A stretch of 64,000 nucleotides of DNA, from positions 1 to 64,000 of the forward strand of contig NZ_JAATOO010000015.1 of NCBI RefSeq assembly GCF_011806575.1, written 5' to 3'. Source of the stretch: Vibrio hepatarius. GTDB lineage: Bacteria > Pseudomonadota > Gammaproteobacteria > Enterobacterales > Vibrionaceae. Positions 1 to 64,000 of this stretch are shown here, piece after piece. The notes beneath the pieces were generated by a model that was given only the letters and a program-made list of their open reading frames with translations, was not told the origin of the DNA and ran no database searches. The position numbers were made by a program, and so were the translations under genes. The number at the start of each line of letters is the position of its first letter. The stretch's first letter is position 1.

Positions 1-597
1 GACCGTGTTGCACAAAAACGCGGGGGAACTGGGCAGGTGTCGTCATTGTCAAACCCACATCAAATAGCGACACCTGAACCAGCGAAAGATGAACCGTATC
101 AGTGGAAGCCAACGTTGCCGCAAAAAGAGCAGGTCAACAAAGAGCTAACACCGACACAACTTAAAAAAGCGCTGGAACACGAAAAAACACCAGAAATGTC
201 TCAAAAGCTGGTGGATGAGAGCCGAGCACAGAATGAATGGGCGAGTTTGATCAGCCGTTTAGAAACGGCGAAACTGACCGAACAGTTAGCGCTGAACTCT
301 CACTTTGAGAAAAACGGTTCATCGATTTCGCTGACATTGCGCCCTGAGCAAGCGCACCTGAATACAGATAAAGCGCAAAGTGAGTTGCTGCAAGCACTCA
401 ATGAAGCCTTAGGTGAAGAGTGCCACTTAAGCGTAGAAATCGGATCCGTGGGTGAAACGCCACTCGAACTCAGAGACAAACTGTATCAAGGCAAGCTGCA
501 GCAGGCCTTCACCAGCTTAGAAAACGATGCAAATGTGAAGTTTATCGAGACGCGATTTGCGGCTCAACTTGATAGAGACAGCGTAAGACCGATTTAA
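1..597 (+). CDS. dnaX: DNA polymerase III tau subunit, C-terminal part (partial)
   Basis: The frame is open from the first base to TAA at 595-597, so only the last 198 residues of the clamp-loader subunit are present and the start lies outside the window. The piece is the charged linker plus the tau-specific C-terminal domain, which in this family contacts the polymerase alpha subunit and DnaB helicase at the fork; no ATPase motifs are expected in this part. The identity rests on the tau-tail composition and on the classic dnaX-ybaB-recR order that follows. An internal ATG at base 37 lies inside the gene and is not a real start. Confidence 0.88.
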   Translation, partial: DRVAQKRGGTGQVSSLSNPHQIATPEPAKDEPYQWKPTLPQKEQVNKELTPTQLKKALEHEKTPEMSQKLVDESRAQNEWASLISRLETAKLTEQLALNSHFEKNGSSISLTLRPEQAHLNTDKAQSELLQALNEALGEECHLSVEIGSVGETPLELRDKLYQGKLQQAFTSLENDANVKFIETRFAAQLDRDSVRPI

Positions 598-705
598 TTT
601 TACGGGGTTGAAAGCTACACCGGTCGACCCCATCTAATAACGAAACGACAAGCTAGATACTAAAATCAATAAGTAGATTTGGTATCAACAACCAGAGAGA
701 TAAAC

Positions 706-1035
706 ATGTTTGGTAAAGGCGGTATGGGCAACCTAATGAAGCAAGCCCAGCAAATGCAAGAACGTATGCAAAAGCTTCAAGAAGAAATTGCGAATATGGA
801 AGTAACCGGCGAGTCTGGTGCTGGTCTTGTTAAAGTTACAATTACTGGTAGCCATAGCGTACGTCGCGTGCATATCGATGAAAGTCTGATGGAAGACGAC
901 AAAGAGATGCTAGAAGACCTGATCGCTGCAGCGTTTAACGACGCGGCACGTCGTGTTGAAGAAACTCAGAAAGAGAAAATGGCTGATGTAACTGGCGGTA
1001 TGCAACTACCACCAGGCATGAAAATGCCATTCTAA
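706..1035 (+). CDS. ybaB: YbaB/EbfC nucleoid-associated protein
   Basis: This 109-residue protein starts [15 protein letters not shown], the family's conserved beginning, followed by a helix rich in Met, Gln and Lys and ending [11 protein letters not shown]. An in-frame start at 679 would add nine residues with no family support; the ATG at 706 follows a purine-rich AGAGA. YbaB proteins form tweezer-like dimers that bind DNA without strong sequence preference and help organise the nucleoid. The gene sits between dnaX and recR, 16 bases ahead of recR, and the three are normally transcribed together. Confidence 0.96.
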
Positions 1036-1051
1036 CCAGCAAGGGTAGTTA

Positions 1052-1651
1052 ATGCGCACCAGTCATATGCTGGAGCAATTGATGGAGGCCTTACGTTGTC
1101 TGCCTGGGGTTGGCCCCAAGTCGGCTCAGCGTATGGCCTTTCATTTGTTACAGCGAGATAGAAAAGGCGGCTTACAGCTTGCTGATGCTCTGAGTCAGGC
1201 GATGACGGAAATTGGTCACTGTTCAGAGTGCCGCACTTTTACTGAAGAAGATATCTGCCACATTTGTACTAACCCGAAACGCCAAGAAAACGGCCAGATC
1301 TGTGTGGTAGAAAGCCCAGCGGATATTGCTGCTGTTGAAGCAACAGGGCAGTTCTCCGGTCGTTACTTTGTACTAATGGGACACCTGTCACCGTTAGATG
1401 GTATCGGTCCAAGTGATATTGGCTTAGACGTATTGGATTTCCGTTTACGTCGTGGTGACGTTACAGAAGTGATTTTAGCGACCAACCCGACGGTTGAAGG
1501 CGAGGCGACGGCGCACTATATTGCCGAGCTGTGTCGAGAGCACCAAGTCGCGGCGAGTCGAATCGCACATGGCGTACCCGTCGGCGGCGAACTTGAACTG
1601 GTGGATGGCACAACGCTATCGCACTCGTTACTCGGCCGACAAAAGCTTTAA
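1052..1651 (+). CDS. recR: Recombination mediator protein RecR
   Basis: RecR (199 residues, standard length) acts with RecF and RecO to load RecA on SSB-coated gapped DNA. The sequence shows an N-terminal helix-hairpin-helix with [17 protein letters not shown] near residues 16-32, then a four-cysteine zinc finger (CSECRTF and CHIC, about residues 57-72), then a Toprim domain with [12 protein letters not shown] and a C-terminal Walker-B-like segment ending in LLGRQKL. It is the last gene of the dnaX-ybaB-recR cluster and is followed directly by a hairpin terminator shared with aqpZ. Confidence 0.97.
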
Positions 1652-1668
1652 GCGAACAAATGTAAAAA

Positions 1669-1698
1669 AGCCGCAGCAATCGCTGCGGCTTTTCTTTT
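1669..1698. terminator. Bidirectional terminator between recR and aqpZ
   Basis: An 8-bp perfect stem, GCCGCAGC with GCTGCGGC around the loop AATC (1670-1689), has six A's before it and TTTTCTTTT after it, so it can end transcription of the two convergent genes. Confidence 0.9.
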
Positions 1699-1723
1699 GT
1701 ATTTTCTCTATTGAATATAGAAA

Positions 1724-2419
1724 CTAGGCTTGTTTGGCGGAGAAAAGCGAGCGGTAAGCGACCGCGCCAATGATCGCGCCGACGATAGGAGCGACCCAGA
1801 ATAACCAAAGCTGAGAAGTTGCCCAGTCACCGACATAAACCGCAACCGCAGTGCTGCGCGCAGGGTTTACCGAAGTGTTGGTCACCGGAATGCTGATTAA
1901 ATGGATCAAGGTAAGACCAAGACCGATCGCGATTGGTGCAAATCCTTGTGGCGCGCGTTCATCGGTCGCACCCATGATAATCATCAGGAACATCATCGTC
2001 ATCACGACTTCTGAAATCAGTGCTGCGGTCATTGAGTATTGACCAGGAGAGTGTTCGCCAAAACCGTTTGCCGCAAAACCAGATGCTGCTACGTCAAAAC
2101 CTGCCTGACCCGTTGCGATAAAGTAAAGCACCGTTGCGGCAACAAGACCACCAATCACTTGCGATACGATGTAAGGAACCACGTGTTTAGCCTCGAAACG
2201 ACCGCCAGCCCATAGACCAATGGTGACCGCTGGGTTGAGATGACAACCAGAAATATGACCAATAGCGAACGCCATTGTCATTACCGTTAGACCAAATGCC
2301 AGCGCTACACCCAGTAGACCGATACCGACGTCCGGGAAGCCTGCCGCAAGCACTGCACTACCACAACCGCCCAGTACTAGCCAAAACGTACCAAATGACT
2401 CTGCAATATATTTATTCAT
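1724..2419 (-). CDS. aqpZ: Aquaporin Z
   Basis: This 231-residue inner-membrane water channel has six hydrophobic segments and both hallmark half-helix motifs: NPA at residues 62-64 ([11 protein letters not shown]) and NPA at 185-187 ([10 protein letters not shown]). His173 and the Arg after the second NPA fit the narrow selectivity filter of water-selective AqpZ rather than a glycerol facilitator. The start at 2419 is preceded by AGGAAACC; an upstream in-frame start (2536) would add 39 non-homologous residues. It converges on recR. AqpZ aids rapid water movement during osmotic change. Confidence 0.95.
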
Positions 2420-2655
2420 GGGTTTCCTATAATAATTGTTTGGAAGACCTCGGAAAGATAGCCGAGAAATGTCAGTAACGTGTGAGTGATAGTTAGAAAT
2501 TGTAAGAGTTAGAGGAGTGGCGAGACAAAATCTCAAAAATGAAACGGCTCATTTGTCAGATTTTCCGACTTTGTTGAAATTACTTCCTGTAAATGGGAGG
2601 CGCCACACACCGAATACTGGCGATATGACGCACTACGGTTCTTGTGCTGCCTAGC

Positions 2656-3663
2656 TTAAAATCTAAACCCGACACCAGTGGCGACGAAGAAGGTTTCTGT
2701 GTCGTAGAAAGTGATGTCTGAGTCTGACTCCGAGTATCCCGCCATCAAGTTGAACATTGCGTTCTGCCAAGAAAATAGACCCATGTAGTTGTATACGGCG
2801 AAGATACCAACATTATCACTATCGCGTTTGCGGTCAAATACCGGATTTACTTCATCGTATTCGGTTTGTGATGCTCTGAATGTAGCCGTGAAAGAGTGGC
2901 GACGCAGACTGGACGAAATCGCCAATTGCACTGCTTTGTCTTGGTGGCTCTGAGCACTGCCGTCTGCATCTCGAACCGTGTATTGCACTCCCGGCGTCAG
3001 ATTGAGATTCGCGAATACCGGAATTGAAACATCAAGCGTTGCTCTTTGAAATACGCTGTCTCGTTTTAGCAGCGAACGTTCACTTGTGCTGAGCGTTAAG
3101 CTAGTACCGATGTAGTCGTCATCAATTTCGCTGTCGGCAATCGCATAGGAAACGGACACAGGAATCGGCACGTTTAAGTCCAGTGCGACGCGTCCACCCA
3201 TCACTGTTTGTTCGCTGGTGTCGCGGTCTACACCAGTTAGGTATGGGTCTTCCCACGTTTCATCAACAGACGGCACGTTGCCAAACAGTGCCACTGTAAG
3301 AGTGTTGTCAGCGTAGAGTCGACGCACCACCCCAAGCTCCGCCTGAAATTGCGCCTCTGCGATTTGATCTGGGCTGTTACCGATAAATACAGCAGTATCG
3401 CCAAATGAATATTGCAAGCGGCCCAGTATCATAGGCGCAGCGCTGACATAACTGTCGCCGTTATTAGTTAGGTCTTTGGTGGTGGCATTGTCGTCGTCGG
3501 TGTTGAACTGAGAAGAGCCGCCAGCCACACCAACGTTGACGGCGATAGCGCCACTAAAGCCGGGTTGAAGGGGATCAAAGTTGCCGTTTGCTATGCTGGG
3601 TGCACTGGTTAAAAGCGGGAAAGCACACGCCAGCAGTGTTGTTAGCCTCTGAGTTGTCGTCAT
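2656..3663 (-). CDS. DUF2860-type envelope protein, probable outer-membrane beta-barrel
   Basis: The 335-residue product begins with a signal peptide (MTTTQRLTTLLACAFPLLTSAPSIANG) and continues with a mature start NFDPLQPGFSG and alternating amphipathic strands, ending in GVGFRF; a terminal Phe is typical of outer-membrane barrels. I recognise the family as DUF2860, which is common in Vibrio and has no firm function. The start at 3663 follows AAGGATAGAAT; an upstream in-frame start at 3759 would overlap the kinase gene. It lies 58 bases downstream of the RstAB-like pair on the same strand, so it may be cotranscribed with that system or be its target. Confidence 0.72.
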   Translation of the reverse strand: MTTTQRLTTLLACAFPLLTSAPSIANGNFDPLQPGFSGAIAVNVGVAGGSSQFNTDDDNATTKDLTNNGDSYVSAAPMILGRLQYSFGDTAVFIGNSPDQIAEAQFQAELGVVRRLYADNTLTVALFGNVPSVDETWEDPYLTGVDRDTSEQTVMGGRVALDLNVPIPVSVSYAIADSEIDDDYIGTSLTLSTSERSLLKRDSVFQRATLDVSIPVFANLNLTPGVQYTVRDADGSAQSHQDKAVQLAISSSLRRHSFTATFRASQTEYDEVNPVFDRKRDSDNVGIFAVYNYMGLFSWQNAMFNLMAGYSESDSDITFYDTETFFVATGVGFRF

Positions 3664-3721
3664 TATTCTATCCTTGAGTTCTGTTAAGCCGTTACTTCCA
3701 TTTAAATTAACGAGATAGGTG

Positions 3722-5374
3722 TTATAAGTCGTTGTCTGTTTTGAGACAGTTTGTGTCAAGCATGGTCACATTTCTACGCTCGATACTTTCTTGCCTGCTT
3801 GGCCAGCGAATGATAAATCTTGCACCACCGAGTTTGGATTCTTCCACGCTTGCATCGCCGCCGTGCCAGACCGCAATTTGTTTTACAATGGCCAATCCCA
3901 ACCCATGTCCTTTCTCGCTAGCACGCTCTTGGTTGTTTAGTTGAGTAAAAGGTTCGAAGATTTTATCTCGCATCAATTGTTCAACACCGATGCCGTCGTC
4001 CTCAACAACCAGTAAAAAATCACTTCCAGCGTGAAGATAGGAGATTTCTATTGTCTGCTGAGCAAAACGAGCGGCGTTGGCCAGCAAGTTATTGAGCGCG
4101 CGCACCAGTCCTCGCTCGTCGATCAATACTGTTTGGTCTTGTAAGCTAGACGGAGAAGTAAAACGCAGAGACAAATGTGTATGTTGATGTTGGAAGTCTT
4201 CAATCTCACTTTCTAGCCGTTGGTACAAATTGACGGGCGAGAACTGGCTGATATCCGCGATGCGGTTATAGCGAGAAAGCAGCAGGGTTTGATTGATTAA
4301 GTGATCAAGATTATCCAAACTTCTAGCGGCGATCTGGCGGTACTTGTCTTTTTGCGCTGGCGTGATGTTGTCGTCTTCAAGCATCTCCATCGCAAAGCGC
4401 AGGCGATACAAGGGGGTTCGCAAGTCATGGGCGACAGCGCGGGTCAGGTCACGCTGGCTGGCAATTAGGCGCTCAATATTGTCGGCCATTTGATTAAATG
4501 AACGGCTCAATTGAGACACCACCGATAAGGACGATGTTTTTGCTCTGCGCGTTAGAATACCTTGGCCAAACTCGCTCGCCGTTCGTGACAAGCGTTTCAA
4601 GTCTCTAGACAGCGGGTAGACCCATAAAATCAGCGTTGCCGAAACCAAACCAAACAGCGCACTGACGGCGTAGGTGGTGAGCTTCATCTTTACTGAACGA
4701 GAACCCTCATCTGTCACTAGGATCCAGTGTCGGTTATCCACTTGCGTTAGCAACTGAATCGTTGAAGTTTCAGGAACTGTATAAGAAGCGAGCCAATCGG
4801 TTGATGATTGCAGTCGCTCGAGTAACATTGTAGGCACTTGCTCTTTTTGCACCAGTTCAACCGAGATCGGCAACTCATCGTGGTTTAATCGTAAACGCTC
4901 GCGCCACGTATCTTGAGGGTGTTTGAGCAAATCTTGCTTGGCGAGGTAAAGCGCGCCGCGAGCCTGATTGGCGACCATGCTCTCTTCCGATTCTTCCAAT
5001 GCGTAGTAAATCACTTGCTGTGAATCACCAACCCGTTTGAAAAGCGCCATCGGAGAAGCAAACTCAAAGGCAACCTCTCCAGCCATAACCTCGTTTAGAA
5101 TTTCAGGTTTATCTTGTAACGCTTCTAAGTGAGTTAGCTTGAGCGGGTTATGAAAAAACTGCTGATGTTGTTCGATTGTGGCTGACCACTCTTGAGGTGA
5201 GAGGGAGAGGAGTTCCTCTTCAATCAAATTGACCGAGCCAGAGTAGACTGACTTGAAAAAGCTGCCACTCATCGACTTAGAAATTGCTTGGACCGGGTTA
5301 AGGTCGGTGGGAATAATCAACAATACGAGTGGTGTAAAAACAGCGAACCAAAGAATGGCAAACGAGCGTAGCAT
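3722..5374 (-). CDS. rstB: RstB-like sensor histidine kinase
   Basis: This 550-residue inner-membrane kinase has a first membrane segment at about residues 5-23, a periplasmic sensor region of roughly 200 residues, a second membrane segment at about 232-253, a HAMP linker, a HisKA box with the phospho-accepting His316 (AVAHDLRTPLYRL), and an HATPase domain with N-, G1- and G2-type boxes (NNLLANAARFA, DDGIGV, GHGLGLAIVKQ). The start at 5374 has AAGGAG six bases upstream. It lies 10 bases after the RstA-like gene. The name rests mainly on the regulator's similarity to RstA; the signal sensed is unknown. Confidence 0.82.
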   Translation of the reverse strand: MLRSFAILWFAVFTPLVLLIIPTDLNPVQAISKSMSGSFFKSVYSGSVNLIEEELLSLSPQEWSATIEQHQQFFHNPLKLTHLEALQDKPEILNEVMAGEVAFEFASPMALFKRVGDSQQVIYYALEESEESMVANQARGALYLAKQDLLKHPQDTWRERLRLNHDELPISVELVQKEQVPTMLLERLQSSTDWLASYTVPETSTIQLLTQVDNRHWILVTDEGSRSVKMKLTTYAVSALFGLVSATLILWVYPLSRDLKRLSRTASEFGQGILTRRAKTSSLSVVSQLSRSFNQMADNIERLIASQRDLTRAVAHDLRTPLYRLRFAMEMLEDDNITPAQKDKYRQIAARSLDNLDHLINQTLLLSRYNRIADISQFSPVNLYQRLESEIEDFQHQHTHLSLRFTSPSSLQDQTVLIDERGLVRALNNLLANAARFAQQTIEISYLHAGSDFLLVVEDDGIGVEQLMRDKIFEPFTQLNNQERASEKGHGLGLAIVKQIAVWHGGDASVEESKLGGARFIIRWPSRQESIERRNVTMLDTNCLKTDNDL

Positions 5375-5384
5375 ATTGGCTCCT

Positions 5385-6095
5385 TCAATCTGCAACGCGA
5401 CAAAGCTGATAACCTTGTCCTCGTACGGTTTTGATTATAGTTGGTTCGTTTGGATCGTCACCCAGCCTGCGGCGCAGGCGAGAAATGCGTCGGTCTATAG
5501 AGCGATCCAAGCCGTCGTACTCAAAGCCGCGAATACTTTGTGCGATTTCATCGCGAGAGACCACGTGACCGACATGGGCGGCAAGTAGCAGCAGGAGCTC
5601 AAACTCAGACGTCGTTAATTTTACGGGTTGATTGTTCATGATTATTTGGCGCAGCTGAGTGTCGATAATCAAGGAGCCAAGTTTAATTTGATGCTGACTA
5701 CAGTTTGAATCTGCGCCAAGGCGTTCATGGCGTCTAAGTAGTGCGCGAATACGAGACAACAGCAGTCTCGGTTGAACTTGCTTTACCACATAATCATCGG
5801 CGCCGAGCTCTAGCCCCATCACTTGGTCGATATCGTCATCGAGCGCGGTTTGCATCAGAATCATACCGCGATAATCGGCTCGAATTTGACGGCAGACATC
5901 CATGCCGCTTTGACCAGGGAGCATTACGTCAAGGATCACCAGATCCGGCTGAAGCTGCAAAATGGTATCGACGGCCGCTAACCCGTCAGCGACTGTAGTG
6001 ACTTGAAAATCGTACGTTTCAAGAAAGTCGCGAATGAGCTCGGCGAGTTGGTGGTCGTCTTCGACCAACACGATATGAGAATGTGCGGTTTGCAT
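5385..6095 (-). CDS. rstA: RstA-like response regulator, OmpR family
   Basis: The 236-residue protein has a receiver domain (acidic pair in LVEDD, phospho-acceptor Asp56 in DLVILDVMLPG, Lys in DDYVVKQ) and a C-terminal winged helix. The recognition region reads GFEYDGLDRSIDRRISRLRRRLGDD, which closely follows E. coli RstA as I remember it, and this is the best evidence for the name. The chosen start (6095) has GGAGA five bases upstream; a longer in-frame start at 6128 lacks support. It is followed 10 bases later by its kinase. Near-repeats upstream (6154-6169) suggest autoregulation. Confidence 0.84.
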   Translation of the reverse strand: MQTAHSHIVLVEDDHQLAELIRDFLETYDFQVTTVADGLAAVDTILQLQPDLVILDVMLPGQSGMDVCRQIRADYRGMILMQTALDDDIDQVMGLELGADDYVVKQVQPRLLLSRIRALLRRHERLGADSNCSQHQIKLGSLIIDTQLRQIIMNNQPVKLTTSEFELLLLLAAHVGHVVSRDEIAQSIRGFEYDGLDRSIDRRISRLRRRLGDDPNEPTIIKTVRGQGYQLCRVAD

Positions 6096-6153
6096 AGCTC
6101 TCCATTGCGTAATGCTTAATGGATGCACTATAGCGAAATTAGCCTGATGTCTC

Positions 6154-6169
6154 TGTGACCGTTTGTGAC
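6154..6169. promoter_or_regulatory. Direct repeat upstream of rstA, candidate regulator site
   Basis: TGTGAC occurs twice with a 10-base period (6154-6159 and 6164-6169), about 60-75 bases upstream of the rstA start. OmpR-family regulators usually bind direct repeats spaced by one helical turn, so this is a reasonable candidate for autoregulation. It does not match the E. coli RstA box, and the assignment is inference only. Confidence 0.3.
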
Positions 6170-6210
6170 TAAATGGTGAAATTTTCGACTCAACCGATAA
6201 TTTGCAGCGG

Positions 6211-6459
6211 TTAAGTGAGCTGTTCCAATTCAGTAATGTTATTCAATGCGTCTTGGTTGGTGCTGCCGCATACTACCGGACAAGGTTTGAAATCGTGGCA
6301 CACTTTTGGTCGTTCCGGTTTGCCGAACAGCTTGCACAGATTATCGTCGTTCAACTGAATACAGCGAACGCCAGCAGGCTTGCCGTTTGGCATACCCGGA
6401 ATAGGTGAGGAGATACTCGGGGCGATACAACAAGCGCCACAACCTAATCGACAATCCAT
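6211..6459 (-). CDS. YkgJ-family cysteine cluster protein
   Basis: This 82-residue protein begins MDCRLGCGACC and has further cysteines in RCIQL, NLCKLFG, KVCHDFKPCPVVCG. The pattern fits the YkgJ/COG0727 family, small proteins predicted to bind zinc or an iron-sulfur cluster, function unknown. It has no signal peptide and no membrane segment. It is a different branch from the YcgN-type cysteine cluster protein at 7029-7469. Confidence 0.85.
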   Translation of the reverse strand: MDCRLGCGACCIAPSISSPIPGMPNGKPAGVRCIQLNDDNLCKLFGKPERPKVCHDFKPCPVVCGSTNQDALNNITELEQLT

Positions 6460-6591
6460 AATCTATACCTCTTAAAAAATGAGGTGCAATTATGGTCATT
6501 TTGACGTGGATTGGAAGAGTTGGTAGGCAAAAAGACAGAAGGAGCATTTAACTAATACTCCTAATGTTGTCGAGGTTTGTCAGAAGATCAA

Positions 6592-6840
6592 TCACTTAAG
6601 AAAACGGTTGTAAACAAACAGCAGGATAAACGCGCCTAGTGTCGCGGTAAGGATACTGCCGATGTTTACGCCCGTTGCCCCACCAAAGCCGAGCATGCCG
6701 CCAAGGAAGCCACCGACAAATGCGCCTGCAATACCCAACAACATGGTGGCAATCCAACCGCCGCCGTCTCTGCCTGGCATTAACCATTTCGCCAACGCAC
6801 CAGCGATCAGACCTAAAATAATCCAAGAAATAACGCCCAT
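6592..6840 (-). CDS. GlsB/YeaQ/YmgE-family small membrane protein
   Basis: The 82-residue product is almost entirely hydrophobic and glycine rich: segments IISWIILGLIAGALAKWLM, then IATMLLGIAGAFVGGFLGGMLG, then a last helix ending LLFVYNRFLK, which makes three predicted membrane helices. The motif LMPGRDGGGW after the first helix is typical of the transglycosylase-associated / GlsB family, often induced by stress. AAGGAG stands just before the ATG at 6840. Its exact role is unknown. Confidence 0.88.
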   Translation of the reverse strand: MGVISWIILGLIAGALAKWLMPGRDGGGWIATMLLGIAGAFVGGFLGGMLGFGGATGVNIGSILTATLGAFILLFVYNRFLK

Positions 6841-7028
6841 GAAAACTCCTTAATTCTTTTTTGATCAAACGAGTAACACCAATTTGCTTAAGGATAGAAC
6901 AGCAAAAAAGAATCCGTTGAATTGCTCTTCAGTTAGTTGTCATTTATTGGATATCGTCTCAAAACTTGAACTTTTGCGGTGAGAGGGGTATAAATCGTGC
7001 CCGAAATTCACTTGGTGAGACCTGAAGT

Positions 7029-7469
7029 ATGAGCATTCCATTTTGGCAAAGTAAATCGTTAGAGCAGATGACAGAAGATGAATGGGAATCTCTTTGCGAT
7101 GGCTGCGGAAAGTGCTGTTTGCACAAGCTCATGGATGAAGATACCGACGAAATCTATTACACCAACGTAGCGTGTAGCTGGTTAAATAGCAAAACGTGTT
7201 CGTGTAAAGACTACCCAAACCGCTTTACCTCTGGTGAGGAATGCACCAAGTTAACCCGTGAAGACATCGACGACTTTACTTGGCTACCACACACCTGTGC
7301 GTACCGCTTATTGGCGGAAGGTGAGCCGTTACCAGAATGGCACCCGCTGATTACGGGCTCAAAATCAGCGATGCACGCCGCGGGGGAAAGTGTCCGCAAT
7401 AAAGTGGTATATGAAATCGACGTGGTGGATTGGGAGGACCACATCCTAAACCATCCGACACGTGCTTAA
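7029..7469 (+). CDS. YcgN-family cysteine cluster protein (UPF0260)
   Basis: The 146-residue cytosolic protein matches the YcgN/COG2983 family: it opens with [20 protein letters not shown], has the [12 protein letters not shown] cluster near residues 23-34, then [16 protein letters not shown] and TCAYRLL. The conserved cysteines suggest bound metal or an iron-sulfur cluster; no activity is established. It stands alone on the plus strand, divergent from the GlsB-like gene. Confidence 0.9.
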
Positions 7470-7770
7470 TTGTTTGTTATCGAAGATTGTGGTTGTCTAT
7501 TTTTCTCAAGCCACAATCTTCCTCAGTTCGCCCCTCTCACTGTAAATCTACTTATCTTCTACCACTCTGTTTTTTATCTCAGAATATTATCCATTAATTC
7601 TGAACCTTTTTTAGTTTTAGTGGAAGTCAGTCAATTCCTACCAGAGAGTCGTATGTTTATATATTGACTAACCTATAACGTTGCACACGCATTTTTTCTG
7701 CTGGTTGATGTACAATTACATCCAAATACTTATTAAACAATGACTTGAGTTTACTTATTTAGGGGTTGTC
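7470..7770. other. AT-rich intergenic region between ycgN-like gene and first mscS gene
   Basis: No convincing gene lies here. An 11-bp perfect inverted repeat, GAAGATTGTGG (7482-7492) and CCACAATCTTC (7511-7521) around an 18-base loop, could terminate the YcgN-family gene, although no clear T-run follows. The remaining 250 bases are AT rich and should hold the promoter for the channel gene; I could not fix a confident -35/-10 pair. A 65-codon open frame at 7470-7667 looks spurious, being low in complexity and without a ribosome site. Confidence 0.6.
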
Positions 7771-9453
7771 ATGTTGAGCTTATCTTGCCGAAAATCGGCG
7801 CTTTTTCTTTGGGGCGTGCTGATTGCGTTCAGCTGCGCGCTATCGCCGCTTGCCCAAGCGGTAGAAGAGGTGGAATCCGCGTCTATTTCAAAAGTTGAAC
7901 TGGAAATAGAACGGATTAACAGTGACTTGAAAGACTTGTCAGATGCGCTGAAAGATACAACAGGCGATCAAAAAGAAGCCTTGCAGTTGCAGTTGTTCCA
8001 AAAGAATGAAGAGTTGCGTGCGGTTCTTGAAACGGCGATCGACAAGGAGCGCGTGCCAAAAGATAAGCTAATCTCTTTGGTCAAGATGCAACAAAACTAC
8101 TCGCGTGGTGCAACGCAGTATCTGGAACAGAAGATCAAACAGCTCGATGAGACCATCAATAAAGCTAAGGAAGAAGAGCGTTTAGCACTGCTCAGTGATT
8201 ACCAAGAATTGCAGCACTATCTGGATGTATTGATTGAGTCAAAATGGCAGAACATCCAATGGTTGAAAGCGCTTGATGTCGACGTAAGAAAAGCCCAGCA
8301 AGAGCTAACAGACACGGTAGAAAAAAGACTGCGTGTGATATCTGCGTCTGTTGAGTACTACAACCAGCAAATTGAAGTGGTCAACAAGCAGATTGCTGTG
8401 CGTCCGGAATCTGAAAAATCGGCGCTGCAACTTAGCCAGTTAGTGCTGAAACAGCGTATGGATACCGCAGTCGATAGCATGCGAGCACTGATTTCGATTG
8501 GTCGCCAACTGGACGTCGATACCTCGGACTACCGCCGCTTGATGTTTGAAGTCACTGGCAGCATTACCCAAGACCTGTTTGATGGGAAAGTGATTGGCTC
8601 AATTCTATCGAGTTGGCTGGATAACTTCTGGGACTGGCTAGCGAACAATGCGCCACAACACCTGATTCAACTATTGGTGTTCGCGGTTATCTTGTTAGCG
8701 ACAAAAGTGTTGGCGAAAGTGACACGTAAGGTCATCGGCAAAGCGGTAGTGTCTAAGAACCTCAATATGTCGCAACTGATGCAAGATTTCTTCATTGCGA
8801 TGTCGGGTAATTTGGTCTGGATTATTGGTGTCTTGGTTGGTCTGTCACAAATTGGTCTCAACTTAACGCCTGTCTTGACCGGTTTCGGTATCGCCGGTGT
8901 GATCATTGGTTTCGCCTTGCAAGATACCTTGTCTAACTTTGCCGCGGGTATGATGCTACTTATCTATCGCCCGTTTGATGTTGGTGACTTCGTGTTCGCT
9001 GGTGGGGTGGATGGTAAAGTTAGCCATATGAGTTTGGTGAACACCACGATCAAGACGTTTGACAACCAGATCATTATGGTTCCGAATAGCAAAATTTGGG
9101 GTGATGTGATCAAGAATGTGACCCACGAACGTGTTCGTCGCGTCGATATGGTGTTTGGGATTGGTTATGGTGACGACTTACTCAAAGCCGAGCGTGTACT
9201 GACGGAGATCGTTACCGAACACCCAAGCGTATTGCGTGCGCCAGAGCCAATGATCAAAGTACATACACTAAACACTTCATCTGTGGACTTTATTGTTCGC
9301 CCTTGGGTTAAAACCGATGATTACTGGGACGTGTACTGGGATGTGACCAAGGAAGTGAAGCTGAGATTTGACCGTGAGGGGATCTCGATTCCATTCCCAC
9401 AACAAGATGTGCATCTTCATATGATTAAGGATGAAGACACACCTGAGAATTAA
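7771..9453 (+). CDS. MscS-family mechanosensitive ion channel (copy 1)
   Basis: The 560-residue precursor has a cleavable signal (about residues 1-30, ending SPLAQA), a periplasmic alpha-helical, coiled-coil-rich domain to about residue 270, several membrane helices from about 290, and the MscS core with GFGIAGVIIGFALQDTLSN and RPFDVGDFV. A cytosolic beta and alpha/beta domain follows (VPNSKIWGDVIKNVTHE; FPQQDVHLHM near the end). Such channels release solutes on sudden osmotic downshift. It is larger than E. coli MscS but much smaller than MscK. A paralogue of identical length follows directly. Confidence 0.9.
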   Translation: MLSLSCRKSALFLWGVLIAFSCALSPLAQAVEEVESASISKVELEIERINSDLKDLSDALKDTTGDQKEALQLQLFQKNEELRAVLETAIDKERVPKDKLISLVKMQQNYSRGATQYLEQKIKQLDETINKAKEEERLALLSDYQELQHYLDVLIESKWQNIQWLKALDVDVRKAQQELTDTVEKRLRVISASVEYYNQQIEVVNKQIAVRPESEKSALQLSQLVLKQRMDTAVDSMRALISIGRQLDVDTSDYRRLMFEVTGSITQDLFDGKVIGSILSSWLDNFWDWLANNAPQHLIQLLVFAVILLATKVLAKVTRKVIGKAVVSKNLNMSQLMQDFFIAMSGNLVWIIGVLVGLSQIGLNLTPVLTGFGIAGVIIGFALQDTLSNFAAGMMLLIYRPFDVGDFVFAGGVDGKVSHMSLVNTTIKTFDNQIIMVPNSKIWGDVIKNVTHERVRRVDMVFGIGYGDDLLKAERVLTEIVTEHPSVLRAPEPMIKVHTLNTSSVDFIVRPWVKTDDYWDVYWDVTKEVKLRFDREGISIPFPQQDVHLHMIKDEDTPEN

Positions 9454-9459
9454 CAGAGA

Positions 9460-9481
9460 GCGCCGCAAGGCGCTTTTTTTT
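9460..9481 (+). terminator. Terminator after mscS copy 1
   Basis: A short GC-rich stem, GCGCC with GGCGC around GCAA (9460-9473), is followed by eight T's. It separates the two paralogous channel genes, so each is probably transcribed on its own. Confidence 0.9.
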
Positions 9482-9641
9482 GTGCGGGCGAAGTTAAAAG
9501 CAATTCATCTCTCCTTCCGCCAAAACCTACCTAAAGTTATCGTTCTATTATTAATGAGACGCTGCCCATGCGGACGATGGCATAAACTTGAAGAAGTGTA
9601 TTGAGAGTAGAGCGACTCTTCTTCGGGGTGTAAACGTGCAC

Positions 9642-11324
9642 ATGTGTTCAAAAAGGTCGGGGTTCGTCCGGCACATTCTATTATTTGCCGCTGCATGCAT
9701 GGTGAGTTTGCTTGTTCACGCGCAGCAAGAGCAACAAGAGCCTGATGCTTCCACTGTTTCTCAAGCAGAGTTAGAAATAGAACGTATCAACGGTGAGTTG
9801 ATCGATCTGTCCGAGAGTTTGCTTGAAATTGAAGGTGACCAAAAAGAGGCGCTACAACTTCAGCTTTTCCATAAGAATGAAGCATTGAGGCTGTTGTTGA
9901 AATCGGCGATTGCTAAGCAAAGTGTGCATCAAGATAAGCTGATCGAGTTCATTACGTTGCAGCAAGAATACGCCAAAGACGCAACAGATTATTTGGAAGA
10001 TAGGCTCAAAACGCTCGACGACACCATCAAACACGCCAGCAGTGAAGAGCGCTTAGCTTTGTTAACTGATTACCAAGAGTTACAACGTTATCTTGATGCG
10101 GTCAACGAGTCGAAGTGGCAGAACATTCAATGGCTAGCATCGTTGGGTGTGAATCAAGAGCATGCCGAGCGCGCACTGAAAACATCGGTCGAGAAACAGC
10201 TCCGAGTGACTTCAGCATCCGTTGACTACTATAACCAGCAAGTCGATATCGCTGGTAAACAGATCTCAGAACGGCCCGATTCTGAAAAATCCGCGTTGCA
10301 GCTCAGCGAACTGGTATTGAAACAACGTTTGGACATCGCGACCGACAGTTTACGTTCGTTAATTTCCATCGCAGAACCGCTTGGTATCGAAACTGCCGAC
10401 TACAAGCGTTTGATGTTTGAAGTGACAGGAAGCATCACCCAAGAGTTGTTCGACGGTAAAGTGATGATCGCAATCCTCTCCAAATGGCTCGATAATGTTT
10501 GGGATTGGTTGGCCAACAACGCGCCACAACACCTGATACAGCTATTAGTGTTTGTTGTCATCTTGATCATGACGAAGTTGTTAGTCACACCAGCACGCTT
10601 TTTGGTAGGTAAAGCCGTTGTCGCCAAAAACCTTAAAATATCTCACTTGATGCAAGACTTTTTTATCGCCGTGTCCGGCTACTTAGTGTGGATCATCGGC
10701 ATCATGGTTGGGTTGTCACAGGTTGGTCTCGATTTAACGCCGGTATTAACCGGTTTCGGTATCGCAGGTGTCGTTATCGGCTTTGCGTTGCAAGATACGT
10801 TGTCGAACTTTCTCGCCGGGATGGCGCTACTGATAGGGCGTCCATTTGACGTTGGTGACGTTGTGTTTGCTGGTGGCGTGGACGGCAAAGTTAGCCACAT
10901 GAGTTTGGTGAATACCACGATCCGAACGTTTGACAACCAGATCATCATTGTACCTAACAGCAAGATCTGGGGAGATATTATAAAAAATGTCACTCATGAA
11001 CGCGTGCGTCGGGTGGATATGGTGTTTGGCATTGGCTACGCGGATGACTTATTGAAGGCAGAAAGCGTGCTGTTGGATATCATCACTTCACATCCAAGTG
11101 TACTGAAAGCGCCAGATCCGACCGTCAAAGTCCATACGCTAAATACGTCATCCGTGGATTTTATCGTGCGGCCTTGGGTAAAAACCGATGACTACTGGGA
11201 CGTGTATTGGGATGTGACCAAAGAAGTGAAGCTGAGGTTTGACCGCGAGGGGATCTCGATTCCATTCCCACAACAGGATGTCCACCTCAATATCATTAAG
11301 AATGAGGATATTCCAGAGAACTAA
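9642..11324 (+). CDS. MscS-family mechanosensitive ion channel (copy 2)
   Basis: This 560-residue protein aligns end to end with copy 1: signal peptide (ending LLVHAQ), periplasmic helical domain with matching stretches such as LLTDYQELQRYLDAVNESKW, membrane helices, core GFGIAGVVIGFALQDTLSN and RPFDVGDVV, and an almost identical C-terminus. The start at 9642 is chosen because it gives a signal peptide and the same length as copy 1; GTG at 9636 just upstream, nearer a GGGGT, is possible, and a start at 9588 less so. The 3' third is most alike even in DNA, which suggests gene conversion. Confidence 0.87.
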   Translation: MCSKRSGFVRHILLFAAACMVSLLVHAQQEQQEPDASTVSQAELEIERINGELIDLSESLLEIEGDQKEALQLQLFHKNEALRLLLKSAIAKQSVHQDKLIEFITLQQEYAKDATDYLEDRLKTLDDTIKHASSEERLALLTDYQELQRYLDAVNESKWQNIQWLASLGVNQEHAERALKTSVEKQLRVTSASVDYYNQQVDIAGKQISERPDSEKSALQLSELVLKQRLDIATDSLRSLISIAEPLGIETADYKRLMFEVTGSITQELFDGKVMIAILSKWLDNVWDWLANNAPQHLIQLLVFVVILIMTKLLVTPARFLVGKAVVAKNLKISHLMQDFFIAVSGYLVWIIGIMVGLSQVGLDLTPVLTGFGIAGVVIGFALQDTLSNFLAGMALLIGRPFDVGDVVFAGGVDGKVSHMSLVNTTIRTFDNQIIIVPNSKIWGDIIKNVTHERVRRVDMVFGIGYADDLLKAESVLLDIITSHPSVLKAPDPTVKVHTLNTSSVDFIVRPWVKTDDYWDVYWDVTKEVKLRFDREGISIPFPQQDVHLNIIKNEDIPEN

Positions 11325-11327
11325 AAA

Positions 11328-11352
11328 AGAGCGCCGAGAGGCGCTCTTTGCT
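11328..11352. terminator. Bidirectional terminator between mscS copy 2 and monooxygenase-like gene
   Basis: GAGCGCC and GGCGCTC pair around GAGA (11329-11346), flanked by an A-run on the left and TTTGCTTTT on the right; it serves both convergent genes. Confidence 0.85.
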
Positions 11353-11353
11353 T

Positions 11354-11638
11354 TTACAGCTCTTGGTAGAAGCGAATCTCAGGTTCAGCTTCTAACAACC
11401 CATCTAAGTTCGCGATCAGCGTCTGAAAATGAGGTTGCTGGCCATGGAAGTCAAAAGCAGCTTGGTCTTTAAACTGCTCTTGAAACATAAACTTTTGCGG
11501 TTGTTTTTCATCTTGGAATAAACAGTAGCGTAAGCAACCGTCTTCGTTACGGGTTGGTTCAATAATTCCGGTTAACAGCTTTTCAAGGGCTTTCTCTTGC
11601 CCTTGTTTCGCAAGAAAAGTCGCAGTTACATTAATCAT
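11354..11638 (-). CDS. Antibiotic biosynthesis monooxygenase (ABM) domain protein
   Basis: At 94 residues this is a single ferredoxin-like ABM domain: it begins INVTATFLAKQGQEKALEKLL, continues with EDGCLRYCLFQDEKQP and FMFQEQFKDQAAFDFH, and ends YQEL. Relatives such as YgiN act as cofactor-free quinol monooxygenases, but others are only predicted, so substrate is open. It lies 23 bases downstream of the glyoxalase-like gene on the same strand and is likely cotranscribed, which hints at detoxification. Confidence 0.82.
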   Translation of the reverse strand: MINVTATFLAKQGQEKALEKLLTGIIEPTRNEDGCLRYCLFQDEKQPQKFMFQEQFKDQAAFDFHGQQPHFQTLIANLDGLLEAEPEIRFYQEL

Positions 11639-11661
11639 AGTTTTCGTTCTTTATGTTGTGT

Positions 11662-12057
11662 TTAGAGGTATCTTCCCTGACGCTGCAGAAACTCAATTTT
11701 GTAGCCGTCAGGGTCGGTAATGAAGAAGAATGTCGCCAGATGTTTTTGTTGGTGGTCGAAGGCTTTTATATCGCTGGCTTCGATACCCAGTGATGTAATG
11801 CGTTTGTGCGCGGCTTCAATGTCTTCAACACTCACCGCTAAATGACCGTAGCCGTTACCCAGTTCGTAAGGCGCAGTTTGGCCGTGGTTATGCGTCAACT
11901 CTAATTCGAATTCGGTTGCTTTATTAGCGAGGTAGGTCAACGAGAAGCCGTCAAAAACGTATTGGTCTTTGACGTCCAGCTCAAGTGCGTCTTGATAAAA
12001 TTTAACGGAACGCTCCAGATCGCTTACTCGGATCATGGAATGAATCATCTTAGTCAT
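11662..12057 (-). CDS. Glyoxalase I-like VOC family protein
   Basis: This 131-residue protein has the two beta-alpha-beta-beta-beta modules of the VOC fold. Its metal ligands line up with E. coli glyoxalase I: His6 (IHSMIRV), Glu53 (ELELTHN), His72 (NGYGHLAVSV) and Glu122 (DPDGYKIEFLQ). It is therefore probably a Ni/Zn-dependent lactoylglutathione lyase or close relative that removes methylglyoxal with glutathione. It may not be the main GloA, as Vibrio genomes often carry several. AAGGAGTACCC precedes the start. Confidence 0.85.
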   Translation of the reverse strand: MTKMIHSMIRVSDLERSVKFYQDALELDVKDQYVFDGFSLTYLANKATEFELELTHNHGQTAPYELGNGYGHLAVSVEDIEAAHKRITSLGIEASDIKAFDHQQKHLATFFFITDPDGYKIEFLQRQGRYL

Positions 12058-12126
12058 GGGTACTCCTTATTTCGCTATAAGGGTACACAGGCAAAGAATG
12101 TGGTGGGTAGTACTCTAGTACGACAG

Positions 12127-12426
12127 TTAACTTGCTAGCTGCTGTTTTGCCGTTTCAATCGTCACATCGGGTTGTCTGGCATAAGTTAAACACGCACAGC
12201 GCAGTAGCGATGCGAAGTTATTAACCTCTCCATTGTGCTTTAGAGCTTCTTGATACACAGTGCTGATGAACTTAGGAACCGTCATGCCTTGCGCCGCAGC
12301 GATTTCTTCTAGAATGAGCCAAAAGCTCGATTCCAGTTTTACGCTGGTTGCGTGGCCATCAATACGGATTGAACGGGTAATGAACTGGTAGTTTTGTTGG
12401 GGTTGTTTCGCAAATATTTCGCACAT
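12127..12426 (-). CDS. Ribbon-helix-helix domain protein
   Basis: The 99-residue product contains TRSIRIDGHATSVKLESSFWLILEEIA in separate strand and helix parts, followed by AAQGMTVPKFISTVYQEAL, typical of the RHH_4 type ribbon-helix-helix DNA-binding family. The start at 12426 (MCEIF) is preferred because homologues that I recall begin near it; longer in-frame starts at 12468 (ATG) and 12486 (TTG) exist and none has a clear ribosome site. It is probably a small transcription factor of unknown target, and it stands alone between the VOC gene and phoA. Confidence 0.72.
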   Translation of the reverse strand: MCEIFAKQPQQNYQFITRSIRIDGHATSVKLESSFWLILEEIAAAQGMTVPKFISTVYQEALKHNGEVNNFASLLRCACLTYARQPDVTIETAKQQLAS

Positions 12427-12501
12427 GGTCGAGATAGGGCTTTTACTCAAAGAACAAATTCTGTTCATTATCGGCCAATGCGTCAAGAGCCGATACGAAA
12501 T

Positions 12502-12527
12502 AAAAAAGCGCTCCGGTAGGAGCGCTT
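12502..12527 (-). terminator. Terminator after phoA
   Basis: AGCGCTCC and GGAGCGCT pair around GGTA (12507-12526); on the minus strand the hairpin is followed by a run of T's (the A-run at 12502-12507), just past the phoA stop. Confidence 0.9.
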
Positions 12528-12539
12528 TAGAGTAAAGGT

Positions 12540-14117
12540 TTACTTCACTTGTGCTTTGATGAACTCACCCAGCTCAGAGTGATGCATGATCTTAGAGACT
12601 GGCAAGATCTTCTCCGCCGGCCCCCAAGCAAACACGTTTACTGGTGTATGCGTGTGCGTACCGGTACCCCAAACGATGTTTTGTCCAGTTGCTTGTTCAC
12701 GTGCAATCAAGTTCGTGCGGTCGTTGTATGGGTAGAAAGCGTCAAAGTCGTTAATCGCTGGAACATTTTCTTCTGCCAAGTAGCTGTGTCCTGCCAAACG
12801 GTATGGGTTTGGTTTGTTTTTCAGGATGTTCGCTGCTTGAGCTTTCGTGATTGGGAATTCGCTGTTTTTGTTAATGATTTCAGCAAGTTTTTCAGGTGTT
12901 CTGTTTGACTCTTCCAACTCGTCAAACTGCTTAAGCATGCCGTAGTAGCTGACTTTTTGATTGTACAGTCCTGACAGGATATCGAATGAACCAAAGTTGA
13001 AGTTCGGCGCGTAGTCGCGATCCTTAAATGCTTCACCTGAACGCTTTTCTGCTTTTGGCAGATTGCTAGATGAGTAGCTAAAGCCAAATGAGCCAGTTTC
13101 GTGGTCGGCAGTAACAATGATCAGTGTATCGTCGCGGTCTTTTGCCCACTCGTAAACACTGTTGACCGCTTCGTCGAATTTGATCATTTCGTGCAGCATA
13201 GTGCCAGCATCGTTGCTGTGTCCTGCCCAGTCAATCTGACCGCCTTCAACCATCAAGAAAAAGCCATCTTTGTCTTTCGCTAACGTGTTGATCGCTTTTT
13301 CAGTCATCTCTTTTAGCGATGGTTGGCTACGCTTAGGGTCTTGCTTGCTGTTGGTGTAAGCGATGCCGTCGTCCATACCTGAGTATGAGAATAGGCCCAG
13401 GATCTTGTCACCGTTTGCTTTATCCAGCATTGAGCGGTTGAACGCCAGTTGGTAGCCGTCTTCTTGAGCTTCGGTAAGTAGGTTGCGGTCGTCTTTACGT
13501 TTTGACTTTAAGTACACGTCGCCTTGAGTCAGTTTCTCAAGCTGAGCGTAAGTGTCGCCTTTGTCGTTCGTCGACTTAGGAATCCAGTGACGAAGACCAC
13601 CAGACAACATCACATCCACACCTGTTTGCAACATATCAGATGCGATGTCGTTTTCTAGCGAACGGTGCGGTTGGTGCGCGGCGAACGCGGCTGGCGTTGC
13701 ATGTGTTAAGCGGGTATCTGATACCAGTCCGGTTGCTTTACCTAAGCGTTTTGCTTGCTCTAAAACGGTCTCAACGTGATTACCTTGTGAGTCGATACCA
13801 ATCACTTCTGACGCGGTGTAGATACCTGCCGCCAGCATCGTTGCTGAACAAGCAGAGTCAACCACAATCGCTTCTTCAGGGTGCGTTAGAGAAGAGCCGA
13901 GCACACCTTCTTTTGCTAGGGTATACAGCGCGGTATGTTTGCCTTTGTAGATAGAGTCTGGTGCTTGATTCGCGTAAGTTTCCAGTAGGCCAACTTGTTG
14001 TGGTCCCATGCCATCGCCAATCATTAAAATAACGTTTTTGATTTCAGTTGCTACGACGTTAAAAGAAAGAGTAGAAGTTGCCAGTACAGCCATAGCGGTT
14101 TTTGATAAATGCTTCAT
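12540..14117 (-). CDS. phoA: Alkaline phosphatase
   Basis: The 525-residue periplasmic enzyme hydrolyses phosphomonoesters to supply phosphate. It carries a signal peptide (about residues 1-23, ending NVVA), the first metal-site motif LMIGDGMG (Asp35), the nucleophile Ser88 in VVDSACSAT, GGQIDWAGHSND and TADHETGSF metal-site motifs, and a long insertion before the C-terminal THTHTPV His pair. The length and insertion match the Vibrio alkaline phosphatase type rather than E. coli PhoA (471 residues). AAGGATTAATCG precedes the ATG. A weak Pho-box-like repeat lies upstream (14174-14191). Confidence 0.93.
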   Translation of the reverse strand: MKHLSKTAMAVLATSTLSFNVVATEIKNVILMIGDGMGPQQVGLLETYANQAPDSIYKGKHTALYTLAKEGVLGSSLTHPEEAIVVDSACSATMLAAGIYTASEVIGIDSQGNHVETVLEQAKRLGKATGLVSDTRLTHATPAAFAAHQPHRSLENDIASDMLQTGVDVMLSGGLRHWIPKSTNDKGDTYAQLEKLTQGDVYLKSKRKDDRNLLTEAQEDGYQLAFNRSMLDKANGDKILGLFSYSGMDDGIAYTNSKQDPKRSQPSLKEMTEKAINTLAKDKDGFFLMVEGGQIDWAGHSNDAGTMLHEMIKFDEAVNSVYEWAKDRDDTLIIVTADHETGSFGFSYSSSNLPKAEKRSGEAFKDRDYAPNFNFGSFDILSGLYNQKVSYYGMLKQFDELEESNRTPEKLAEIINKNSEFPITKAQAANILKNKPNPYRLAGHSYLAEENVPAINDFDAFYPYNDRTNLIAREQATGQNIVWGTGTHTHTPVNVFAWGPAEKILPVSKIMHHSELGEFIKAQVK

Positions 14118-14173
14118 CGATTAATCCTTGTATTGCGAGCAGGTGGATTTAATCATTGAAAAACTTAACTTTT

Positions 14174-14191
14174 GTGTCGCTTGTATGACGT
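14174..14191 (-). promoter_or_regulatory. Possible Pho box upstream of phoA
   Basis: On the minus strand ACGTCAT-ACAA-GCGACAC resembles two 7-base Pho-box units (CTGTCAT type) separated by four bases, with about 5/7 and 4/7 matches. It lies about 60 bases upstream of the phoA start, a usual PhoB position. The match is weak. Confidence 0.33.
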
Positions 14192-14211
14192 TTCTGTTGC
14201 AGGCGAGAATT

Positions 14212-14237
14212 AAAAAGCTCACCAATCGGTGAGCTTT
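14212..14237 (-). terminator. Terminator after BCCT transporter gene
   Basis: A 10-bp perfect stem, AAAGCTCACC with GGTGAGCTTT around AATC (14214-14237), is followed on the minus strand by a T-run. Confidence 0.88.
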
Positions 14238-14276
14238 GAATTAGTCTAGGAGAGTGGAGCAAGGCTAAAGAGACGA

Positions 14277-16169
14277 TTAACTTGCGTTTGTACTGACAAG
14301 TACTTGATTGAACTCGATTCGCGCCGCTTGCGTTTGCTCTGAAGCTTTGATTTTCGCTTCCTGAGCTTTACTTACCGCTTCTAAACCAGCGTTCAGTTCG
14401 TCCTGAAGCTCTTGCGGGAGCTTGTGATCAGCAATGTTCTCATCTGAACTGTTTTCCAGCACAAACGCACGAATTCGTTTTTTAATCTCCAATACGTTGG
14501 CTAACGATTCGCGTTCGGCTTCTGCGGCAGCTTGGGCAATGTCTCGGTTTTTTTCGAATTTCGCGAGCGCTATACCTTCTGAGGACCATGGGTCAACATC
14601 AGGTAATTCTTCGATATTAATCGTCGGTTCGACATAATCTTCTTGATGACGGAGATCGAGCGTTGTAGCGCGGACCGCCGACACAATCAACATCACGGAG
14701 ATGCCTAACAAAGGAAGACCACCGACGATTGCCGCTGTTTGTAAGGTGCTCAAACCACCCAAAAACATCAGAACCGTTGGTAAGAAGGACAACGCAAAAG
14801 CCCAGAACATACGGTTCCAGCGCATTGGCTCCTCTGTCACGTTGTTTTGTACCACTGAGGCCAAAATATATGAGATGGAGTCAAATGTGGTCGCGGTAAA
14901 AATCACACACAAGATAGTAAAAACCGCGATAACTAATGTGCTAAGCGGTAGCGTGTCTAGCATCGAGAAAATGGCCTTAGTCGCGCCTTCAGAATTTAGG
15001 ATTTGTACCACATCCAGATCGCCAGAAAGTTGCAAAGATAGGCCGTAGTTTCCCAATATCATAAAGAACAGGAAGCAGCCTAAAGAACCGAAGAAAATTG
15101 AGCCGGAAACCATTTGTTTGATGGTTCTGCCTCGTGAGATACGAGCGACAAACAACCCCATACTTGGGGCGAACACCAACCACCACGCCCAGTAGAAAAT
15201 CGTCCAATCCTGAGGGAAATGGGTGTCGTCAAAAGAACCATAGCCACCAAATGGCTCTGCCCAAGTCGCCATGACAAAAAAGTTGGACAGCATACGACCG
15301 ATAGAGTCTAGACCTGTTTCGAGCATAAAAATCGTCGGTCCGACAGCGAGCACGAACATAAGTAAACCCATCGCTCCCCAGAAGTTAATGTTACTCAGAA
15401 TCTTGATGCCTTTTTCCATACCCGCATAAGATGAGTAAGCAAAGATCGCAGTACAAAGCAGCAAAATCGCGATCTGGCTGAGTGTACTTTGTTCGATACC
15501 AAATAAGAAGTAAAGCCCTTCGCCGATCAGAGGTGCGGCAAGGCCTAGTGTTGTCGCGGCGCCTCCAAGTAAGCCAAAAATAAACAGAATATCGACGATT
15601 TTGCCGAAGGTACCCTTAGTTCTTTCTTCGCCAATGACTGGCATTAAAGCGCTGGAAACCTTGAGCACCGGCTGTTTTCTTACGTAGAAAAAGTAGGCGA
15701 TAGGAATCGCTGGAATCAGATAAATGGCCCACGCGATTGGCCCCCAGTGGAATATTCCGTAAGTAGCAGCCCAACGAACGGCTTCTTCGCTACCTGGTTC
15801 TAGTTGGAAAGGGGGAGATTGATAGTAGTAGGCCCATTCGATGCAGCCCCAATAAAGAATACTGGCACCAATGCCGCCACAAAACAGCATGGCAGCCCAA
15901 GACGATGTAGCAAATTCAGGCTTTTCGTTGGCGTCACCTAACTTGATTTGGCCCATGTCGCTAAAGACCACATAAATCATGAAAAAGAACGCCCCTAAGC
16001 CGAGTGCTAAGTAGAGAAAGCCTAGCTTATCGGTCATGAACGTCTTGGCCAGCGCGATCCAGTTTGCCCCTTGTTGAGGAAACAGGATGAGGGGAATGAC
16101 TATCGTCAATAGCAGAGTAATTGCGCCCAAAAACGTCGGTTTATCAATGAGCGAAAAAGATTTTTTCAC
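14277..16169 (-). CDS. BCCT-family betaine/carnitine/choline-type transporter
   Basis: This 630-residue inner-membrane carrier has about twelve membrane helices over residues 12-500 and the family's central motifs: the glycine-rich segment FCGGIGASILYWGCIEWAYYY and the WTIFYWAWWLVFAPSMGLFVARISRG signature region read in two parts. A hydrophilic tail of about 115 residues follows (from DYVEPTINIEELPD), rich in Glu, Gln and Ala and likely helical; such tails sense osmotic strength in some members. The substrate (glycine betaine, carnitine, choline, DMSP) cannot be read from sequence. It is monocistronic. Confidence 0.9.
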   Translation of the reverse strand: MKKSFSLIDKPTFLGAITLLLTIVIPLILFPQQGANWIALAKTFMTDKLGFLYLALGLGAFFFMIYVVFSDMGQIKLGDANEKPEFATSSWAAMLFCGGIGASILYWGCIEWAYYYQSPPFQLEPGSEEAVRWAATYGIFHWGPIAWAIYLIPAIPIAYFFYVRKQPVLKVSSALMPVIGEERTKGTFGKIVDILFIFGLLGGAATTLGLAAPLIGEGLYFLFGIEQSTLSQIAILLLCTAIFAYSSYAGMEKGIKILSNINFWGAMGLLMFVLAVGPTIFMLETGLDSIGRMLSNFFVMATWAEPFGGYGSFDDTHFPQDWTIFYWAWWLVFAPSMGLFVARISRGRTIKQMVSGSIFFGSLGCFLFFMILGNYGLSLQLSGDLDVVQILNSEGATKAIFSMLDTLPLSTLVIAVFTILCVIFTATTFDSISYILASVVQNNVTEEPMRWNRMFWAFALSFLPTVLMFLGGLSTLQTAAIVGGLPLLGISVMLIVSAVRATTLDLRHQEDYVEPTINIEELPDVDPWSSEGIALAKFEKNRDIAQAAAEAERESLANVLEIKKRIRAFVLENSSDENIADHKLPQELQDELNAGLEAVSKAQEAKIKASEQTQAARIEFNQVLVSTNAS

Positions 16170-16277
16170 AGAAAAAGTCCATAATCTTTAAAGGTCTGCA
16201 AATTATGGACCTGAGGTAATTACGCTCCAAATTAGATAATTTATCGTCAAGACAAAGAGTTTTCGCTGAAAGTTAGT

Positions 16278-16634
16278 TTAGACGATAGCGAGAAGAATGC
16301 CGCCAATGGTTGCCGCAGCGGACAAGTATTGCCCCGCCGAGTAAGACGTATCATCTTCTTCTTTTATTTTATCTGGATGGTCCATACCCAATGCACCGTG
16401 GGCGAAAGATTCAACTTGGTCACCGACCGTTTTGTCGTGCTTATCGGAAATCTTTGAGTCTTTCTCAATTTCCTGCAACGCAGCCAACAGCGCTTTGCCT
16501 TCATCAGACAAGGTGACTTTATTGTGTTCTATTTTCAGCGGTGCGGATGACGGACTGCTTTGTACATCCTGAGATTGAGCCTTAACCTGTCGGGTTGGCG
16601 ACAGCGTGGCTGGCTCCTTGCCTACTGGTATCAT
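16278..16634 (-). CDS. Small protein with C-terminal membrane segment, unknown function
   Basis: I do not recognise this 118-residue protein. It has a hydrophilic, Ser/Gln/Pro-rich N-terminus, a middle region KVTLSDEGKALLAALQEIEKD that resembles the short 'LS.eG..l' motifs of small flagellar or phage-associated regulators, an acidic linker, and a C-terminal hydrophobic stretch SAAATIGGILLAIV that could anchor it in the membrane. A strong AAGGAG seven bases before the ATG supports translation. No signal peptide is present. Neighbours are unrelated. Confidence 0.7.
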   Translation of the reverse strand: MIPVGKEPATLSPTRQVKAQSQDVQSSPSSAPLKIEHNKVTLSDEGKALLAALQEIEKDSKISDKHDKTVGDQVESFAHGALGMDHPDKIKEEDDTSYSAGQYLSAAATIGGILLAIV

Positions 16635-16768
16635 TCTGCACTCCTTCTACTGTCCTAGACAATTTATCGGCCAAAACTTACAAAACTTGGGTAAAAAATG
16701 CGTTATATGAGCAATTTTTATCCAAGCACAATCCGTGCCGTTTTTAGAAGGTGATGCCAGTTATTAAT

Positions 16769-16804
16769 AAAAGAGTCAGCGGCTGTTGGCGTACTGACTC
16801 TTTT
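16769..16804. terminator. Terminator downstream of chaN-like gene
   Basis: AAAAGAGTCAG (16769-16779) and CTGACTCTTTT (16794-16804) form an 11-bp stem around a 14-base loop, just past the stop of the ChaN-family gene on the minus strand; A/T ends make it usable in both directions. Confidence 0.72.
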
Positions 16805-16820
16805 GCTGAGGGGGAATGGA

Positions 16821-17750
16821 TTAGCGGCAGGTTAACTCTTCGTTTCGTTTACCCAAGTTGCGGTACGCTTCCATTTTGTTTTCTACTTGCACGTATCGCA
16901 CTGGTGGGTCAAGAACGAGTAAGCGGTAATCTTGGCCGAGGTCTTCGCTTAAGCTAGCCGATGGGGTGATCACCACCACCTTAAGGTTGGGGTTGCGTTT
17001 AAGGATAGATGCTTTGGTTCCAAGCCCTTGCTCGACGTGAAATTTACCCGCGACATGAACCACTTTGTGCCCCGGATTGTCTTCGAGATAATTGACGATG
17101 CTTTCTGCCATGGTTTCATCCCAAGTCACCTGAGCGGCAAACTGCTTCTCGGTCTGCTCCGGCTTTCCATGATGCATCGAGACCATAAATTTATCTTTAT
17201 ACGCGGAAGGCGAGGTATCGATATCTTCGGCCAACTGAGAGCGCTCTTTGCGCGTGAGTTTATTGAGGTAATTCAATCCTTGTTGACCGATACAACGCAC
17301 AATCGGCTTTGGCGCGTTCGCCGCGATGATGTCCATGTCTTTGGCTTTGGCGAACTCAACCAATGGACGGTAATCGCTGGTGTAGTTTGGCCATGCGTTG
17401 CCGTTTTTAATCAACATTTGTTCACCAATTTTACCCGCTAGGTACTCGTTAACGACAGACTGTTTGTCGCGTGCGAACTGTTCCATTGACAATGCAATCG
17501 CATCGTTAGATTGGCTGAGTGACTTCAATAAATCAGCTTGGAAACGATGAATACCGGAGTGGGTATGCCATTCACCGATCAGGATGACATCGGCAGAACG
17601 GATGCTGGCTGGTAGCTTTTGAACGCTAATAGCACTCGCTTGAGGTGAATAGAGTTGGTAATCGTAAAAGGTACTGACGGACTGTTTGGGCGTCGCGGAA
17701 CAACCGGCAAGAATCATCGAAGCGATTGATGTAGTGAGAATATGACGCAT
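16821..17750 (-). CDS. ChaN-family haem-binding-type lipoprotein
   Basis: The 309-residue product has a lipoprotein signal with lipobox LAGC (Cys17), then the ChaN/DUF399 domain with SADVILIGEWHTHSGIHRFQ, ALSMEQFARD and a C-terminal GHKVVHVAGKFHVEQGLG. Campylobacter ChaN binds cofacial haem pairs and is iron regulated; the same role in iron or haem handling is likely here but not proven. The start has GGAGG eight bases upstream. A good Fur box with adjacent -35/-10 elements (17778-17829) supports iron-repressed expression, and this is the only strongly Fur-linked gene in the window. Confidence 0.86.
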   Translation of the reverse strand: MRHILTTSIASMILAGCSATPKQSVSTFYDYQLYSPQASAISVQKLPASIRSADVILIGEWHTHSGIHRFQADLLKSLSQSNDAIALSMEQFARDKQSVVNEYLAGKIGEQMLIKNGNAWPNYTSDYRPLVEFAKAKDMDIIAANAPKPIVRCIGQQGLNYLNKLTRKERSQLAEDIDTSPSAYKDKFMVSMHHGKPEQTEKQFAAQVTWDETMAESIVNYLEDNPGHKVVHVAGKFHVEQGLGTKASILKRNPNLKVVVITPSASLSEDLGQDYRLLVLDPPVRYVQVENKMEAYRNLGKRNEELTCR

Positions 17751-17777
17751 TGAAAGCCTCCATAAAATAGTCGGAGT

Positions 17778-17806
17778 ATATTAATAGAGGCTTACTGCTT
17801 ACTCAA
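17778..17806 (-). promoter_or_regulatory. Candidate promoter of chaN-like gene
   Basis: On the minus strand TTGAGT (17801-17806) and TAATAT (17778-17783) are spaced by 17 bases, giving a short leader of about 20 bases before the ATG at 17750. Confidence 0.6.
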
Positions 17807-17810
17807 TATT

Positions 17811-17829
17811 AATGAGAACTATTCTCTTA
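17811..17829. promoter_or_regulatory. Fur box upstream of chaN-like gene
   Basis: AATGAGAACTATTCTCTTA closely follows the Vibrio Fur consensus AATGANAATNATTNTCATT, with mismatches mostly at the right end. It abuts the -35 element of the chaN-like gene and overlaps the last codons of rlmA. Ferric uptake regulator binding there would repress the lipoprotein gene when iron is plentiful. Confidence 0.65.
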
Positions 17830-18645
17830 TATCTTGCGGTAAACTCTCAACATAAAGTCGGCTTCACATTTGAACAGTGCTGAATTGGTCAATTCTTCAC
17901 GCAGGCTGTCAGACGCTTTCCACGCGAATGGTGTCATCTGCAATAGGTCAAATGCATCACCATCCGCTAGTTCCATTATGTAGGATAGTTTTTCTTGGTG
18001 TTCAAGAACAAAGCCATTTATTTGCTCTGGATCTTCATTGTGCAGGCGCACTTCTTGATAAATACGCTCACGCAGCTGATACAAATGGCGACCCGCTGGT
18101 GTGACTGTAATGACAACACCGTTATCATTAATTACGCGTGTCAGCTCTTCTGCTTTACACGGTGCGTAAATGCGCAGGATTCCGTCTAAGCTACTGTCGG
18201 CAAAAGGTAAGCGATGGCTAGACGCGACACTGAACTGGCAATTTGGATAACGCTTAGCCGCGTAGCGAATCGCCACTTTGGAGATATCGAGACCAAAAGT
18301 CTGCGCTTCTGAATGTTGCTCGGCTAACTGCTCCGCCACTTTGGTGGTGTAGTAGCCTTCACCACAACCGATATCGAGCAATTGGTGTTGCGTTCCTTGT
18401 AGGTACTGAGCGCACAATTCAGCAACACGCAATTTCATTGGCTGGTAGTAATCTTTCTCTAGGAATCGACGTCGCGCCTGCATCATCTCTGTGTTGTCAC
18501 CTGGATCTTTCGAGCGCTTGTGGTGCGCTGGCATCAGGTTTACGTAACCTTCTTTTGCTAGATCGAAACTGTGGTTGTTTTCACAGCGATAAGTACGGTC
18601 GGCAAAAGCAAGAGGTTGATGACAAAGAGGGCAGGTATAGGACAT
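17827..18645 (-). CDS. rlmA: 23S rRNA (guanine-745-N1)-methyltransferase
   Basis: The 272-residue enzyme methylates N1 of G745 in 23S rRNA with S-adenosylmethionine. It has the N-terminal zinc finger Cys5, Cys8, Cys21 and His25 (YTCPLCHQPL, RCENNHSFD), the conserved KEGYVNLMPAHHKRSKDPGDN strand split around residue 35-50, and a Rossmann methyltransferase motif LLDIGCGEGYYT near residue 95. Length matches RlmA(I). It is followed closely by the chaN-like gene, whose Fur box overlaps its 3' end. Confidence 0.93.
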   Translation of the reverse strand: MSYTCPLCHQPLAFADRTYRCENNHSFDLAKEGYVNLMPAHHKRSKDPGDNTEMMQARRRFLEKDYYQPMKLRVAELCAQYLQGTQHQLLDIGCGEGYYTTKVAEQLAEQHSEAQTFGLDISKVAIRYAAKRYPNCQFSVASSHRLPFADSSLDGILRIYAPCKAEELTRVINDNGVVITVTPAGRHLYQLRERIYQEVRLHNEDPEQINGFVLEHQEKLSYIMELADGDAFDLLQMTPFAWKASDSLREELTNSALFKCEADFMLRVYRKI

Positions 18646-18777
18646 AACAAGCTCAGTTAGTGATTGTGTGGACGGCGCTAAGAGTACAGAGGATTCGGTC
18701 GAGTTTCTAGCGTTGTGTGACGAGTTAACTCAGATATCGCTGGTTTAGAACGGTAGAGGGCAGTTTGAGGTCAACAA

Positions 18778-18795
18778 AAGCCACCGAAGTGGCTG
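18778..18795 (-). terminator. Terminator after maeA
   Basis: AGCCAC and GTGGCT close a stable CGAA/TTCG tetraloop (18779-18794); on the minus strand T's follow. It ends the dicarboxylate carrier-malic enzyme unit. Confidence 0.8.
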
Positions 18796-18799
18796 AGGA

Positions 18800-20497
18800 T
18801 TAAAAAGAGGTGCGTCGATACTGACGGTATTCGGGGTGCCAAAATGTCGCCTCAATTTTCGCTTGGAGTGCGTCGTCAGGAACTGGCAATGCTAACTTTT
18901 CCTCGATCGCTTGTTTCGCAACGGCAAAGGCAATCTGTTTGCTGATTTGTTGGATATCTTTAAGTGCGGGCAGAATCGCGCCGTTTGAACGTGTCGCTTG
19001 CTCTGCACTCTCCGCTAAGGCTTTACTCGCCGCCATCAACATCGGTTCGCTAATTCGTTCGGCCTGTACGGCGACCACCCCCAACCCGACACCAGGGAAG
19101 ATATAGCTGTTGTTACACTGTGAAATCTCACGCGTTTGCAGATTTCCTTGCGCGTCGGTAAATTGCACTGGCTCAAAAGGGCTGCCTGTCGCCACAATTG
19201 CCTGACCTTGACTCCACTGCAAGATATCTTTCGGTGTTGCTTCCACTCGTGACGTTGGGTTGGAAAGCGGCAGCACAATCGGCTGACTAGTGTTCGCACT
19301 GAGCGATTGGATAACGTTTTGGCTGAATAGCCCCGGTTGACCACTCACACCGATTAAGACGGTAGCTTTGCTCTGTTTGACGACATTCTCTAAGTCTAAT
19401 TCATTGGAGTTTTGCCATGAGTCTAAGTCGGTTTTGCAGTGCGCCAGTGGCTTTTGGAAGTCTGTTAAATTCGTCATGTCATCGGTCAAAAGCCCGTCAC
19501 GGTCAATCATGAAAACCTGTTGCTTTGCTTGCTGATCGCTTAAGCCTTCATGACACATTTGGCTGATGATTTGCTTGGCAATACCACATCCAGCCGATCC
19601 CGCTCCGACAAAAACGATGCGTTGCTGAGAGAGTTGTTCTCCTTTCTGACGACAGGCGGCGAGCAGAGTGCCGACAGAGACGGCTGCCGTACCTTGAATA
19701 TCATCGTTAAAACAGCATAACAGGTCGCGATAACGCTCTAATAGTGGCGTGGCATTCGCTTGGGCGAAGTCTTCAAACTGCAATAAAACATTTGGCCAGC
19801 GGCGTTTCACCGCGTCGATGAATGCTTCGAGAAATTCGTCGTATTCTTGCCCTGAAATGCGAGGATGACGCCAACCCATGTACATCGGGTCGGACAACAG
19901 GTCGCTGTTGTTAGTACCAACATCCAATACGATTGGCAGGCAGTGGGCTGGGCTGATGCCTCCACAAGAGGTATAGAGTGCGAGCTTACCAATTGGAATG
20001 CCCATACCGCCGATGCCTTGATCACCGAGACCGAGGATACGTTCGCCGTCAGTGACGACAATCACTTTAACATTACGCTTGGTCGCGTTTTGCAGCATAT
20101 CGTCGATAAGTTCACGCTCAGGATAAGAAATCAATAATCCACGCTTACGGCGATAAATTTTAGAGAACTGTTCGCATGCTTCGCCAACGGTTGGGGTGTA
20201 GATCAACGGCATGACTTCTTCGAGGTGGTGGTTGATCAAATGGTGGAACAAGGTTTCGTTGGTATCTTGAATGTTGCGCAGGTAGATATGTTTGTCCAAA
20301 TCCGATTGAAACGCACACAGTTGTTGATATGCGCGAGCGGATTGGGAATCAATGGTTTCAATCGTGTGTGGCAACAAGCCTGTAAGATTGAACTCTTGGC
20401 GTTCTTGTTGAGAGAACGCGCTGCCTTTGTTGAGCAGCGGCGTTTCGAGTAACGCAGGTCCGGCAAAAGGAATATATAAAGGGCGTTTGTATGTCAT
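18800..20497 (-). CDS. maeA: NAD-dependent malic enzyme
   Basis: This 565-residue enzyme decarboxylates malate to pyruvate with reduction of NAD. It has the N-terminal malic domain ([16 protein letters not shown], conserved in malic enzymes), the catalytic region [11 protein letters not shown] and [20 protein letters not shown], and the NAD-binding domain with [15 protein letters not shown]. The length matches E. coli MaeA (565). It lies 73 bases downstream of the DASS carrier gene on the same strand and probably belongs to the same transcript, which couples C4-dicarboxylate uptake with entry into pyruvate metabolism. Confidence 0.95.
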
Positions 20498-20521
20498 AGT
20501 TCGTCTGTCATTGGTTTTAGA

Positions 20522-20550
20522 ACGGTGCTTAGCGCAAAACTAAGCACCGT
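20522..20550. other. Intercistronic hairpin between DASS carrier gene and maeA
   Basis: ACGGTGCTTAG (20522-20532) and CTAAGCACCGT (20540-20550) form an 11-bp perfect stem with the loop CGCAAAA. On the minus strand only a weak T-containing stretch follows, so it may be a partial terminator or an mRNA-stabilising element that sets a lower maeA level. Confidence 0.6.
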
Positions 20551-20570
20551 GAATGATTAGAGTCGGACGT

Positions 20571-22013
20571 TTATAGACCAAACACTAGTGGAAGTAGCGT
20601 GATGCTGACGATGGTGATAAGCGCAATCGCAACGATATTGAGCAGAAAACCTGCACGGATCATGTCACTCATTTTCAGCTGACCAGAGCCAAATACGATC
20701 GCATTCGGCGGTGTTGCGACAGGCATCATAAAGGCACAACTCGCCGCTATGGCCGCAGGAATTACCCATACCATTGGCGTCCCCGTGATTGACTCGGCGA
20801 CAGGACCAAGCAGAGGTAAGAAACCGGCTGCAGTCGCGGTGTTACTGGTGATTTCGGTAAGGAAGGTAATCAGCGCCGTAACCACTAAGATACCCATAAC
20901 CAGTGAGATGGTATCTGCGCCTTGAATCTGTAGTGCGATGTACTCTGCCAAACCAGATGATTTGATTTTCGCGGCTAATGCTAAACCGCCACCAAATAGG
21001 ATCAGAATTCCCCAAGGTACGTTTTTCGCACTTTCCCAGTCTAGAACCCTTTGATTGCTGCCAGACTTCACCGGTAGGGCAAACAGTAAGATCGCAGCTG
21101 CCATAGCAATGCCAGTATCAGATAGGCCGATGCCCGTGGCTTTCGCAATATAAGGACGGAAGATCCAACCCAGAGCGGCAAAGGCGAAGATGAAAAGCAC
21201 TTTCTTCTCACCGGCAGACATTGCGCCCAGTTTGTCGAGTTGCTCGCGGAATACTGATTTAGAGCTCACTTCGCCCGCTTGGTCGACTTTGTAGCTGATT
21301 TTGGTTAGCCATACCCAAGTAAATAGCAGCATGATAATCGAAAGTGGTAAGCCCATTTTCATCCACTGACCGAAGCCAATTTCAATTCCGTAGCTATCAG
21401 ATAAGTAAGCCGCCATCAGCGCGTTTGGTGGTGTACCGATCAAGGTAGCGATACCACCGATACTCGCACCGTAAGCGATAGAAAGTAGCATCGCTTTGCC
21501 GAATTTTTCGTTGCTTGGATCGCGGTCGGTAACGATTTTGATCACTGATAATGCGATAGGTAGCATCATGACGGCGGTTGCGGTGTTTGACATCCACATC
21601 GAAAGGAATGCAGTGACCAGCATGATTCCAAGCACTTGTATGCTTGGCTTATTGCCGGCAAACAACATTGTTTTGAGTGCGATACGGCGGTGCAGATTCC
21701 AACGCTCCATCGCGATTGAAATCAGGAAACCTCCGAGGAATAGGAAAATTAAAGGGTGCGCATACGGTGCTGCGACTTGTTTGATGTTGGCGATACCTGC
21801 CACAGGGACCACAAAAAGCGGTAGCAATGATGCCGCTGGAATCGGTACGGCTTCAGAAATCCACCAACTTGCCATCCAAAAAGCCAATCCGGCGGTGCGC
21901 CAAGCTTCTACGCTTAGCCCCGCTACCGGAGGGTCAACCAGTAAGGTTGTGAGCATGACCAAAGGGCCCAAGCACAACATTATCCATGGTGTTTTTTTAT
22001 TATTTTCACTCAT
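20571..22013 (-). CDS. DASS-family sodium/dicarboxylate symporter (VcINDY-like)
   Basis: The 480-residue carrier has about eleven membrane helices and the two Ser-Asn-Thr sodium and substrate motifs of the DASS family: MWMSNTATAVMMLPIA and LTEITSNTATAAGFLP. It closely resembles V. cholerae INDY, which imports succinate, malate and fumarate with sodium. The start at 22013 is preceded by AAGGATGAAAG; an in-frame start at 22037 would include the ribosome site itself. It is transcribed from a sigma-54-type promoter (22096-22111) next to dctBD and precedes maeA. Confidence 0.92.
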   Translation of the reverse strand: MSENNKKTPWIMLCLGPLVMLTTLLVDPPVAGLSVEAWRTAGLAFWMASWWISEAVPIPAASLLPLFVVPVAGIANIKQVAAPYAHPLIFLFLGGFLISIAMERWNLHRRIALKTMLFAGNKPSIQVLGIMLVTAFLSMWMSNTATAVMMLPIALSVIKIVTDRDPSNEKFGKAMLLSIAYGASIGGIATLIGTPPNALMAAYLSDSYGIEIGFGQWMKMGLPLSIIMLLFTWVWLTKISYKVDQAGEVSSKSVFREQLDKLGAMSAGEKKVLFIFAFAALGWIFRPYIAKATGIGLSDTGIAMAAAILLFALPVKSGSNQRVLDWESAKNVPWGILILFGGGLALAAKIKSSGLAEYIALQIQGADTISLVMGILVVTALITFLTEITSNTATAAGFLPLLGPVAESITGTPMVWVIPAAIAASCAFMMPVATPPNAIVFGSGQLKMSDMIRAGFLLNIVAIALITIVSITLLPLVFGL

Positions 22014-22095
22014 TCTTTCATCCTTTGTAACCACCAAAATCGAACTTGGTGGGAAGTTCTTGATAGGCTGCTGCTTCCCAGCAGAGTCCTATAAG

Positions 22096-22111
22096 TGCAA
22101 AAGTGTTGCCA
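22096..22111 (-). promoter_or_regulatory. Sigma-54 promoter of the dicarboxylate carrier gene
   Basis: On the minus strand TGGCAACACTTTTGCA matches the RpoN consensus TGGCACG-N4-TTGCA at 10 of 12 fixed positions, with the essential GG and GC at -24 and -12 correctly spaced. It lies about 83 bases upstream of the carrier start. DctD, encoded directly upstream, has the GAFTGA loop required to activate sigma-54 polymerase. Confidence 0.85.
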
Positions 22112-22184
22112 GAATGTGAAGATGAAATTAAATCAAATTAAAACAGTTACTTATATTGATGTGGGTTGTTGTAACTCGAATAAT

Positions 22185-22202
22185 TGTGCGGATTCCCACA
22201 CA
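22185..22202. promoter_or_regulatory. Candidate DctD upstream activator site
   Basis: TGTGCGGATTCCCACACA is an imperfect 18-base dyad with TGTG..G and C..CACA outer arms. It lies about 85 bases upstream of the sigma-54 promoter, the usual place for an enhancer-binding protein site. Assignment to DctD is inference from position and symmetry. Confidence 0.55.
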
Positions 22203-22235
22203 GAATTTACTTGATGAGTGTCACCATATCCACAC

Positions 22236-23591
22236 TCATGAGTTAATGAATTTGCTACGTTCGATGCCGTATTTGGCAACCTTGTCGTAAAAGGTTTTTC
22301 TTGGCAGCTTTAATAGGGCGATGGCTTCTTTCACTGAGCCAGATGTTTGGCTGAGCGCTTCTTCAATCAACGCACATTCGTAGAAAGCGACCTTCTCATG
22401 CAATGAAAGATCATCACTTGGTATCGTGAGATTGCTGTTCTGTTGAAGTTCAACGGGCAAGCCAAGTAGTACCTGTCGCTCTGCAACATTGCGTAGCTCT
22501 CGGACATTTCCCGGCCAGTCATAGCGCATCAGTTGGTCTAGCTCTTCACTGCTAATGGCGCGCAGTGGTTTGTGGAAACGCCCAGCGGCAATGGAACTGA
22601 AATGGCGAAACAGCAACGGGATATCGGCTTTTCGTGCGCGAAGTGGTGGAATGTGCACCGTGACAAGGTTTAAGCGGTAGTATAAATCCGAGCGGAATAG
22701 GCCTTGTTCGGCGACTGCCAATAGGTCGACTTTGGTCGCGGCGACGAAACGGATATTGAGCGGAATGGCTTTGTTGCTACCGACAGGGGTAACTTTGCGC
22801 TCTTCTATCACGCGCAGCAGTTTTACCTGCATCGCGAGTGGCATGCTTTCTATCTCATCCAAGAACACGGTGCCGCCTTGAGCAAACTCTAGCTTACCTA
22901 TGCGGTTTTCATTCGCGCCGGTAAATGCGCCTTTTCGGCTACCAAACAATTCACTTTCGATTAGGTTTTCAGGCAGTGCGCCGCAGTTAATCGCGACAAA
23001 GTTGGCTTGCGCTCGGTGACTGCGCTCATGCAAATAACGTGCGACCATTTCTTTACCAGCGCCAGTTTCTCCGTGAATTAACACGTCTGCAGGCGTATCG
23101 ACAACCGCATTGAGCAAGCCCATCATTTTCTTCATCTCAGGGGTGTCACCGAGAATTTGTGGGCCAGACTTCGCGGCTTTTAAGTAGGTTTTCAGACGGC
23201 GGTTTTCAAGAATGAGCGTACGCTTTTCTACTGCTCGGCTCACACAGTCCAAAAGCTGTTCGTTTACGGGTTTTTCGAAGAAGTCATACGCGCCATCTCT
23301 AAGCGCGGTAACGGCGAGTTGCACGTCTGCGTATCCGGTCAACATGATCACCGGGATATCGGCATCAATGGTTTGAATCGCACGCAGGACGTCTACGCCG
23401 TGCATACGTGCCATATTGAGGTCTGAAATCACAATGCCATGAAACTCGTCGTTAAGGACTGCCAAAGCGTCTTCGCCATTCTCAAATGCCTCGGTTTGGT
23501 ATCCTTCAATACCCAAAAGCTGTGAGAGCGAGTCTCGAATAATTTGCTCGTCATCGATGATGATGACTTTGGCTTTAGTTGTGGTCTGCAT
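22236..23591 (-). CDS. dctD: DctD-like sigma-54-dependent response regulator
   Basis: The 451-residue activator has a receiver domain (IIDDE acidic pair, phospho-acceptor Asp57 in VISDLNM, Lys in FEKPV), an AAA+ ATPase domain with Walker A GETGAGKE (174-181), the sigma-54 contact loop GAFTGA (221-226) and Walker B GGTVFLDEIESM, and a C-terminal Fis-type helix-turn-helix (GSVKEAIALLKLPRKTFY). Its gene overlaps the end of the kinase gene by 17 bases and sits next to a dicarboxylate carrier with a sigma-54 promoter, so regulation of C4-dicarboxylate uptake is the natural role. Confidence 0.9.
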   Translation of the reverse strand: MQTTTKAKVIIIDDEQIIRDSLSQLLGIEGYQTEAFENGEDALAVLNDEFHGIVISDLNMARMHGVDVLRAIQTIDADIPVIMLTGYADVQLAVTALRDGAYDFFEKPVNEQLLDCVSRAVEKRTLILENRRLKTYLKAAKSGPQILGDTPEMKKMMGLLNAVVDTPADVLIHGETGAGKEMVARYLHERSHRAQANFVAINCGALPENLIESELFGSRKGAFTGANENRIGKLEFAQGGTVFLDEIESMPLAMQVKLLRVIEERKVTPVGSNKAIPLNIRFVAATKVDLLAVAEQGLFRSDLYYRLNLVTVHIPPLRARKADIPLLFRHFSSIAAGRFHKPLRAISSEELDQLMRYDWPGNVRELRNVAERQVLLGLPVELQQNSNLTIPSDDLSLHEKVAFYECALIEEALSQTSGSVKEAIALLKLPRKTFYDKVAKYGIERSKFINS

Positions 23592-25329
23592 GTGGTTTTC
23601 TTTTTAACCTCAATGTGAATTTTGCGCCTTGGTGAGCATCGTTATTGGCAGCCAACAGTTCTCCACCAAAAGACTGGATAATACTACGTGATATCGCCAA
23701 TCCTAGGCCTAAACCATTATCTGATTTGGTCGAATAGAAAGGTTCAAAAATCGACTCGATGGCGTGTAAATCAAGTCCGGTACCAGTATCTGAGATAGTG
23801 ATGAGCTCCAACTCGCCGTCTTGTTCGAAGCGAATAGAGATATACCTTCTATTGCATTCTTGCATCGCTTCAACAGCATTAGATAGCAGATTGACCAGCA
23901 CTTGTTCGAGCTTAAGTGGATCGCCCCAAATTAACACACTGTGTGGTTCTGCTTCTAAGATCACACCACTGCTATTGATCTTTGGTCCAACCACAATCAA
24001 TGCGTTGTTCAAACAGCTTTGCCATTGGCACCAATCCAGACGATGCTCGCTAGGGCGGCTAAATTGCTTGAGCTGTGAAACAGTTTTGTGTACTCGGGCA
24101 ATCAACGACTCGATGTTCACCATGTTTTGTTGCGCTTCATCCAGCATACCTTTCGCTAGCATTCTTTTGCTTGCGACTAAGTAGGTACTCATAGCGCTCA
24201 GCGGTTGATTGATCTCATGGTTGACGCTCGCCGACAGCTGGCCAATTGTCGCCAGTTTGGCCGATTGAACCAGTGCTTGGTGCGCACTCTCAAGTTGCTG
24301 AGTTCGCTGAACGACTTCGCTTTCTAACGCGTTGCGGGTAAAGATCAACTGTCGATAGCCTGCGACTCGGCGAAACACAAACACCATAACGGTGACCAAT
24401 AAGGTGTATGCCAGGCTGGATAAAATAAGTGAAACCTGTACTTTGTCCCGCGCTTCGCTCACCGGTAGCAACATAACGAAATCTAGGTCGAGCAATGGCA
24501 GTTTGGCTTTGCCATAGACATATTGTTCGTGGCGCTGAGAGCTTGATTCGATTTGCCAAACCGACTTATCGAGATAGGGTGTCGAAGTGATAGCGTTGCT
24601 AAGTCGTTGTTGCTGAAGATCTAAGTAACGGTGGGTAGCCTGAATTTCTGACCAAGTGTAGTAATCACTTTCACGGAGTTGTTTCAGTCGCCAATAGGGG
24701 TGATTAGAAATGAAGACGACTTCGTCTTTGCCGTACACCATAAATTTGGCGCTATTTGAGCCAGCAAGCCACTCTGTGTCTTGCTCAAATTTGTCGATAT
24801 CGACTTTAACCGCGATGACGCCGATGATCTCGTTGTCGGCATAAATAGGGGCTGAGAAGAAGATACCTCGCTCACCCGAGCGCAACCCTAACGCGTAATC
24901 TGTCCAACGATTGCCTTGCATCGCTTGGTAAAAGTAGGGGCGGAATGCGTAGTTTGAACCGATATAACTTTTGGCCGACTGGAAATTGCTGGATGCAATC
25001 ACATCTCCGTGAGTATCGAGGACGTAAACATCACTCGCGCCACTGGTCTTTTGAATATCCAACAGGATTTTGCTTAACGCGTAAGTCTGCGTTTCTTGTT
25101 TGAGTACCTGACGTATTTGGTAATGGCTGGTGAGCAGGTCCGGAATGTGTTGGTAACGTTCGAGCTGTTTATTGAAATATTGGCTAACGTTGACTGCTTC
25201 GCTTGACACTTGTTGGTCTAAACGTTGGAACCAATAACGCTGAGTAACTAGAGCTGTCAGGATGAAGACAAACAGCAAGCCTGCGATAAAAAGGGTAACA
25301 AAGCTATACAGCTTTTTCGACTTAGACAT
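23575..25329 (-). CDS. dctB: DctB-like sensor histidine kinase
   Basis: This 584-residue membrane kinase has membrane segments at about residues 9-29 and 300-320 enclosing a periplasmic double-PAS (dCache) sensor with DVYVLDTHGDVIASSN and YFYQAMQGNRWTDYALG, as in dicarboxylate-binding DctB. A cytosolic coiled-coil leads to the H-box with His371 (LSASVNHEINQPLSAM) and an HATPase domain with NAVEAM, DTGTGL and GLGLGLAISRSI. It is translationally coupled to dctD by a 17-base overlap. The likely ligand is succinate, malate or fumarate, inferred from context. Confidence 0.9.
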   Translation of the reverse strand: MSKSKKLYSFVTLFIAGLLFVFILTALVTQRYWFQRLDQQVSSEAVNVSQYFNKQLERYQHIPDLLTSHYQIRQVLKQETQTYALSKILLDIQKTSGASDVYVLDTHGDVIASSNFQSAKSYIGSNYAFRPYFYQAMQGNRWTDYALGLRSGERGIFFSAPIYADNEIIGVIAVKVDIDKFEQDTEWLAGSNSAKFMVYGKDEVVFISNHPYWRLKQLRESDYYTWSEIQATHRYLDLQQQRLSNAITSTPYLDKSVWQIESSSQRHEQYVYGKAKLPLLDLDFVMLLPVSEARDKVQVSLILSSLAYTLLVTVMVFVFRRVAGYRQLIFTRNALESEVVQRTQQLESAHQALVQSAKLATIGQLSASVNHEINQPLSAMSTYLVASKRMLAKGMLDEAQQNMVNIESLIARVHKTVSQLKQFSRPSEHRLDWCQWQSCLNNALIVVGPKINSSGVILEAEPHSVLIWGDPLKLEQVLVNLLSNAVEAMQECNRRYISIRFEQDGELELITISDTGTGLDLHAIESIFEPFYSTKSDNGLGLGLAISRSIIQSFGGELLAANNDAHQGAKFTLRLKRKPHADHN

Positions 25330-25554
25330 GCTTTCAAATCCATCTGACTCAGTGACAACACCTTCCTTAATTCACCATTCTGGGACCTATATTGATTGGT
25401 TTGTCAGGAATGGCGAGGTGAAAATATAACAGATGATTATAAACGAAAGATAGGCGTATATTGTTACGGCATAAGAATGGCTGTTGTGACGTCAGTAACC
25501 TCAACAAGAAGTTGATAGGGCAAGCGGGTTGCCTGCCCAATGTGTCGCTTGAAC

Positions 25555-26436
25555 TTAGGCAGAGATAATGGTCTCTAGTTGGTAAGTCTCTCCAGGTTGC
25601 AGAGTCTTACCTTGTTCAATGGATGGCGCGTGGAGTGTTGATTCAACACATAGGAAGGTTTCAAAGCCGTTGTCTGGCATGTCGCCCATCGATTGTGCGC
25701 CTTCAAGCCAAGGGTTCCATAATACTGCGCAGTTATGACCGTGGTTGGTTACGGTGAGCGTGCGTTTTAGTACTGGGTCTTGGATGAGGATATCTGATTC
25801 TGGCTGAGTGTAGACACGGTCGATAGTATTGCTTAGGACTAACTCTTGGCCGCCTTGAATCACTTCATCGTTTTGCAGACTATCGATGTACTCTGGGCCC
25901 ATACCAGTGACTTTCGCTTGTTTGATATCACCTACATTTAAGTATGTGTGCAGTGCGCCAGAGAATATCCACGGTTGCTGATCGATGTTGTCAACTTTTA
26001 GCGAAACTTTCAGCTGCTCAGTCACTTCGACAGTCAAACGTACACTGAATAGGTATGGCCAAACCTTTAGGCTCTCTTCACTGGAGTCCAGACCGAGCTC
26101 AACAATAACACCGTTATCATTCTCTCTATGTTCGATCAGTTGCCATGTTGAGTTGCGAGCAAAACCATGAGCAGGTGCGGCAATGCGGCCAAACCAAGGC
26201 CAGCATACAGGGATGCCACCACGAAGTGCTGCTTTGCCGTCAAAAATGGTGGTATCGCTCATCCAAATAAGGTCTTCTTGACCTGCTGGTTGAAATGAAA
26301 CTACATGACCACCGTGCAACGCGATACCTGCGCTGGCTTTGTCGTGTATGACACGTACAATTTTAACGGCGTCTTTTTCTACAATAGTCACACAGTCTGA
26401 GAGGGCAGAGACTACTGGAAGTGATCGTAAATCCAT
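25555..26436 (-). CDS. yeaD: D-hexose-6-phosphate mutarotase (YeaD family)
   Basis: The 293-residue protein is an aldose-1-epimerase-type beta-sandwich: GIALHGGHVVSFQPAG, RGGIPVCWPWFG, PAHGFARNSTWQL with the probable catalytic His, and VLWNPWLEGAQSMGDMPDNG with FLCVESTL near the C-terminus. YeaD-type enzymes interconvert alpha and beta anomers of glucose-6-phosphate. It lies downstream of gapA on the same strand, the same neighbourhood as in E. coli, but a strong terminator separates the two. Confidence 0.92.
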   Translation of the reverse strand: MDLRSLPVVSALSDCVTIVEKDAVKIVRVIHDKASAGIALHGGHVVSFQPAGQEDLIWMSDTTIFDGKAALRGGIPVCWPWFGRIAAPAHGFARNSTWQLIEHRENDNGVIVELGLDSSEESLKVWPYLFSVRLTVEVTEQLKVSLKVDNIDQQPWIFSGALHTYLNVGDIKQAKVTGMGPEYIDSLQNDEVIQGGQELVLSNTIDRVYTQPESDILIQDPVLKRTLTVTNHGHNCAVLWNPWLEGAQSMGDMPDNGFETFLCVESTLHAPSIEQGKTLQPGETYQLETIISA

Positions 26437-26492
26437 ATTTATCGTTCCTGATGTGTAGATGCTTTAGTCGCATTATTACAGTATTCAAGATA

Positions 26493-26526
26493 CAAAAAAG
26501 GCGACTATATTAGCCGCCTTTTTTCA
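26493..26526 (-). terminator. Terminator after gapA
   Basis: An A-rich/T-rich ended stem, AAAAAAGGCG(A)CT with AG(C)CGCCTTTTTT around TATATT, with one mismatch, lies about 30 bases past the gapA stop; the T-run on the minus strand makes it a strong terminator. Confidence 0.88.
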
Positions 26527-26556
26527 ACTCAGTTAAGAGCTAATCACTGTTTCTAA

Positions 26557-27615
<1,059 letters not shown>

Positions 27616-27631
27616 TCAAAATCTGCAACCG

Positions 27632-27660
27632 ATAATCGGACTTAACTTGTTTAAAGTCAA
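27632..27660 (-). promoter_or_regulatory. Candidate gapA promoter
   Basis: On the minus strand TTGACT (27655-27660) and GATTAT (27632-27637) are spaced by 17 bases, preceded by a long A/T tract that may serve as an UP element. The leader before the ATG would be about 75 bases. Confidence 0.55.
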
Positions 27661-27738
27661 AAAAAAGCGTCGCTTTTTTTCACAATTCGCCATATATGGT
27701 CATATTTTGAACGGATTACTGGTTTTTTCCCTAACCAG

Positions 27739-27767
27739 TTGACGTAATATTGTTTCGGATGTTTAAA
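27739..27767 (+). promoter_or_regulatory. Candidate msrB promoter
   Basis: TTGACG (27739-27744) and TTTAAA (27762-27767) are spaced by 17 bases. The leader to the GTG start at 27889 would be about 115 bases. Confidence 0.45.
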
Positions 27768-27888
27768 GCTGTGCTGAAAGTTTAACCATCTCTTTATGGT
27801 GTCAAAGTATGTGCCACAAAGGTTATTGTTAGCAAGTTTTTCACAAAAAAAGTCAAAATTAAAAATAATAAAATGGAGGAAATTAGTC

Positions 27889-28293
27889 GTGAGTCAGAAG
27901 AGAGAAAAGCTAGTTAAGCCTGATGAATACTGGCGTGAGTCGCTCTCCGAAGAAGAGTATAGAGTATGTAGACAACAAGGAACTGAGGCTCCGTTTAGCG
28001 GTAAGTTGTTACATAATAAGGAGACAGGGGTATATTCATGCACCTGTTGTAATAGCCCATTATTTTATTCAGACAACAAATATGACTCGGGATGCGGATG
28101 GCCTAGTTTTGATGCCCCTATTAATGATCAGGCTATTCGCTATTTGGAAGATCTAAGTCACGGAATGGTGAGAACTGAAATACGATGTTCAGTATGCGAC
28201 AGCCATCTAGGTCACGTTTTTCCCGATGGTCCTAAGACTACCGGTGAACGTTTTTGTGTAAACTCAGTGTCGTTAATTTTCAACAATTCATAA
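27889..28293 (+). CDS. msrB: Peptide-methionine (R)-S-oxide reductase
   Basis: The enzyme repairs methionine-R-sulfoxide in proteins. The GTG start at 27889 is chosen because AGGAGG lies about nine bases upstream and the product (134 residues) then matches the family; a start at 27796 would add 31 non-homologous residues. Zinc-site pairs are Cys51/Cys54 (CTCC) and Cys100/Cys103 (CSVC); the catalytic Cys123 lies in RFCVNSVSL and the recycling Cys69 in SGCGWPSF. It is divergent from gapA, close to yeaD and yeaC as in E. coli. Confidence 0.94.
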
Positions 28294-28322
28294 AAAAGCG
28301 GTGAAGATCTCACCGCTGTTTG
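28292..28322. terminator. Bidirectional terminator between msrB and DUF2989 gene
   Basis: AGCGGTGA and TCACCGCT pair around AGATC (28297-28317). A six-base A-run on the left gives a strong T-run for the minus strand, and GTTTGTTT follows on the plus strand. Confidence 0.85.
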
Positions 28323-28344
28323 TTTCATCCTTTCAATTGAAATA

Positions 28345-29166
28345 TCAATATTTGGGAACTAGTTCCTGACTAAAGGTGCCATTTTTGATGGCACCGATAA
28401 TCTTGTCGGCATTGCCTTCCAACTGTTGATATTTTTTCTCATCAAAGCCGTATAGTAGTTGTAGTTCGCTTTCTGATGCGATTGGTACTCCATATTCTTT
28501 CGCCACCATTGCCCAGATGTATGCTTCTTCTTTTCTTTTAAGTTGGTAGGTTGTGCTGGCTAAAGATTTGAGTACTTCGTTGTTCACTTTATTGTTCTTA
28601 GTGAGCTCAAGGGAACGAATCAGCAGGTCATGCGTTTTTACTTTGTCACGACTGGTGTAGAAAGTGGCGAGATAATATTGCATTTCTGCCGTCTCGAGGA
28701 CAGATTTGCCCTCCAGTTGTAAGAAGCTGCGTTTGGCTTCTTCGTTCCCGGTACGGCTCCAAAGGAAATATAGTGCTTCTGGTGACTTGGACTTGATCAA
28801 ATTACTGATGATCTTTTCCATGTCTTCAGTGGCAAACAGCATCGAGTGAACGCGTCGTTCTTTTAATTCTGTTTGGTCGATAGCTTGGATCTGTGCCGCA
28901 AGCTCTAGACATTTCTTGTATTTGCCTAATAGGTCATATTCTTTGATTTGGTTCTTAGGTGATGGGTTCTTTAAGGCGTCAAAGCGATGCCAAACCAAAT
29001 CAGTTCTAGGTACGCGGCATTGGCCATCGTCCATATTCAAACGTTCACACTGCAAAGCAGGAGTATCGTTGCACAACTGCTCCGTGTTCTTGCGACTTTC
29101 AAAACAGCCAGTCAATGCAATGCAGAGTACGCTTACCGTAAGCGCGTGTGTTTTATTCATCTTCAT
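28345..29166 (-). CDS. DUF2989 family lipoprotein
   Basis: The 273-residue precursor has a lipoprotein signal with lipobox ALTGC (Cys21), then several cysteines (QLCNDTPALQCERL, GQCRVPRTDLVWHRF) and a helical, repeat-like domain such as EALYFLWSRTGNEEAKRSF and AYIWAMVAKEYGVP that resembles Sel1/TPR helical pairs. I recognise it as DUF2989, found in Vibrio and Shewanella; function unknown. It stands alone between msrB and yeaC. Confidence 0.8.
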   Translation of the reverse strand: MKMNKTHALTVSVLCIALTGCFESRKNTEQLCNDTPALQCERLNMDDGQCRVPRTDLVWHRFDALKNPSPKNQIKEYDLLGKYKKCLELAAQIQAIDQTELKERRVHSMLFATEDMEKIISNLIKSKSPEALYFLWSRTGNEEAKRSFLQLEGKSVLETAEMQYYLATFYTSRDKVKTHDLLIRSLELTKNNKVNNEVLKSLASTTYQLKRKEEAYIWAMVAKEYGVPIASESELQLLYGFDEKKYQQLEGNADKIIGAIKNGTFSQELVPKY

Positions 29167-29268
29167 AAGGTGGCTTGTGATCCGTTAGACTTATTTCTTT
29201 ATCGGTCCTTGACTACTTATTAGGGGCGGTTATGTTCTTTGTCGTTCAATTCAATTAAAGGATACACC

Positions 29269-29550
29269 ATGGACGCAAAGCAGTTAATTGATGCCATCAC
29301 ACCTGAAGCTTATGAGCGTCTACTTTTTGCTGTTGAAACAGGAAAGTGGCCTGAGGGTACCCCATTAACTCAAGAGCAGCGCGATTCTTGTATGCAAGCT
29401 GTGATGCTATACCAATCAAAGCATAATAAAGATGCACAGCATATGACGGTTGCTCAAGGCGGTGAGATTAGCTTCAAATCTAAAGCTGAACTCAAAAAGC
29501 AGTTTAACTCTGCTGAAGAAGACATCGTTCGAGTCAACCCAAATCATTAA
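29269..29550 (+). CDS. yeaC: YeaC family protein (DUF1315)
   Basis: The 93-residue protein follows E. coli YeaC closely: MDAKQLIDAITPEAYERL, AVETGKWPEGTPLT, and the conserved AVMLYQSKHNKDAQHMTV. The start at 29269 has AAAGGA eight bases upstream; an upstream in-frame start at 29239 lacks support. Function is unknown, but yeaC is linked to msrB, gapA and yeaD here as in enterobacteria. Confidence 0.9.
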   Translation: MDAKQLIDAITPEAYERLLFAVETGKWPEGTPLTQEQRDSCMQAVMLYQSKHNKDAQHMTVAQGGEISFKSKAELKKQFNSAEEDIVRVNPNH

Positions 29551-29574
29551 GAACTATAGATGGTTCTAAAAAAG

Positions 29575-29600
29575 AAAGGCAGAGTAAACTCTGCCTTTTT
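29575..29600. terminator. Bidirectional terminator between yeaC and ychJ
   Basis: AAAGGCAGAG and CTCTGCCTTT pair around TAAA (29575-29598), with T's on both outgoing strands. Confidence 0.9.
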
Positions 29601-29613
29601 CAATTTCTGCGGG

Positions 29614-30108
29614 TTAACCACAACATTTTTTAAATTTTTTGCCGCTACCACAAATACATGGGTCATTTCGGCCAACTTTGAGGTTCTTAATTGGCTGCGA
29701 TAGGCGCGTATCTTGCGCCTCTTCAGGGAAAGTGCCGTCAATGTAGTACCACTGTCGGCCTTCTTTAACGAAGCGCGAGCGTTCTTGTAGGCAAAACTCT
29801 TCGCCGTCTTGCTTGAAGTAGGCTTTAAACGTCACAAAGCCTTCATTATCCTTAGCACCGCTCTCACTCGATAACACTTCTAACTTGCACCACTCACTGT
29901 CGATAGATTCTGCAATCTCGGTGCGTTGAGATTCCGCTTCGCAGCTTGGGTGATAAGTCTCCACCACAAAATCGGCCAGCTTTTTGACATGAGCAGAGTA
30001 ACGCGCACGCATCAGTTGTTCCGGCACGGTTGCTAAAGTTGGATCTTGGTGGATAGATTCGCAGCAGTCTGTATAAGACTGCCGACTGCCGCACGGGCAT
30101 AACGACAT
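29614..30108 (-). CDS. ychJ: YchJ family SEC-C motif protein
   Basis: The 164-residue protein carries a SEC-C-type zinc motif at each end, [13 protein letters not shown] (residues 4-16) and [15 protein letters not shown] at the C-terminus, around an NTF2-like domain ([24 protein letters not shown]). This layout is the YchJ/UPF0225 family. Role unknown; the SEC-C motif in SecA binds zinc and SecB or ribosomes. It precedes no obvious partner and follows the EAL-HDOD gene by 16 bases on the same strand. Confidence 0.93.
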
Positions 30109-30124
30109 AATGAAACTCCAAATA

Positions 30125-31339
30125 CTAGCGTTGAACAGAAAGCATTTCAGCCGCCCACGCTACGGCTTCATCGTAGCATTCGCTCAACGTATCTTGTGAT
30201 AAGTGCATTGCTTGACAGAGCTGAGAAACGTCATCCCATTCAGCACGCTCATAGGCTTTAATCAAAGAAAGCAATTGACCTAGTGCACCACTTTCTTCAG
30301 TCAGCGCGAGCTTGATTGCTGTATCAATCGGCACTTCAGCAATGATCTGTTCGATAGGTAAGTCGAGCAAACTATCAAGTAGCGAGAACATGCCCATCAA
30401 GAAGGCTTTGCTTGGGTCTATGTTCGATAGCTGTTTATGGACAAGCAGTTCACAGAAGCGTGCACGTTGAATCGACAGGCCGTACAGGTAGTCCGGTTTT
30501 TGGCTGTCCGTCGACGCCAGCGCCACCAAAGAGATAAACTTACGAATCTTGTCTTCACCAAGATAAATCAGTGCTTGCTTAAACGATTGGATTTTCTTTT
30601 TCACCAGAGAGGACGAGTTAACGTAGGTCAGCAGTTTGTACGATAAGGTGACATCTTTACTGATTAAGGCCTCTACTTTTTCAAAGTCGATTCGCTCATG
30701 TGAAATTTCCGTCAGGAGTTGGATGATGCTCATAAATGACGGCTTCAACGCTTTACGCTGAATCATCTCAGGCTTGCTGAAGAAGTAACCTTGAAAATAG
30801 TCAAAGCCGATTTGCTTAGCGTGTTCAAACTCCTCGTAGGTTTCTACCTTCTCGGCTAGGAATTTGATGCCTGTTTTTGCAAAGCGATCGATGAACAGCT
30901 GCGCTTTTGGCAGTGGTACAATACGAATATCAAACTTGATGATAGAGATGTAAGGAAGAAACTCGCGCCAAGCTTTGGAAGGCACAAAATCGTCAAGTGC
31001 GATTTTATACCCTAACTTACACATCTCTTTGACCGCTTCTAACAGCTCATCCGTTGGTTCACAGTCTTCGAGAATTTCGATGACCAAACTGTCAACCGGA
31101 AAGAGGGTTGGTACACGATTGATCAGGCTCTTATAAGGGAAGTTAACAAAGCCAAGCTTGTCACCCAAAGTTGCGTATTGAGTTGAGAGCACATGATCGG
31201 AAAGAAGACGGCTAGTCGCTTCCTCGGCATCGATAACCGGGAAAGTGTTTTTAGGACCATCCCTAAAAAGAAGTTCGTATCCAAACGTTTTTTTATCTTT
31301 ATCCAGTATTGGTTGCCTGGCAACGTACGAATATTTCAA
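30125..31339 (-). CDS. EAL-HDOD domain signalling protein (YuxH type)
   Basis: The 404-residue protein combines an N-terminal EAL domain with a C-terminal HDOD domain (about residues 195-390). EAL positions for cyclic di-GMP hydrolysis look largely kept: [35 protein letters not shown] and FQGYFFSKP. Loop 6, normally DDFGTGYS, reads DDFVPSKA, so activity is uncertain. The TTG start at 31339 ([12 protein letters not shown]) has AAGGT eight bases upstream; a longer TTG frame from 31372 is less likely. YchJ follows 16 bases on. Confidence 0.87.
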
Positions 31340-31465
31340 GATGTTTACCTTGCTCGGAGAGTAAATCAACAATTCACAGCAGCATGACTACTGTACTTAA
31401 AACGGAACAAGCATTCTGGGTCTTCAAAATTAACAGCTAAAACTGGTTAATGTAAGACAAAGTAA

Positions 31466-32191
31466 TTACAAAAATGGTCTGGCTTGTAGCTCTATATTTT
31501 TTTTATCGCATACCAGTACGGACCCTTGAGTGTACCAATCCCCTAAGACAATTCTAGTATTAGTAGATTGATTCGTCTCAAATATATGAACATTAGGACG
31601 GTGAGTATGACCATGAATCATCAAATCAACTTGGTGCATTTCCATCACGCGTTCTACTTCTTCTTGAGTCACGTCCATGATTTCAAGAGACTTAGTTTGT
31701 TTATCGTCTCTGATATCAGATTGAATTTTACTGACAATTTTCGCTTTAATAAACATTGGGATGCGATTAAACAGCCATTGCAGCCATTTTTGATTCACTT
31801 TTTTACGAAACTTCAAATAATTGACATCTTGTGTGCAAAGTGTGTCCCCATGTAGTAGCACTGCCTTTCGTCCATATAGGTCAATCACGGTTTCATCACC
31901 GAGCAGTGTTATACCCGTTTGCTTGGCAAATCGCTTGCCGACCAAAAAGTCACGATTGCCTTTAGTAAAGAAGCAAGGGACGCCAGCATCAGTCAGTCGT
32001 TTAAACTCACTTCGGACAAAGTTAGCAAAATCGGATTTGTCGTCGTCACCAATCCAAAAATCAAATAAGTCTCCTAACACATAGAGCGCATCGGCTTTGA
32101 CTGCTTCTTCTCTCATAAACTGAGCAAAGCATTGATTGATAGAGGGAGTCGCGGGGGAAAGATGGAGATCGGAGATAAATAGCGTGGACAT
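31466..32191 (-). CDS. lpxH: UDP-2,3-diacylglucosamine diphosphatase
   Basis: LpxH (241 residues) cleaves UDP-2,3-diacylglucosamine to lipid X in lipid A synthesis, as a peripheral inner-membrane enzyme. Metallophosphatase motifs are in order: Asp8/His10 in ISDLHLS, Asp41 in VLGDLFDFW, Asn79-Arg80 in KGNRDF, His114 in LLHGD, and IHGHTHRP near residue 200. It lies 64 bases downstream of ppiB on the same strand, as is common in gammaproteobacteria. Confidence 0.96.
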   Translation of the reverse strand: MSTLFISDLHLSPATPSINQCFAQFMREEAVKADALYVLGDLFDFWIGDDDKSDFANFVRSEFKRLTDAGVPCFFTKGNRDFLVGKRFAKQTGITLLGDETVIDLYGRKAVLLHGDTLCTQDVNYLKFRKKVNQKWLQWLFNRIPMFIKAKIVSKIQSDIRDDKQTKSLEIMDVTQEEVERVMEMHQVDLMIHGHTHRPNVHIFETNQSTNTRIVLGDWYTQGSVLVCDKKNIELQARPFL

Positions 32192-32222
32192 ATAACTCAG
32201 TTACCTACTGGAATGGGCAAGA

Positions 32223-32247
32223 GGGAGGAGCGATAAGTGCTCCTCCC
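32223..32247. other. Perfect hairpin between ppiB and lpxH
   Basis: GGGAGGAGC and GCTCCTCCC form a 9-bp stem around GATAAGT. No T-run follows on either strand, so it is not a typical terminator; it may modulate read-through or mRNA decay between the two genes. Confidence 0.55.
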
Positions 32248-32255
32248 AACCATCA

Positions 32256-32750
32256 TTATTCTTCGATGGTTGCGCCAGTGATTACCACATCTTCAAGTGG
32301 TACATCTTGGTGCATGCCGTAAGAACCAGTGCTTACGCCTTTGATTTTGTTTACTACGTCCATGCCTTCAACAACTTCGCCGAATACACAGTAACCCCAA
32401 CCATCAAGGCTTTCGCTACGGAAATCTAGGAAAGTGTTGTTGTTCACGTTGATAAAGAACTGAGAGCTTGCTGAATGCGGCTCCATAGTACGAGCCATCG
32501 CGAGTGTACCCACTTTGTTGCTTAGGCCGTTGTTCGCTTCATTCTTAATTGGAGCGCGAGTTGGTTTTTCACGTAAACCAGACTCCATGCCGCCACCTTG
32601 AATCATGAAACCATCGATAACACGGTGGAATAGCGTGTTGTCGTAGAAACCATCACGGCAGTACTGTAGAAAGTTCGCGCTTGTTTCCGGTGCTTTTTCT
32701 TCATTAAGCTGAATTTTGATGTCACCAAAATTAGTGTGAAGGGTGATCAT
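32256..32750 (-). CDS. ppiB: Peptidyl-prolyl cis-trans isomerase B (cyclophilin)
   Basis: The 164-residue cytosolic cyclophilin begins [21 protein letters not shown] and keeps the active-site stretches [32 protein letters not shown] and [14 protein letters not shown]. There is no signal peptide, which separates it from periplasmic PpiA. It speeds proline isomerisation in protein folding. It is divergent from cysS, the usual arrangement in this group. Confidence 0.96.
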
Positions 32751-32903
32751 GATTATGTCCTTTACATATGTTTTTGATTTGAACCAGAGATTCTATCTCA
32801 ACTTTTCGGACATTAACATGCGAAAAGTCGAGGCTAAGTGATGAGTATAGGCATTATTGGGCGCTTTTTACGCTTTGTAGGGATTACTTAACATGGCTCG
32901 AAT

Positions 32904-32912
32904 TGATATACT
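32904..32912 (+). promoter_or_regulatory. Extended -10 promoter element of cysS
   Basis: TGA-TATACT carries an extended -10 (TGN before a hexamer with 5 of 6 consensus bases) about 40 bases upstream of the cysS start; no good -35 is seen at 17 bases, which fits extended -10 promoters. Confidence 0.5.
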
Positions 32913-32952
32913 GACCCACTATTTTGTTTAACCTAATAATTAGATAGAGATC

Positions 32953-34335
32953 ATGTTAAAGATATATAACACACTCACAAGACAGAAAGAGGAATTCAAA
33001 CCAATCAATGCTGGCAAAGTCGGCATGTATGTCTGTGGGGTAACCATCTACGATCTCTGTCACATCGGTCACGGCCGTACGTTTGTGTCGTTTGATGTCG
33101 TGGCTCGCTACCTACGTTACCTAGGTTATGATCTTACGTTTGTACGTAACATCACTGACATCGACGACAAAATCATCAAACGTGCGAATGAAAATGGCGA
33201 GAGCTGTGATTCATTGACGGAACGTCTGATTGGCGAAATGTACGCAGATTTTGACGCGTTAAACATGAAGCGCCCTGATATCGAACCGCGCGCGACGCAA
33301 TACATCGACGAGATCATCGAATTGGTTGAGAAACTGATTGAACGTGGTTTTGCGTACGTTGCTTCTAACGGCGACGTTATGTTTGAAGTAGGTAAATTTG
33401 ACGAATACGGTAAGCTATCAAAACAAGATTTGGACCAACTTCAAGCCGGTGCCCGCGTTGACGTAGAAAGTGCAAAACGCAGCCCACTGGACTTTGTTCT
33501 GTGGAAAATGTCTAAGCCAGGCGAACCAACATGGGAATCACCGTGGGGCCCTGGTCGTCCGGGTTGGCACATCGAATGTTCAGCAATGAACTCGTCAATT
33601 CTTGGCAACCACTTTGATATTCACGGTGGTGGTTCTGACCTGCAGTTCCCACACCATGAAAACGAAATTGCACAATCTTGCTGTGCGCACGGCACTCAGT
33701 ACGTTAATACTTGGATGCACAGCGGCATGGTGATGGTGGATAAAGAGAAGATGTCTAAGTCGCTTGGCAACTTCTTCACCATTCGTGATGTATTGCAGCA
33801 CTACGATGCGGAAACAGTGCGTTACTTCCTGATGTCTGGTCACTATCGTAGCCAACTGAACTACAGCGAAGAAAACCTCAATCAAGCACGTGCGTCTTTA
33901 GAGCGTTTATACACTGCGCTACGTGGCCTAGATCAAACGGCTTCTGCAGCGGGTGGTGAAGAGTACGTGTCGCGTTTTGCCGCAGCGATGAACGATGACT
34001 TCAATACACCAGAAGCTTATTCCGTTCTGTTTGATATGGCGCGTGAAATCAACCGTCTGAAAACAGAAGACTTATCGTCAGCGAACTCTTTAGGTGCGCT
34101 AATGCGTGAACTTGCGGATGTGATTGGTATTTTGCACCAAGACCCAGAATCCTTCCTAAAAGGTGATGCGGGTAACGATGACGAAGTCGCTGAAATTGAA
34201 GCGCTAATTAAGCTTCGTAACGACAGCCGTGCAGCTAAAGATTGGGCGAACGCGGATATGGCGCGCGACAAGCTGACGGAAATGGGTATCGTTCTGGAAG
34301 ATGGTCCAGAAGGCACAACGTGGCGTCGTAAGTAA
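32953..34335 (+). CDS. cysS: Cysteinyl-tRNA synthetase
   Basis: The 460-residue class I synthetase charges tRNA-Cys. It shows the nucleotide-binding HIGH motif at residues 37-40 ([12 protein letters not shown]), the zinc and cysteine-binding residues Cys28 and WHIECSAM with [11 protein letters not shown], and KMSKSLGNF near residue 265. A DALR-type C-terminal domain ends TTWRRK. It stands divergent from ppiB and ends in its own terminator. Confidence 0.98.
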
Positions 34336-34345
34336 TCAACCTTTC

Positions 34346-34376
34346 TAAAGGGCTGTCACTACAGCCCTTTTCTTTG
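34346..34376 (+). terminator. Terminator after cysS
   Basis: AAAGGGCTGT and ACAGCCCTTT pair around CACT (34347-34370), followed by TCTTTG. Confidence 0.88.
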
Positions 34377-34407
34377 TTTATAACTTGGTTAGTGTAGGTA
34401 CCAATCT

Positions 34408-34986
34408 GTGGCTCAGATGTATTTCTATTACTCCGCGATGAATGCGGGTAAATCCACCACTCTTCTTCAATCTTCATTTAACTATCAAGAGCGCGGTATG
34501 ACACCAGTCATTTTCACCGCAGCATTGGACGACCGTTACGGTGTCGGTAAAGTTAGCTCTCGAATTGGTCTGCAATCCGACGCGCATTTGTACCGTAGTG
34601 ATACGGACCTGTACTTTGAAATTGCGTCGCTGCATGAGGTAGAGCAACGTCACTGTATTTTGGTCGATGAGTGTCAGTTTTTGACTCGTGAGCAAGTTTA
34701 CCAACTGACGGAAGTCGTGGATAAATTGGGTATTCCAGTATTGTGCTATGGTCTGAGAACGGACTTCCTAGGTGAGCTGTTTGAAGGCAGTAAGTATTTA
34801 CTTTCTTGGGCAGATAAGCTGGTTGAGCTAAAAACTATTTGCCACTGTGGTCGTAAAGCCAATATGGTTATCCGAACCGATGAGCACGGTAATGCGATTG
34901 CCGAAGGGGCGCAAGTGGATATTGGTGGTAATGACCGCTACGTATCAGTATGCCGACAGCACTACAAAGAAGCGATGGGTAAATAA
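34408..34986 (+). CDS. tdk: Thymidine kinase
   Basis: The 192-residue type II thymidine kinase phosphorylates thymidine for salvage. GTG at 34408 gives [17 protein letters not shown], matching the E. coli start; the P-loop is AMNAGKST (residues 10-17). The Walker-B-like stretch [14 protein letters not shown], the lasso-loop zinc cysteines (CHCGRKA and VCRQH) and the substrate loop GGNDRYVSV are present. It is flanked by terminators and is monocistronic. Confidence 0.97.
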
Positions 34987-35002
34987 TCCAAGCCGCAGAC
35001 AC

Positions 35003-35031
35003 AAAAAACGGAGCATGTAGCTCCGTTTTTT
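35003..35031. terminator. Bidirectional terminator between tdk and infA
   Basis: AAAAAACGGAGC and GCTCCGTTTTTT form a 12-bp stem around ATGTA, with T's on both outgoing strands. Confidence 0.92.
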
Positions 35032-35052
35032 GTTGTATTCGATAATCAGAGA

Positions 35053-35271
<219 letters not shown>

Positions 35272-35352
35272 TTAATCCTCTTTTAAAAAATGGGCAATTT
35301 TGCTCGCCGTATAATGCCGAACAAAATGAATTTAGTAAAGTTGGAGCGTATT

Positions 35353-36051
35353 CTACCCTCGCCAACGCTGATTTACTAGCCTTTGATGGCGTTGAAAGCG
35401 GACTTTATAGCTCATTGCTGGACATTCATCAATTTGATAACCAAGGTACAGCCACTGTTTTCCTTCTCGCTGACAGTATTCCAGTTGAATCAGTACCCCC
35501 AGTGTTCCTAGAGATATTTCGTAGTCCGGATCATAGAAGGTATAGAAGGCGCTGGCACTGTTCGTCAGGATGTCGGTAACGGCGATCGCGACCAGTTTAT
35601 CGTCGTCGTAAAGGTGTAAATATTGGGTGTTGAGCCAGTTACACTGTGAGAATTGGGCGAACTCATCCTGCTTAGGCGGATACATTGAACCAGTATGGTG
35701 ACGAGCTTCGATGTAACGTGAATAAAGGCCAAACCAACCATCATCCATGTGTGATTTGAACGCCCACTGATAATCTCGGGTCTTGCTGCGCAGCCTTTTC
35801 TGGCTTTTTGACGGCTGGAAATCTGGCACAGCGACACGCAGCGCTTCACACGCTTGGCAGTTATCGCAATGGGGCTTGTAGATGGTGTTTCCGCTGCGTC
35901 GGAATCCGTTTGCGAGTAATACTTCGTAGTTCGAGGTTGTGTGCATTGCGGGATCAAGCGCCACTGCCACTCGTTCCTGTCGTTCGGTCAAGTAGCTACA
36001 AGGATGGCTGTCAGTCAGGCCAATACGTATTTGCTGAAGATCAGAGCTCAT
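35353..36051 (-). CDS. bpt: Aspartate/glutamate leucyltransferase
   Basis: The 232-residue enzyme adds leucine to N-terminal Asp or Glu and so marks proteins for ClpAP through ClpS. It shows the ATE-type zinc-binding N-terminus HPCSYLTERQE and CDNCQACEALRV, and the conserved GSMYPP and FYDPDYEISLGTLG of Bpt. The start overlaps the end of aat by 11 bases, so the two N-degron transferases are translationally coupled. Confidence 0.96.
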   Translation of the reverse strand: MSSDLQQIRIGLTDSHPCSYLTERQERVAVALDPAMHTTSNYEVLLANGFRRSGNTIYKPHCDNCQACEALRVAVPDFQPSKSQKRLRSKTRDYQWAFKSHMDDGWFGLYSRYIEARHHTGSMYPPKQDEFAQFSQCNWLNTQYLHLYDDDKLVAIAVTDILTNSASAFYTFYDPDYEISLGTLGVLIQLEYCQREGKQWLYLGYQIDECPAMSYKVRFQRHQRLVNQRWRG

Positions 36052-36769
36052 TTATACCCTCTAGCGGTAATGCCAACCACTGTTCACTAAAACAACGTTT
36101 ATCGATAGGCTCGTTTCTATAGGATAGCAGTGTTTGCGCAAATTCCTCTCGCTGCAATTCATACGCTCCCAAAGATTTAAGGTGAGGATTCATCACTTGG
36201 CAGTCGATTAACTTACCGCCAAACTGCTGAAAGTGATGGCAAAAGTACCACAGTGCGACTTTTGACGCGTTGGTGCTCAAGCTAAACATCGACTCGCCAC
36301 AAAAAATCTGTCCTACGGAAATACCGTATAAACCGCCGATGAGCTTCTCATCTTGCCACACTTCAACTGAGTGGCAGTTTCCTCGTTGAGCGAGTCGTTT
36401 GTAGGCGGCACGCATATCTTCGTTTAACCACGTTTCTTCTTTGCTTCGTACTGCGGCACAGAAATCGATCACCGAGTCAGTGGCTTTATTTATACTTACC
36501 TTATAAGCGTGCCTTTTTTGAAATTTTTTGAGACTTTTGGCGGGTTTAAAAGTCATAGGGTTAAAGACTGCGCGTGGAGTAGGGTTCCACCATAAGATGG
36601 GTTCACCTGGCCCATACCAAGGGAAAATGCCATGCTGGTACGCTAGCAGCAATCGCTCTGGCGACAAATCACCGCCAAAGGCAAGTAGACCATTCGGGTC
36701 GTTAAGCGCTTCTTCAGGTGATGGAAACCATAATTCGTCTGGGTCTAACTCAGTCAGATAAATTGCCAT
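36041..36769 (-). CDS. aat: Leucyl/phenylalanyl-tRNA-protein transferase
   Basis: The 242-residue enzyme adds Leu or Phe to N-terminal Arg or Lys, the other entry to the bacterial N-degron pathway. It begins MAIYLTELDPDELWFPSPEEA and has GLLAFGGDLSPERLLLAYQHGIFPWY, WWNPTPRAVF and GLYGISVGQIFCGESMFS, all diagnostic. The start at 36769 is chosen over 36835, which would add 22 non-homologous residues. It is divergent from the glycine-zipper gene. Confidence 0.96.
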   Translation of the reverse strand: MAIYLTELDPDELWFPSPEEALNDPNGLLAFGGDLSPERLLLAYQHGIFPWYGPGEPILWWNPTPRAVFNPMTFKPAKSLKKFQKRHAYKVSINKATDSVIDFCAAVRSKEETWLNEDMRAAYKRLAQRGNCHSVEVWQDEKLIGGLYGISVGQIFCGESMFSLSTNASKVALWYFCHHFQQFGGKLIDCQVMNPHLKSLGAYELQREEFAQTLLSYRNEPIDKRCFSEQWLALPLEGINEL

Positions 36770-36788
36770 AAATACGAGGAAACAAGGT

Positions 36789-37244
36789 ATGAGAAAGTGG
36801 TTATGGATATTATTGATTTTTCCTTTGCTTGCCAATGCAGCGTATGAAAGAAATAAAGCCCGACCAGTAAATGATGTCGTGTTTGGCCAAGTTGAAACAG
36901 TCCGTTACATGACCCAACAGGATGTGGTTCGCGCGGAACACAACGGCTGGGAGACGCTGCTGGGGGCCGTGGTTGGTGGTGTGATAGGCAATCAGTTTGG
37001 TGGCGGACGAGGCAAAGAAGTCGCCACGGCGATTGGCGCGGTGGCTGGAGCAACGATAGTGAGAAACCAAGCTCAGCAAGAATATCGGGTCGAATATCGT
37101 TTGGTAGAGATTTTGATCAAAACCGAAAAAGGGAAGTTGATTGACGTTATTCAAGATGTGGACAACAACATGCTGTTTGAGCGTGGTGATAGAGTTCGTA
37201 TCCTCTATTTTGACGATGGAGTCAGAGTGGATAAAGAGTACTGA
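36789..37244 (+). CDS. Glycine-zipper 2TM domain envelope protein
   Basis: The 151-residue precursor has a signal peptide (about residues 1-18, MRKWLWILLIFPLLANAA) and a glycine zipper near residues 58-88 (LGAVVGGVIGNQFGGG, then TAIGAVAGATIV), as in Rickettsia 17-kDa antigen and SlyB-like proteins. The C-terminal part is a small beta domain (YRVEYRLVEILIKTE). There is no lipobox. It is probably an outer-membrane-associated or periplasmic protein of unknown role. Confidence 0.8.
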   Translation: MRKWLWILLIFPLLANAAYERNKARPVNDVVFGQVETVRYMTQQDVVRAEHNGWETLLGAVVGGVIGNQFGGGRGKEVATAIGAVAGATIVRNQAQQEYRVEYRLVEILIKTEKGKLIDVIQDVDNNMLFERGDRVRILYFDDGVRVDKEY

Positions 37245-37402
37245 TGGCGAACTGGTAGTACTTCATCCTAAACTGCATAAATATCCTTATTTAATGCCGA
37301 TTAGAGGCTAGTTTTACGTAAAGTTTTTAGATAGTCTGCAAGTACGAAGAATTTTTCATCGTCCGGTGAGTAAGGCTGGGCGAGCAAGGAATATCAATTT
37401 TA

Positions 37403-38683
37403 ATGGAAAGCCTTACGTTACAACCTATCAATAAAGTCAATGGTGAGGTTAACTTACCTGGTTCAAAAAGTGTTTCTAACCGCGCGCTACTTTTGGCTGC
37501 GTTGGCAAAAGGAACGACGCGTCTAACTAACCTGCTCGACAGTGACGATATCCGTCATATGCTGAATGCGCTGACTAAGCTTGGCGTTAAGTATCAGCTT
37601 TCGGATGACAAAACCGTGTGTGAAGTGGAAGGTCTGGGCAAAGCGTTTGAAGCGACAGAAGCTCAAGAGCTGTTTCTTGGTAACGCGGGTACTGCGATGC
37701 GTCCATTGGCGGCAGCACTGTGTTTAGGCCGTGGCGAGTTTGTGTTAACCGGTGAGCCACGTATGAAAGAGCGCCCAATCGGCCACTTGGTGGAGGCTCT
37801 TAAACAAGCTGGTGCGCAAGTAGAATACTTGGAAAATGAAAATTACCCACCGCTTAAGATTACCGGTACTGGTCTAGCCGGCGGTACGGTCGAAATTGAC
37901 GGTTCTATCTCAAGCCAGTTCCTGACCGCATTTTTAATGTCTGCGCCACTTGCGCAAGACGATGTGACGATAAAGATCATCGGTGAACTCGTTTCTAAAC
38001 CGTACATCGATATTACGCTGCACATTATGGCGCAGTTTGGCGTTGAAGTTGAAAACCGTGACTACCAAGAATTTGTTATCCGTAGCGGCCAATCGTACAT
38101 TGCTCCTGGCGATTTCTTGGTTGAAGGTGATGCGTCATCAGCGTCTTACTTTTTAGCGGCGGCGGCGATCAAAGGCGGTGAAATCAAAGTTACCGGTATT
38201 GGTAGGAAGAGTATTCAAGGTGACATTCAATTTGCTGACGCGCTAGAAAAAATGGGCGCTGAAATTGAATGGGGCGATGACTACGTGATCTCTCGTGTCG
38301 GTCAGTTGAAAGCGGTTGATATGGACTTTAACCATATCCCAGACGCGGCAATGACGATCGCGACCACAGCTCTGTTTGCAGAAGGTACAACGGCAATTCG
38401 TAACGTGTACAACTGGCGCGTAAAAGAAACAGACCGTCTGGCAGCAATGGCAACTGAGCTACGCAAAGTCGGTGCGGAAGTGGAAGAGGGGGAAGATTAC
38501 ATTATCGTCACGCCACCTGCTCAACTGAAGCACGCTGCAATCGACACCTATGACGACCACCGAATGGCAATGTGTTTTTCATTGGTTGCTCTGAGTGACA
38601 CGCCAGTGACCATCAATGACCCAAAATGTACCTCAAAGACGTTCCCTGACTACTTTGATAAGCTAGAGTCGTTAAGCTGTTAG
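37403..38683 (+). CDS. aroA: 3-phosphoshikimate 1-carboxyvinyltransferase (EPSP synthase)
   Basis: The 426-residue shikimate pathway enzyme joins shikimate-3-phosphate and phosphoenolpyruvate. It has [12 protein letters not shown] (from residue 19), the PEP-site [10 protein letters not shown] (94-103), the paired domains of the EPT fold, and DDHRMAM with [12 protein letters not shown] near the C-terminus. The class I pattern with Gly96-Ala97 region intact fits the usual glyphosate-sensitive enzyme. Confidence 0.98.
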
Positions 38684-38695
38684 TTCATTGCATGA

Positions 38696-38724
38696 AAAAG
38701 CCAGAGTTTACGCTCTGGCTTTTT
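38696..38724. terminator. Bidirectional terminator between aroA and yciN
   Basis: AAAAGCCAGAG and CTCTGGCTTTT form an 11-bp stem around TTTACG, with T's on both outgoing strands. Confidence 0.9.
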
Positions 38725-38733
38725 TCTGGTCTG

Positions 38734-38982
38734 TTATTTCTCTAAGGTAAATTCTTTAGATAAATGATGGGCTAGGTACTTAAACATGTTAAATACTGCG
38801 GTTGTTTTTGGCGTTGGTAACCCATTCTCATCCAAGAAGTATTCGCCTTTAAATACCAGCACGTCATCTTTTTCTTCGACGCTGTCGGCTCGCATGCCTT
38901 CGATATAGTCGTCGTGCTCTTGAATAACGTGGTTGGCGATCAACAACAGCTCAAATTTTGAAATGACTTTCTTCTCACTCAT
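38734..38982 (-). CDS. yciN: YciN family protein (DUF2498)
   Basis: The 82-residue protein matches E. coli YciN: LLLIANHVIQEHDDYIEGM, DVLVFKGEYFLDENGLPT, and the conserved TTAVFNMFKYLAHHLS. Function unknown. It is divergent from topA, next to which it also lies in E. coli. Confidence 0.92.
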   Translation of the reverse strand: MSEKKVISKFELLLIANHVIQEHDDYIEGMRADSVEEKDDVLVFKGEYFLDENGLPTPKTTAVFNMFKYLAHHLSKEFTLEK

Positions 38983-39344
38983 GATCTTACTCTTGGGTTA
39001 TTAGCTTTATATAAAAGAGGTGAAAGTGATTGTAGGAATTTCGAGGGTGATTTCAAATGCCCTAGATCAATGAAGAGCGAAGAGTCTGGTGTGTAATCAG
39101 GTTTGGTTTTGTGACAAAAGACATAAAAACCCATTACCGACTAGCAGAACCTGAATAGTGACGTTTAGTATGTGACACTTTCAAACTTGGCGGCATTCGT
39201 CGAATTGTCGAGCAGTCAAAATGAATTTTGAAAAAAGGTATTGATCTTCTAGTATTCTCGCTCAATAGTAAAAAAAGAACTTAATTATTAAGTATGTCGT
39301 GCGCTAAAAGGCGTCGCATTCATTATAGGACACTTGAGTCAAAT
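38983..39344. other. Divergent control region between yciN and topA
   Basis: No gene is visible. It is AT rich and should hold the topA promoters, which are multiple and supercoiling-sensitive in E. coli. A moderate candidate is TTGATC (39242-39247) with AATAGT 17 bases later. An in-frame extension of topA to 39294 has no family support. Confidence 0.5.
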
Positions 39345-41975
39345 ATGGGTAAGTCACTGGTTATTGTGGAGTCGCCAGCCAAAGCGAAAACCATCAATAA
39401 GTATTTAGGTAAGGACTTCATTGTAAAGTCCAGCGTAGGTCACGTACGTGATCTACCAACTGCTGGCCAAAGTACTGGTCAGAAAGCAGCAGCGGTATCA
39501 ACCAAAGGCTTAAGCCCTGAAGAAAAAGCCCGAATCAAAAAAGAAAAAGATCGTAAATCACTGATCAAGAAAATGGGTATCGACCCATATCATGGTTGGG
39601 AAGCAAACTACCAAGTGCTTCCTGGCAAAGAGAAAGTGGTTGCTGAACTTCAGAAGCTGGCGAAAGATGCAGATTGTGTCTATCTCGCAACCGATTTAGA
39701 CCGCGAGGGAGAGGCTATCGCTTGGCACCTTCGTGAGATCATCGGTGGCGATGAAGAGCGATACAAACGCGTTGTATTTAACGAGATTACCAAAAACGCT
39801 ATCCAACAAGCTTTCCAGAGTCCTGGTGAGTTGAGTATGGATGGGGTTAACGCACAGCAAGCGCGTCGTTTCATGGACCGAGTAGTAGGCTTTATGGTCT
39901 CACCACTCTTATGGAAGAAAGTCGCGCGTGGTCTGTCTGCGGGTCGTGTACAGTCTGTTGCGGTAAAACTACTTGTTGAGCGTGAGCGCGAAATCAAAGC
40001 GTTTGTTCCAGAAGAATTCTGGGATATTCACGCGGACACCAAAACGGCAGATAAAACAGATTTCCGTTTACAAGTTGCGCAAAAAGACGGCTCTGCATTT
40101 AAGCCGGTCAATGAAACGGAAACTAACGCGGCAATATCAGTGTTGGAAAAGGCCGCTTACGAAGTGTGTAAGCGTGAAGACCGTCCGACATCAAGCAAGC
40201 CTTCTGCACCATTTATTACTTCTACGCTACAACAAGCGGCAAGTACGCGACTCGGTTACGGCGTTAAGAAAACCATGATGCTCGCGCAGCGTCTGTACGA
40301 AGCGGGTTACATCACCTACATGCGTACTGACTCGACGAACCTAAGTGCGGAAGCGGTTGATACTGTTCGTGACTACATCAACAGCGAATTTGGTGAAGCT
40401 TACCTGCCAGCGAAAGCGAATGTGTACGGTAGCAAGCAAGGTGCACAAGAAGCGCACGAAGCGATTCGTCCTTCAGATGTGACAGTGAAAGCGGAAGACC
40501 TAAACGGTATGGAAGCAGACGCTCACAAGCTCTACTCGCTGATTTGGAATCAATTTGTTGCTTGTCAGATGACGCCAGCAAAATACGACTCGACTACTGT
40601 CAGTGTCAAAGCGGCAGAGTACACGCTGAAAGCAAAAGGTCGCATCCTTAAGTTTGATGGTTGGACTCGTGTTCAACGTCCGTTAGGTAAGAACGAAGAC
40701 CAAATCCTGCCTGCGGTTCAAGTCGGTGATAAGATCGAACTGATTAAACTCGATCCTAAGCAACACTTCACCAAGCCGCCAGCACGCTTTACGGAAGCCG
40801 CGTTGGTTAAAGAGCTTGAGAAGCGTGGTATTGGCCGTCCGTCTACCTACGCATCGATCATTTCAACGATTCAAGACCGTGGTTACGTAAAAGTCGATCA
40901 GCGCCGTTTCTACGCTGAGAAAATGGGTGAAATCGTTACTGACCGTCTGGATGACAGTTTCCATGAGTTGATGAACTATGAGTTTACGTCACGCATGGAA
41001 GAAAAACTTGACCAAATCGCGGAAGGTCAAGTGAACTGGAAAGGCGTACTGGATAATTTCTTCAAAGACTTTACTGGTGACCTAGAAAAAGCGGAACAAG
41101 ACGAAGACCATGGTGGTATGAAGCCAAACCACATCGTCTACACCGACATTGAGTGTCCGACTTGTTCACGTCCGATGGGTATACGTACCGCGTCAACTGG
41201 TGTGTTCCTAGGTTGTTCGGGTTATGCATTGCCACCGAAAGAGCGTTGTAAAACAACCATCAATCTAGGTGACGAAGAAGGCATTATCAATGTACTTGAA
41301 GAAGACGTTGAAACTGCTGCCCTTCGCGCTAAGAAGCGTTGTCCTATCTGTGAAACCGCGATGGACGCTTACCTAATCGACGATAAGCGTAAACTGCACG
41401 TTTGTGGTAATAACCCGAACTGTGAAGGTTATGTAGTCGAGCACGGCGAATACAAAGTGAAAGGCTATGACGGCCCAGTTGTTGAGTGTGACAAGTGTGG
41501 CAGTGACATGGTACTGAAGAATGGTCGTTTTGGTAAGTACATGGACTGTACTAGTGAAACGTGTAAGAACACGCGTAAGATTCTAAAGAATGGCGAAGTG
41601 GCGCCACCAAAAGAAGATCCAGTGCACCTTCCTGAGCTTCCATGTGAAAACTCAGATGCGTACTTTGTACTTCGTGATGGTGCCTCAGGTCTGTTCTTAG
41701 CCGCGAGCACGTTCCCTAAATCGCGCGAAACTCGTGCACCGTTGGTTGAAGAGTTGGTGAGGTTCAAAGACCGTTTATCGCCAAAATTCCACTACCTGAC
41801 GGAAGCGCCACAAAAAGACCCGGATGGTCTACCGATGGTAGTTCGCTTTAGCCGTAAGTCTAAAGAAAACTACGTACGTTCAGAGATTGATGGTAAGCCT
41901 TCTGGTTACACTGCTTTGTATGTCGACGGTAAGTGGGAAATCACAGATAAACGCAAGAAGCCGGCAAAAAAATAG
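39345..41975 (+). CDS. topA: DNA topoisomerase I
   Basis: The 876-residue type IA topoisomerase relaxes negative supercoils. In order: Toprim domain with acidic triad [10 protein letters not shown] (Asp117, Asp119), the gate domain with [15 protein letters not shown], the active-site Tyr325 in [10 protein letters not shown], and C-terminal zinc ribbons with CPTC, CPIC, CDKC pairs, followed by a basic tail ending KKPAKK. The ATG at 39345 gives [17 protein letters not shown], the standard start. Confidence 0.98.
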
Positions 41976-41993
41976 GTTAAGATAATGCGAATT

Positions 41994-42017
41994 AAGCAGC
42001 CGAAAGGCTGCTTTTTC
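41994..42017 (+). terminator. Terminator after topA
   Basis: AGCAGCC and GGCTGCT close a GAAA tetraloop (41995-42012), followed by TTTTC. Confidence 0.9.
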
Positions 42018-42460
42018 GTGGGACGCATATTTTTAAATTGTTGCTACACTTGCTAACGAGTCAAAACTCGCTTTTCGTTTTCTACCTACAGAGGGTAGTG
42101 CCTCAGCCCTTGAGCTTCCTCGCTATAAGCGTTATTTCATATGAAACTGATATGAGATGAATGTCACTTTTATGTCGCCTTATTGGGACAGTTTTGTACT
42201 TCAATTCCAAGATAATGTGAGCCACTTCCGGGTCATTAAAAGTATTCATTGTACGGTTATTAGTAACGTGCAAATCAAATTGTAATCTTCCTGAAATACG
42301 ATAACGTGTAGATGAGTTGTTTGGTTTGCTGAGTGCGCTAAATGACTGCTTGTTACGCTTGTTGTCTAAACTATCCAACGAGTCTCTGCGGGTAGTTTAA
42401 GAAAAGTGAGATAAGCCCTACATTAAGCTTATCCAAAAACTATAAAATGGAGAGAACTAT
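42018..42460. other. Long intergenic region upstream of glgC
   Basis: About 440 bases without a supported gene. A minus-strand frame of 91 codons (42103-42378) has no recognisable domain or ribosome site and an odd composition, so I leave it out. The region must hold the glgC promoter; GGAGAGAACTAT precedes the ATG. The length suggests a long leader or extra control, and a small RNA cannot be excluded, but I see no clear hairpin-plus-T-run inside. Confidence 0.55.
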
Positions 42461-43678
42461 ATGGCTGGTGTTTTAGGTATGATCCTTGCTGGTGGAGAAG
42501 GCTCACGCTTACGTCCATTGACTGAATCTCGCAGTAAACCTTCGGTACCATTCGGAGGTAGTTATCGACTAATCGATTTCGCGCTAAATAACTTTATTAA
42601 CGCTGATCTGATGCGCATCTATGTTCTAACCCAATTTAAATCGCAATCCTTGTTCCATCACCTAAAAAAAGGCTGGAACATTAGTGGTATTACAGATCGT
42701 TTCATTGACCCCATTCCTGCGCAAATGCGTACAGGTAAACGTTGGTACGAAGGTACCGCAGACGCAATCTATCAAAACCTACGTTTTATGGAACTTGCAG
42801 AACCTGATCATGTCTGTATTTTTGGTTCTGACCACATCTATAAGATGGATATCAAACAGATGTTGACTTTCCATCAAGAAAAACAAGCATCTCTTACTGT
42901 TTCGGCACTTCGTATGCCGCTATCTGAAGCATCTCAATTCGGCGTAATCGAAGTAGACGAAGATGGCCGCATGATTGGCTTCGAAGAAAAACCTGCCAAC
43001 CCAAAATCTATTCCTGGTGACCCTGAGCATGCATTAGTATCGATGGGGAACTATATTTTTGAAGCACAAACGCTATTTAATGAACTGATTGAAGACGCAG
43101 ATAACCCAGAGTCAACGCACGACTTTGGCCACGACATCATTCCAAAAATGTACCCAAGTGGCGATGTTTACGTGTACGACTTTAGCTTGAACACCATTCC
43201 GGGCGAGAAAGAGGAAGTTTACTGGCGCGATGTAGGTACGATTGAGGCGTACTGGGAAGCGCATATGGATCTGCTGGGTAAAGACAGCGCATTCTCTTTG
43301 TACAACCGTAAATGGCCGCTACATACTTACTACCCCCCGCTGCCGCCTGCAACGTTTACAGACTCGGTGAATGGCCGTGTACAAATCATTGATAGTCTAG
43401 TGTGTAACGGTAGTTATGTGCGAGGCTCAAGAATCGAAAAATCGGTGCTTGGTTTCCGCAGTAATATCGCGTCGGCATGTGATGTCAGCGAATGTATTCT
43501 TTTAGGTGATGTGAAAGTAGGTGAAGGCTGTGTACTTCGTCGTGTGATTATTGATAAAGATGCAGATATCGCCCCAGGTACGCAAATTGGTGTTAACCTA
43601 ACGGAAGATAAAAAACTGTACCATGTGTCTGAAAACGGCATTGTTGTAATTCCAAAAGGAGCACGCGTTGGCTACTAA
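42461..43678 (+). CDS. glgC: Glucose-1-phosphate adenylyltransferase
   Basis: The 405-residue enzyme makes ADP-glucose for glycogen synthesis and is the usual control point of the pathway. The N-terminal nucleotidyltransferase domain has MILAGGEGSRLRPLT and YEGTADAIYQNL; GFEEKPANPKSIPGDPEHALVSMG and the DFGHDIIP stretch mark the sugar-phosphate site; a left-handed beta-helix regulatory domain follows. Its stop overlaps the glgA start by 11 bases. Confidence 0.97.
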   Translation: MAGVLGMILAGGEGSRLRPLTESRSKPSVPFGGSYRLIDFALNNFINADLMRIYVLTQFKSQSLFHHLKKGWNISGITDRFIDPIPAQMRTGKRWYEGTADAIYQNLRFMELAEPDHVCIFGSDHIYKMDIKQMLTFHQEKQASLTVSALRMPLSEASQFGVIEVDEDGRMIGFEEKPANPKSIPGDPEHALVSMGNYIFEAQTLFNELIEDADNPESTHDFGHDIIPKMYPSGDVYVYDFSLNTIPGEKEEVYWRDVGTIEAYWEAHMDLLGKDSAFSLYNRKWPLHTYYPPLPPATFTDSVNGRVQIIDSLVCNGSYVRGSRIEKSVLGFRSNIASACDVSECILLGDVKVGEGCVLRRVIIDKDADIAPGTQIGVNLTEDKKLYHVSENGIVVIPKGARVGY

Positions 43679-45128
43679 GAATTTTTCTATTCTCTTTGTA
43701 GCATCGGAAGTTGAAGGATTGATTAAAAGCGGTGGCTTGGCAGATGTTGCCAAGGCACTGCCTGAAGCACTCCTAGAGCTTGATCAAGATGTTCGATTAA
43801 CCCTTCCTGCATACCGAAAGGTTAATGGTATTGAATCTGCACCAGTTTTGCTGGAAACCAAACTAGAGCATTGGCCTCATACTGAATACAAAGTTCGCGA
43901 ATTGACGACTGCAGGCGTGAAAGTCTACGCGATTGATTGTGCGCAGTATTTTGACCGTCCAGAAATGTACGCTGAAAATAACCAAGCGTATCAAGACAAT
44001 GGCGAGCGTTTTGCGTTCTTTAGTGCAGCGTGTCTTGACATGTTGCCTAAACTTGGTTTTCAACCTGACATCATTCATGCCAATGATTGGCATACAGGCT
44101 TTGTGCCATTCCTACTGAAACATCGCTATGGAAACGATGCGTTTTTTGCTCAGACCAAAAGTGTCATCTCTATCCATAATGCGGTATTCAAAGGAGTGTT
44201 CAGTTACGACGAGCTGCAATGTTTACCTGAGTTTCACGGGCGATACGCACCCGATGCTGCGGTAAGCACGACTCATGTCACTATGCTCAAAGCCGGTGTG
44301 ATGAATGCAGATAAAATTAATGCAGTTAGCCCAACCTATGCTGAAGAGTTGAAGACGCAGCTAGGTAGCCATGGTATGGCGGCTGAGTTTCAGTCACGCG
44401 CAGGTGATTTAGTCGGTATCCTTAATGGATGCGACTATTCGGCGTGGAACCCTGAAACGGATCCTCTGCTGCCTGCGAACTACCAAGCTGATGAAGCAAG
44501 TATGGTTGAAGGCAAAAGTGCTTGTAAGCGCGAGTTGCAAAAACGAGTAGGTTTGCCGGTCAGAGATGTTGCCATGTACGGTATGGTCTGTCGTTTGACC
44601 AACCAGAAGGGCGTTCACTATCTATTGCCAATCTTGTCTCAGTTCCTCAACAACGATGTACAGGTTGTCGTGGTCGGTACCGGTGATCCTGTGCTCGCGT
44701 CGCAACTTAAAGAAGTTGAAGCGTTACATAGCGATAAGTTTAAGTTTATCGAAGCCTACGATAACGGTTTGGCTCACTTGGTTGAGGCTGGCTCAGACTT
44801 CTTCTTGATGCCATCTGAATTTGAACCTTGTGGTTTGAATCAGATCTACAGTATGGCTTATGGCACACTGCCGATAGTTCGCGGTGTTGGTGGCTTGAAA
44901 GATAGCGTGCAAGATTTTGATGCAGACCCGCTAGTGGCGACTGGTTTTGTATTTCAAGAACCAGAACCCACCGTTTTATTGCTGACGATGCAGCGCTCGT
45001 TACTGCTGTATGCTCAGCAACTCAGCGAGATCCGACGCGTGCAGCTTTATGCGATGCAACAGAACTTCTGTTGGAATAAAGCCGCTCAGGAGTACCTCAA
45101 GCTTTACCAACAAGCATTTCAATACTGA
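43668..45128 (+). CDS. glgA: Glycogen synthase (ADP-glucose dependent)
   Basis: The 486-residue GT5 enzyme extends alpha-1,4-glucan from ADP-glucose. It begins at TTG (43668) with AAGGAG eight bases upstream inside glgC, giving MATKNFSILFVASE; the ADP-glucose motif KSGGLADV is at residues 20-27, and PSEFEPCGLNQIYSMAYG with a GVGGLKDSV loop lies near the C-terminus. The rare start codon and overlap imply coupling to glgC. Branching enzyme genes are not in this window. Confidence 0.95.
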   Translation: MATKNFSILFVASEVEGLIKSGGLADVAKALPEALLELDQDVRLTLPAYRKVNGIESAPVLLETKLEHWPHTEYKVRELTTAGVKVYAIDCAQYFDRPEMYAENNQAYQDNGERFAFFSAACLDMLPKLGFQPDIIHANDWHTGFVPFLLKHRYGNDAFFAQTKSVISIHNAVFKGVFSYDELQCLPEFHGRYAPDAAVSTTHVTMLKAGVMNADKINAVSPTYAEELKTQLGSHGMAAEFQSRAGDLVGILNGCDYSAWNPETDPLLPANYQADEASMVEGKSACKRELQKRVGLPVRDVAMYGMVCRLTNQKGVHYLLPILSQFLNNDVQVVVVGTGDPVLASQLKEVEALHSDKFKFIEAYDNGLAHLVEAGSDFFLMPSEFEPCGLNQIYSMAYGTLPIVRGVGGLKDSVQDFDADPLVATGFVFQEPEPTVLLLTMQRSLLLYAQQLSEIRRVQLYAMQQNFCWNKAAQEYLKLYQQAFQY

Positions 45129-45140
45129 TAAAGTTAGAGC

Positions 45141-45165
45141 AAAGGCGTCAATTGGCGCCTTTTTT
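45141..45165 (+). terminator. Terminator after glgA
   Basis: AAAGGCG and CGCCTTT pair around TCAATTGG (45141-45162) and run into TTTTTC. Confidence 0.85.
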
Positions 45166-45410
45166 CATTTTAATCCCATGTCTAAGAACACGAATTTGAT
45201 TTTGAGGAAATAAAAGCGCGCGACTTTGTGGTAGGCTGCATGCCCGCAAACGAGTACTTTCAGCCACTGCCTACGTTGCCTTTGCTTTCTGTCAGCGACA
45301 CAGTCTGAGGGGGACAAGATTGTGCTTAGCAAGTGGCGTTATATAATTATTTACAAAGTTCTTTGATAACGACCGGAAAGTGAGTCGGTCAATTTGGTAA
45401 TATTAGCGAT

Positions 45411-46214
45411 ATGACTTCATCCCTGCTTTTTCATAAAACGTTCGAACATCCAACCAGCGATGAATGGGTGGTGTTTGTGCATGGTGCGGGTGGCAGTTCA
45501 TCGATCTGGTTTAAACAGATCAAAGCATACAAACAGCATTTCAACCTACTTTTCGTCGACCTGCGTGGTCACGGTAAATCCAATCAATTGCTCAAAGAAC
45601 TGATCGCCAATCGTTATACCTTCAAAGAAGTCACTCAAGATATCGTTAAGGTACTTGACCACTTAAAGATCTCCTCGGCGCATTTTGTCGGAATGTCGTT
45701 GGGAACCATCATTGTGCGCAACATTGCAGAGATTTCTGCAGAACGTGTGAAGTCAATGGTGCTAGGAGGCGCTGTAACCCGCCTTAACACTCGTTCACAG
45801 TTCCTTGTCCGTGTAGGTGGTCTTTGCAAGCATATCGTGCCATACATGTGGTTATACAGCTTATTTGCCTACATTGTGATGCCGCAGCGAACACAAAAAG
45901 AGTCGCGTCACTTGTTTGTCCGCGAAGCCAAGAAACTGTGTCAGAAGGAATTTAAGCGTTGGTTCATTCTTACGTCCGAAGTGAATCCGCTGATGCGCTA
46001 CTTTAAAGAACGTGAATTACCTATTCCAACCTTGTATCTGATGGGGGAACGGGATTACATGTTTATCAAGCCAGTGAAAGAGATGGTCGAGGTTCACAGC
46101 CACAGTCAACTATTAGAGATCCCAGATTGTGGCCACGTGTGTAACGTCGAGCGACCAGATGAGTTCAACCAGCACTCGATTGCGTTTATCAAACAGCAGA
46201 TCAAACCCGCTTAA
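45411..46214 (+). CDS. Alpha/beta-fold hydrolase
   Basis: The 267-residue protein shows FVHGAGGSSSIWF with the oxyanion HGAGG (24-28), DLRGHGKSN, the nucleophile elbow GMSLG (Ser96), an Asp in LMGERDYMF, and the catalytic His in DCGHVCNVE. Together these give a complete Ser-Asp-His triad. Substrate is unknown; relatives are loosely annotated as enol-lactone hydrolases or esterases. Its last four bases overlap the convergent DUF2007 gene. Confidence 0.85.
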   Translation: MTSSLLFHKTFEHPTSDEWVVFVHGAGGSSSIWFKQIKAYKQHFNLLFVDLRGHGKSNQLLKELIANRYTFKEVTQDIVKVLDHLKISSAHFVGMSLGTIIVRNIAEISAERVKSMVLGGAVTRLNTRSQFLVRVGGLCKHIVPYMWLYSLFAYIVMPQRTQKESRHLFVREAKKLCQKEFKRWFILTSEVNPLMRYFKERELPIPTLYLMGERDYMFIKPVKEMVEVHSHSQLLEIPDCGHVCNVERPDEFNQHSIAFIKQQIKPA

Positions 46215-46516
46215 GGGGATTCAGAGCCACAGTTCCAGCACAGCGCAAACTGAGGCTCGTTACTTTCTCCGCACTTTTGGCAACGCCAGGCTCGTCCAGT
46301 ATCAGGTTTCTGATAATCACCAACAATTGCTCGCGCAGCGTCTACTTGAGAGACATCCAATAGCCACACATAAGGTTCACTCTGCTCTCCAAAAGGGATC
46401 TCGCCCTGCAAACCAAAGATACCTTCTCCTCGCACTTCACAGGATATTTGCTGCGATTTAAGCAGTTCGCACACGATATGTGCTTCAGTTGGATTGTAGG
46501 CGGTGAAAATCTTCAT
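46211..46516 (-). CDS. DUF2007 protein with C-terminal zinc ribbon
   Basis: The 101-residue product has an N-terminal DUF2007 (putative signal-transducing) domain, MKIFTAYNPTEAHIVCELL with FGEQSEPYVWLLD, and a zinc ribbon of two CXXC pairs, WRCQKCGESNEP and LCWNCGSES. Function unknown. Its ATG overlaps the stop of the TVP38 gene by one base (TAATG), so the two are coupled. Confidence 0.83.
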   Translation of the reverse strand: MKIFTAYNPTEAHIVCELLKSQQISCEVRGEGIFGLQGEIPFGEQSEPYVWLLDVSQVDAARAIVGDYQKPDTGRAWRCQKCGESNEPQFALCWNCGSESP

Positions 46517-47208
46517 TAAGAATGACCGTTACCCGTTTGCGGTGCCCCTTTTAGTTTTGTCATCACCCATTTCGCACATACTGGGAATAGACCGAGTAAC
46601 GCGAAAGAGAGCAATACGGAAGGGGATACAATACCCGATAAGCTTTCGATTTGCGCCAATTGCGTACCAGCGTTGAGGTACACCGCGGTACCCGGCAGCA
46701 TGCCTAATTGGCTAACCAAATAAAAACGTGCTGTCGAAAGTGGCGTTAACCCCATCAGCAAGTTGATAAGGAAAAACGGAAACACGGGGATCAAGCGTAA
46801 TGAGAATAGGTAAAATGCGCCATCACGTTTGATACCTTGGTTGATGGCATTGAGTTTATCACCGAATTTGCTTTGTACCCATTCTCTTAATAAGAATCGG
46901 CTGCTTAAAAAGGCTAGCGTCGCGCCGATGGTGCTAGCGAACGAAACCAATACCAAGCTAGTCCAGAAACCGAATAGCGCAGCACCTAATAGCGTGACAA
47001 CCGCTGCGCCGGGAATGGAAAAGGCGGTAATCGCGATGTAGACAAGAAAGTAAACCGATGCCGCGAGAGCAAAATTACTATCAATGTAATCGGCTAGGGC
47101 AATTTGTTGCGCTTTAGCGTTTTCAAGGGTGAGGTATTGGCCAAAATTGACGGCTAGGAAAACAATTAAGCCAACAAGTAGCAAACCAAGGATCAATTTT
47201 TTGTTCAT
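46516..47208 (-). CDS. TVP38/TMEM64-family membrane protein
   Basis: The 230-residue inner-membrane protein has about five or six hydrophobic segments and the SNARE-associated/DedA-like signature FSIPGAAVVTLLGAALFGFW, RLIPVFPFFLINLLMGLTPLS and the Gly-Thr motif LPGTAVYLNAG. Members are proposed lipid or drug transporters; role here unknown. It is coupled to the DUF2007 gene by a TAATG overlap. Confidence 0.9.
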   Translation of the reverse strand: MNKKLILGLLLVGLIVFLAVNFGQYLTLENAKAQQIALADYIDSNFALAASVYFLVYIAITAFSIPGAAVVTLLGAALFGFWTSLVLVSFASTIGATLAFLSSRFLLREWVQSKFGDKLNAINQGIKRDGAFYLFSLRLIPVFPFFLINLLMGLTPLSTARFYLVSQLGMLPGTAVYLNAGTQLAQIESLSGIVSPSVLLSFALLGLFPVCAKWVMTKLKGAPQTGNGHS

Positions 47209-47331
47209 AACAACACCCTATTAAACGCCGCGTGTACGCGCAGCATGGGAAGGTAAATAACCTTCAGTACACGAAATTATTGATATACCGGATAAGAACG
47301 TCAAACTCAGTTTAAAATTTCCTCTAGATAT

Positions 47332-47361
47332 AAAAAAAGTCAGCACAAGCTGACTTTTTTC
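47332..47361 (-). terminator. Terminator after tfoY
   Basis: AAAAAAGTCAGC and GCTGACTTTTTT form a 12-bp stem around ACAA (47333-47360), close to the tfoY stop. Confidence 0.92.
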
Positions 47362-47373
47362 ATTTAGTTATAC

Positions 47374-47967
47374 TCAATTTTTTAGCTGTTCAAGCAGCTC
47401 TTCTCGACGCGAGTGAGGTATCACTGACCAGTGAGTGCCGTTGATCGCCCCTTCTAACGCCCATAGAAGTTCAATATTTACACTCGATGTGTGTGTTGAC
47501 TGAATCGCTTTGAATGCTTCAACTGCACCTGCTTCTTCAAGAGACTCAACATCATCAATGCCTGCTTTCTTAAGCATTCTTTCCGTCGCTAAACGAAGGT
47601 TTGGCAAATCTTTTAAACGGTTAGGTTTAGCTATAGATTGACGTTGTTTCTCTTCTTTCGCAGCGCTGAGCGCTTCTTGAGCAATATCCAAAGTTCGCTG
47701 TGTATCAGCAACCCATTCATCTGTAAGTGCAAAATATTTGGTAACAACGGGAAAACCGCGTTTTTTATAAATGTATGGTTCTAGCCCCAACGCTTTAAAC
47801 TGTTTTGAGAGTTTGCTATTTGCTCTCATGTGCAGCTTGTCATTGACCACTAGTGCAAACATTGTATCGTCCGCGAAGATGCCGAAGCCGCCGAACATCG
47901 AACGAGAGTGTATTTGACCTAATTGTTCAAATAGTCTCATCGAGTCTTTTAGTATTGGTTTATCCAT
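47374..47967 (-). CDS. tfoY: TfoX/TfoY-family regulator, most likely TfoY
   Basis: The 197-residue cytosolic regulator has an N-terminal TfoX domain ([30 protein letters not shown]) and a C-terminal TfoX domain ([34 protein letters not shown]). Start 47967 (MDKPILKDS) is chosen over an in-frame upstream start at 48039. The TfoX/TfoY choice cannot be made safely from sequence alone; the cyclic di-GMP-I riboswitch upstream and the neighbouring purR-torD-torR order point to TfoY, which controls motility and type VI secretion in V. cholerae. Confidence 0.85.
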
Positions 47968-48165
47968 GCTGTGTTTTCTCGGTGTATATGTATACGCCAC
48001 CAATTCAGGTCCGAGAGAGTAGCAAAATAACGCAGACACAATGTCAATAAGGTGTCATACAAGTGCATATTCCATGTGTTTTAATGAACCACTTTAGAAT
48101 ACGGTTCCGGAAGAGAGCGGAACACCTTGTTGACGAAGAACCGTGTTTATTGCATTTGCATTTTG
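47968..48165 (-). other. tfoY leader between riboswitch and start codon
   Basis: This 198-base stretch forms the expression platform. It has no T-run terminator, so control by RNA stability, Rho or translation is more likely than classic attenuation. A TTGACA at 48042-48047 (minus strand) could be the -35 of an internal promoter that bypasses the riboswitch, but the -10 at 17 bases is poor. Confidence 0.5.
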
Positions 48166-48252
48166 CCATCGGCAACCCCGCTACCATGTATATTCATACT
48201 TAGGCCGGAGGCTTTGCGTCCTATCCTTTCGAAATAGTTTGCCCTGTGCGTG
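48166..48252 (-). promoter_or_regulatory. Cyclic di-GMP-I (GEMM) riboswitch in tfoY leader
   Basis: On the minus strand the segment starts CACGCACAGGGCAAAC, has a GAAA tetraloop in P2 (TTTCGAAAGGA), then GACGCAAAGCCTCCGGCC, a CCTAAG-type tetraloop receptor in P3, and ends GGTAGCGGGGTTGCCGATGG. This follows the V. cholerae Vc2 aptamer, which stands before the tfoX-like gene VC1722, almost base for base in its conserved positions. It lies about 200 bases upstream of the ATG, so the leader couples tfoY to cyclic di-GMP. Confidence 0.95.
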
Positions 48253-48349
48253 GCTCTAGTCGAACTAAGAGAGAATAAATAATATTTGAGCTTAGTATCA
48301 CAACAGGATGGGGTAAACGTGATCTTAATTCCGTATTTCCCAAGGAGTT

Positions 48350-48390
48350 TGCGCGTTTAATCACCGATCGGATTATTCATTAAACGCGCA
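48350..48390. repeat. 12-bp perfect inverted repeat between purR and tfoY leader
   Basis: TGCGCGTTTAAT (48350-48361) and ATTAAACGCGCA (48379-48390) are exact reverse complements around a 17-base loop. It lies eight bases past the purR stop. No T-run follows, so it may be a T-less terminator for purR or a protein site for the tfoY promoter region. Confidence 0.7.
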
Positions 48391-48397
48391 TAATCAA

Positions 48398-49405
48398 TTA
48401 TTTATTGAGATCGCGGACGGTAAAGCGCTCTACAATCTCTGGGTGCATTTCGAAAACGCGCTTTTCATGCTCTTTATCTTTGATACGCTCAAGCAGGATT
48501 TCAAATGCGTTTTTACCGACACGACGTTTAGGTTGGTGTACCGTCGTTAGCGGTGGAGAGAAATATTCCGCCAACTCGATATTGTCATAGCCGATCACAG
48601 ACATGTCTTCTGGGATGCGGATGGCTTTCTGTTGCAGACGACTCATTAAGCCAAGTGCCATTGTGTCGTTAAAACAGAAAATTGCAGTAGGTTTTTTGTC
48701 CATAGCGACAATTTTATCAGCAGCGAGTACCGCAGTATCACATTCGAAGTTACCTTCTAAAATCCAGTCTTCGTCAACGGATAGATTGGCTTCTGCCATT
48801 GCACGTCGGTAACCAGCAATACGTTCCTGACACGCCAGTTTCTCAAAGTGACCACTTAGGCAAGCGATGTCTTTATGACCACGGTCGATAAGGTATTTAG
48901 TCGCTAGGTAGCCACCTTCCTCCGAGTTATCGATGATCTTATCTGCCTGCGAGCTTTCTGGGCCCCAGTCCATGATCACTTTTGGGATATCCTTATGGCG
49001 GTCGAGCATTTCGCTCAGCTCTTCTGTCAGGTCAGAGCACATCACCAAAATGCCGTCTACACGTTTTTCTGCCAACATACGGATGTAGTCACGTTGCTTT
49101 TCGTAAATACCACCAGTGTTACACAAAATCAGTGTGTAACCTTGGCGGTAACAGTAGCTTTCTACGCCGTCGATAACTTCAGAGAAGAACAAGTTAGTCG
49201 ATTGAGTCACCAGCATACCGATCGTACGTGTACTGTTACACTTCAGGCTACGAGCGACTGCGCTTGGGGCGTAATTAAGCTCTTGTACTGCTTCCATTAC
49301 TTTTTCTTGAGTAGCTTCAGCAACAAAGCGTGTTTTATTGATTACGTGTGAAACCGTTGTTGTTGACACACCGGCTAAGCGGGCAACGTCTTTTATAGTG
49401 GCCAT
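48398..49405 (-). CDS. purR: Purine repressor, LacI family
   Basis: The 335-residue repressor opens with the LacI helix-turn-helix [20 protein letters not shown] and the hinge [13 protein letters not shown] with the minor-groove Leu, then a periplasmic-binding-like core with [16 protein letters not shown] and [12 protein letters not shown]. The DNA-binding half and corepressor-site residues resemble E. coli PurR more than CytR; the tfoY-purR-torD order agrees. Start 49405 is chosen over 49447. PurR with hypoxanthine or guanine represses purine synthesis. Confidence 0.9.
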
Positions 49406-49484
49406 AAGGTTTTGTCCTGTCGATGACTGCCGAGAGTGCTTATCCAAAGTTTAGAAGAATCTGGCAGAAGTATCAGAAACACAA

Positions 49485-49512
49485 AAACCGCTGTTAATTA
49501 GCGGTTTGTATT
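49485..49512 (-). terminator. Terminator after torD
   Basis: AAACCGCT and AGCGGTTT pair around a 7-base loop (49487-49509), with T's on the minus strand. A second hairpin, GTTTGCGGTC/GACCGCAAAC with a 9-base loop, stands just upstream at 49532-49560. Confidence 0.75.
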
Positions 49513-49621
49513 TATTAAATTCGTTTTTATCGTTTGCGGTCACGATTTTAGACCGCAAACCTGATAAGAGCAAACAAAAAGGTGTTCGTTACCTGTGAAG
49601 GGTCACAAAACGTGTGGTTTT

Positions 49622-50269
49622 TTATTCGCCCTTTAAGTAGCTGCTATCGAGTTGCAGGAAGGCAACGAGCAGTAATGTTACAGCTGAATAGAAGCCAAAT
49701 TTATCCAGTGTTTGGCATTTCTCGGCAAACTTTGGCGTCCAGCTCAGAAGCTGAGTCTGGATAAAGTTGTCTTGTTGAATTAGTGCATTTTCCATCTCGT
49801 CTTCGCTCTCTAACTCATTTGAGCGAATGATGAGATTTCCGAGGAAATCGAGCTCGATAGCGATGTGGTCAGCAGGCTCGTTCAGTTGCTTATTCACCAT
49901 CACGCCATGTTTTTGCATCAACTCTTCCATTTCTTTAGCGGGAAAGTCATTCAACAAACCGGATTTACCCAAATAAATTGAGGCGTATGGTAGAGCCGAG
50001 TCTCTATCCGATTTAAGGAATAAGTCACAGAAGTCTGCCGCGAGCTCAAGTTGAGCATCTTCGCGATCCATCAGGCGATTGAGCGCGTCGATAAATTTTG
50101 TAACCGCGGGTTTCAATGTCTCGTTTTCGCCAAGACCGGTTAAAAAAGAACGAATCTCAGCCGAATGGTATTGGTCTATACTTTCTTGCGTTAACTCTTT
50201 GGCAAACAGGCTAGATAACCACCAGTAAATTTCTGCGCGTTTTTCATTAAATGCTTTAATTTCTTGCAT
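49622..50269 (-). CDS. torD: TorD-family redox enzyme maturation chaperone
   Basis: The 215-residue all-helical protein has the TorD/DmsD family features: N-terminal [19 protein letters not shown], middle motif [16 protein letters not shown] with [11 protein letters not shown], and the hinge [16 protein letters not shown]. TorD binds the signal peptide of TMAO reductase TorA and helps molybdenum cofactor insertion before Tat export. Here it is divergent from torR; torA and torS are not in this window. Confidence 0.92.
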
Positions 50270-50313
50270 TAGGTATTACTCCTAAAATAACTACTGACTA
50301 GTCTAACCAATAA

Positions 50314-50323
50314 AAATGAATAG
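50314..50323 (-). promoter_or_regulatory. Weak tor-box-like decamer
   Basis: On the minus strand CTATTCATTT matches 8 of 10 positions of the TorR decamer CTGTTCATAT. It lies in the torD-torR intergenic region, close to torD. Confidence 0.35.
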
Positions 50324-50365
50324 CGATAACGCCAGTTGTGAGTAAATAAGTGAAAATGTGCTGAA

Positions 50366-50375
50366 AAATGAACAG
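50366..50375 (-). promoter_or_regulatory. Candidate tor box in torD-torR intergenic region
   Basis: On the minus strand CTGTTCATTT matches the E. coli TorR decamer CTGTTCATAT at 9 of 10 positions. Its place between divergent torD and torR suits control of both by TorR. This is the best of three related decamers in the gap. Confidence 0.55.
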
Positions 50376-50453
50376 GTGGTGTGGTTTTGTCTTGAATCAA
50401 TAAAAAATCATCTTTCTTAATTTTAAAGTGACAAATACTAGAAATGTTACTAG

Positions 50454-50463
50454 TTATGAATAG
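50454..50463 (-). promoter_or_regulatory. Weak tor-box-like decamer near torR
   Basis: On the minus strand CTATTCATAA matches 8 of 10 positions of the TorR decamer (mismatches at positions 3 and 10) and lies about 45 bases upstream of torR, a plausible autorepression site. Confidence 0.35.
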
Positions 50464-50505
50464 AATACAAACCTAAACGATGACCAATGTAAATAAGTGG
50501 TGTAA

Positions 50506-51219
50506 ATGAGCTATCACGTATTAGTTGTAGAAGATGACGCAGTAACTCGCAGCAAGCTAGTTGGCTACTTTCAAAATGAAGGTTACCAAGTTAGTGAAGC
50601 TGAAAGTGGCGAGGAAATGCGTGAGTCACTACAGAAAAATGCGATTGACTTGGTGATGTTAGACATCAATCTTCCTGGTGAAGATGGCTTGATGCTGACT
50701 CGCGAACTTCGCAGTAAATCTGACATTGGGATTATCCTGGTAACAGGACGCACGGATAGCATTGATAAGATTGTCGGCCTTGAAATGGGTGCTGACGATT
50801 ACGTAACCAAGCCATTTGAGCTTCGCGAGTTACTCGTGCGTGTTAAAAATCTACTTTGGCGAATCTCGACGGCACGCAGCGGTTCTAGCTCAGTTGACGA
50901 GGACAAGCAAGGCGGCAATATTGTACGTTTTGGTGATTGGACCTTTGACGTACAGCGCCGTGCGCTAAGCCAAGCAGGTGAACCTGTGAAGTTGACAAAA
51001 GCAGAGTACGAGCTGCTGGTGGCACTTTCGTCTTATCCTAATCAGGTTCTTAGCAGAGAACGCATTCTCAACATGATTAGTCACCGCGTCGATGCGCCAA
51101 ATGACCGTACCATCGATGTCCTGATTCGTCGTATGCGTGCGAAGATGGAGTTTGACCCTAAGAACCCGCAAATCTTTGTCACGGTGCACGGTGAAGGTTA
51201 CATGTTTGCAGGCGATTGA
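50506..51219 (+). CDS. torR: Response regulator TorR
   Basis: The 237-residue OmpR-family regulator has a receiver (VVEDDAVTRSKLV, phospho-acceptor Asp53 in VMLDINLPGEDG, Lys in VTKPFELREL) and a winged helix ending VTVHGEGYMFAGD. The whole reads like E. coli TorR, and torD lies divergently next to it. TorR, phosphorylated by TorS, switches on anaerobic respiration with trimethylamine N-oxide. The kinase gene is elsewhere. Confidence 0.9.
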   Translation: MSYHVLVVEDDAVTRSKLVGYFQNEGYQVSEAESGEEMRESLQKNAIDLVMLDINLPGEDGLMLTRELRSKSDIGIILVTGRTDSIDKIVGLEMGADDYVTKPFELRELLVRVKNLLWRISTARSGSSSVDEDKQGGNIVRFGDWTFDVQRRALSQAGEPVKLTKAEYELLVALSSYPNQVLSRERILNMISHRVDAPNDRTIDVLIRRMRAKMEFDPKNPQIFVTVHGEGYMFAGD

Positions 51220-51252
51220 CGCTGGTTGAGTCAATCGTACTGACGACAAGAT

Positions 51253-51289
51253 AAAAAAATACCGAGGTTTAGGCCTCGGTATTTTTTTT
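51253..51289. terminator. Bidirectional terminator between torR and elyC
   Basis: AAATACCGAGG and CCTCGGTATTT pair around TTTAGG, with long A and T runs on the two sides. Confidence 0.93.
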
Positions 51290-51291
51290 GA

Positions 51292-52080
51292 TTACGATTG
51301 AGTCGCCGCGGTATCGGTATTGGATGCCCAGTTACGCAGGCGTTGCCAAATAGAGCCAAGAGTCTCATGCCAATAACGTTCGGTTTGCTCGAGGTACACG
51401 GCTTTAGGCGTGTATTTCACCCAAGGCTGAGTGACGTTCCGCTGCGCAAGGAAGTTAGTCGGTGCGGGGTAGGGGTTGAGGCCCGCAGACTGAAACTCAT
51501 GCAGCGCACGCTTCATGTGGCTTGCCGAGGTCACCAATACCAGATTTTTGCGCATCACAAATGCAGCGGCTTGGCGCGCTTCTTCCCACGTGTCTTTTGC
51601 CGTTTCCAATAACACGATATCAGACTTAGAAACGCCTAGGGCTAAGGCCACATTGGCCATCATTCTGGCATTGCTGACTTCTGCACCGCCAGCATAACCA
51701 GACAGGATCAGTTTAGAGCCAGGGTAAATACGCATAATGCGAATCCCTTCAGCTAAACGCATCAATCCAGTTCGACTTAATTCTGAAGTGGGTGGAATGT
51801 CATCGTCGACAACGTGTCCACCGCCTAACACCATCACATAATCGATAGGCTGGTCGACTGGGAGAAACGCCGAATGTTGACGTTCTAGAGGCATCAGGAG
51901 ACGCGATGAAACTGGCTGGAACGAGATAAGGAAAATACCTACAAACGAGAAAAGAACAATAAAACAGCCGGTCTTCTGATTTCTTGTGAACATGATAAGC
52001 ATCAACCCAATCATGCCGATGATCAGCATCGCTGGCAGTGGCATGAGGAGTGATGAGATCATTTTTTTCAGCTCAAACAT
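51292..52080 (-). CDS. elyC: Envelope biogenesis factor ElyC (DUF218)
   Basis: The 262-residue protein has two N-terminal membrane segments (about residues 10-30 and 38-56) and a DUF218 domain outside: DYVMVLGGGHVVDDDIP, GLMRLAEGIRIMRIYPGSKLILSG in two parts, and ETAKDTWEEA with ASHMKRAL. E. coli ElyC supports peptidoglycan assembly at low temperature. It is divergent from cmoM and mukFEB, as in enterobacteria. Confidence 0.92.
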   Translation of the reverse strand: MFELKKMISSLLMPLPAMLIIGMIGLMLIMFTRNQKTGCFIVLFSFVGIFLISFQPVSSRLLMPLERQHSAFLPVDQPIDYVMVLGGGHVVDDDIPPTSELSRTGLMRLAEGIRIMRIYPGSKLILSGYAGGAEVSNARMMANVALALGVSKSDIVLLETAKDTWEEARQAAAFVMRKNLVLVTSASHMKRALHEFQSAGLNPYPAPTNFLAQRNVTQPWVKYTPKAVYLEQTERYWHETLGSIWQRLRNWASNTDTAATQS

Positions 52081-52193
52081 ACTAAATAGTCCGAAAAAAC
52101 ATCAGTTGATTATTTTTTAAGAGAAACCCTCTTTATTCCTGCCTTTCTTGTGACAGAATAGCAGCACGATTAGACATAATACCCTAAGCTGCT

Positions 52194-52985
52194 GTGACTG
52201 AAGACCGCAATTTCGACGATATTGCCCACAAATTTGTAAAAAACATATATGGCTCGGATAAAGGCGAGATTCGCCAAGTCATTGTTTGGGAAGATTTAGA
52301 ACAACTATTGACCGCTGTTGACGGCGACAGCCGAGCCCTTGAAATATTAGACGCCGGTGGCGGCTTAGCACAAATGTCACAAAAGCTTGCCAAGCTCGGA
52401 CACCACATATCTTTATGTGATCTATCTTCGGAAATGTTGCAACTAGCAAAGCAGGATATTGAAAAAAATGGCTTGCTTGAGCAGTATCGCTTGATTCATT
52501 CACCCGTCCAAGACATTGAACGACACCTAGAACGACCAGTTGATGTCGTGATGTTTCACGCGGTGATGGAGTGGTTGGCTGATCCCAAGTCCGCTTTAGC
52601 AACAGTATTAGAACAAGTGAAACCGGGCGGCGCCGCTTCAATTATGTTCTACAACCATCATGGGCTGGTCTACAAAAACGTGGTGTGCGGCAATATTCCT
52701 CATATTTTGGATGGTATGCCTCACCGCAAGAGATTTAAATTACAGCCACAGAAAGGCTTAAAACCTGAAGACGTCTACCAATGGATAGAAGACGCGGGAT
52801 TTGAAATCTGTGGTAAATCAGGTATCCGCTGTTTTAGTGATTACATTGGGAATATGCAATACACCGGCGACTACCAATATGAAGATGTGTTGGCACTCGA
52901 AAAACAACTTTGTCGACAAGAGCCATACCTCTCATTAGGCCGATACATACACGTATGGGCAAAAAAGAAAGAGAAACAGGAATAA
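52194..52985 (+). CDS. cmoM: tRNA 5-carboxymethoxyuridine methyltransferase
   Basis: The 263-residue SAM-dependent enzyme (formerly SmtA) methylates cmo5U34 to mcmo5U in certain tRNAs. It has [21 protein letters not shown], the SAM motif [12 protein letters not shown], and [12 protein letters not shown]. The GTG at 52194 gives the family length. It ends two bases before the mukF ATG, as the first gene of the cmoM-mukFEB operon. The upstream enzyme of the same pathway, CmoB, lies at the end of this window. Confidence 0.93.
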
Positions 52986-52987
52986 CA

Positions 52988-54325
52988 ATGAGTGAGATGA
53001 CTCTCAATGCTGCAGAGCAACCAATTGACGAATTGGTTAGCTGGGTGAAGCAGCACGATTTCTCATTGAACCTGACGACTGAACGATTGGCTTTTCTAAT
53101 CGCAATTGCAGTATTAAGCAACGAAAGGTTTGATGAGGAATTGGGTGAAGGTGAACTGCATGATGCATTTACCATCGTCACTCGGCTATTTGAAGACACC
53201 GGTGAAGCTTCGGCTTTCCGTGCGAACAATGCCATCAACGAAATGGTGAAACAGCGACTGATCAGTCGTTTCACCAGTGAAGTGAATGATGGTGCAAGTA
53301 TTTACCGTTTGTCACCGCTGGCAATCGGCATTACCGATTACTACGTTCGCCATCGTGAATTTTCTAAACTCCGTCTTTCTATCCAGCTTTCAATGGTTGC
53401 CGATGAAATGGCAAAAGCGATTGAAGCTGCGCAGAAAGGTGGCACTCCGGGCCACTGGAAGAAAAACGTCTATGGGGTACTGAAGTACTCAGTAGGGGAA
53501 ATCTTCGATCAAATTGACCTCAACCAACGCGTGATGGACGAACAGCAACAGTCAGTGAAGCTGCAAATTGCTGAGCTGCTGAATAAAGACTGGCGCGAAG
53601 CGATCAATAACTGTGAAGCTTTGCTGTCTGAAACCTCCACCACGCTGCGTGAGCTGCAAGATACCTTACAAGCGGCGAGTGATGAGTTGCAAACGCAAAT
53701 CCTTGATATCCAAGAGATCGTCTACGGAGACGATGAGCTGGAATTTATCGAGGAAGCGTTGTTTGGTCTGCAAATGAAGCTTGACCGCATCACCAGTTGG
53801 GGTCAGCAAGCGATTGACCTGTGGATCGGCTATGACCGCCACGTGCATAAGTTTATCCGTACCGCAATCGATATGGATAAAAACCGTGCCTTCAGTACGC
53901 GCTTGCGTCAATCCTTCAAAGATTACTTTGATATGCCTTGGTATCTGACTTATGCAGATGCGGAAAGGCTCACCGACCTTCGTGATGAAGCGCTGGTACT
54001 GCGTGACGATGAAGTCACGGGTCAAGTACCGATGGAAGTGGAATACGAAGAGTTTCAACAAGTCAATGATGAGCTGTCAGAGCGCATTGGCGAGATGCTC
54101 AAAGTGCATAAAGAGCAGGGCAGTGCCATCGATCTCGGTGTGGTACTGCGCGACTATCTAGCTCAGCATCCTCGCACTCATCACTTTGATTTAGCCCGTA
54201 TTGTTGTCGATCAAGCGGTTCGCTTAGGTTATTCGGAATCTGATTACCAAGCAATTCAGCCAGACTGGCAAGCGATCAACGATTTTGGGGCAAAGGTACA
54301 AGCAAATGTCATCGACCGATACTAA
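52988..54325 (+). CDS. mukF: Chromosome partition protein MukF (kleisin)
   Basis: The 445-residue kleisin bridges MukB heads and binds MukE. It has an N-terminal winged-helix dimer domain ([20 protein letters not shown]), a long helical bundle, a linker, and a C-terminal winged helix ([19 protein letters not shown]). The ATG at 52988 is chosen over an upstream frame inside cmoM (52910). It overlaps mukE by 20 bases, so translation is coupled. Confidence 0.97.
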
Positions 54326-55034
54326 TGAATACATGCCAGAGAATCTGGTGAAAGCAATTTCGAACCCTCTGTTCCCAGCGCTAGATAGCATGCTGCGTGC
54401 AGGGCGTCATATTTCTAGCGAAGACTTGGACAACCACGCACTGTTGTCTGACTTTGAAGTCGAACTGTCTTCGTTCTACCAACGCTACAACACTGAGCTA
54501 GTGAAAGCGCCGGAAGGTTTCTTCTATCTTCGCCCACGTTCAACTTCATTGATTGGCCGCAGCGTACTCTCTGAACTGGACATGCTGGTAGGTAAAGTGT
54601 TGTGTTTCCTTTACCTTAGCCCTGAGCGTCTGGCTCACGAAGGTATCTTCACCAACCAAGAGCTGTACGAAGAGCTACTGCAATTAGCGGATGAGAAAAA
54701 GCTGATGAAGCTGGTCACCAACCGCGCCAATGGCTCTGATTTAGACAAAGAAAAGTTGTTTGAAAAAGTACGTACTTCATTACGTCGCCTGCGTCGTCTC
54801 GGTATGATCATCAATATCGGTGAAACTGGAAAATTCAGCATCAGCGAATCGGTGTTCCGCTTCGGTGCAGACGTACGTGTGGGTGATGATATGCGTGAAG
54901 CGCAGCTGCGTCTGATCCGCGACGGTGAAGCGGTAGTACATACCAAAGAGCCAAGCCAAGGCAGTTTGCTTGCTGAAGAAGAGGCAAGCGACGACAACGA
55001 GCAAGAAGAAACATTTGAAGAAGGTGAAGCATGA
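54306..55034 (+). CDS. mukE: Chromosome partition protein MukE
   Basis: The 242-residue KITE-type subunit has tandem winged helices ([52 protein letters not shown]) and the usual acidic C-terminal tail ([19 protein letters not shown]). It binds MukF and regulates the MukB ATPase. It overlaps mukF by 20 bases and mukB by four (ATGA). Confidence 0.97.
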
Positions 55035-58000
55035 TTGAACGTGGTAAATATCAATCGCTGACCATGGTGAACTGGAACGGCTTCTTTGCACGTACCTTTG
55101 ATATTGATGGTTTAGTTACAACTCTGTCTGGTGGTAACGGTGCGGGTAAGTCGACCACAATGGCGGCTTTCATCACCGCTTTGATCCCAGACCAAACCCT
55201 ACTGCACTTCCGTAACACCACTGAAGCGGGCAGCAGCCAGTCGTCTCGCGATAAAGGTCTCTACGGTAAGTTACAACCAGGCGCGTGTTACGCTGCGTTG
55301 GATGTGGTGAACTCCCGTAACCAGCGTTTACTGTTTGCAGTGAAGCTGCAGCAAGTCGCGGGACGCGATAAGAAAGTTGATATCAAACCGTTTGTGATCC
55401 AAGGTCTGCCTAGTCACGTCAAACCAACGGACATATTGATCGAAAGCGTTTCTGCAACTCAGGCTCGCGTGCGTCAAATCAACGAAGTGAAAGACGCAAT
55501 CGTGCAATACGAAGGTGTGCAATTCAAAGCCTTCTCATCGATCGTCGACTACCACGCGCAAATGTTTGAGTTTGGTGTCGTGCCTAAGAAACTGCGTAAC
55601 TCTAGCGACCGCTCGAAGTTCTACCGCCTGATCGAAGCGTCGCTTTACGGTGGTATTTCTAGTGCGATCACGCGCTCGCTACGCGATTACCTGTTGCCAC
55701 AAAACGGCGGCGTTAAGAAAGCGTTCCAAGATATGGAATCGGCGCTGCGTGAAAACCGCATGACGCTGGAAGCGATCAAAACCACTCAGGCTGACCGCGA
55801 CCTGTTCAAGCACCTGATTACCGAATCGACCAACTACGTGGCTGCAGACTATATGCGCCATGCCAATGACCGTCGTAACAAGCTAGAACAAACACTGGCT
55901 CTGCGTTCAGAGTTGTTCAACTCGCGCGAAACACTGGTTGAACAAAACAACCTGCTGAACCGCGTCCAAGAAGAGCTTGAACTGCTGGTGGACTCTGAGT
56001 CTGCGCTCGAGCAGGACTATCAAGCGGCTTCTGACCACTTGCAGCTGGTGCAAAATGCTTTGCGTCAGCAAGAGAAGATCGCTCGCTACGAAGAAGATCT
56101 TGAAGAGTTGAGCGAGCGTCTTGAAGAGCAAATGATGGTGGTTGAAGAAGCGCAAGAGCGCGTTCTGATGGCTGAAGAACAAGCGACCATTTCTGAAGAA
56201 GAAGTGGATAGCTTGAAGACTCAGTTAGCCGACTACCAACAAGCGCTGGACGTGCAACAGACTCGTGCGCTGCAATATCAACAGGCAGTTCAAGCGTTAG
56301 AGAAAGCAAAACAGCTCCTTGAAGACGACAGTCTGACGGAAGAAACCGCGCAAGCGTTAGTGTCTGAGCTTAAGCTTAAAGAAACCGAAAGCACCAATAC
56401 CTTGCTGTCGGTGAAGCACAAGTTGGATATGTCGTCAGCAGCAGCGCAGCAGTTTGATACCGCACTGAAACTTGTTCAAAGCATCAAAGGGCAGGTTGAG
56501 CGCAACCAAGCGGCAAGCGAGGCGAAAGAAGCGTTGCAACAAGCACGCGACGCAAAACATACCACACAGAATGAGCAACAATGGCGTGCTCAGCATCGTG
56601 ATTTAGAGCGTAGTTTAAATCAGCAACGTCAGGCTCGCGAGTTAGTAGAAAGCTACCGTAAACAGCATCATGTTGAGCTGACTGATGAAATTGCGTTTGA
56701 GCAGGAACGTGAACGTCATGCGATGCAAATTGAATCGCTGGAAATGGCGCAAGAAGAGCTGCGTGAACAGCGCAGCGAACAGCGTCGCCTAGAACAAGAC
56801 GCAAGTGCCGAAATCCGCAAACAAGAGGCGATTGCCCCGACTTGGATTGCCGCGCATGACGCGCTAGAAAAACTGCGTGAGCAAAGTGGTGCCGAGCTAG
56901 AAGACAGCCAATCGGTAATGAGCCACATGCAAGTGGTGCTTGAGCAAGAGAAACAACAATCTCTGGCGAAAGACAAATTAGCTGAGCGCCGAGCGCAACT
57001 AGAAAGTGAAATCGAGCGTTTAGCCTCTCCGGGCGGTTCCAACGATCCGCGTTTAAAAGGTCTGGCTGATACGCTTGGCGGCGTTCTGCTGTCTGAGATC
57101 TACGACGATATCACGATTGATGATGCACCATACTTCAGTGCGATGTATGGTCCTGCTCGTCACGCGATTGTCGTGTCTGACCTATCGGGCATCGAAGAAA
57201 AGCTAGTCGAACTCGACGATTGTCCGGAAGACCTCTACATCATCGAAGGCGATGTCGACGCATTCGATGATAGTTCATTTGATGCAGAAGAGCTGGAAGG
57301 TGCGGTTTGCGTTCGCATGAACGACCGCCAGATGCGCTACTCACGTTTACCTGAAATTCCATTGTTTGGCCGTGCAGCGCGTGAACAGCGCTTAGAATTG
57401 CTGCGTGCCGAGCGCGATGAAGTGGTTGAGAAGCACGCTAAAGCGGCCTTTGATTCTCAAAAGCAGCAGCGTTTGTACCAAGCATTCAACCACTTTGTTG
57501 CTAACCACATTCAGGTTGCGTTCGAATCTGATCCAGAACAGGCATTGATGGGCTTACGCGAAAAGCGTAACCAAGTTGTGCGCTTACTGGCCGATCTTGA
57601 TGCAAAAGAGCAGCAGCAACGTTCACAATTGCAAACCAGTAAGCAAGCGCTGGCGTCGCTAGATAAATTAGCACCGCATATGGCGCTGGTTGAAGACGAC
57701 ACTTTGCAAGGTCGTTTTGACGAGCTTGAAGAGAAGATCGCGCAGCTTTCAGAAGCGAAGGCATTCCTTAACAACCACGGTAAGGCGTTGCTTGAACTGG
57801 AGACAATATCTTCAGCGTTGGAAGCGGATCCAGAGGAATTTGATGCACTGGAAGCGGAATACCAAGCGGCTGATCAGCAACTGCAAGTGTTGAAGAAACA
57901 GATCTTCGCCTTGTCTGATCTGGTTGAACGCCGTCATTACTTCGCGTACTCAGACTCGGTTGATCTGCTAAACCAAAGCAGTGAACTGAGCGAGCAGCTT

Positions 58001-59488
58001 AAAGCGAAACTGGTTCAAGCAGAGCAAGCCCGTACTCGTACGCGTGAAGAACTCAAGCAATCTCAAGCTCAGATGAACCAATACAACCAAGTATTGGCAT
58101 CGCTGAAGAGTTCGCACCAAGCGAAACTAGAGACGGTTCAAGAGTTCAAACAAGAGCTGCAAGAGTTTGGTGTTAACGCAGACGAAGGCGCAGAAGAACG
58201 AGCGATGCGTCGTCGTGATGAGTTGCAAGAACGCCTACATAGCTCTCGTAGCCGTAAGAGTGAGTACGAACGTACCATCACTTCGACAGAGCTTGAGATG
58301 AAAGGTCTGGCGAAACGTCTGAAGAAAGTGCAGAAAGAGTACGCTGAGCTGCGTACCTTTGTTGTCGCAGCAAAAGCGGGTTGGTGCTCAGTACTGCGCT
58401 TGGCGCGTGAAAATGACGTGGAGCGTCGTCTTCACAAGCGTGAGTTGGCGTACATGTCGGCGGATGAGCTGCGTTCGATGTCGGATAAATCGTTGGGTGC
58501 GCTGCGTCTTGCCGTTGCCGACAACGAAGACCTGCGTGATGCGCTGCGTCTGTCTGAAGACAACGCGCGTCCAGAACGTAAAGTCTTGTTCTACATTGCG
58601 GTCTACCAGCATCTGCGTGAGCGCATTCGCCAAGACATCATCCGCACCGATGATCCGGTGGAAGCCATCGAAGAAATGGAAGTGGAACTTGCACGTCTGA
58701 CGGAAGAATTAACCCAGCGTGAAAATCGCTTGGCGATCAGTTCAGAGTCGGTTGCAAGCATCATTAAGAAGACCATTCAGCGTGAGCAAAACCGCATTCG
58801 TATGCTTAACCAAGGTTTGTCGAACATTTCGTTTGGTCAGGTGAAAGGTGTACGCCTGAACGTTAAGATCCGTGAAAGCCATGAGATTTTGCTCAACGGT
58901 CTAGCGTCGCAGCAAGAGCAGCACAAAGACCTGTTTGAAACCTCGCGCTACACCTTCTCTGAAGCAATGGCGAAACTGTTCCAACGCGTTAACCCGCATA
59001 TCGACATGGGACAACGTTCTCCACAGGTATTGGGTGAGGAACTGCTGGATTACCGTAACTACCTAGAATTGAGTGTTGAAGTAAACCGTGGTTCGGATGG
59101 CTGGTTGCAAGCGGAATCTGGCGCACTATCAACGGGTGAGGCGATCGGTACGGGTCAGTCAATTCTATTGATGGTCGTTCAGAGTTGGGAAGAAGAATCT
59201 CGACGTCTGCGTAGCAAAGATATCGTTCCTTGTCGTCTACTGTTCCTTGATGAAGCAGCGCGTCTGGATGCGAAATCGATCTCGACACTGTTTGAACTGT
59301 GTGACCGTTTGGATATGCAATTGCTTATTGCGGCGCCAGAGAACATCAGTCCTGAAAAAGGCACGACTTATAAACTGGTACGTAAAGTGTTTAAAGACCA
59401 CGAACACGTACACGTTGTGGGTCTGCGTGGCTTTGGTCAACCAGACAAGCCGAAGAGCGAGATCCAAGAGTTGGTTGAAGAACTCTAA
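55031..59488 (+). CDS. mukB: Chromosome partition protein MukB (SMC-like condensin)
   Basis: The 1485-residue ATPase forms dimers that extrude and compact DNA. The head has Walker A GNGAGKST (residues 35-42); two very long coiled-coil arms (about 290-640 and 780-1100) flank the hinge with [18 protein letters not shown]; the C-terminal head has the signature [15 protein letters not shown] and Walker [12 protein letters not shown]. Length matches E. coli MukB (1486). Presence of MukBEF fits Vibrio, which lack a classical Smc. Confidence 0.98.
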
Positions 59489-59504
59489 TCTTACGCCAAT
59501 ACGC

Positions 59505-59533
59505 AAAGCCCAGCTCGATGCTGGGCTTTTTTG
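59505..59533 (+). terminator. Terminator after mukB
   Basis: AAAGCCCAGC and GCTGGGCTTT pair around TCGAT, followed by TTT. It closes the cmoM-mukFEB operon. Confidence 0.92.
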
Positions 59534-59568
59534 TATCTGTGCTTTAAGCCGATGATTGTATTGGGTAT

Positions 59569-59598
59569 AAAAAAGCCCCGCTTGGTCAAGCAGGGCTT
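59569..59598 (-). terminator. Terminator of the retropepsin/7TM/ATP-grasp operon
   Basis: AAGCCCCGCTT and AAGCAGGGCTT pair with one mismatch around GGTC; six T's follow on the minus strand. Confidence 0.87.
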
Positions 59599-59615
59599 AA
59601 TCGTCAGTCAGTATC

Positions 59616-60596
59616 TTAGAACAAGGCTTTTGCGCCAAACTGCTTAGCAGAGTAGGCCACGCGTTGCTCCGGAGTCGGATAATTGGCAGGCATACCAAGC
59701 GTTTCGATATGTTGAAGCCTTGGCAACAAGCCCGCACCATTAGCGATTTGGATAGCCAGTCCTGGGCGAGCGTTAAGCTCAAGTACCATTGGACCTTCTT
59801 CTTTATCCAATACCATGTCTGTGCCCATGTAACCAAGGCCAGTCATTTCCCACGCGCTAGACGCAAGCACCAACAAACGCTCCCAATGTGGAACTTGTAA
59901 CGTTGCTAGGTCTTTACCTGTATCTGGATGATGGGTGATCGGTTGGTCAAACTGTACCGCGCGAATCGCTCTACCCGTCGCAATATCGAGTCCAACGCCA
60001 ACCGCACCTTGGTGCAAGTTCGCTTTGCCGTCAGACGCCGCAGTTGAGCAACGCATCATCGCCATTACCGGGTAGCCTTTGAAGACGATAATACGCACAT
60101 CAGGCACACCTTCGTAACTGAAGCCTTCGAAGCAGTCATCGAACTTAATCAAGTTTTCGACTACTGCGACGTCATTCTTGCCACCCAGCGAAAACAAACC
60201 TGCTAGTGCGTTACTGATGTGGCGTTCAACGTCTTCTTTACCAATCGTTGAACCTGATGGTTTGGTATACACGCCATCTTTGTGCGAAGTAATTACCAGA
60301 ATGCCTTTACCGCCACTGCCTTGCGCAGGTTTGATCACGAACCCAGGCCAGTCTTTGACGATATCGTGAATCGAGCGCACGTCGGCTTGGTTACGGATCA
60401 CGCCGATTAGCTTTGGCACGGTTGCGCCTGCTGCTTCCGCGATGATCTTGGTTTTTAGCTTATCGTCCACCAACGGGTACTTCGAGCGATCATTGTAGCG
60501 ACCAATGTAACTGTGGTTACGTTGATTCATTCCCATGATCCCTTTATGGCGAAGTTTGCCCGGGGTCGTAAAGCGCGAAGTTAAACGTGATAGCAT
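59616..60596 (-). CDS. Alpha-L-glutamate ligase-like ATP-grasp protein
   Basis: The 326-residue cytosolic protein is an ATP-grasp enzyme: FVIKPAQGSGGKGILVI is the nucleotide-binding loop, GVPDVRIIVFKGYPVMAMMR and MVLELNARPGLAIQIAN the metal/ATP end. It resembles RimK-like ligases that add amino acids to a carboxylate, and matches the alpha-L-glutamate-ligase-like / sugar-transfer-type ATP-grasp families; its substrate is not known. It is the third gene of a minus-strand operon, three bases after the 7TM gene, and all three likely act on one envelope product. Confidence 0.85.
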   Translation of the reverse strand: MLSRLTSRFTTPGKLRHKGIMGMNQRNHSYIGRYNDRSKYPLVDDKLKTKIIAEAAGATVPKLIGVIRNQADVRSIHDIVKDWPGFVIKPAQGSGGKGILVITSHKDGVYTKPSGSTIGKEDVERHISNALAGLFSLGGKNDVAVVENLIKFDDCFEGFSYEGVPDVRIIVFKGYPVMAMMRCSTAASDGKANLHQGAVGVGLDIATGRAIRAVQFDQPITHHPDTGKDLATLQVPHWERLLVLASSAWEMTGLGYMGTDMVLDKEEGPMVLELNARPGLAIQIANGAGLLPRLQHIETLGMPANYPTPEQRVAYSAKQFGAKALF

Positions 60597-60599
60597 CGT

Positions 60600-62105
60600 T
60601 TAGTCCTCCGCTAGTGGTTTGAAGCGACGTAGCTCAGTCAAACGGTAACCTGTGTAAGTACCTAGTAGCAGGATGCCTGCTAATACAATCAGTTGTAGAC
60701 CAATGAAGTTAAATGTCAGGTGCTGAATGTATGGGTTGGTCATTGCAAGGTAAACCAGTACCGCAGTTAACAGCGAACCACCACCTTGTAGAACCACTTC
60801 TTTAGCGCCTTCTTCTTCCCACAGAATCGACATACGTTCGATTGTCCATGACAAGATGATCATCGGGAAGAAGGTAATCGACAGACCTTCAGTCAGACCG
60901 ATCTTGAATGCGACAACAGTAAACACCGAGATGATCATAATCACCGTGATGATCACCGCCGAAATCCGCGCGACGAGCAGTAAATTCAGTCGTGACAAGT
61001 AACTTCGTATCACCAGACCCGTACCGACAATCAGCAAGAAGCCGAGAATACCAGTTAGTAGTTGGGTTTGAACAAACGCTACGGCGATAAGCACAGGCAT
61101 GAATGTGCCCGATGTTTTTAAACCTATGATCACGCGCAGGAACACGACAATCAGCGCACCGATTGGGATCAGCATGATGGTCTTAAACATCGCTTGCTCT
61201 TCAAGAGGTAAGCTGTGAATAGAGAAGTTAATCAGGCCGTCAGCTTGTACTTTGTCGTCGGTCGCTTGTTGAGGCGTGACCTCTAGCGCGATCATCGAGA
61301 AGTGAACTTGGCTGTTTTGACCACCCATCAGGTCAAGCAGGGAAATGTTTGACTCATCCCAAACTAGAATGTTTTCAGCAATGACTTGCTGTGCACTTTC
61401 TGGGTTAAACAGTACCCATTTGCTGCCATTCCAAACTTGGTTCATGTGTTGGATTGTTTGACGGCGGCGGCCGTCTTCCAATTCAATCACACCGACGATT
61501 TTACCTGGCACTTGAGCGTATGCGAGAAGCTTGTCGATCGCCTCGACCTTGCTCATGTTATTGAGGATAAGGGAGGCGTTTTGGCTTTCGCTGTCATTAA
61601 TGGCTTTAACCAGCTCGCGAGCAAAAGTGACATCATCTGCTGAGCGTTGGTTTGCAACCGCAATCAATGCTGCGACGGCTGCTTCAGTTGGACCATCAAA
61701 GGTTGGCTTGACGATATCGCCGCTTGGTGGAATCGCTTCCACTTTCGCTTGAGGGTCGACAAGGAATTGTGCCTTGTAGTAGATGGTTTGTGCGCCAACA
61801 GCATGACGAATGGACCACTCTGCACGACGACCCGTTTCAGTGTTGACGTATGAAACGCCATAGCCAGGGGACGATGATGATTCGCCAACTAGGGTAAAAC
61901 CGTTTTGTGTGTGTGGTGCGGCAAGCGATGCTTTAACTGGCGAGCCTTGCGCGTTAAATTCGATGCGAGCTTCGATGTCCCATACCTGACGAGTTTCGCC
62001 CGGAGTCCATGGCACACCATAGCTTTGGTGACGGAATAGACTCAGTGCGATACCCGCGAGAATAAGTAGCACAACTGAAATATAAAAAGGAACTTTAGAC
62101 GTCAT
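60600..62105 (-). CDS. Inactive-transglutaminase/7TM membrane protein
   Basis: The 501-residue protein has a first membrane segment (about residues 8-24), a periplasmic region of about 290 residues with transglutaminase-like stretches (NQVWNGSKWVLFNPESAQ) that appears to lack a catalytic Cys, then about seven membrane helices from residue 318 to 490. I recognise it as the inactive transglutaminase-7TM type (PF14400/PF14402 as I recall). It is followed three bases later by the ATP-grasp gene and preceded by the retropepsin gene. No function is established for it. Confidence 0.83.
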   Translation of the reverse strand: MTSKVPFYISVVLLILAGIALSLFRHQSYGVPWTPGETRQVWDIEARIEFNAQGSPVKASLAAPHTQNGFTLVGESSSSPGYGVSYVNTETGRRAEWSIRHAVGAQTIYYKAQFLVDPQAKVEAIPPSGDIVKPTFDGPTEAAVAALIAVANQRSADDVTFARELVKAINDSESQNASLILNNMSKVEAIDKLLAYAQVPGKIVGVIELEDGRRRQTIQHMNQVWNGSKWVLFNPESAQQVIAENILVWDESNISLLDLMGGQNSQVHFSMIALEVTPQQATDDKVQADGLINFSIHSLPLEEQAMFKTIMLIPIGALIVVFLRVIIGLKTSGTFMPVLIAVAFVQTQLLTGILGFLLIVGTGLVIRSYLSRLNLLLVARISAVIITVIMIISVFTVVAFKIGLTEGLSITFFPMIILSWTIERMSILWEEEGAKEVVLQGGGSLLTAVLVYLAMTNPYIQHLTFNFIGLQLIVLAGILLLGTYTGYRLTELRRFKPLAED

Positions 62106-62124
62106 TATTTTACCTTACTGGCTT

Positions 62125-62874
62125 TTATTTTTTGCTTTTTGACGGTGGTGTTTGGATGTACTTCTTGCTTACATCAACCACGGCGATATCTCGCATAAAC
62201 TCACGGCCTAGTAGCACAGGGTGGCTCATTTGAGATCGATCCGCTAACGTGAACTGGGCTTTCTCGTGGATCTTTCCTAGCTCAACCCAAAGCTCGACAA
62301 CGGCTCTGCGTTCTACATCTTCGTTAGTCGACTGGCGGATTTTTACGTAACGTATAACCGGCGCTTCAATCCAATTATCTTCTGTTGGTGGCGTGTCACC
62401 GTCAGACAAGTGGAATCTCACCCAGTTGTTGCCATTGCGTTCAAACTCTTCGATGTCGATAGCATTGAGAGACGACGTCGCTGCGCCTGTATCTACGCGC
62501 GCATCAAAAGCTTGTTTGATGGTATCGATGGTCACTTTTTCAACTTCGCCAAGAACAATGTTATGGGTCGGCGTCGGTGGCTCTGGTGTTGGAGCAGGGA
62601 TAACAACTGGTGCATTTTTTTTGCGAACTTCTGCGACAACGTCTTTCTTAAGACGAATCATCTCTCTGTCCAGAACCGCAATTTTCTTTTCTAGTGACTC
62701 GATGTAGTCCGTTTGGTTACTAAGCTGAAGCGACAAGTTTTCAAGCTTAGTCGATACGTTCGTTTCAGAAGCCTGAATAGATGCGAGTGTTTCGTTGTGA
62801 TACTGCTCGCCTTTGGTCAAAGAGCAGCCGGACAGAACTGCTAAGGCTACTATTGGAGTCAATCTGGTCAGCAT
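62125..62874 (-). CDS. Retropepsin-like aspartic protease lipoprotein
   Basis: The 249-residue precursor has lipobox LSGC (Cys17), a coiled-coil stalk (about 30-85), a Pro-rich linker (VVIPAPTPEPPTPTH) and a Pfam Zn_protease/RimB-type domain. That domain carries DARVDTGAATSSLNA, with Asp128-Thr129-Gly130 as in pepsin-like retropepsins, and VLLGREFM later. Members were once called ATP-dependent zinc proteases, but the motif is aspartic. It is the first gene of the operon, with 7TM and ATP-grasp proteins downstream. Confidence 0.85.
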   Translation of the reverse strand: MLTRLTPIVALAVLSGCSLTKGEQYHNETLASIQASETNVSTKLENLSLQLSNQTDYIESLEKKIAVLDREMIRLKKDVVAEVRKKNAPVVIPAPTPEPPTPTHNIVLGEVEKVTIDTIKQAFDARVDTGAATSSLNAIDIEEFERNGNNWVRFHLSDGDTPPTEDNWIEAPVIRYVKIRQSTNEDVERRAVVELWVELGKIHEKAQFTLADRSQMSHPVLLGREFMRDIAVVDVSKKYIQTPPSKSKK

Positions 62875-62994
62875 TGATAAACCTAAGAATGTTTAAGTTG
62901 TTATAAATAAGGAGTTTAGCGTATATACGTAATCACTCACAACTTCCAAAGAGTGCGAAGGTCTCAAATAGTGAGGATTGTAGATAATACACAA

Positions 62995-63026
62995 TAAAAT
63001 GAGGGTTATATTGTACCCTCATTTTA
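62995..63026 (-). terminator. Hairpin terminator after cmoB
   Basis: TAAAATGAGGGT (62995-63006) and ACCCTCATTTTA (63015-63026) form a 12-bp perfect stem with an 8-base loop. It lies between the cmoB stop and the retropepsin gene start; T's within the stem and just after it on the minus strand give a moderate terminator. Confidence 0.7.
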
Positions 63027-63115
63027 CCAACAAAGCATGTGCTACGAGACTAAACGTAAACAAATCGTTATGAGTTAACGCCCTGTCAATTCGTCAAGTT
63101 GAAGTGAGAATTTGT

Positions 63116-64000
63116 CTATGGCTTAGTTGCCACCAACACCGCGCGGCGTGGGGCCGGGTGGCCTTCAACGGTTTTACTCGGATCGTTTGGATCTAAGTAG
63201 TCAGGTAAAGAGTTGTGCGTCATCCAGTCGGTGGTACGCTGTTCATCTGTTGAGGTCACATTCTCATCAACGATACGTACGTCAATAAAGCCGACTTGCT
63301 CTAGCCATACTTTAAGTGCTTTGGCTGAAGGGAAGAAGTAAACGTTGCGCATTTGCGCATAGCGGTCAACAGGGACAAGCACCGAAGTCTCATCCCCCTC
63401 AATGACAAGAGTCTCAAGCACTAACTCACCACCAGAGACAAGCTGGTCTTTTAACTGAATCAAATGGTCAAGTGGTGAGCGACGGTGATAAAGCACGCCC
63501 ATACTGAATACGGTATCAAACGCTTCGAGTTTAGGCAGTTGCTCGATACCTAGTGGTAGAAGGTGCGCACGTTGGTCGCCACCCATCAACTTACGGATCG
63601 CCTCAAACTGGATTAAGAATAAATGAGACGGGTCGATACCGACACACAAACGCGCGCCAGCACCCAGCATACGCCACATGTGGTAGCCGTTCCCGCAACC
63701 CACATCAAGCACGCTGCGGTTCTTGAGCGGAGAAATGTGTGGCAATACGCGGTCCCATTTCCAGTCACTGCGCCATTCCGTATCGATATGGATACCGTGA
63801 ATGTTATATGGACCTTTGCGCCACGGGTGGAAAGTACGCAGCAGGTTCTCCAGCTTTTTTAACTCGCCTGTAGGCATCGGCTCGTGGTTTGAAACCGTCA
63901 CCGACTCAGTGATATCGATGTGGTCAGGTTGACCCTCTGGGATTTTGTTTAGCGCTTTTAACCAACGCCCAAAATCACCGTGCTCCGCGTTTTGCCAGTC
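63116..64000 (-). CDS. cmoB: tRNA U34 carboxymethyltransferase (partial)
   Basis: The frame is open to the window edge, so the N-terminus is missing; 294 residues remain of a usual 323. CmoB transfers a carboxymethyl group from carboxy-SAM to ho5U34 of tRNA to make cmo5U. SAM motif [15 protein letters not shown], the core [27 protein letters not shown] and [12 protein letters not shown] are all present. Carboxy-SAM is made by CmoA, whose gene normally lies just upstream of cmoB, outside this window. CmoM (52194-52985) acts on the product. Confidence 0.95.

Follow-up and report, generated by a model that had tools for sequence, protein, structure and literature searches.

A lipoprotein form of the rlo operon in Vibrio hepatarius and its possible part in making and trimming an acidic peptide

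Results

The minus-strand operon at positions 59616-62874 of the window (the whole stretch of Vibrio hepatarius DNA that was analysed, 64,000 nucleotides) is almost certainly the Vibrio counterpart of the Pseudomonas aeruginosa rlo operon. As the original prediction had claimed, three tightly spaced reading frames encode a lipoprotein retropepsin (RloA), a transglutaminase-membrane protein (RloB), and an ATP-grasp protein (RloC), with gaps of 3 bases between rloC and rloB and 19 bases between rloB and rloA; both open reading frames and family scores agree with this reading (Table 1). Two aspects appear to be new here—first, a predicted lipoprotein form of RloA that lacks C-terminal cysteines and nonetheless keeps the residues that contact polyglutamate, and second, a usual core made up of the 7TM membrane domain and the ATP-grasp protein.

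Table 1. Features of the rlo locus and its surroundings in the window
Feature	Position	Strand	Description and basis
Terminator-like hairpin and T run after rloC	59569..59598	minus	By-eye reading
rloC	59616..60596	minus	ATP-grasp ligase-like protein, 326 aa
rloB	60600..62105	minus	N-terminal helix, inactive transglutaminase domain, and 7TM_transglut domain, 501 aa
RloB membrane domain, residues 278-501	60603..61274	minus	PF14402; better conserved than the rest
RloB inactive transglutaminase-like domain, residues ~37-276	61278..61997	minus	AlphaFold2 model m78d00db21021; 3isr_A Z 14.3, rmsd 3.9, 214 aligned; triad lost
rloA	62125..62874	minus	Retropepsin-like aspartic peptidase, lipoprotein form, 249 aa; ORF and Pfam Zn_protease (E 1.1e-49); PDB relatives 9g58, 9g59, 2pma
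RloA catalytic DTG, residues 128-130	62485..62493	minus	Sequence; aligned to solved RloA chains 9g58, 9g59
RloA probable coiled-coil spacer, residues ~25-85	62620..62802 (limits approximate)	minus	Heptad periodicity
RloA lipobox cysteine Cys17	62824..62826	minus	Sequence; LSGC, Ser at +2
TTGACA-N5-TTAACTC box	63072..63089	minus	11-base direct repeat; directly after cmoB

The three genes proved to be regular neighbours in other genomes rather than rare ones, lying in the order A-B-C on one strand at 80 of 81 loci (V. hepatarius and 80 named loci, which are the best 80 of at least 582 relatives and are thus biased toward close kin). The sole exception, L074, is cut by a contig end and starts within rloB; L082 was kept in the set despite its broken frames. 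In a class draw of 20 rlo-type loci, gene A was present in 19 and gene C likewise in 19, the automated count of 17 for gene C reflecting a gap limit that dropped long stop-to-stop frames at L004 and L011, both of which are in place; the last locus, L018, which shows no gene C, lies near a contig end. Gene A was not seen at L022 or L196. The V. hepatarius locus is classed as rlo-type, not as a match to the exact models, since its scores fall under the NCBIfam cut-offs for RloA3 (112.9 vs 210), RloA2 (92.7 vs 250), RloA1 (83.8 vs 280), and RloB (359.1 vs 900). Viral carriage of the system was considered and rejected, with 16 pattern matches among viral contigs yielding no relatives and BFVD giving no fold hit at E <=0.001. 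The box near cmoB was rejected as a shared regulator site: allowing at most one mismatch, the pattern occurs twice in the genome, at the rlo locus and close to DUF333, DUF218, and serine dehydratase genes, against five occurrences of the reversed control pattern.

RloA scored 168.3 bits against Zn_protease (PF05618, the Pfam name for the retropepsin family; cut-off 27), and its signal sequence and lipobox predict export. An automated lipobox rule, applied to stop-to-stop frames, was passed in combination with zero cysteines after the catalytic motif at 77 of 81 loci. A stricter rule missed nine rows (L076-L080, L084, L086, L095, and L120); of these, L095 fails the automated rule as well, and the other eight pass it. 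At 33 loci from the phylum sample (top-ranked loci and five chosen by hand), most upstream ends are cut and the lipoboxes unreadable. No cysteine follows the motif in V. hepatarius RloA or in any of the 78 rows of the named set in which D[TS]GA can be read; L092 has lost the T and G of the motif. The linker behind the lipobox shows heptad periodicity in V. hepatarius (p=0.028), and p<0.05 was reached in 36 of 78 linkers, results that are not independent given that the sequences are related. In the sampled branch of close kin, which includes Vibrio, Photobacterium, Aeromonas, and Halomonas, the protease is carried on a predicted lipid anchor.

P. aeruginosa RloA is described as contacting polyglutamate through four basic residues—K46, R92, R114, and R137 (PMC12239564)—which correspond in the 9g58 alignment to R126, R175, R190, and R213 of V. 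hepatarius. R190 and R213 are arginine in every row examined (80/80 in the named set and 19/19 in the class draw), R175 is arginine in 78/80 and 17/19, and position 126 holds R or K in 76/80 (with one Q and three unaligned rows) and 19/19. These columns show that lipoprotein-type RloA has kept the polyglutamate-contact residues.

RloB begins with a single helix, followed by a soluble domain (residues ~37-276) and a membrane domain (~278-501), and it matched both Transglut_i_TM (PF14400, 189.4 bits) and 7TM_transglut (PF14402, 362.1 bits) well above the cut-off of 25 for each. Mean column identity is 79% in the membrane domain vs 66% for the whole protein. The expectation that the transglutaminase domain has no nucleophile was borne out: the Cys/His/Asp columns hold a gap, Gln219, and Asn234 in V. 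hepatarius, where the protein is devoid of cysteine, and among 58 rlo-type RloB sequences (V. hepatarius included) there was neither a cysteine within 15 columns of the catalytic Cys column nor a histidine at the His column. No solved structure resembled RloB by sequence at E 1, and Foldseek with the membrane domain alone returned no match at E <=0.001 (best E 1.5). A second look at folds gave weak matches for this domain, led by 8ahx_A (Z 8.7, rmsd 3.3, 122 aligned) and followed by 8a1v_E and 8a1y_D (both Z 7.7) and 7xk7_D (Z 7.3), chains that we take to be RnfA, NqrD, and NqrE membrane subunits; ALMT anion channels (Z 7.1 and 7.0) and 8q3v_C (Z 7.0) were nearly tied. An internal repeat in the membrane domain was rejected, the two halves giving 0.18% in hhalign.

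RloC, probably a cytosolic, RimK-related ATP-grasp enzyme with ligase-like character, scored well above cut-off for ATPgrasp_ST (335.6 bits, cut-off 31.4) and TIGR02291 (568.6, cut-off 314.2); against the RimK-family model it reached 41.9 bits, under the cut-off of 143.4. Lys89, Asp260, Glu273, and Asn275 are each the same residue in more than 97% of 101 sequences.

The membrane domain and the ATP-grasp family also occur together outside rlo. Eight clusters (L025/L126, L026/L127, L030/L130, and L198-L202) share both with rlo, but unlike rlo they retain an intact Cys-His-Asp triad (8/8) and have no adjacent retropepsin; a TPR gene adjoins in all eight, and a barrel-like gene (identified by one over-threshold Pfam hit and homology to that hit) in seven, the eighth ending at its contig. 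Two other clusters, L203 and L204, share the ATP-grasp family and the membrane domain, here as a stand-alone 7TM protein, whereas they have no transglutaminase domain, and the protein directly upstream ends in Phe and is barrel-like by eye, with sub-threshold hits only. The core is not absolute, since two transglutaminase-7TM genes (L027/L128 and L028/L129) have no adjoining RloC-type ATP-grasp gene. Two matches to PF14402 were dropped—G077 (E 5.1e-4, under cut-off), whose 496-aa frame looks on inspection like a sodium symporter, and G357 (E 0.007), whose frame contains stops.

Discussion

The original prediction presented the operon as an under-described system, which holds for its substrate and not for its name: in P. 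aeruginosa, PA14_41690, 41710, and 41730 encode RloA, RloB, and RloC of the rlo operon, reported in mBio in 2025 as a cell-envelope and osmotic-stress system, and that paper leaves the in vivo substrate open (PMC12239564). Our literature search found no report of an isolated rlo product or of RloC activity. The paper describes a triple mutant in the secreted RloA proteases that does not grow in low salt and is rescued by deletion of rloB or rloC, as well as effects of rlo on osmotic survival, ampicillin sensitivity, cell shape, and biofilm; P. aeruginosa RloA, for which crystal structures are given, cleaves polyglutamate in vitro and requires its catalytic Asp to do so (PMC12239564). V. cholerae orthologues are mentioned there and reported to be under VxrB control (PMC12239564). 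VC1716-VC1719 were set aside as candidates for these orthologues, the literature on them showing other genes, and for VC1165-VC1167 with VxrB/WigR no literature listing on rlo was found. The genetic evidence for rlo comes from Pseudomonas, with a differently built RloA.

The mechanism we favour, which as a whole has in our judgement an even chance of being correct, centres on a glutamate-rich peptide that RloC synthesises, RloB delivers to the periplasm, and RloA trims. RloC would build a peptide, either free or carrier-bound, from glutamate or other acidic residues; the RloB membrane domain would work with RloC at the inner membrane and hand the product over, or present it, to the periplasm, while the dead transglutaminase domain may bind the product and leave it unmodified. 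RloA, which a lipid anchor and probably also a coiled-coil spacer are predicted to hold on the periplasmic side, would then cut the acidic product so that it stays short. If RloA were absent, a long anionic product would accumulate and cells would fail in low salt, whereas loss of RloB or RloC would leave no product, which would account for the published rescue. The evidence for this mechanism is the gene content and order, the published genetics, the kept contact and ATP-grasp residues, the precedent of RimK, which synthesises poly-alpha-glutamate, and RimB, which takes glutamates off (PMC11957791), and the increased vesicle release described when an inactive-transglutaminase membrane protein is disrupted in Shewanella vesiculosa (PMC12096838). 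The protease-free clusters, with membrane domain and ATP-grasp beside TPR and barrel-like genes, likewise fit a product that is made and exported. Counting against the mechanism are the lack of profile similarity between the RloB membrane domain and CapC (in shallow alignments) or Rnf/Nqr, the weak fold matches of that domain, the two transglutaminase-7TM genes with no RloC-type neighbour, the single over-threshold Pfam hit behind the barrel assignments, and the Pseudomonas origin of the genetic evidence. The proposal that a ligase, a membrane protein, and a periplasmic peptidase act on one product agrees with published genetics and conservation, while the earlier terms "carrier" and "exports" are interpretation.

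A serious though rather improbable alternative is that RloC attaches glutamates as a tag to another molecule (a protein, lipid, or peptidoglycan precursor), that RloB displays the conjugate on the periplasmic side, and that RloA then strips the tag, in the way that RimB acts on ribosomal protein S6 in the cytosol. The RimB/RimK precedent, a rimB-rimK pair in the same genome, and the cell-shape, beta-lactam, and vesicle phenotypes described in relatives are consistent with such tagging; the mBio authors, however, found no candidate target proteins with polyglutamate stretches (PMC12239564), although a post-translational tag would escape a search of that kind. We think it unlikely that RloB instead serves as a membrane receptor, sensing the wall through its dead transglutaminase domain, with RloC as cytosolic output and RloA switching the signal off by cutting RloB. 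The published epistasis would fit equally well (PMC12239564), the extracytoplasmic domain is an enzyme fold minus its catalytic residues, V. cholerae rlo is reported to be VxrB-controlled, and VxrAB responds to envelope stress, but RloC retains its ATP-grasp catalytic residues and the intact-triad relatives adjoin TPR and barrel-like genes. Descent of the RloB membrane domain from a CapC/PgsC-type polyglutamate exporter is very improbable, for although its glycine/proline motifs resemble CapC domains by eye, neither RloB nor three relatives matched Pfam CapC (PF14102), and hhalign probability was at most 2.5% with shallow alignments, in which even two tandem CapC domains gave just 71%.

The relatives without a protease, beside barrel-like genes, may yield the product of the favoured mechanism more easily. 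A tentative extension, to which we would give a rather low chance, is that the 7TM_transglut domain and its ATP-grasp partner suffice by themselves to build an amino-acid polymer and carry it across the inner membrane. The back ends of this unit would be interchangeable: some bacteria would pair it with an outer-membrane barrel, TPR proteins, and an active transglutaminase to export the polymer, whereas in rlo the transglutaminase is dead and a protease on a lipid anchor would keep the polymer short and periplasmic. If this is true, the rlo polymer would be the peptide equivalent of osmoregulated periplasmic glucans.

Among named systems, Rnf/Nqr (PF02508) supplies the best, though weak, fold match to the RloB membrane domain (Z 8.7, with the Foldseek E of 1.5 given above) and shows no profile similarity (probability 0.44%), and V. 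hepatarius RloB has no cysteine. RimB-RimK, which polyglutamylates ribosomal protein S6 and is also encoded in the V. hepatarius genome (L002), shares the pairing of retropepsin and ATP-grasp ligase; unlike rlo, it is described as cytosolic (PMC12239564) and has no membrane partner, and RloC matches ATPgrasp_ST/TIGR02291 instead of the RimK model. The closest counterpart is P. aeruginosa rlo. The solved Pseudomonas RloA proteins carry two cysteines that form a C-terminal disulfide (PMC12239564), whereas V. hepatarius RloA is a predicted lipoprotein in which Cys17 and DTG lie 111 residues apart and no cysteine follows DTG, and one extra secreted retropepsin lies outside the operon (L003) as against two in P. 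aeruginosa. The two operons nonetheless share the same three families in the same order, and V. hepatarius has retained the retropepsin motif, the polyglutamate-contact residues, the inactive transglutaminase, and the ATP-grasp.

Operon order and genomic context

The three open reading frames, the gaps between them and the family assignments of the original prediction were all recovered from the ORFs, the sequence and the family scores; its view of the system as under-described was superseded, since the operon is already described as rlo in Pseudomonas aeruginosa (PMC12239564), the only paper in the literature in which we found the rlo gene names. In the host Vibrio genome (74 contigs; 4,706,381 bases), the operon is flanked by mukFEB, which is convergent to it, and by cmoB. 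Immediately after cmoB, ahead of a terminator-like hairpin, lies an 11-base direct repeat; judged by eye, 12 of the 18 Vibrio upstream regions that were aligned carry its TTGACA exactly.

Features of the window and of compared loci
Locus	Position	Strand	Feature
Window	62125-62874	-	rloA, retropepsin
Window	60600-62105	-	rloB, inactive transglutaminase and 7TM domain
Window	59616-60596	-	rloC, ATP-grasp
Window	63072-63089		TTGACA-N5-TTAACTC, direct repeat
L003	1498-2061		second retropepsin, same genome
L031	1423-3405		tandem-CapC ORF
L092	3606-4451		RloA, Marinagarivorans MAG
L129	5253-5756		retropepsin, signal-like start
L203	2619-5419		barrel-like protein (weak support), stand-alone 7TM and ATP-grasp
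L204	2663-5655		barrel-like protein (weak support), stand-alone 7TM and ATP-grasp

A scan restricted to one genome per species yielded at least 582 RloB relatives, of which the best 80 were retained; among these, the nearest named relative was Vibrio hepatarius DSM 19134, with 99% RloB identity. Together with the window, rloA, rloB and rloC were contiguous and in the same direction in 80 of 81 loci—a count that includes L082 despite its broken frames—and the single exception starts within rloB. Loci were also drawn more broadly: an even draw across the class, where 25 of 143 genomes passed the PF14402 cut-off, gave 20 rlo-type loci, with rloA present in 19 and rloC in 19, and a phylum draw, where 58 of 349 genomes passed, gave 33 inspected loci, with rloA adjoining in 32 and rloC in all. 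In the listed Vibrionales and Aeromonadales loci, cmoB lies upstream of rlo.

Conserved and lost active sites

Lys89, the loop glycines, Asp260, Glu273 and Asn275 of RloC, which we take to fill the catalytic roles of an ATP-grasp enzyme, were identical in >97% of 101 sequences. Its distant solved relatives by sequence (E 0.004-0.05) are RimK-type glutamate ligases, cyanophycin synthase and D-Ala-D-Ala ligase.

The RloA protease domain could be aligned with the published structures 9g58 and 9g59 (PMC12239564) and with 2pma from Legionella. With positions counted along the 9g58 alignment, on the assumption that no indel separates 9g58 from P. aeruginosa RloA across these residues, K46, D48, R92, R114 and R137 of the latter correspond to R126, D128, R175, R190 and R213 of the window RloA. 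The four polyglutamate-contact positions are Lys or Arg in 9g58 too. R190 and R213 are Arg in all 80 named-set and all 19 class rows, R175 is Arg in 78 named-set and 17 class rows, and position 126 is Arg or Lys in 76 named-set rows and every class row. In the Marinagarivorans RloA (L092), the catalytic motif has lost its T and G, with rloB and rloC still there.

Among 58 rlo-type RloB sequences, none had Cys at the Cys column or His at the His column of the transglutaminase triad, and 18 kept Asp at the Asp column. An AlphaFold2 model built from 43 sequences (mean pLDDT 81, pTM 0.65) matched the soluble domain to 3isr, titled a putative cysteine protease (Z 14.3), with transglutaminases lower in the ranking. 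In the window's branch, the residues that bind polyglutamate and those of the ATP-grasp site are retained, as is the linkage of the three genes; the triad has been lost.

Within RloB, the membrane domain shows the higher conservation (mean column identity 79%, against 66% for the whole protein). Modelled alone (pLDDT 70.5, pTM 0.64), it found nothing in Foldseek at E <= 0.001, the first match being 8ahx_A (E 1.5). A second-look fold comparison placed chains of RNF/NQR first (Z 8.7, 7.7, 7.7, 7.3), scores nearly matched by ALMT anion channels (7.1, 7.0) and by 8q3v_C, from a sodium-translocating methyltransferase (7.0), and for helical folds the tool warns that Z below about 13 may reflect a common arrangement; the subunit names of these chains are presumed. 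Because of these low scores, and because sequence profile comparison gave the fold matches no support, the modelled RNF/NQR resemblance is a lead only.

Protease-free relatives

In eight genomes (L126, L127, L130, L198-L202), RloB relatives carry an intact Cys-His-Asp triad, and all eight have an RloC-family ATP-grasp and a TPR protein alongside; seven encode a barrel-like protein, and the eighth locus stops at a contig edge. These barrel-like proteins are homologous to each other, with Pfam matches ranging from MtrB_PioB above the cut-off (L130) through barrel families below it (L127, L198) to none (L126). No adjacent retropepsin was found in the searched stretches of the eight loci, and five of the genomes, two of them 88% complete, lacked a retropepsin family match altogether. 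In these loci, membrane domain and ATP-grasp without an adjacent protease stand next to TPR and barrel-like genes, and the clusters are a likely export system. Two further genomes (L203, L204) encode a stand-alone 7TM protein with ATP-grasp, preceded by a protein that looks like a barrel by eye, with sub-threshold Pfam matches only and no match to the barrels of the intact-triad clusters. From the protease-free and stand-alone loci, the usual core is therefore the membrane domain plus ATP-grasp, with protease and transglutaminase activity optional. Such ligases and their neighbouring genes were reportedly surveyed by Iyer et al. in 2009.

Several other arrangements were observed. A RimB-RimK-like pair lies immediately upstream of the L203 cluster. 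Two other TG-7TM genes (L128, L129) lack an RloC-type neighbour; in L129 the triad is lost and a retropepsin is divergent from the gene. Five proteobacterial genomes, all of one family, have long ORFs in which two CapC domains stand in tandem, with an extra C-terminal part (L031-L035).

A possible role in acidic peptide metabolism

According to PMC12239564, P. aeruginosa has three redundant secreted RloA proteases, lacks growth in low salt without all three, requires the RloA catalytic Asp, and is rescued from RloA loss by loss of rloB or rloC; its RloA cleaves polyglutamate in vitro, and V. cholerae orthologues are under VxrB control. There, RloA is a polyglutamate-cutting retropepsin opposing something dependent on RloB and RloC. 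Other papers list PA1766-PA1768 among suppressor hits (PMC7314104), and describe parallel evolution of this operon in selection experiments and an earlier tie between a PA1767 mutant and piperacillin resistance (PMC10127599).

RloC may build an acidic peptide that RloB would move or present and whose length RloA would restrict; free polyglutamate is one substrate option named in PMC12239564. The genetics are also consistent with a product that tags a larger molecule, and likewise with a signal switch in which RloA cuts RloB. The protease-free relatives make the question of the product approachable.

A distinct protease anchor

By sequence, the window RloA is a lipoprotein. A lipobox with no Cys after the catalytic motif occurs in 77 of 81 loci; of the rest, L095 has neither a detected lipobox nor Cys, the motif is unreadable in L082 and L092, and L074 is cut. 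Ser at +2 of a lipoprotein directs outer-membrane sorting under the Lol rule, and Ser at this position suggests that destination for RloA. In the window, a stretch of 111 residues runs from Cys17 to the catalytic Asp. The spacer shows heptad-like periodicity (p=0.028 in the window); 36 of 78 RloA linkers reach p<0.05 and 12 p<0.01. The second retropepsin of this genome (L003), away from rlo, has a lipobox without the probable coiled-coil spacer and looks like a secreted lipoprotein; a rimB-rimK pair (L002) is also present.

Among 19 class-draw RloA rows, 13 have two Cys without a lipobox, and another combines two Cys with a lipobox-like match. The Cys count differs in three more, and L009 and L012, both cut at the upstream end, have no Cys. 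A search of the text of PMC12239564 turned up neither "lipoprotein" nor "coiled", and "disulfide" in one passage. Carrying a lipobox and lacking Cys beyond the motif, the window RloA differs from the solved Pseudomonas proteins; the operon is a new member of the known rlo system, with a distinct protease anchor.
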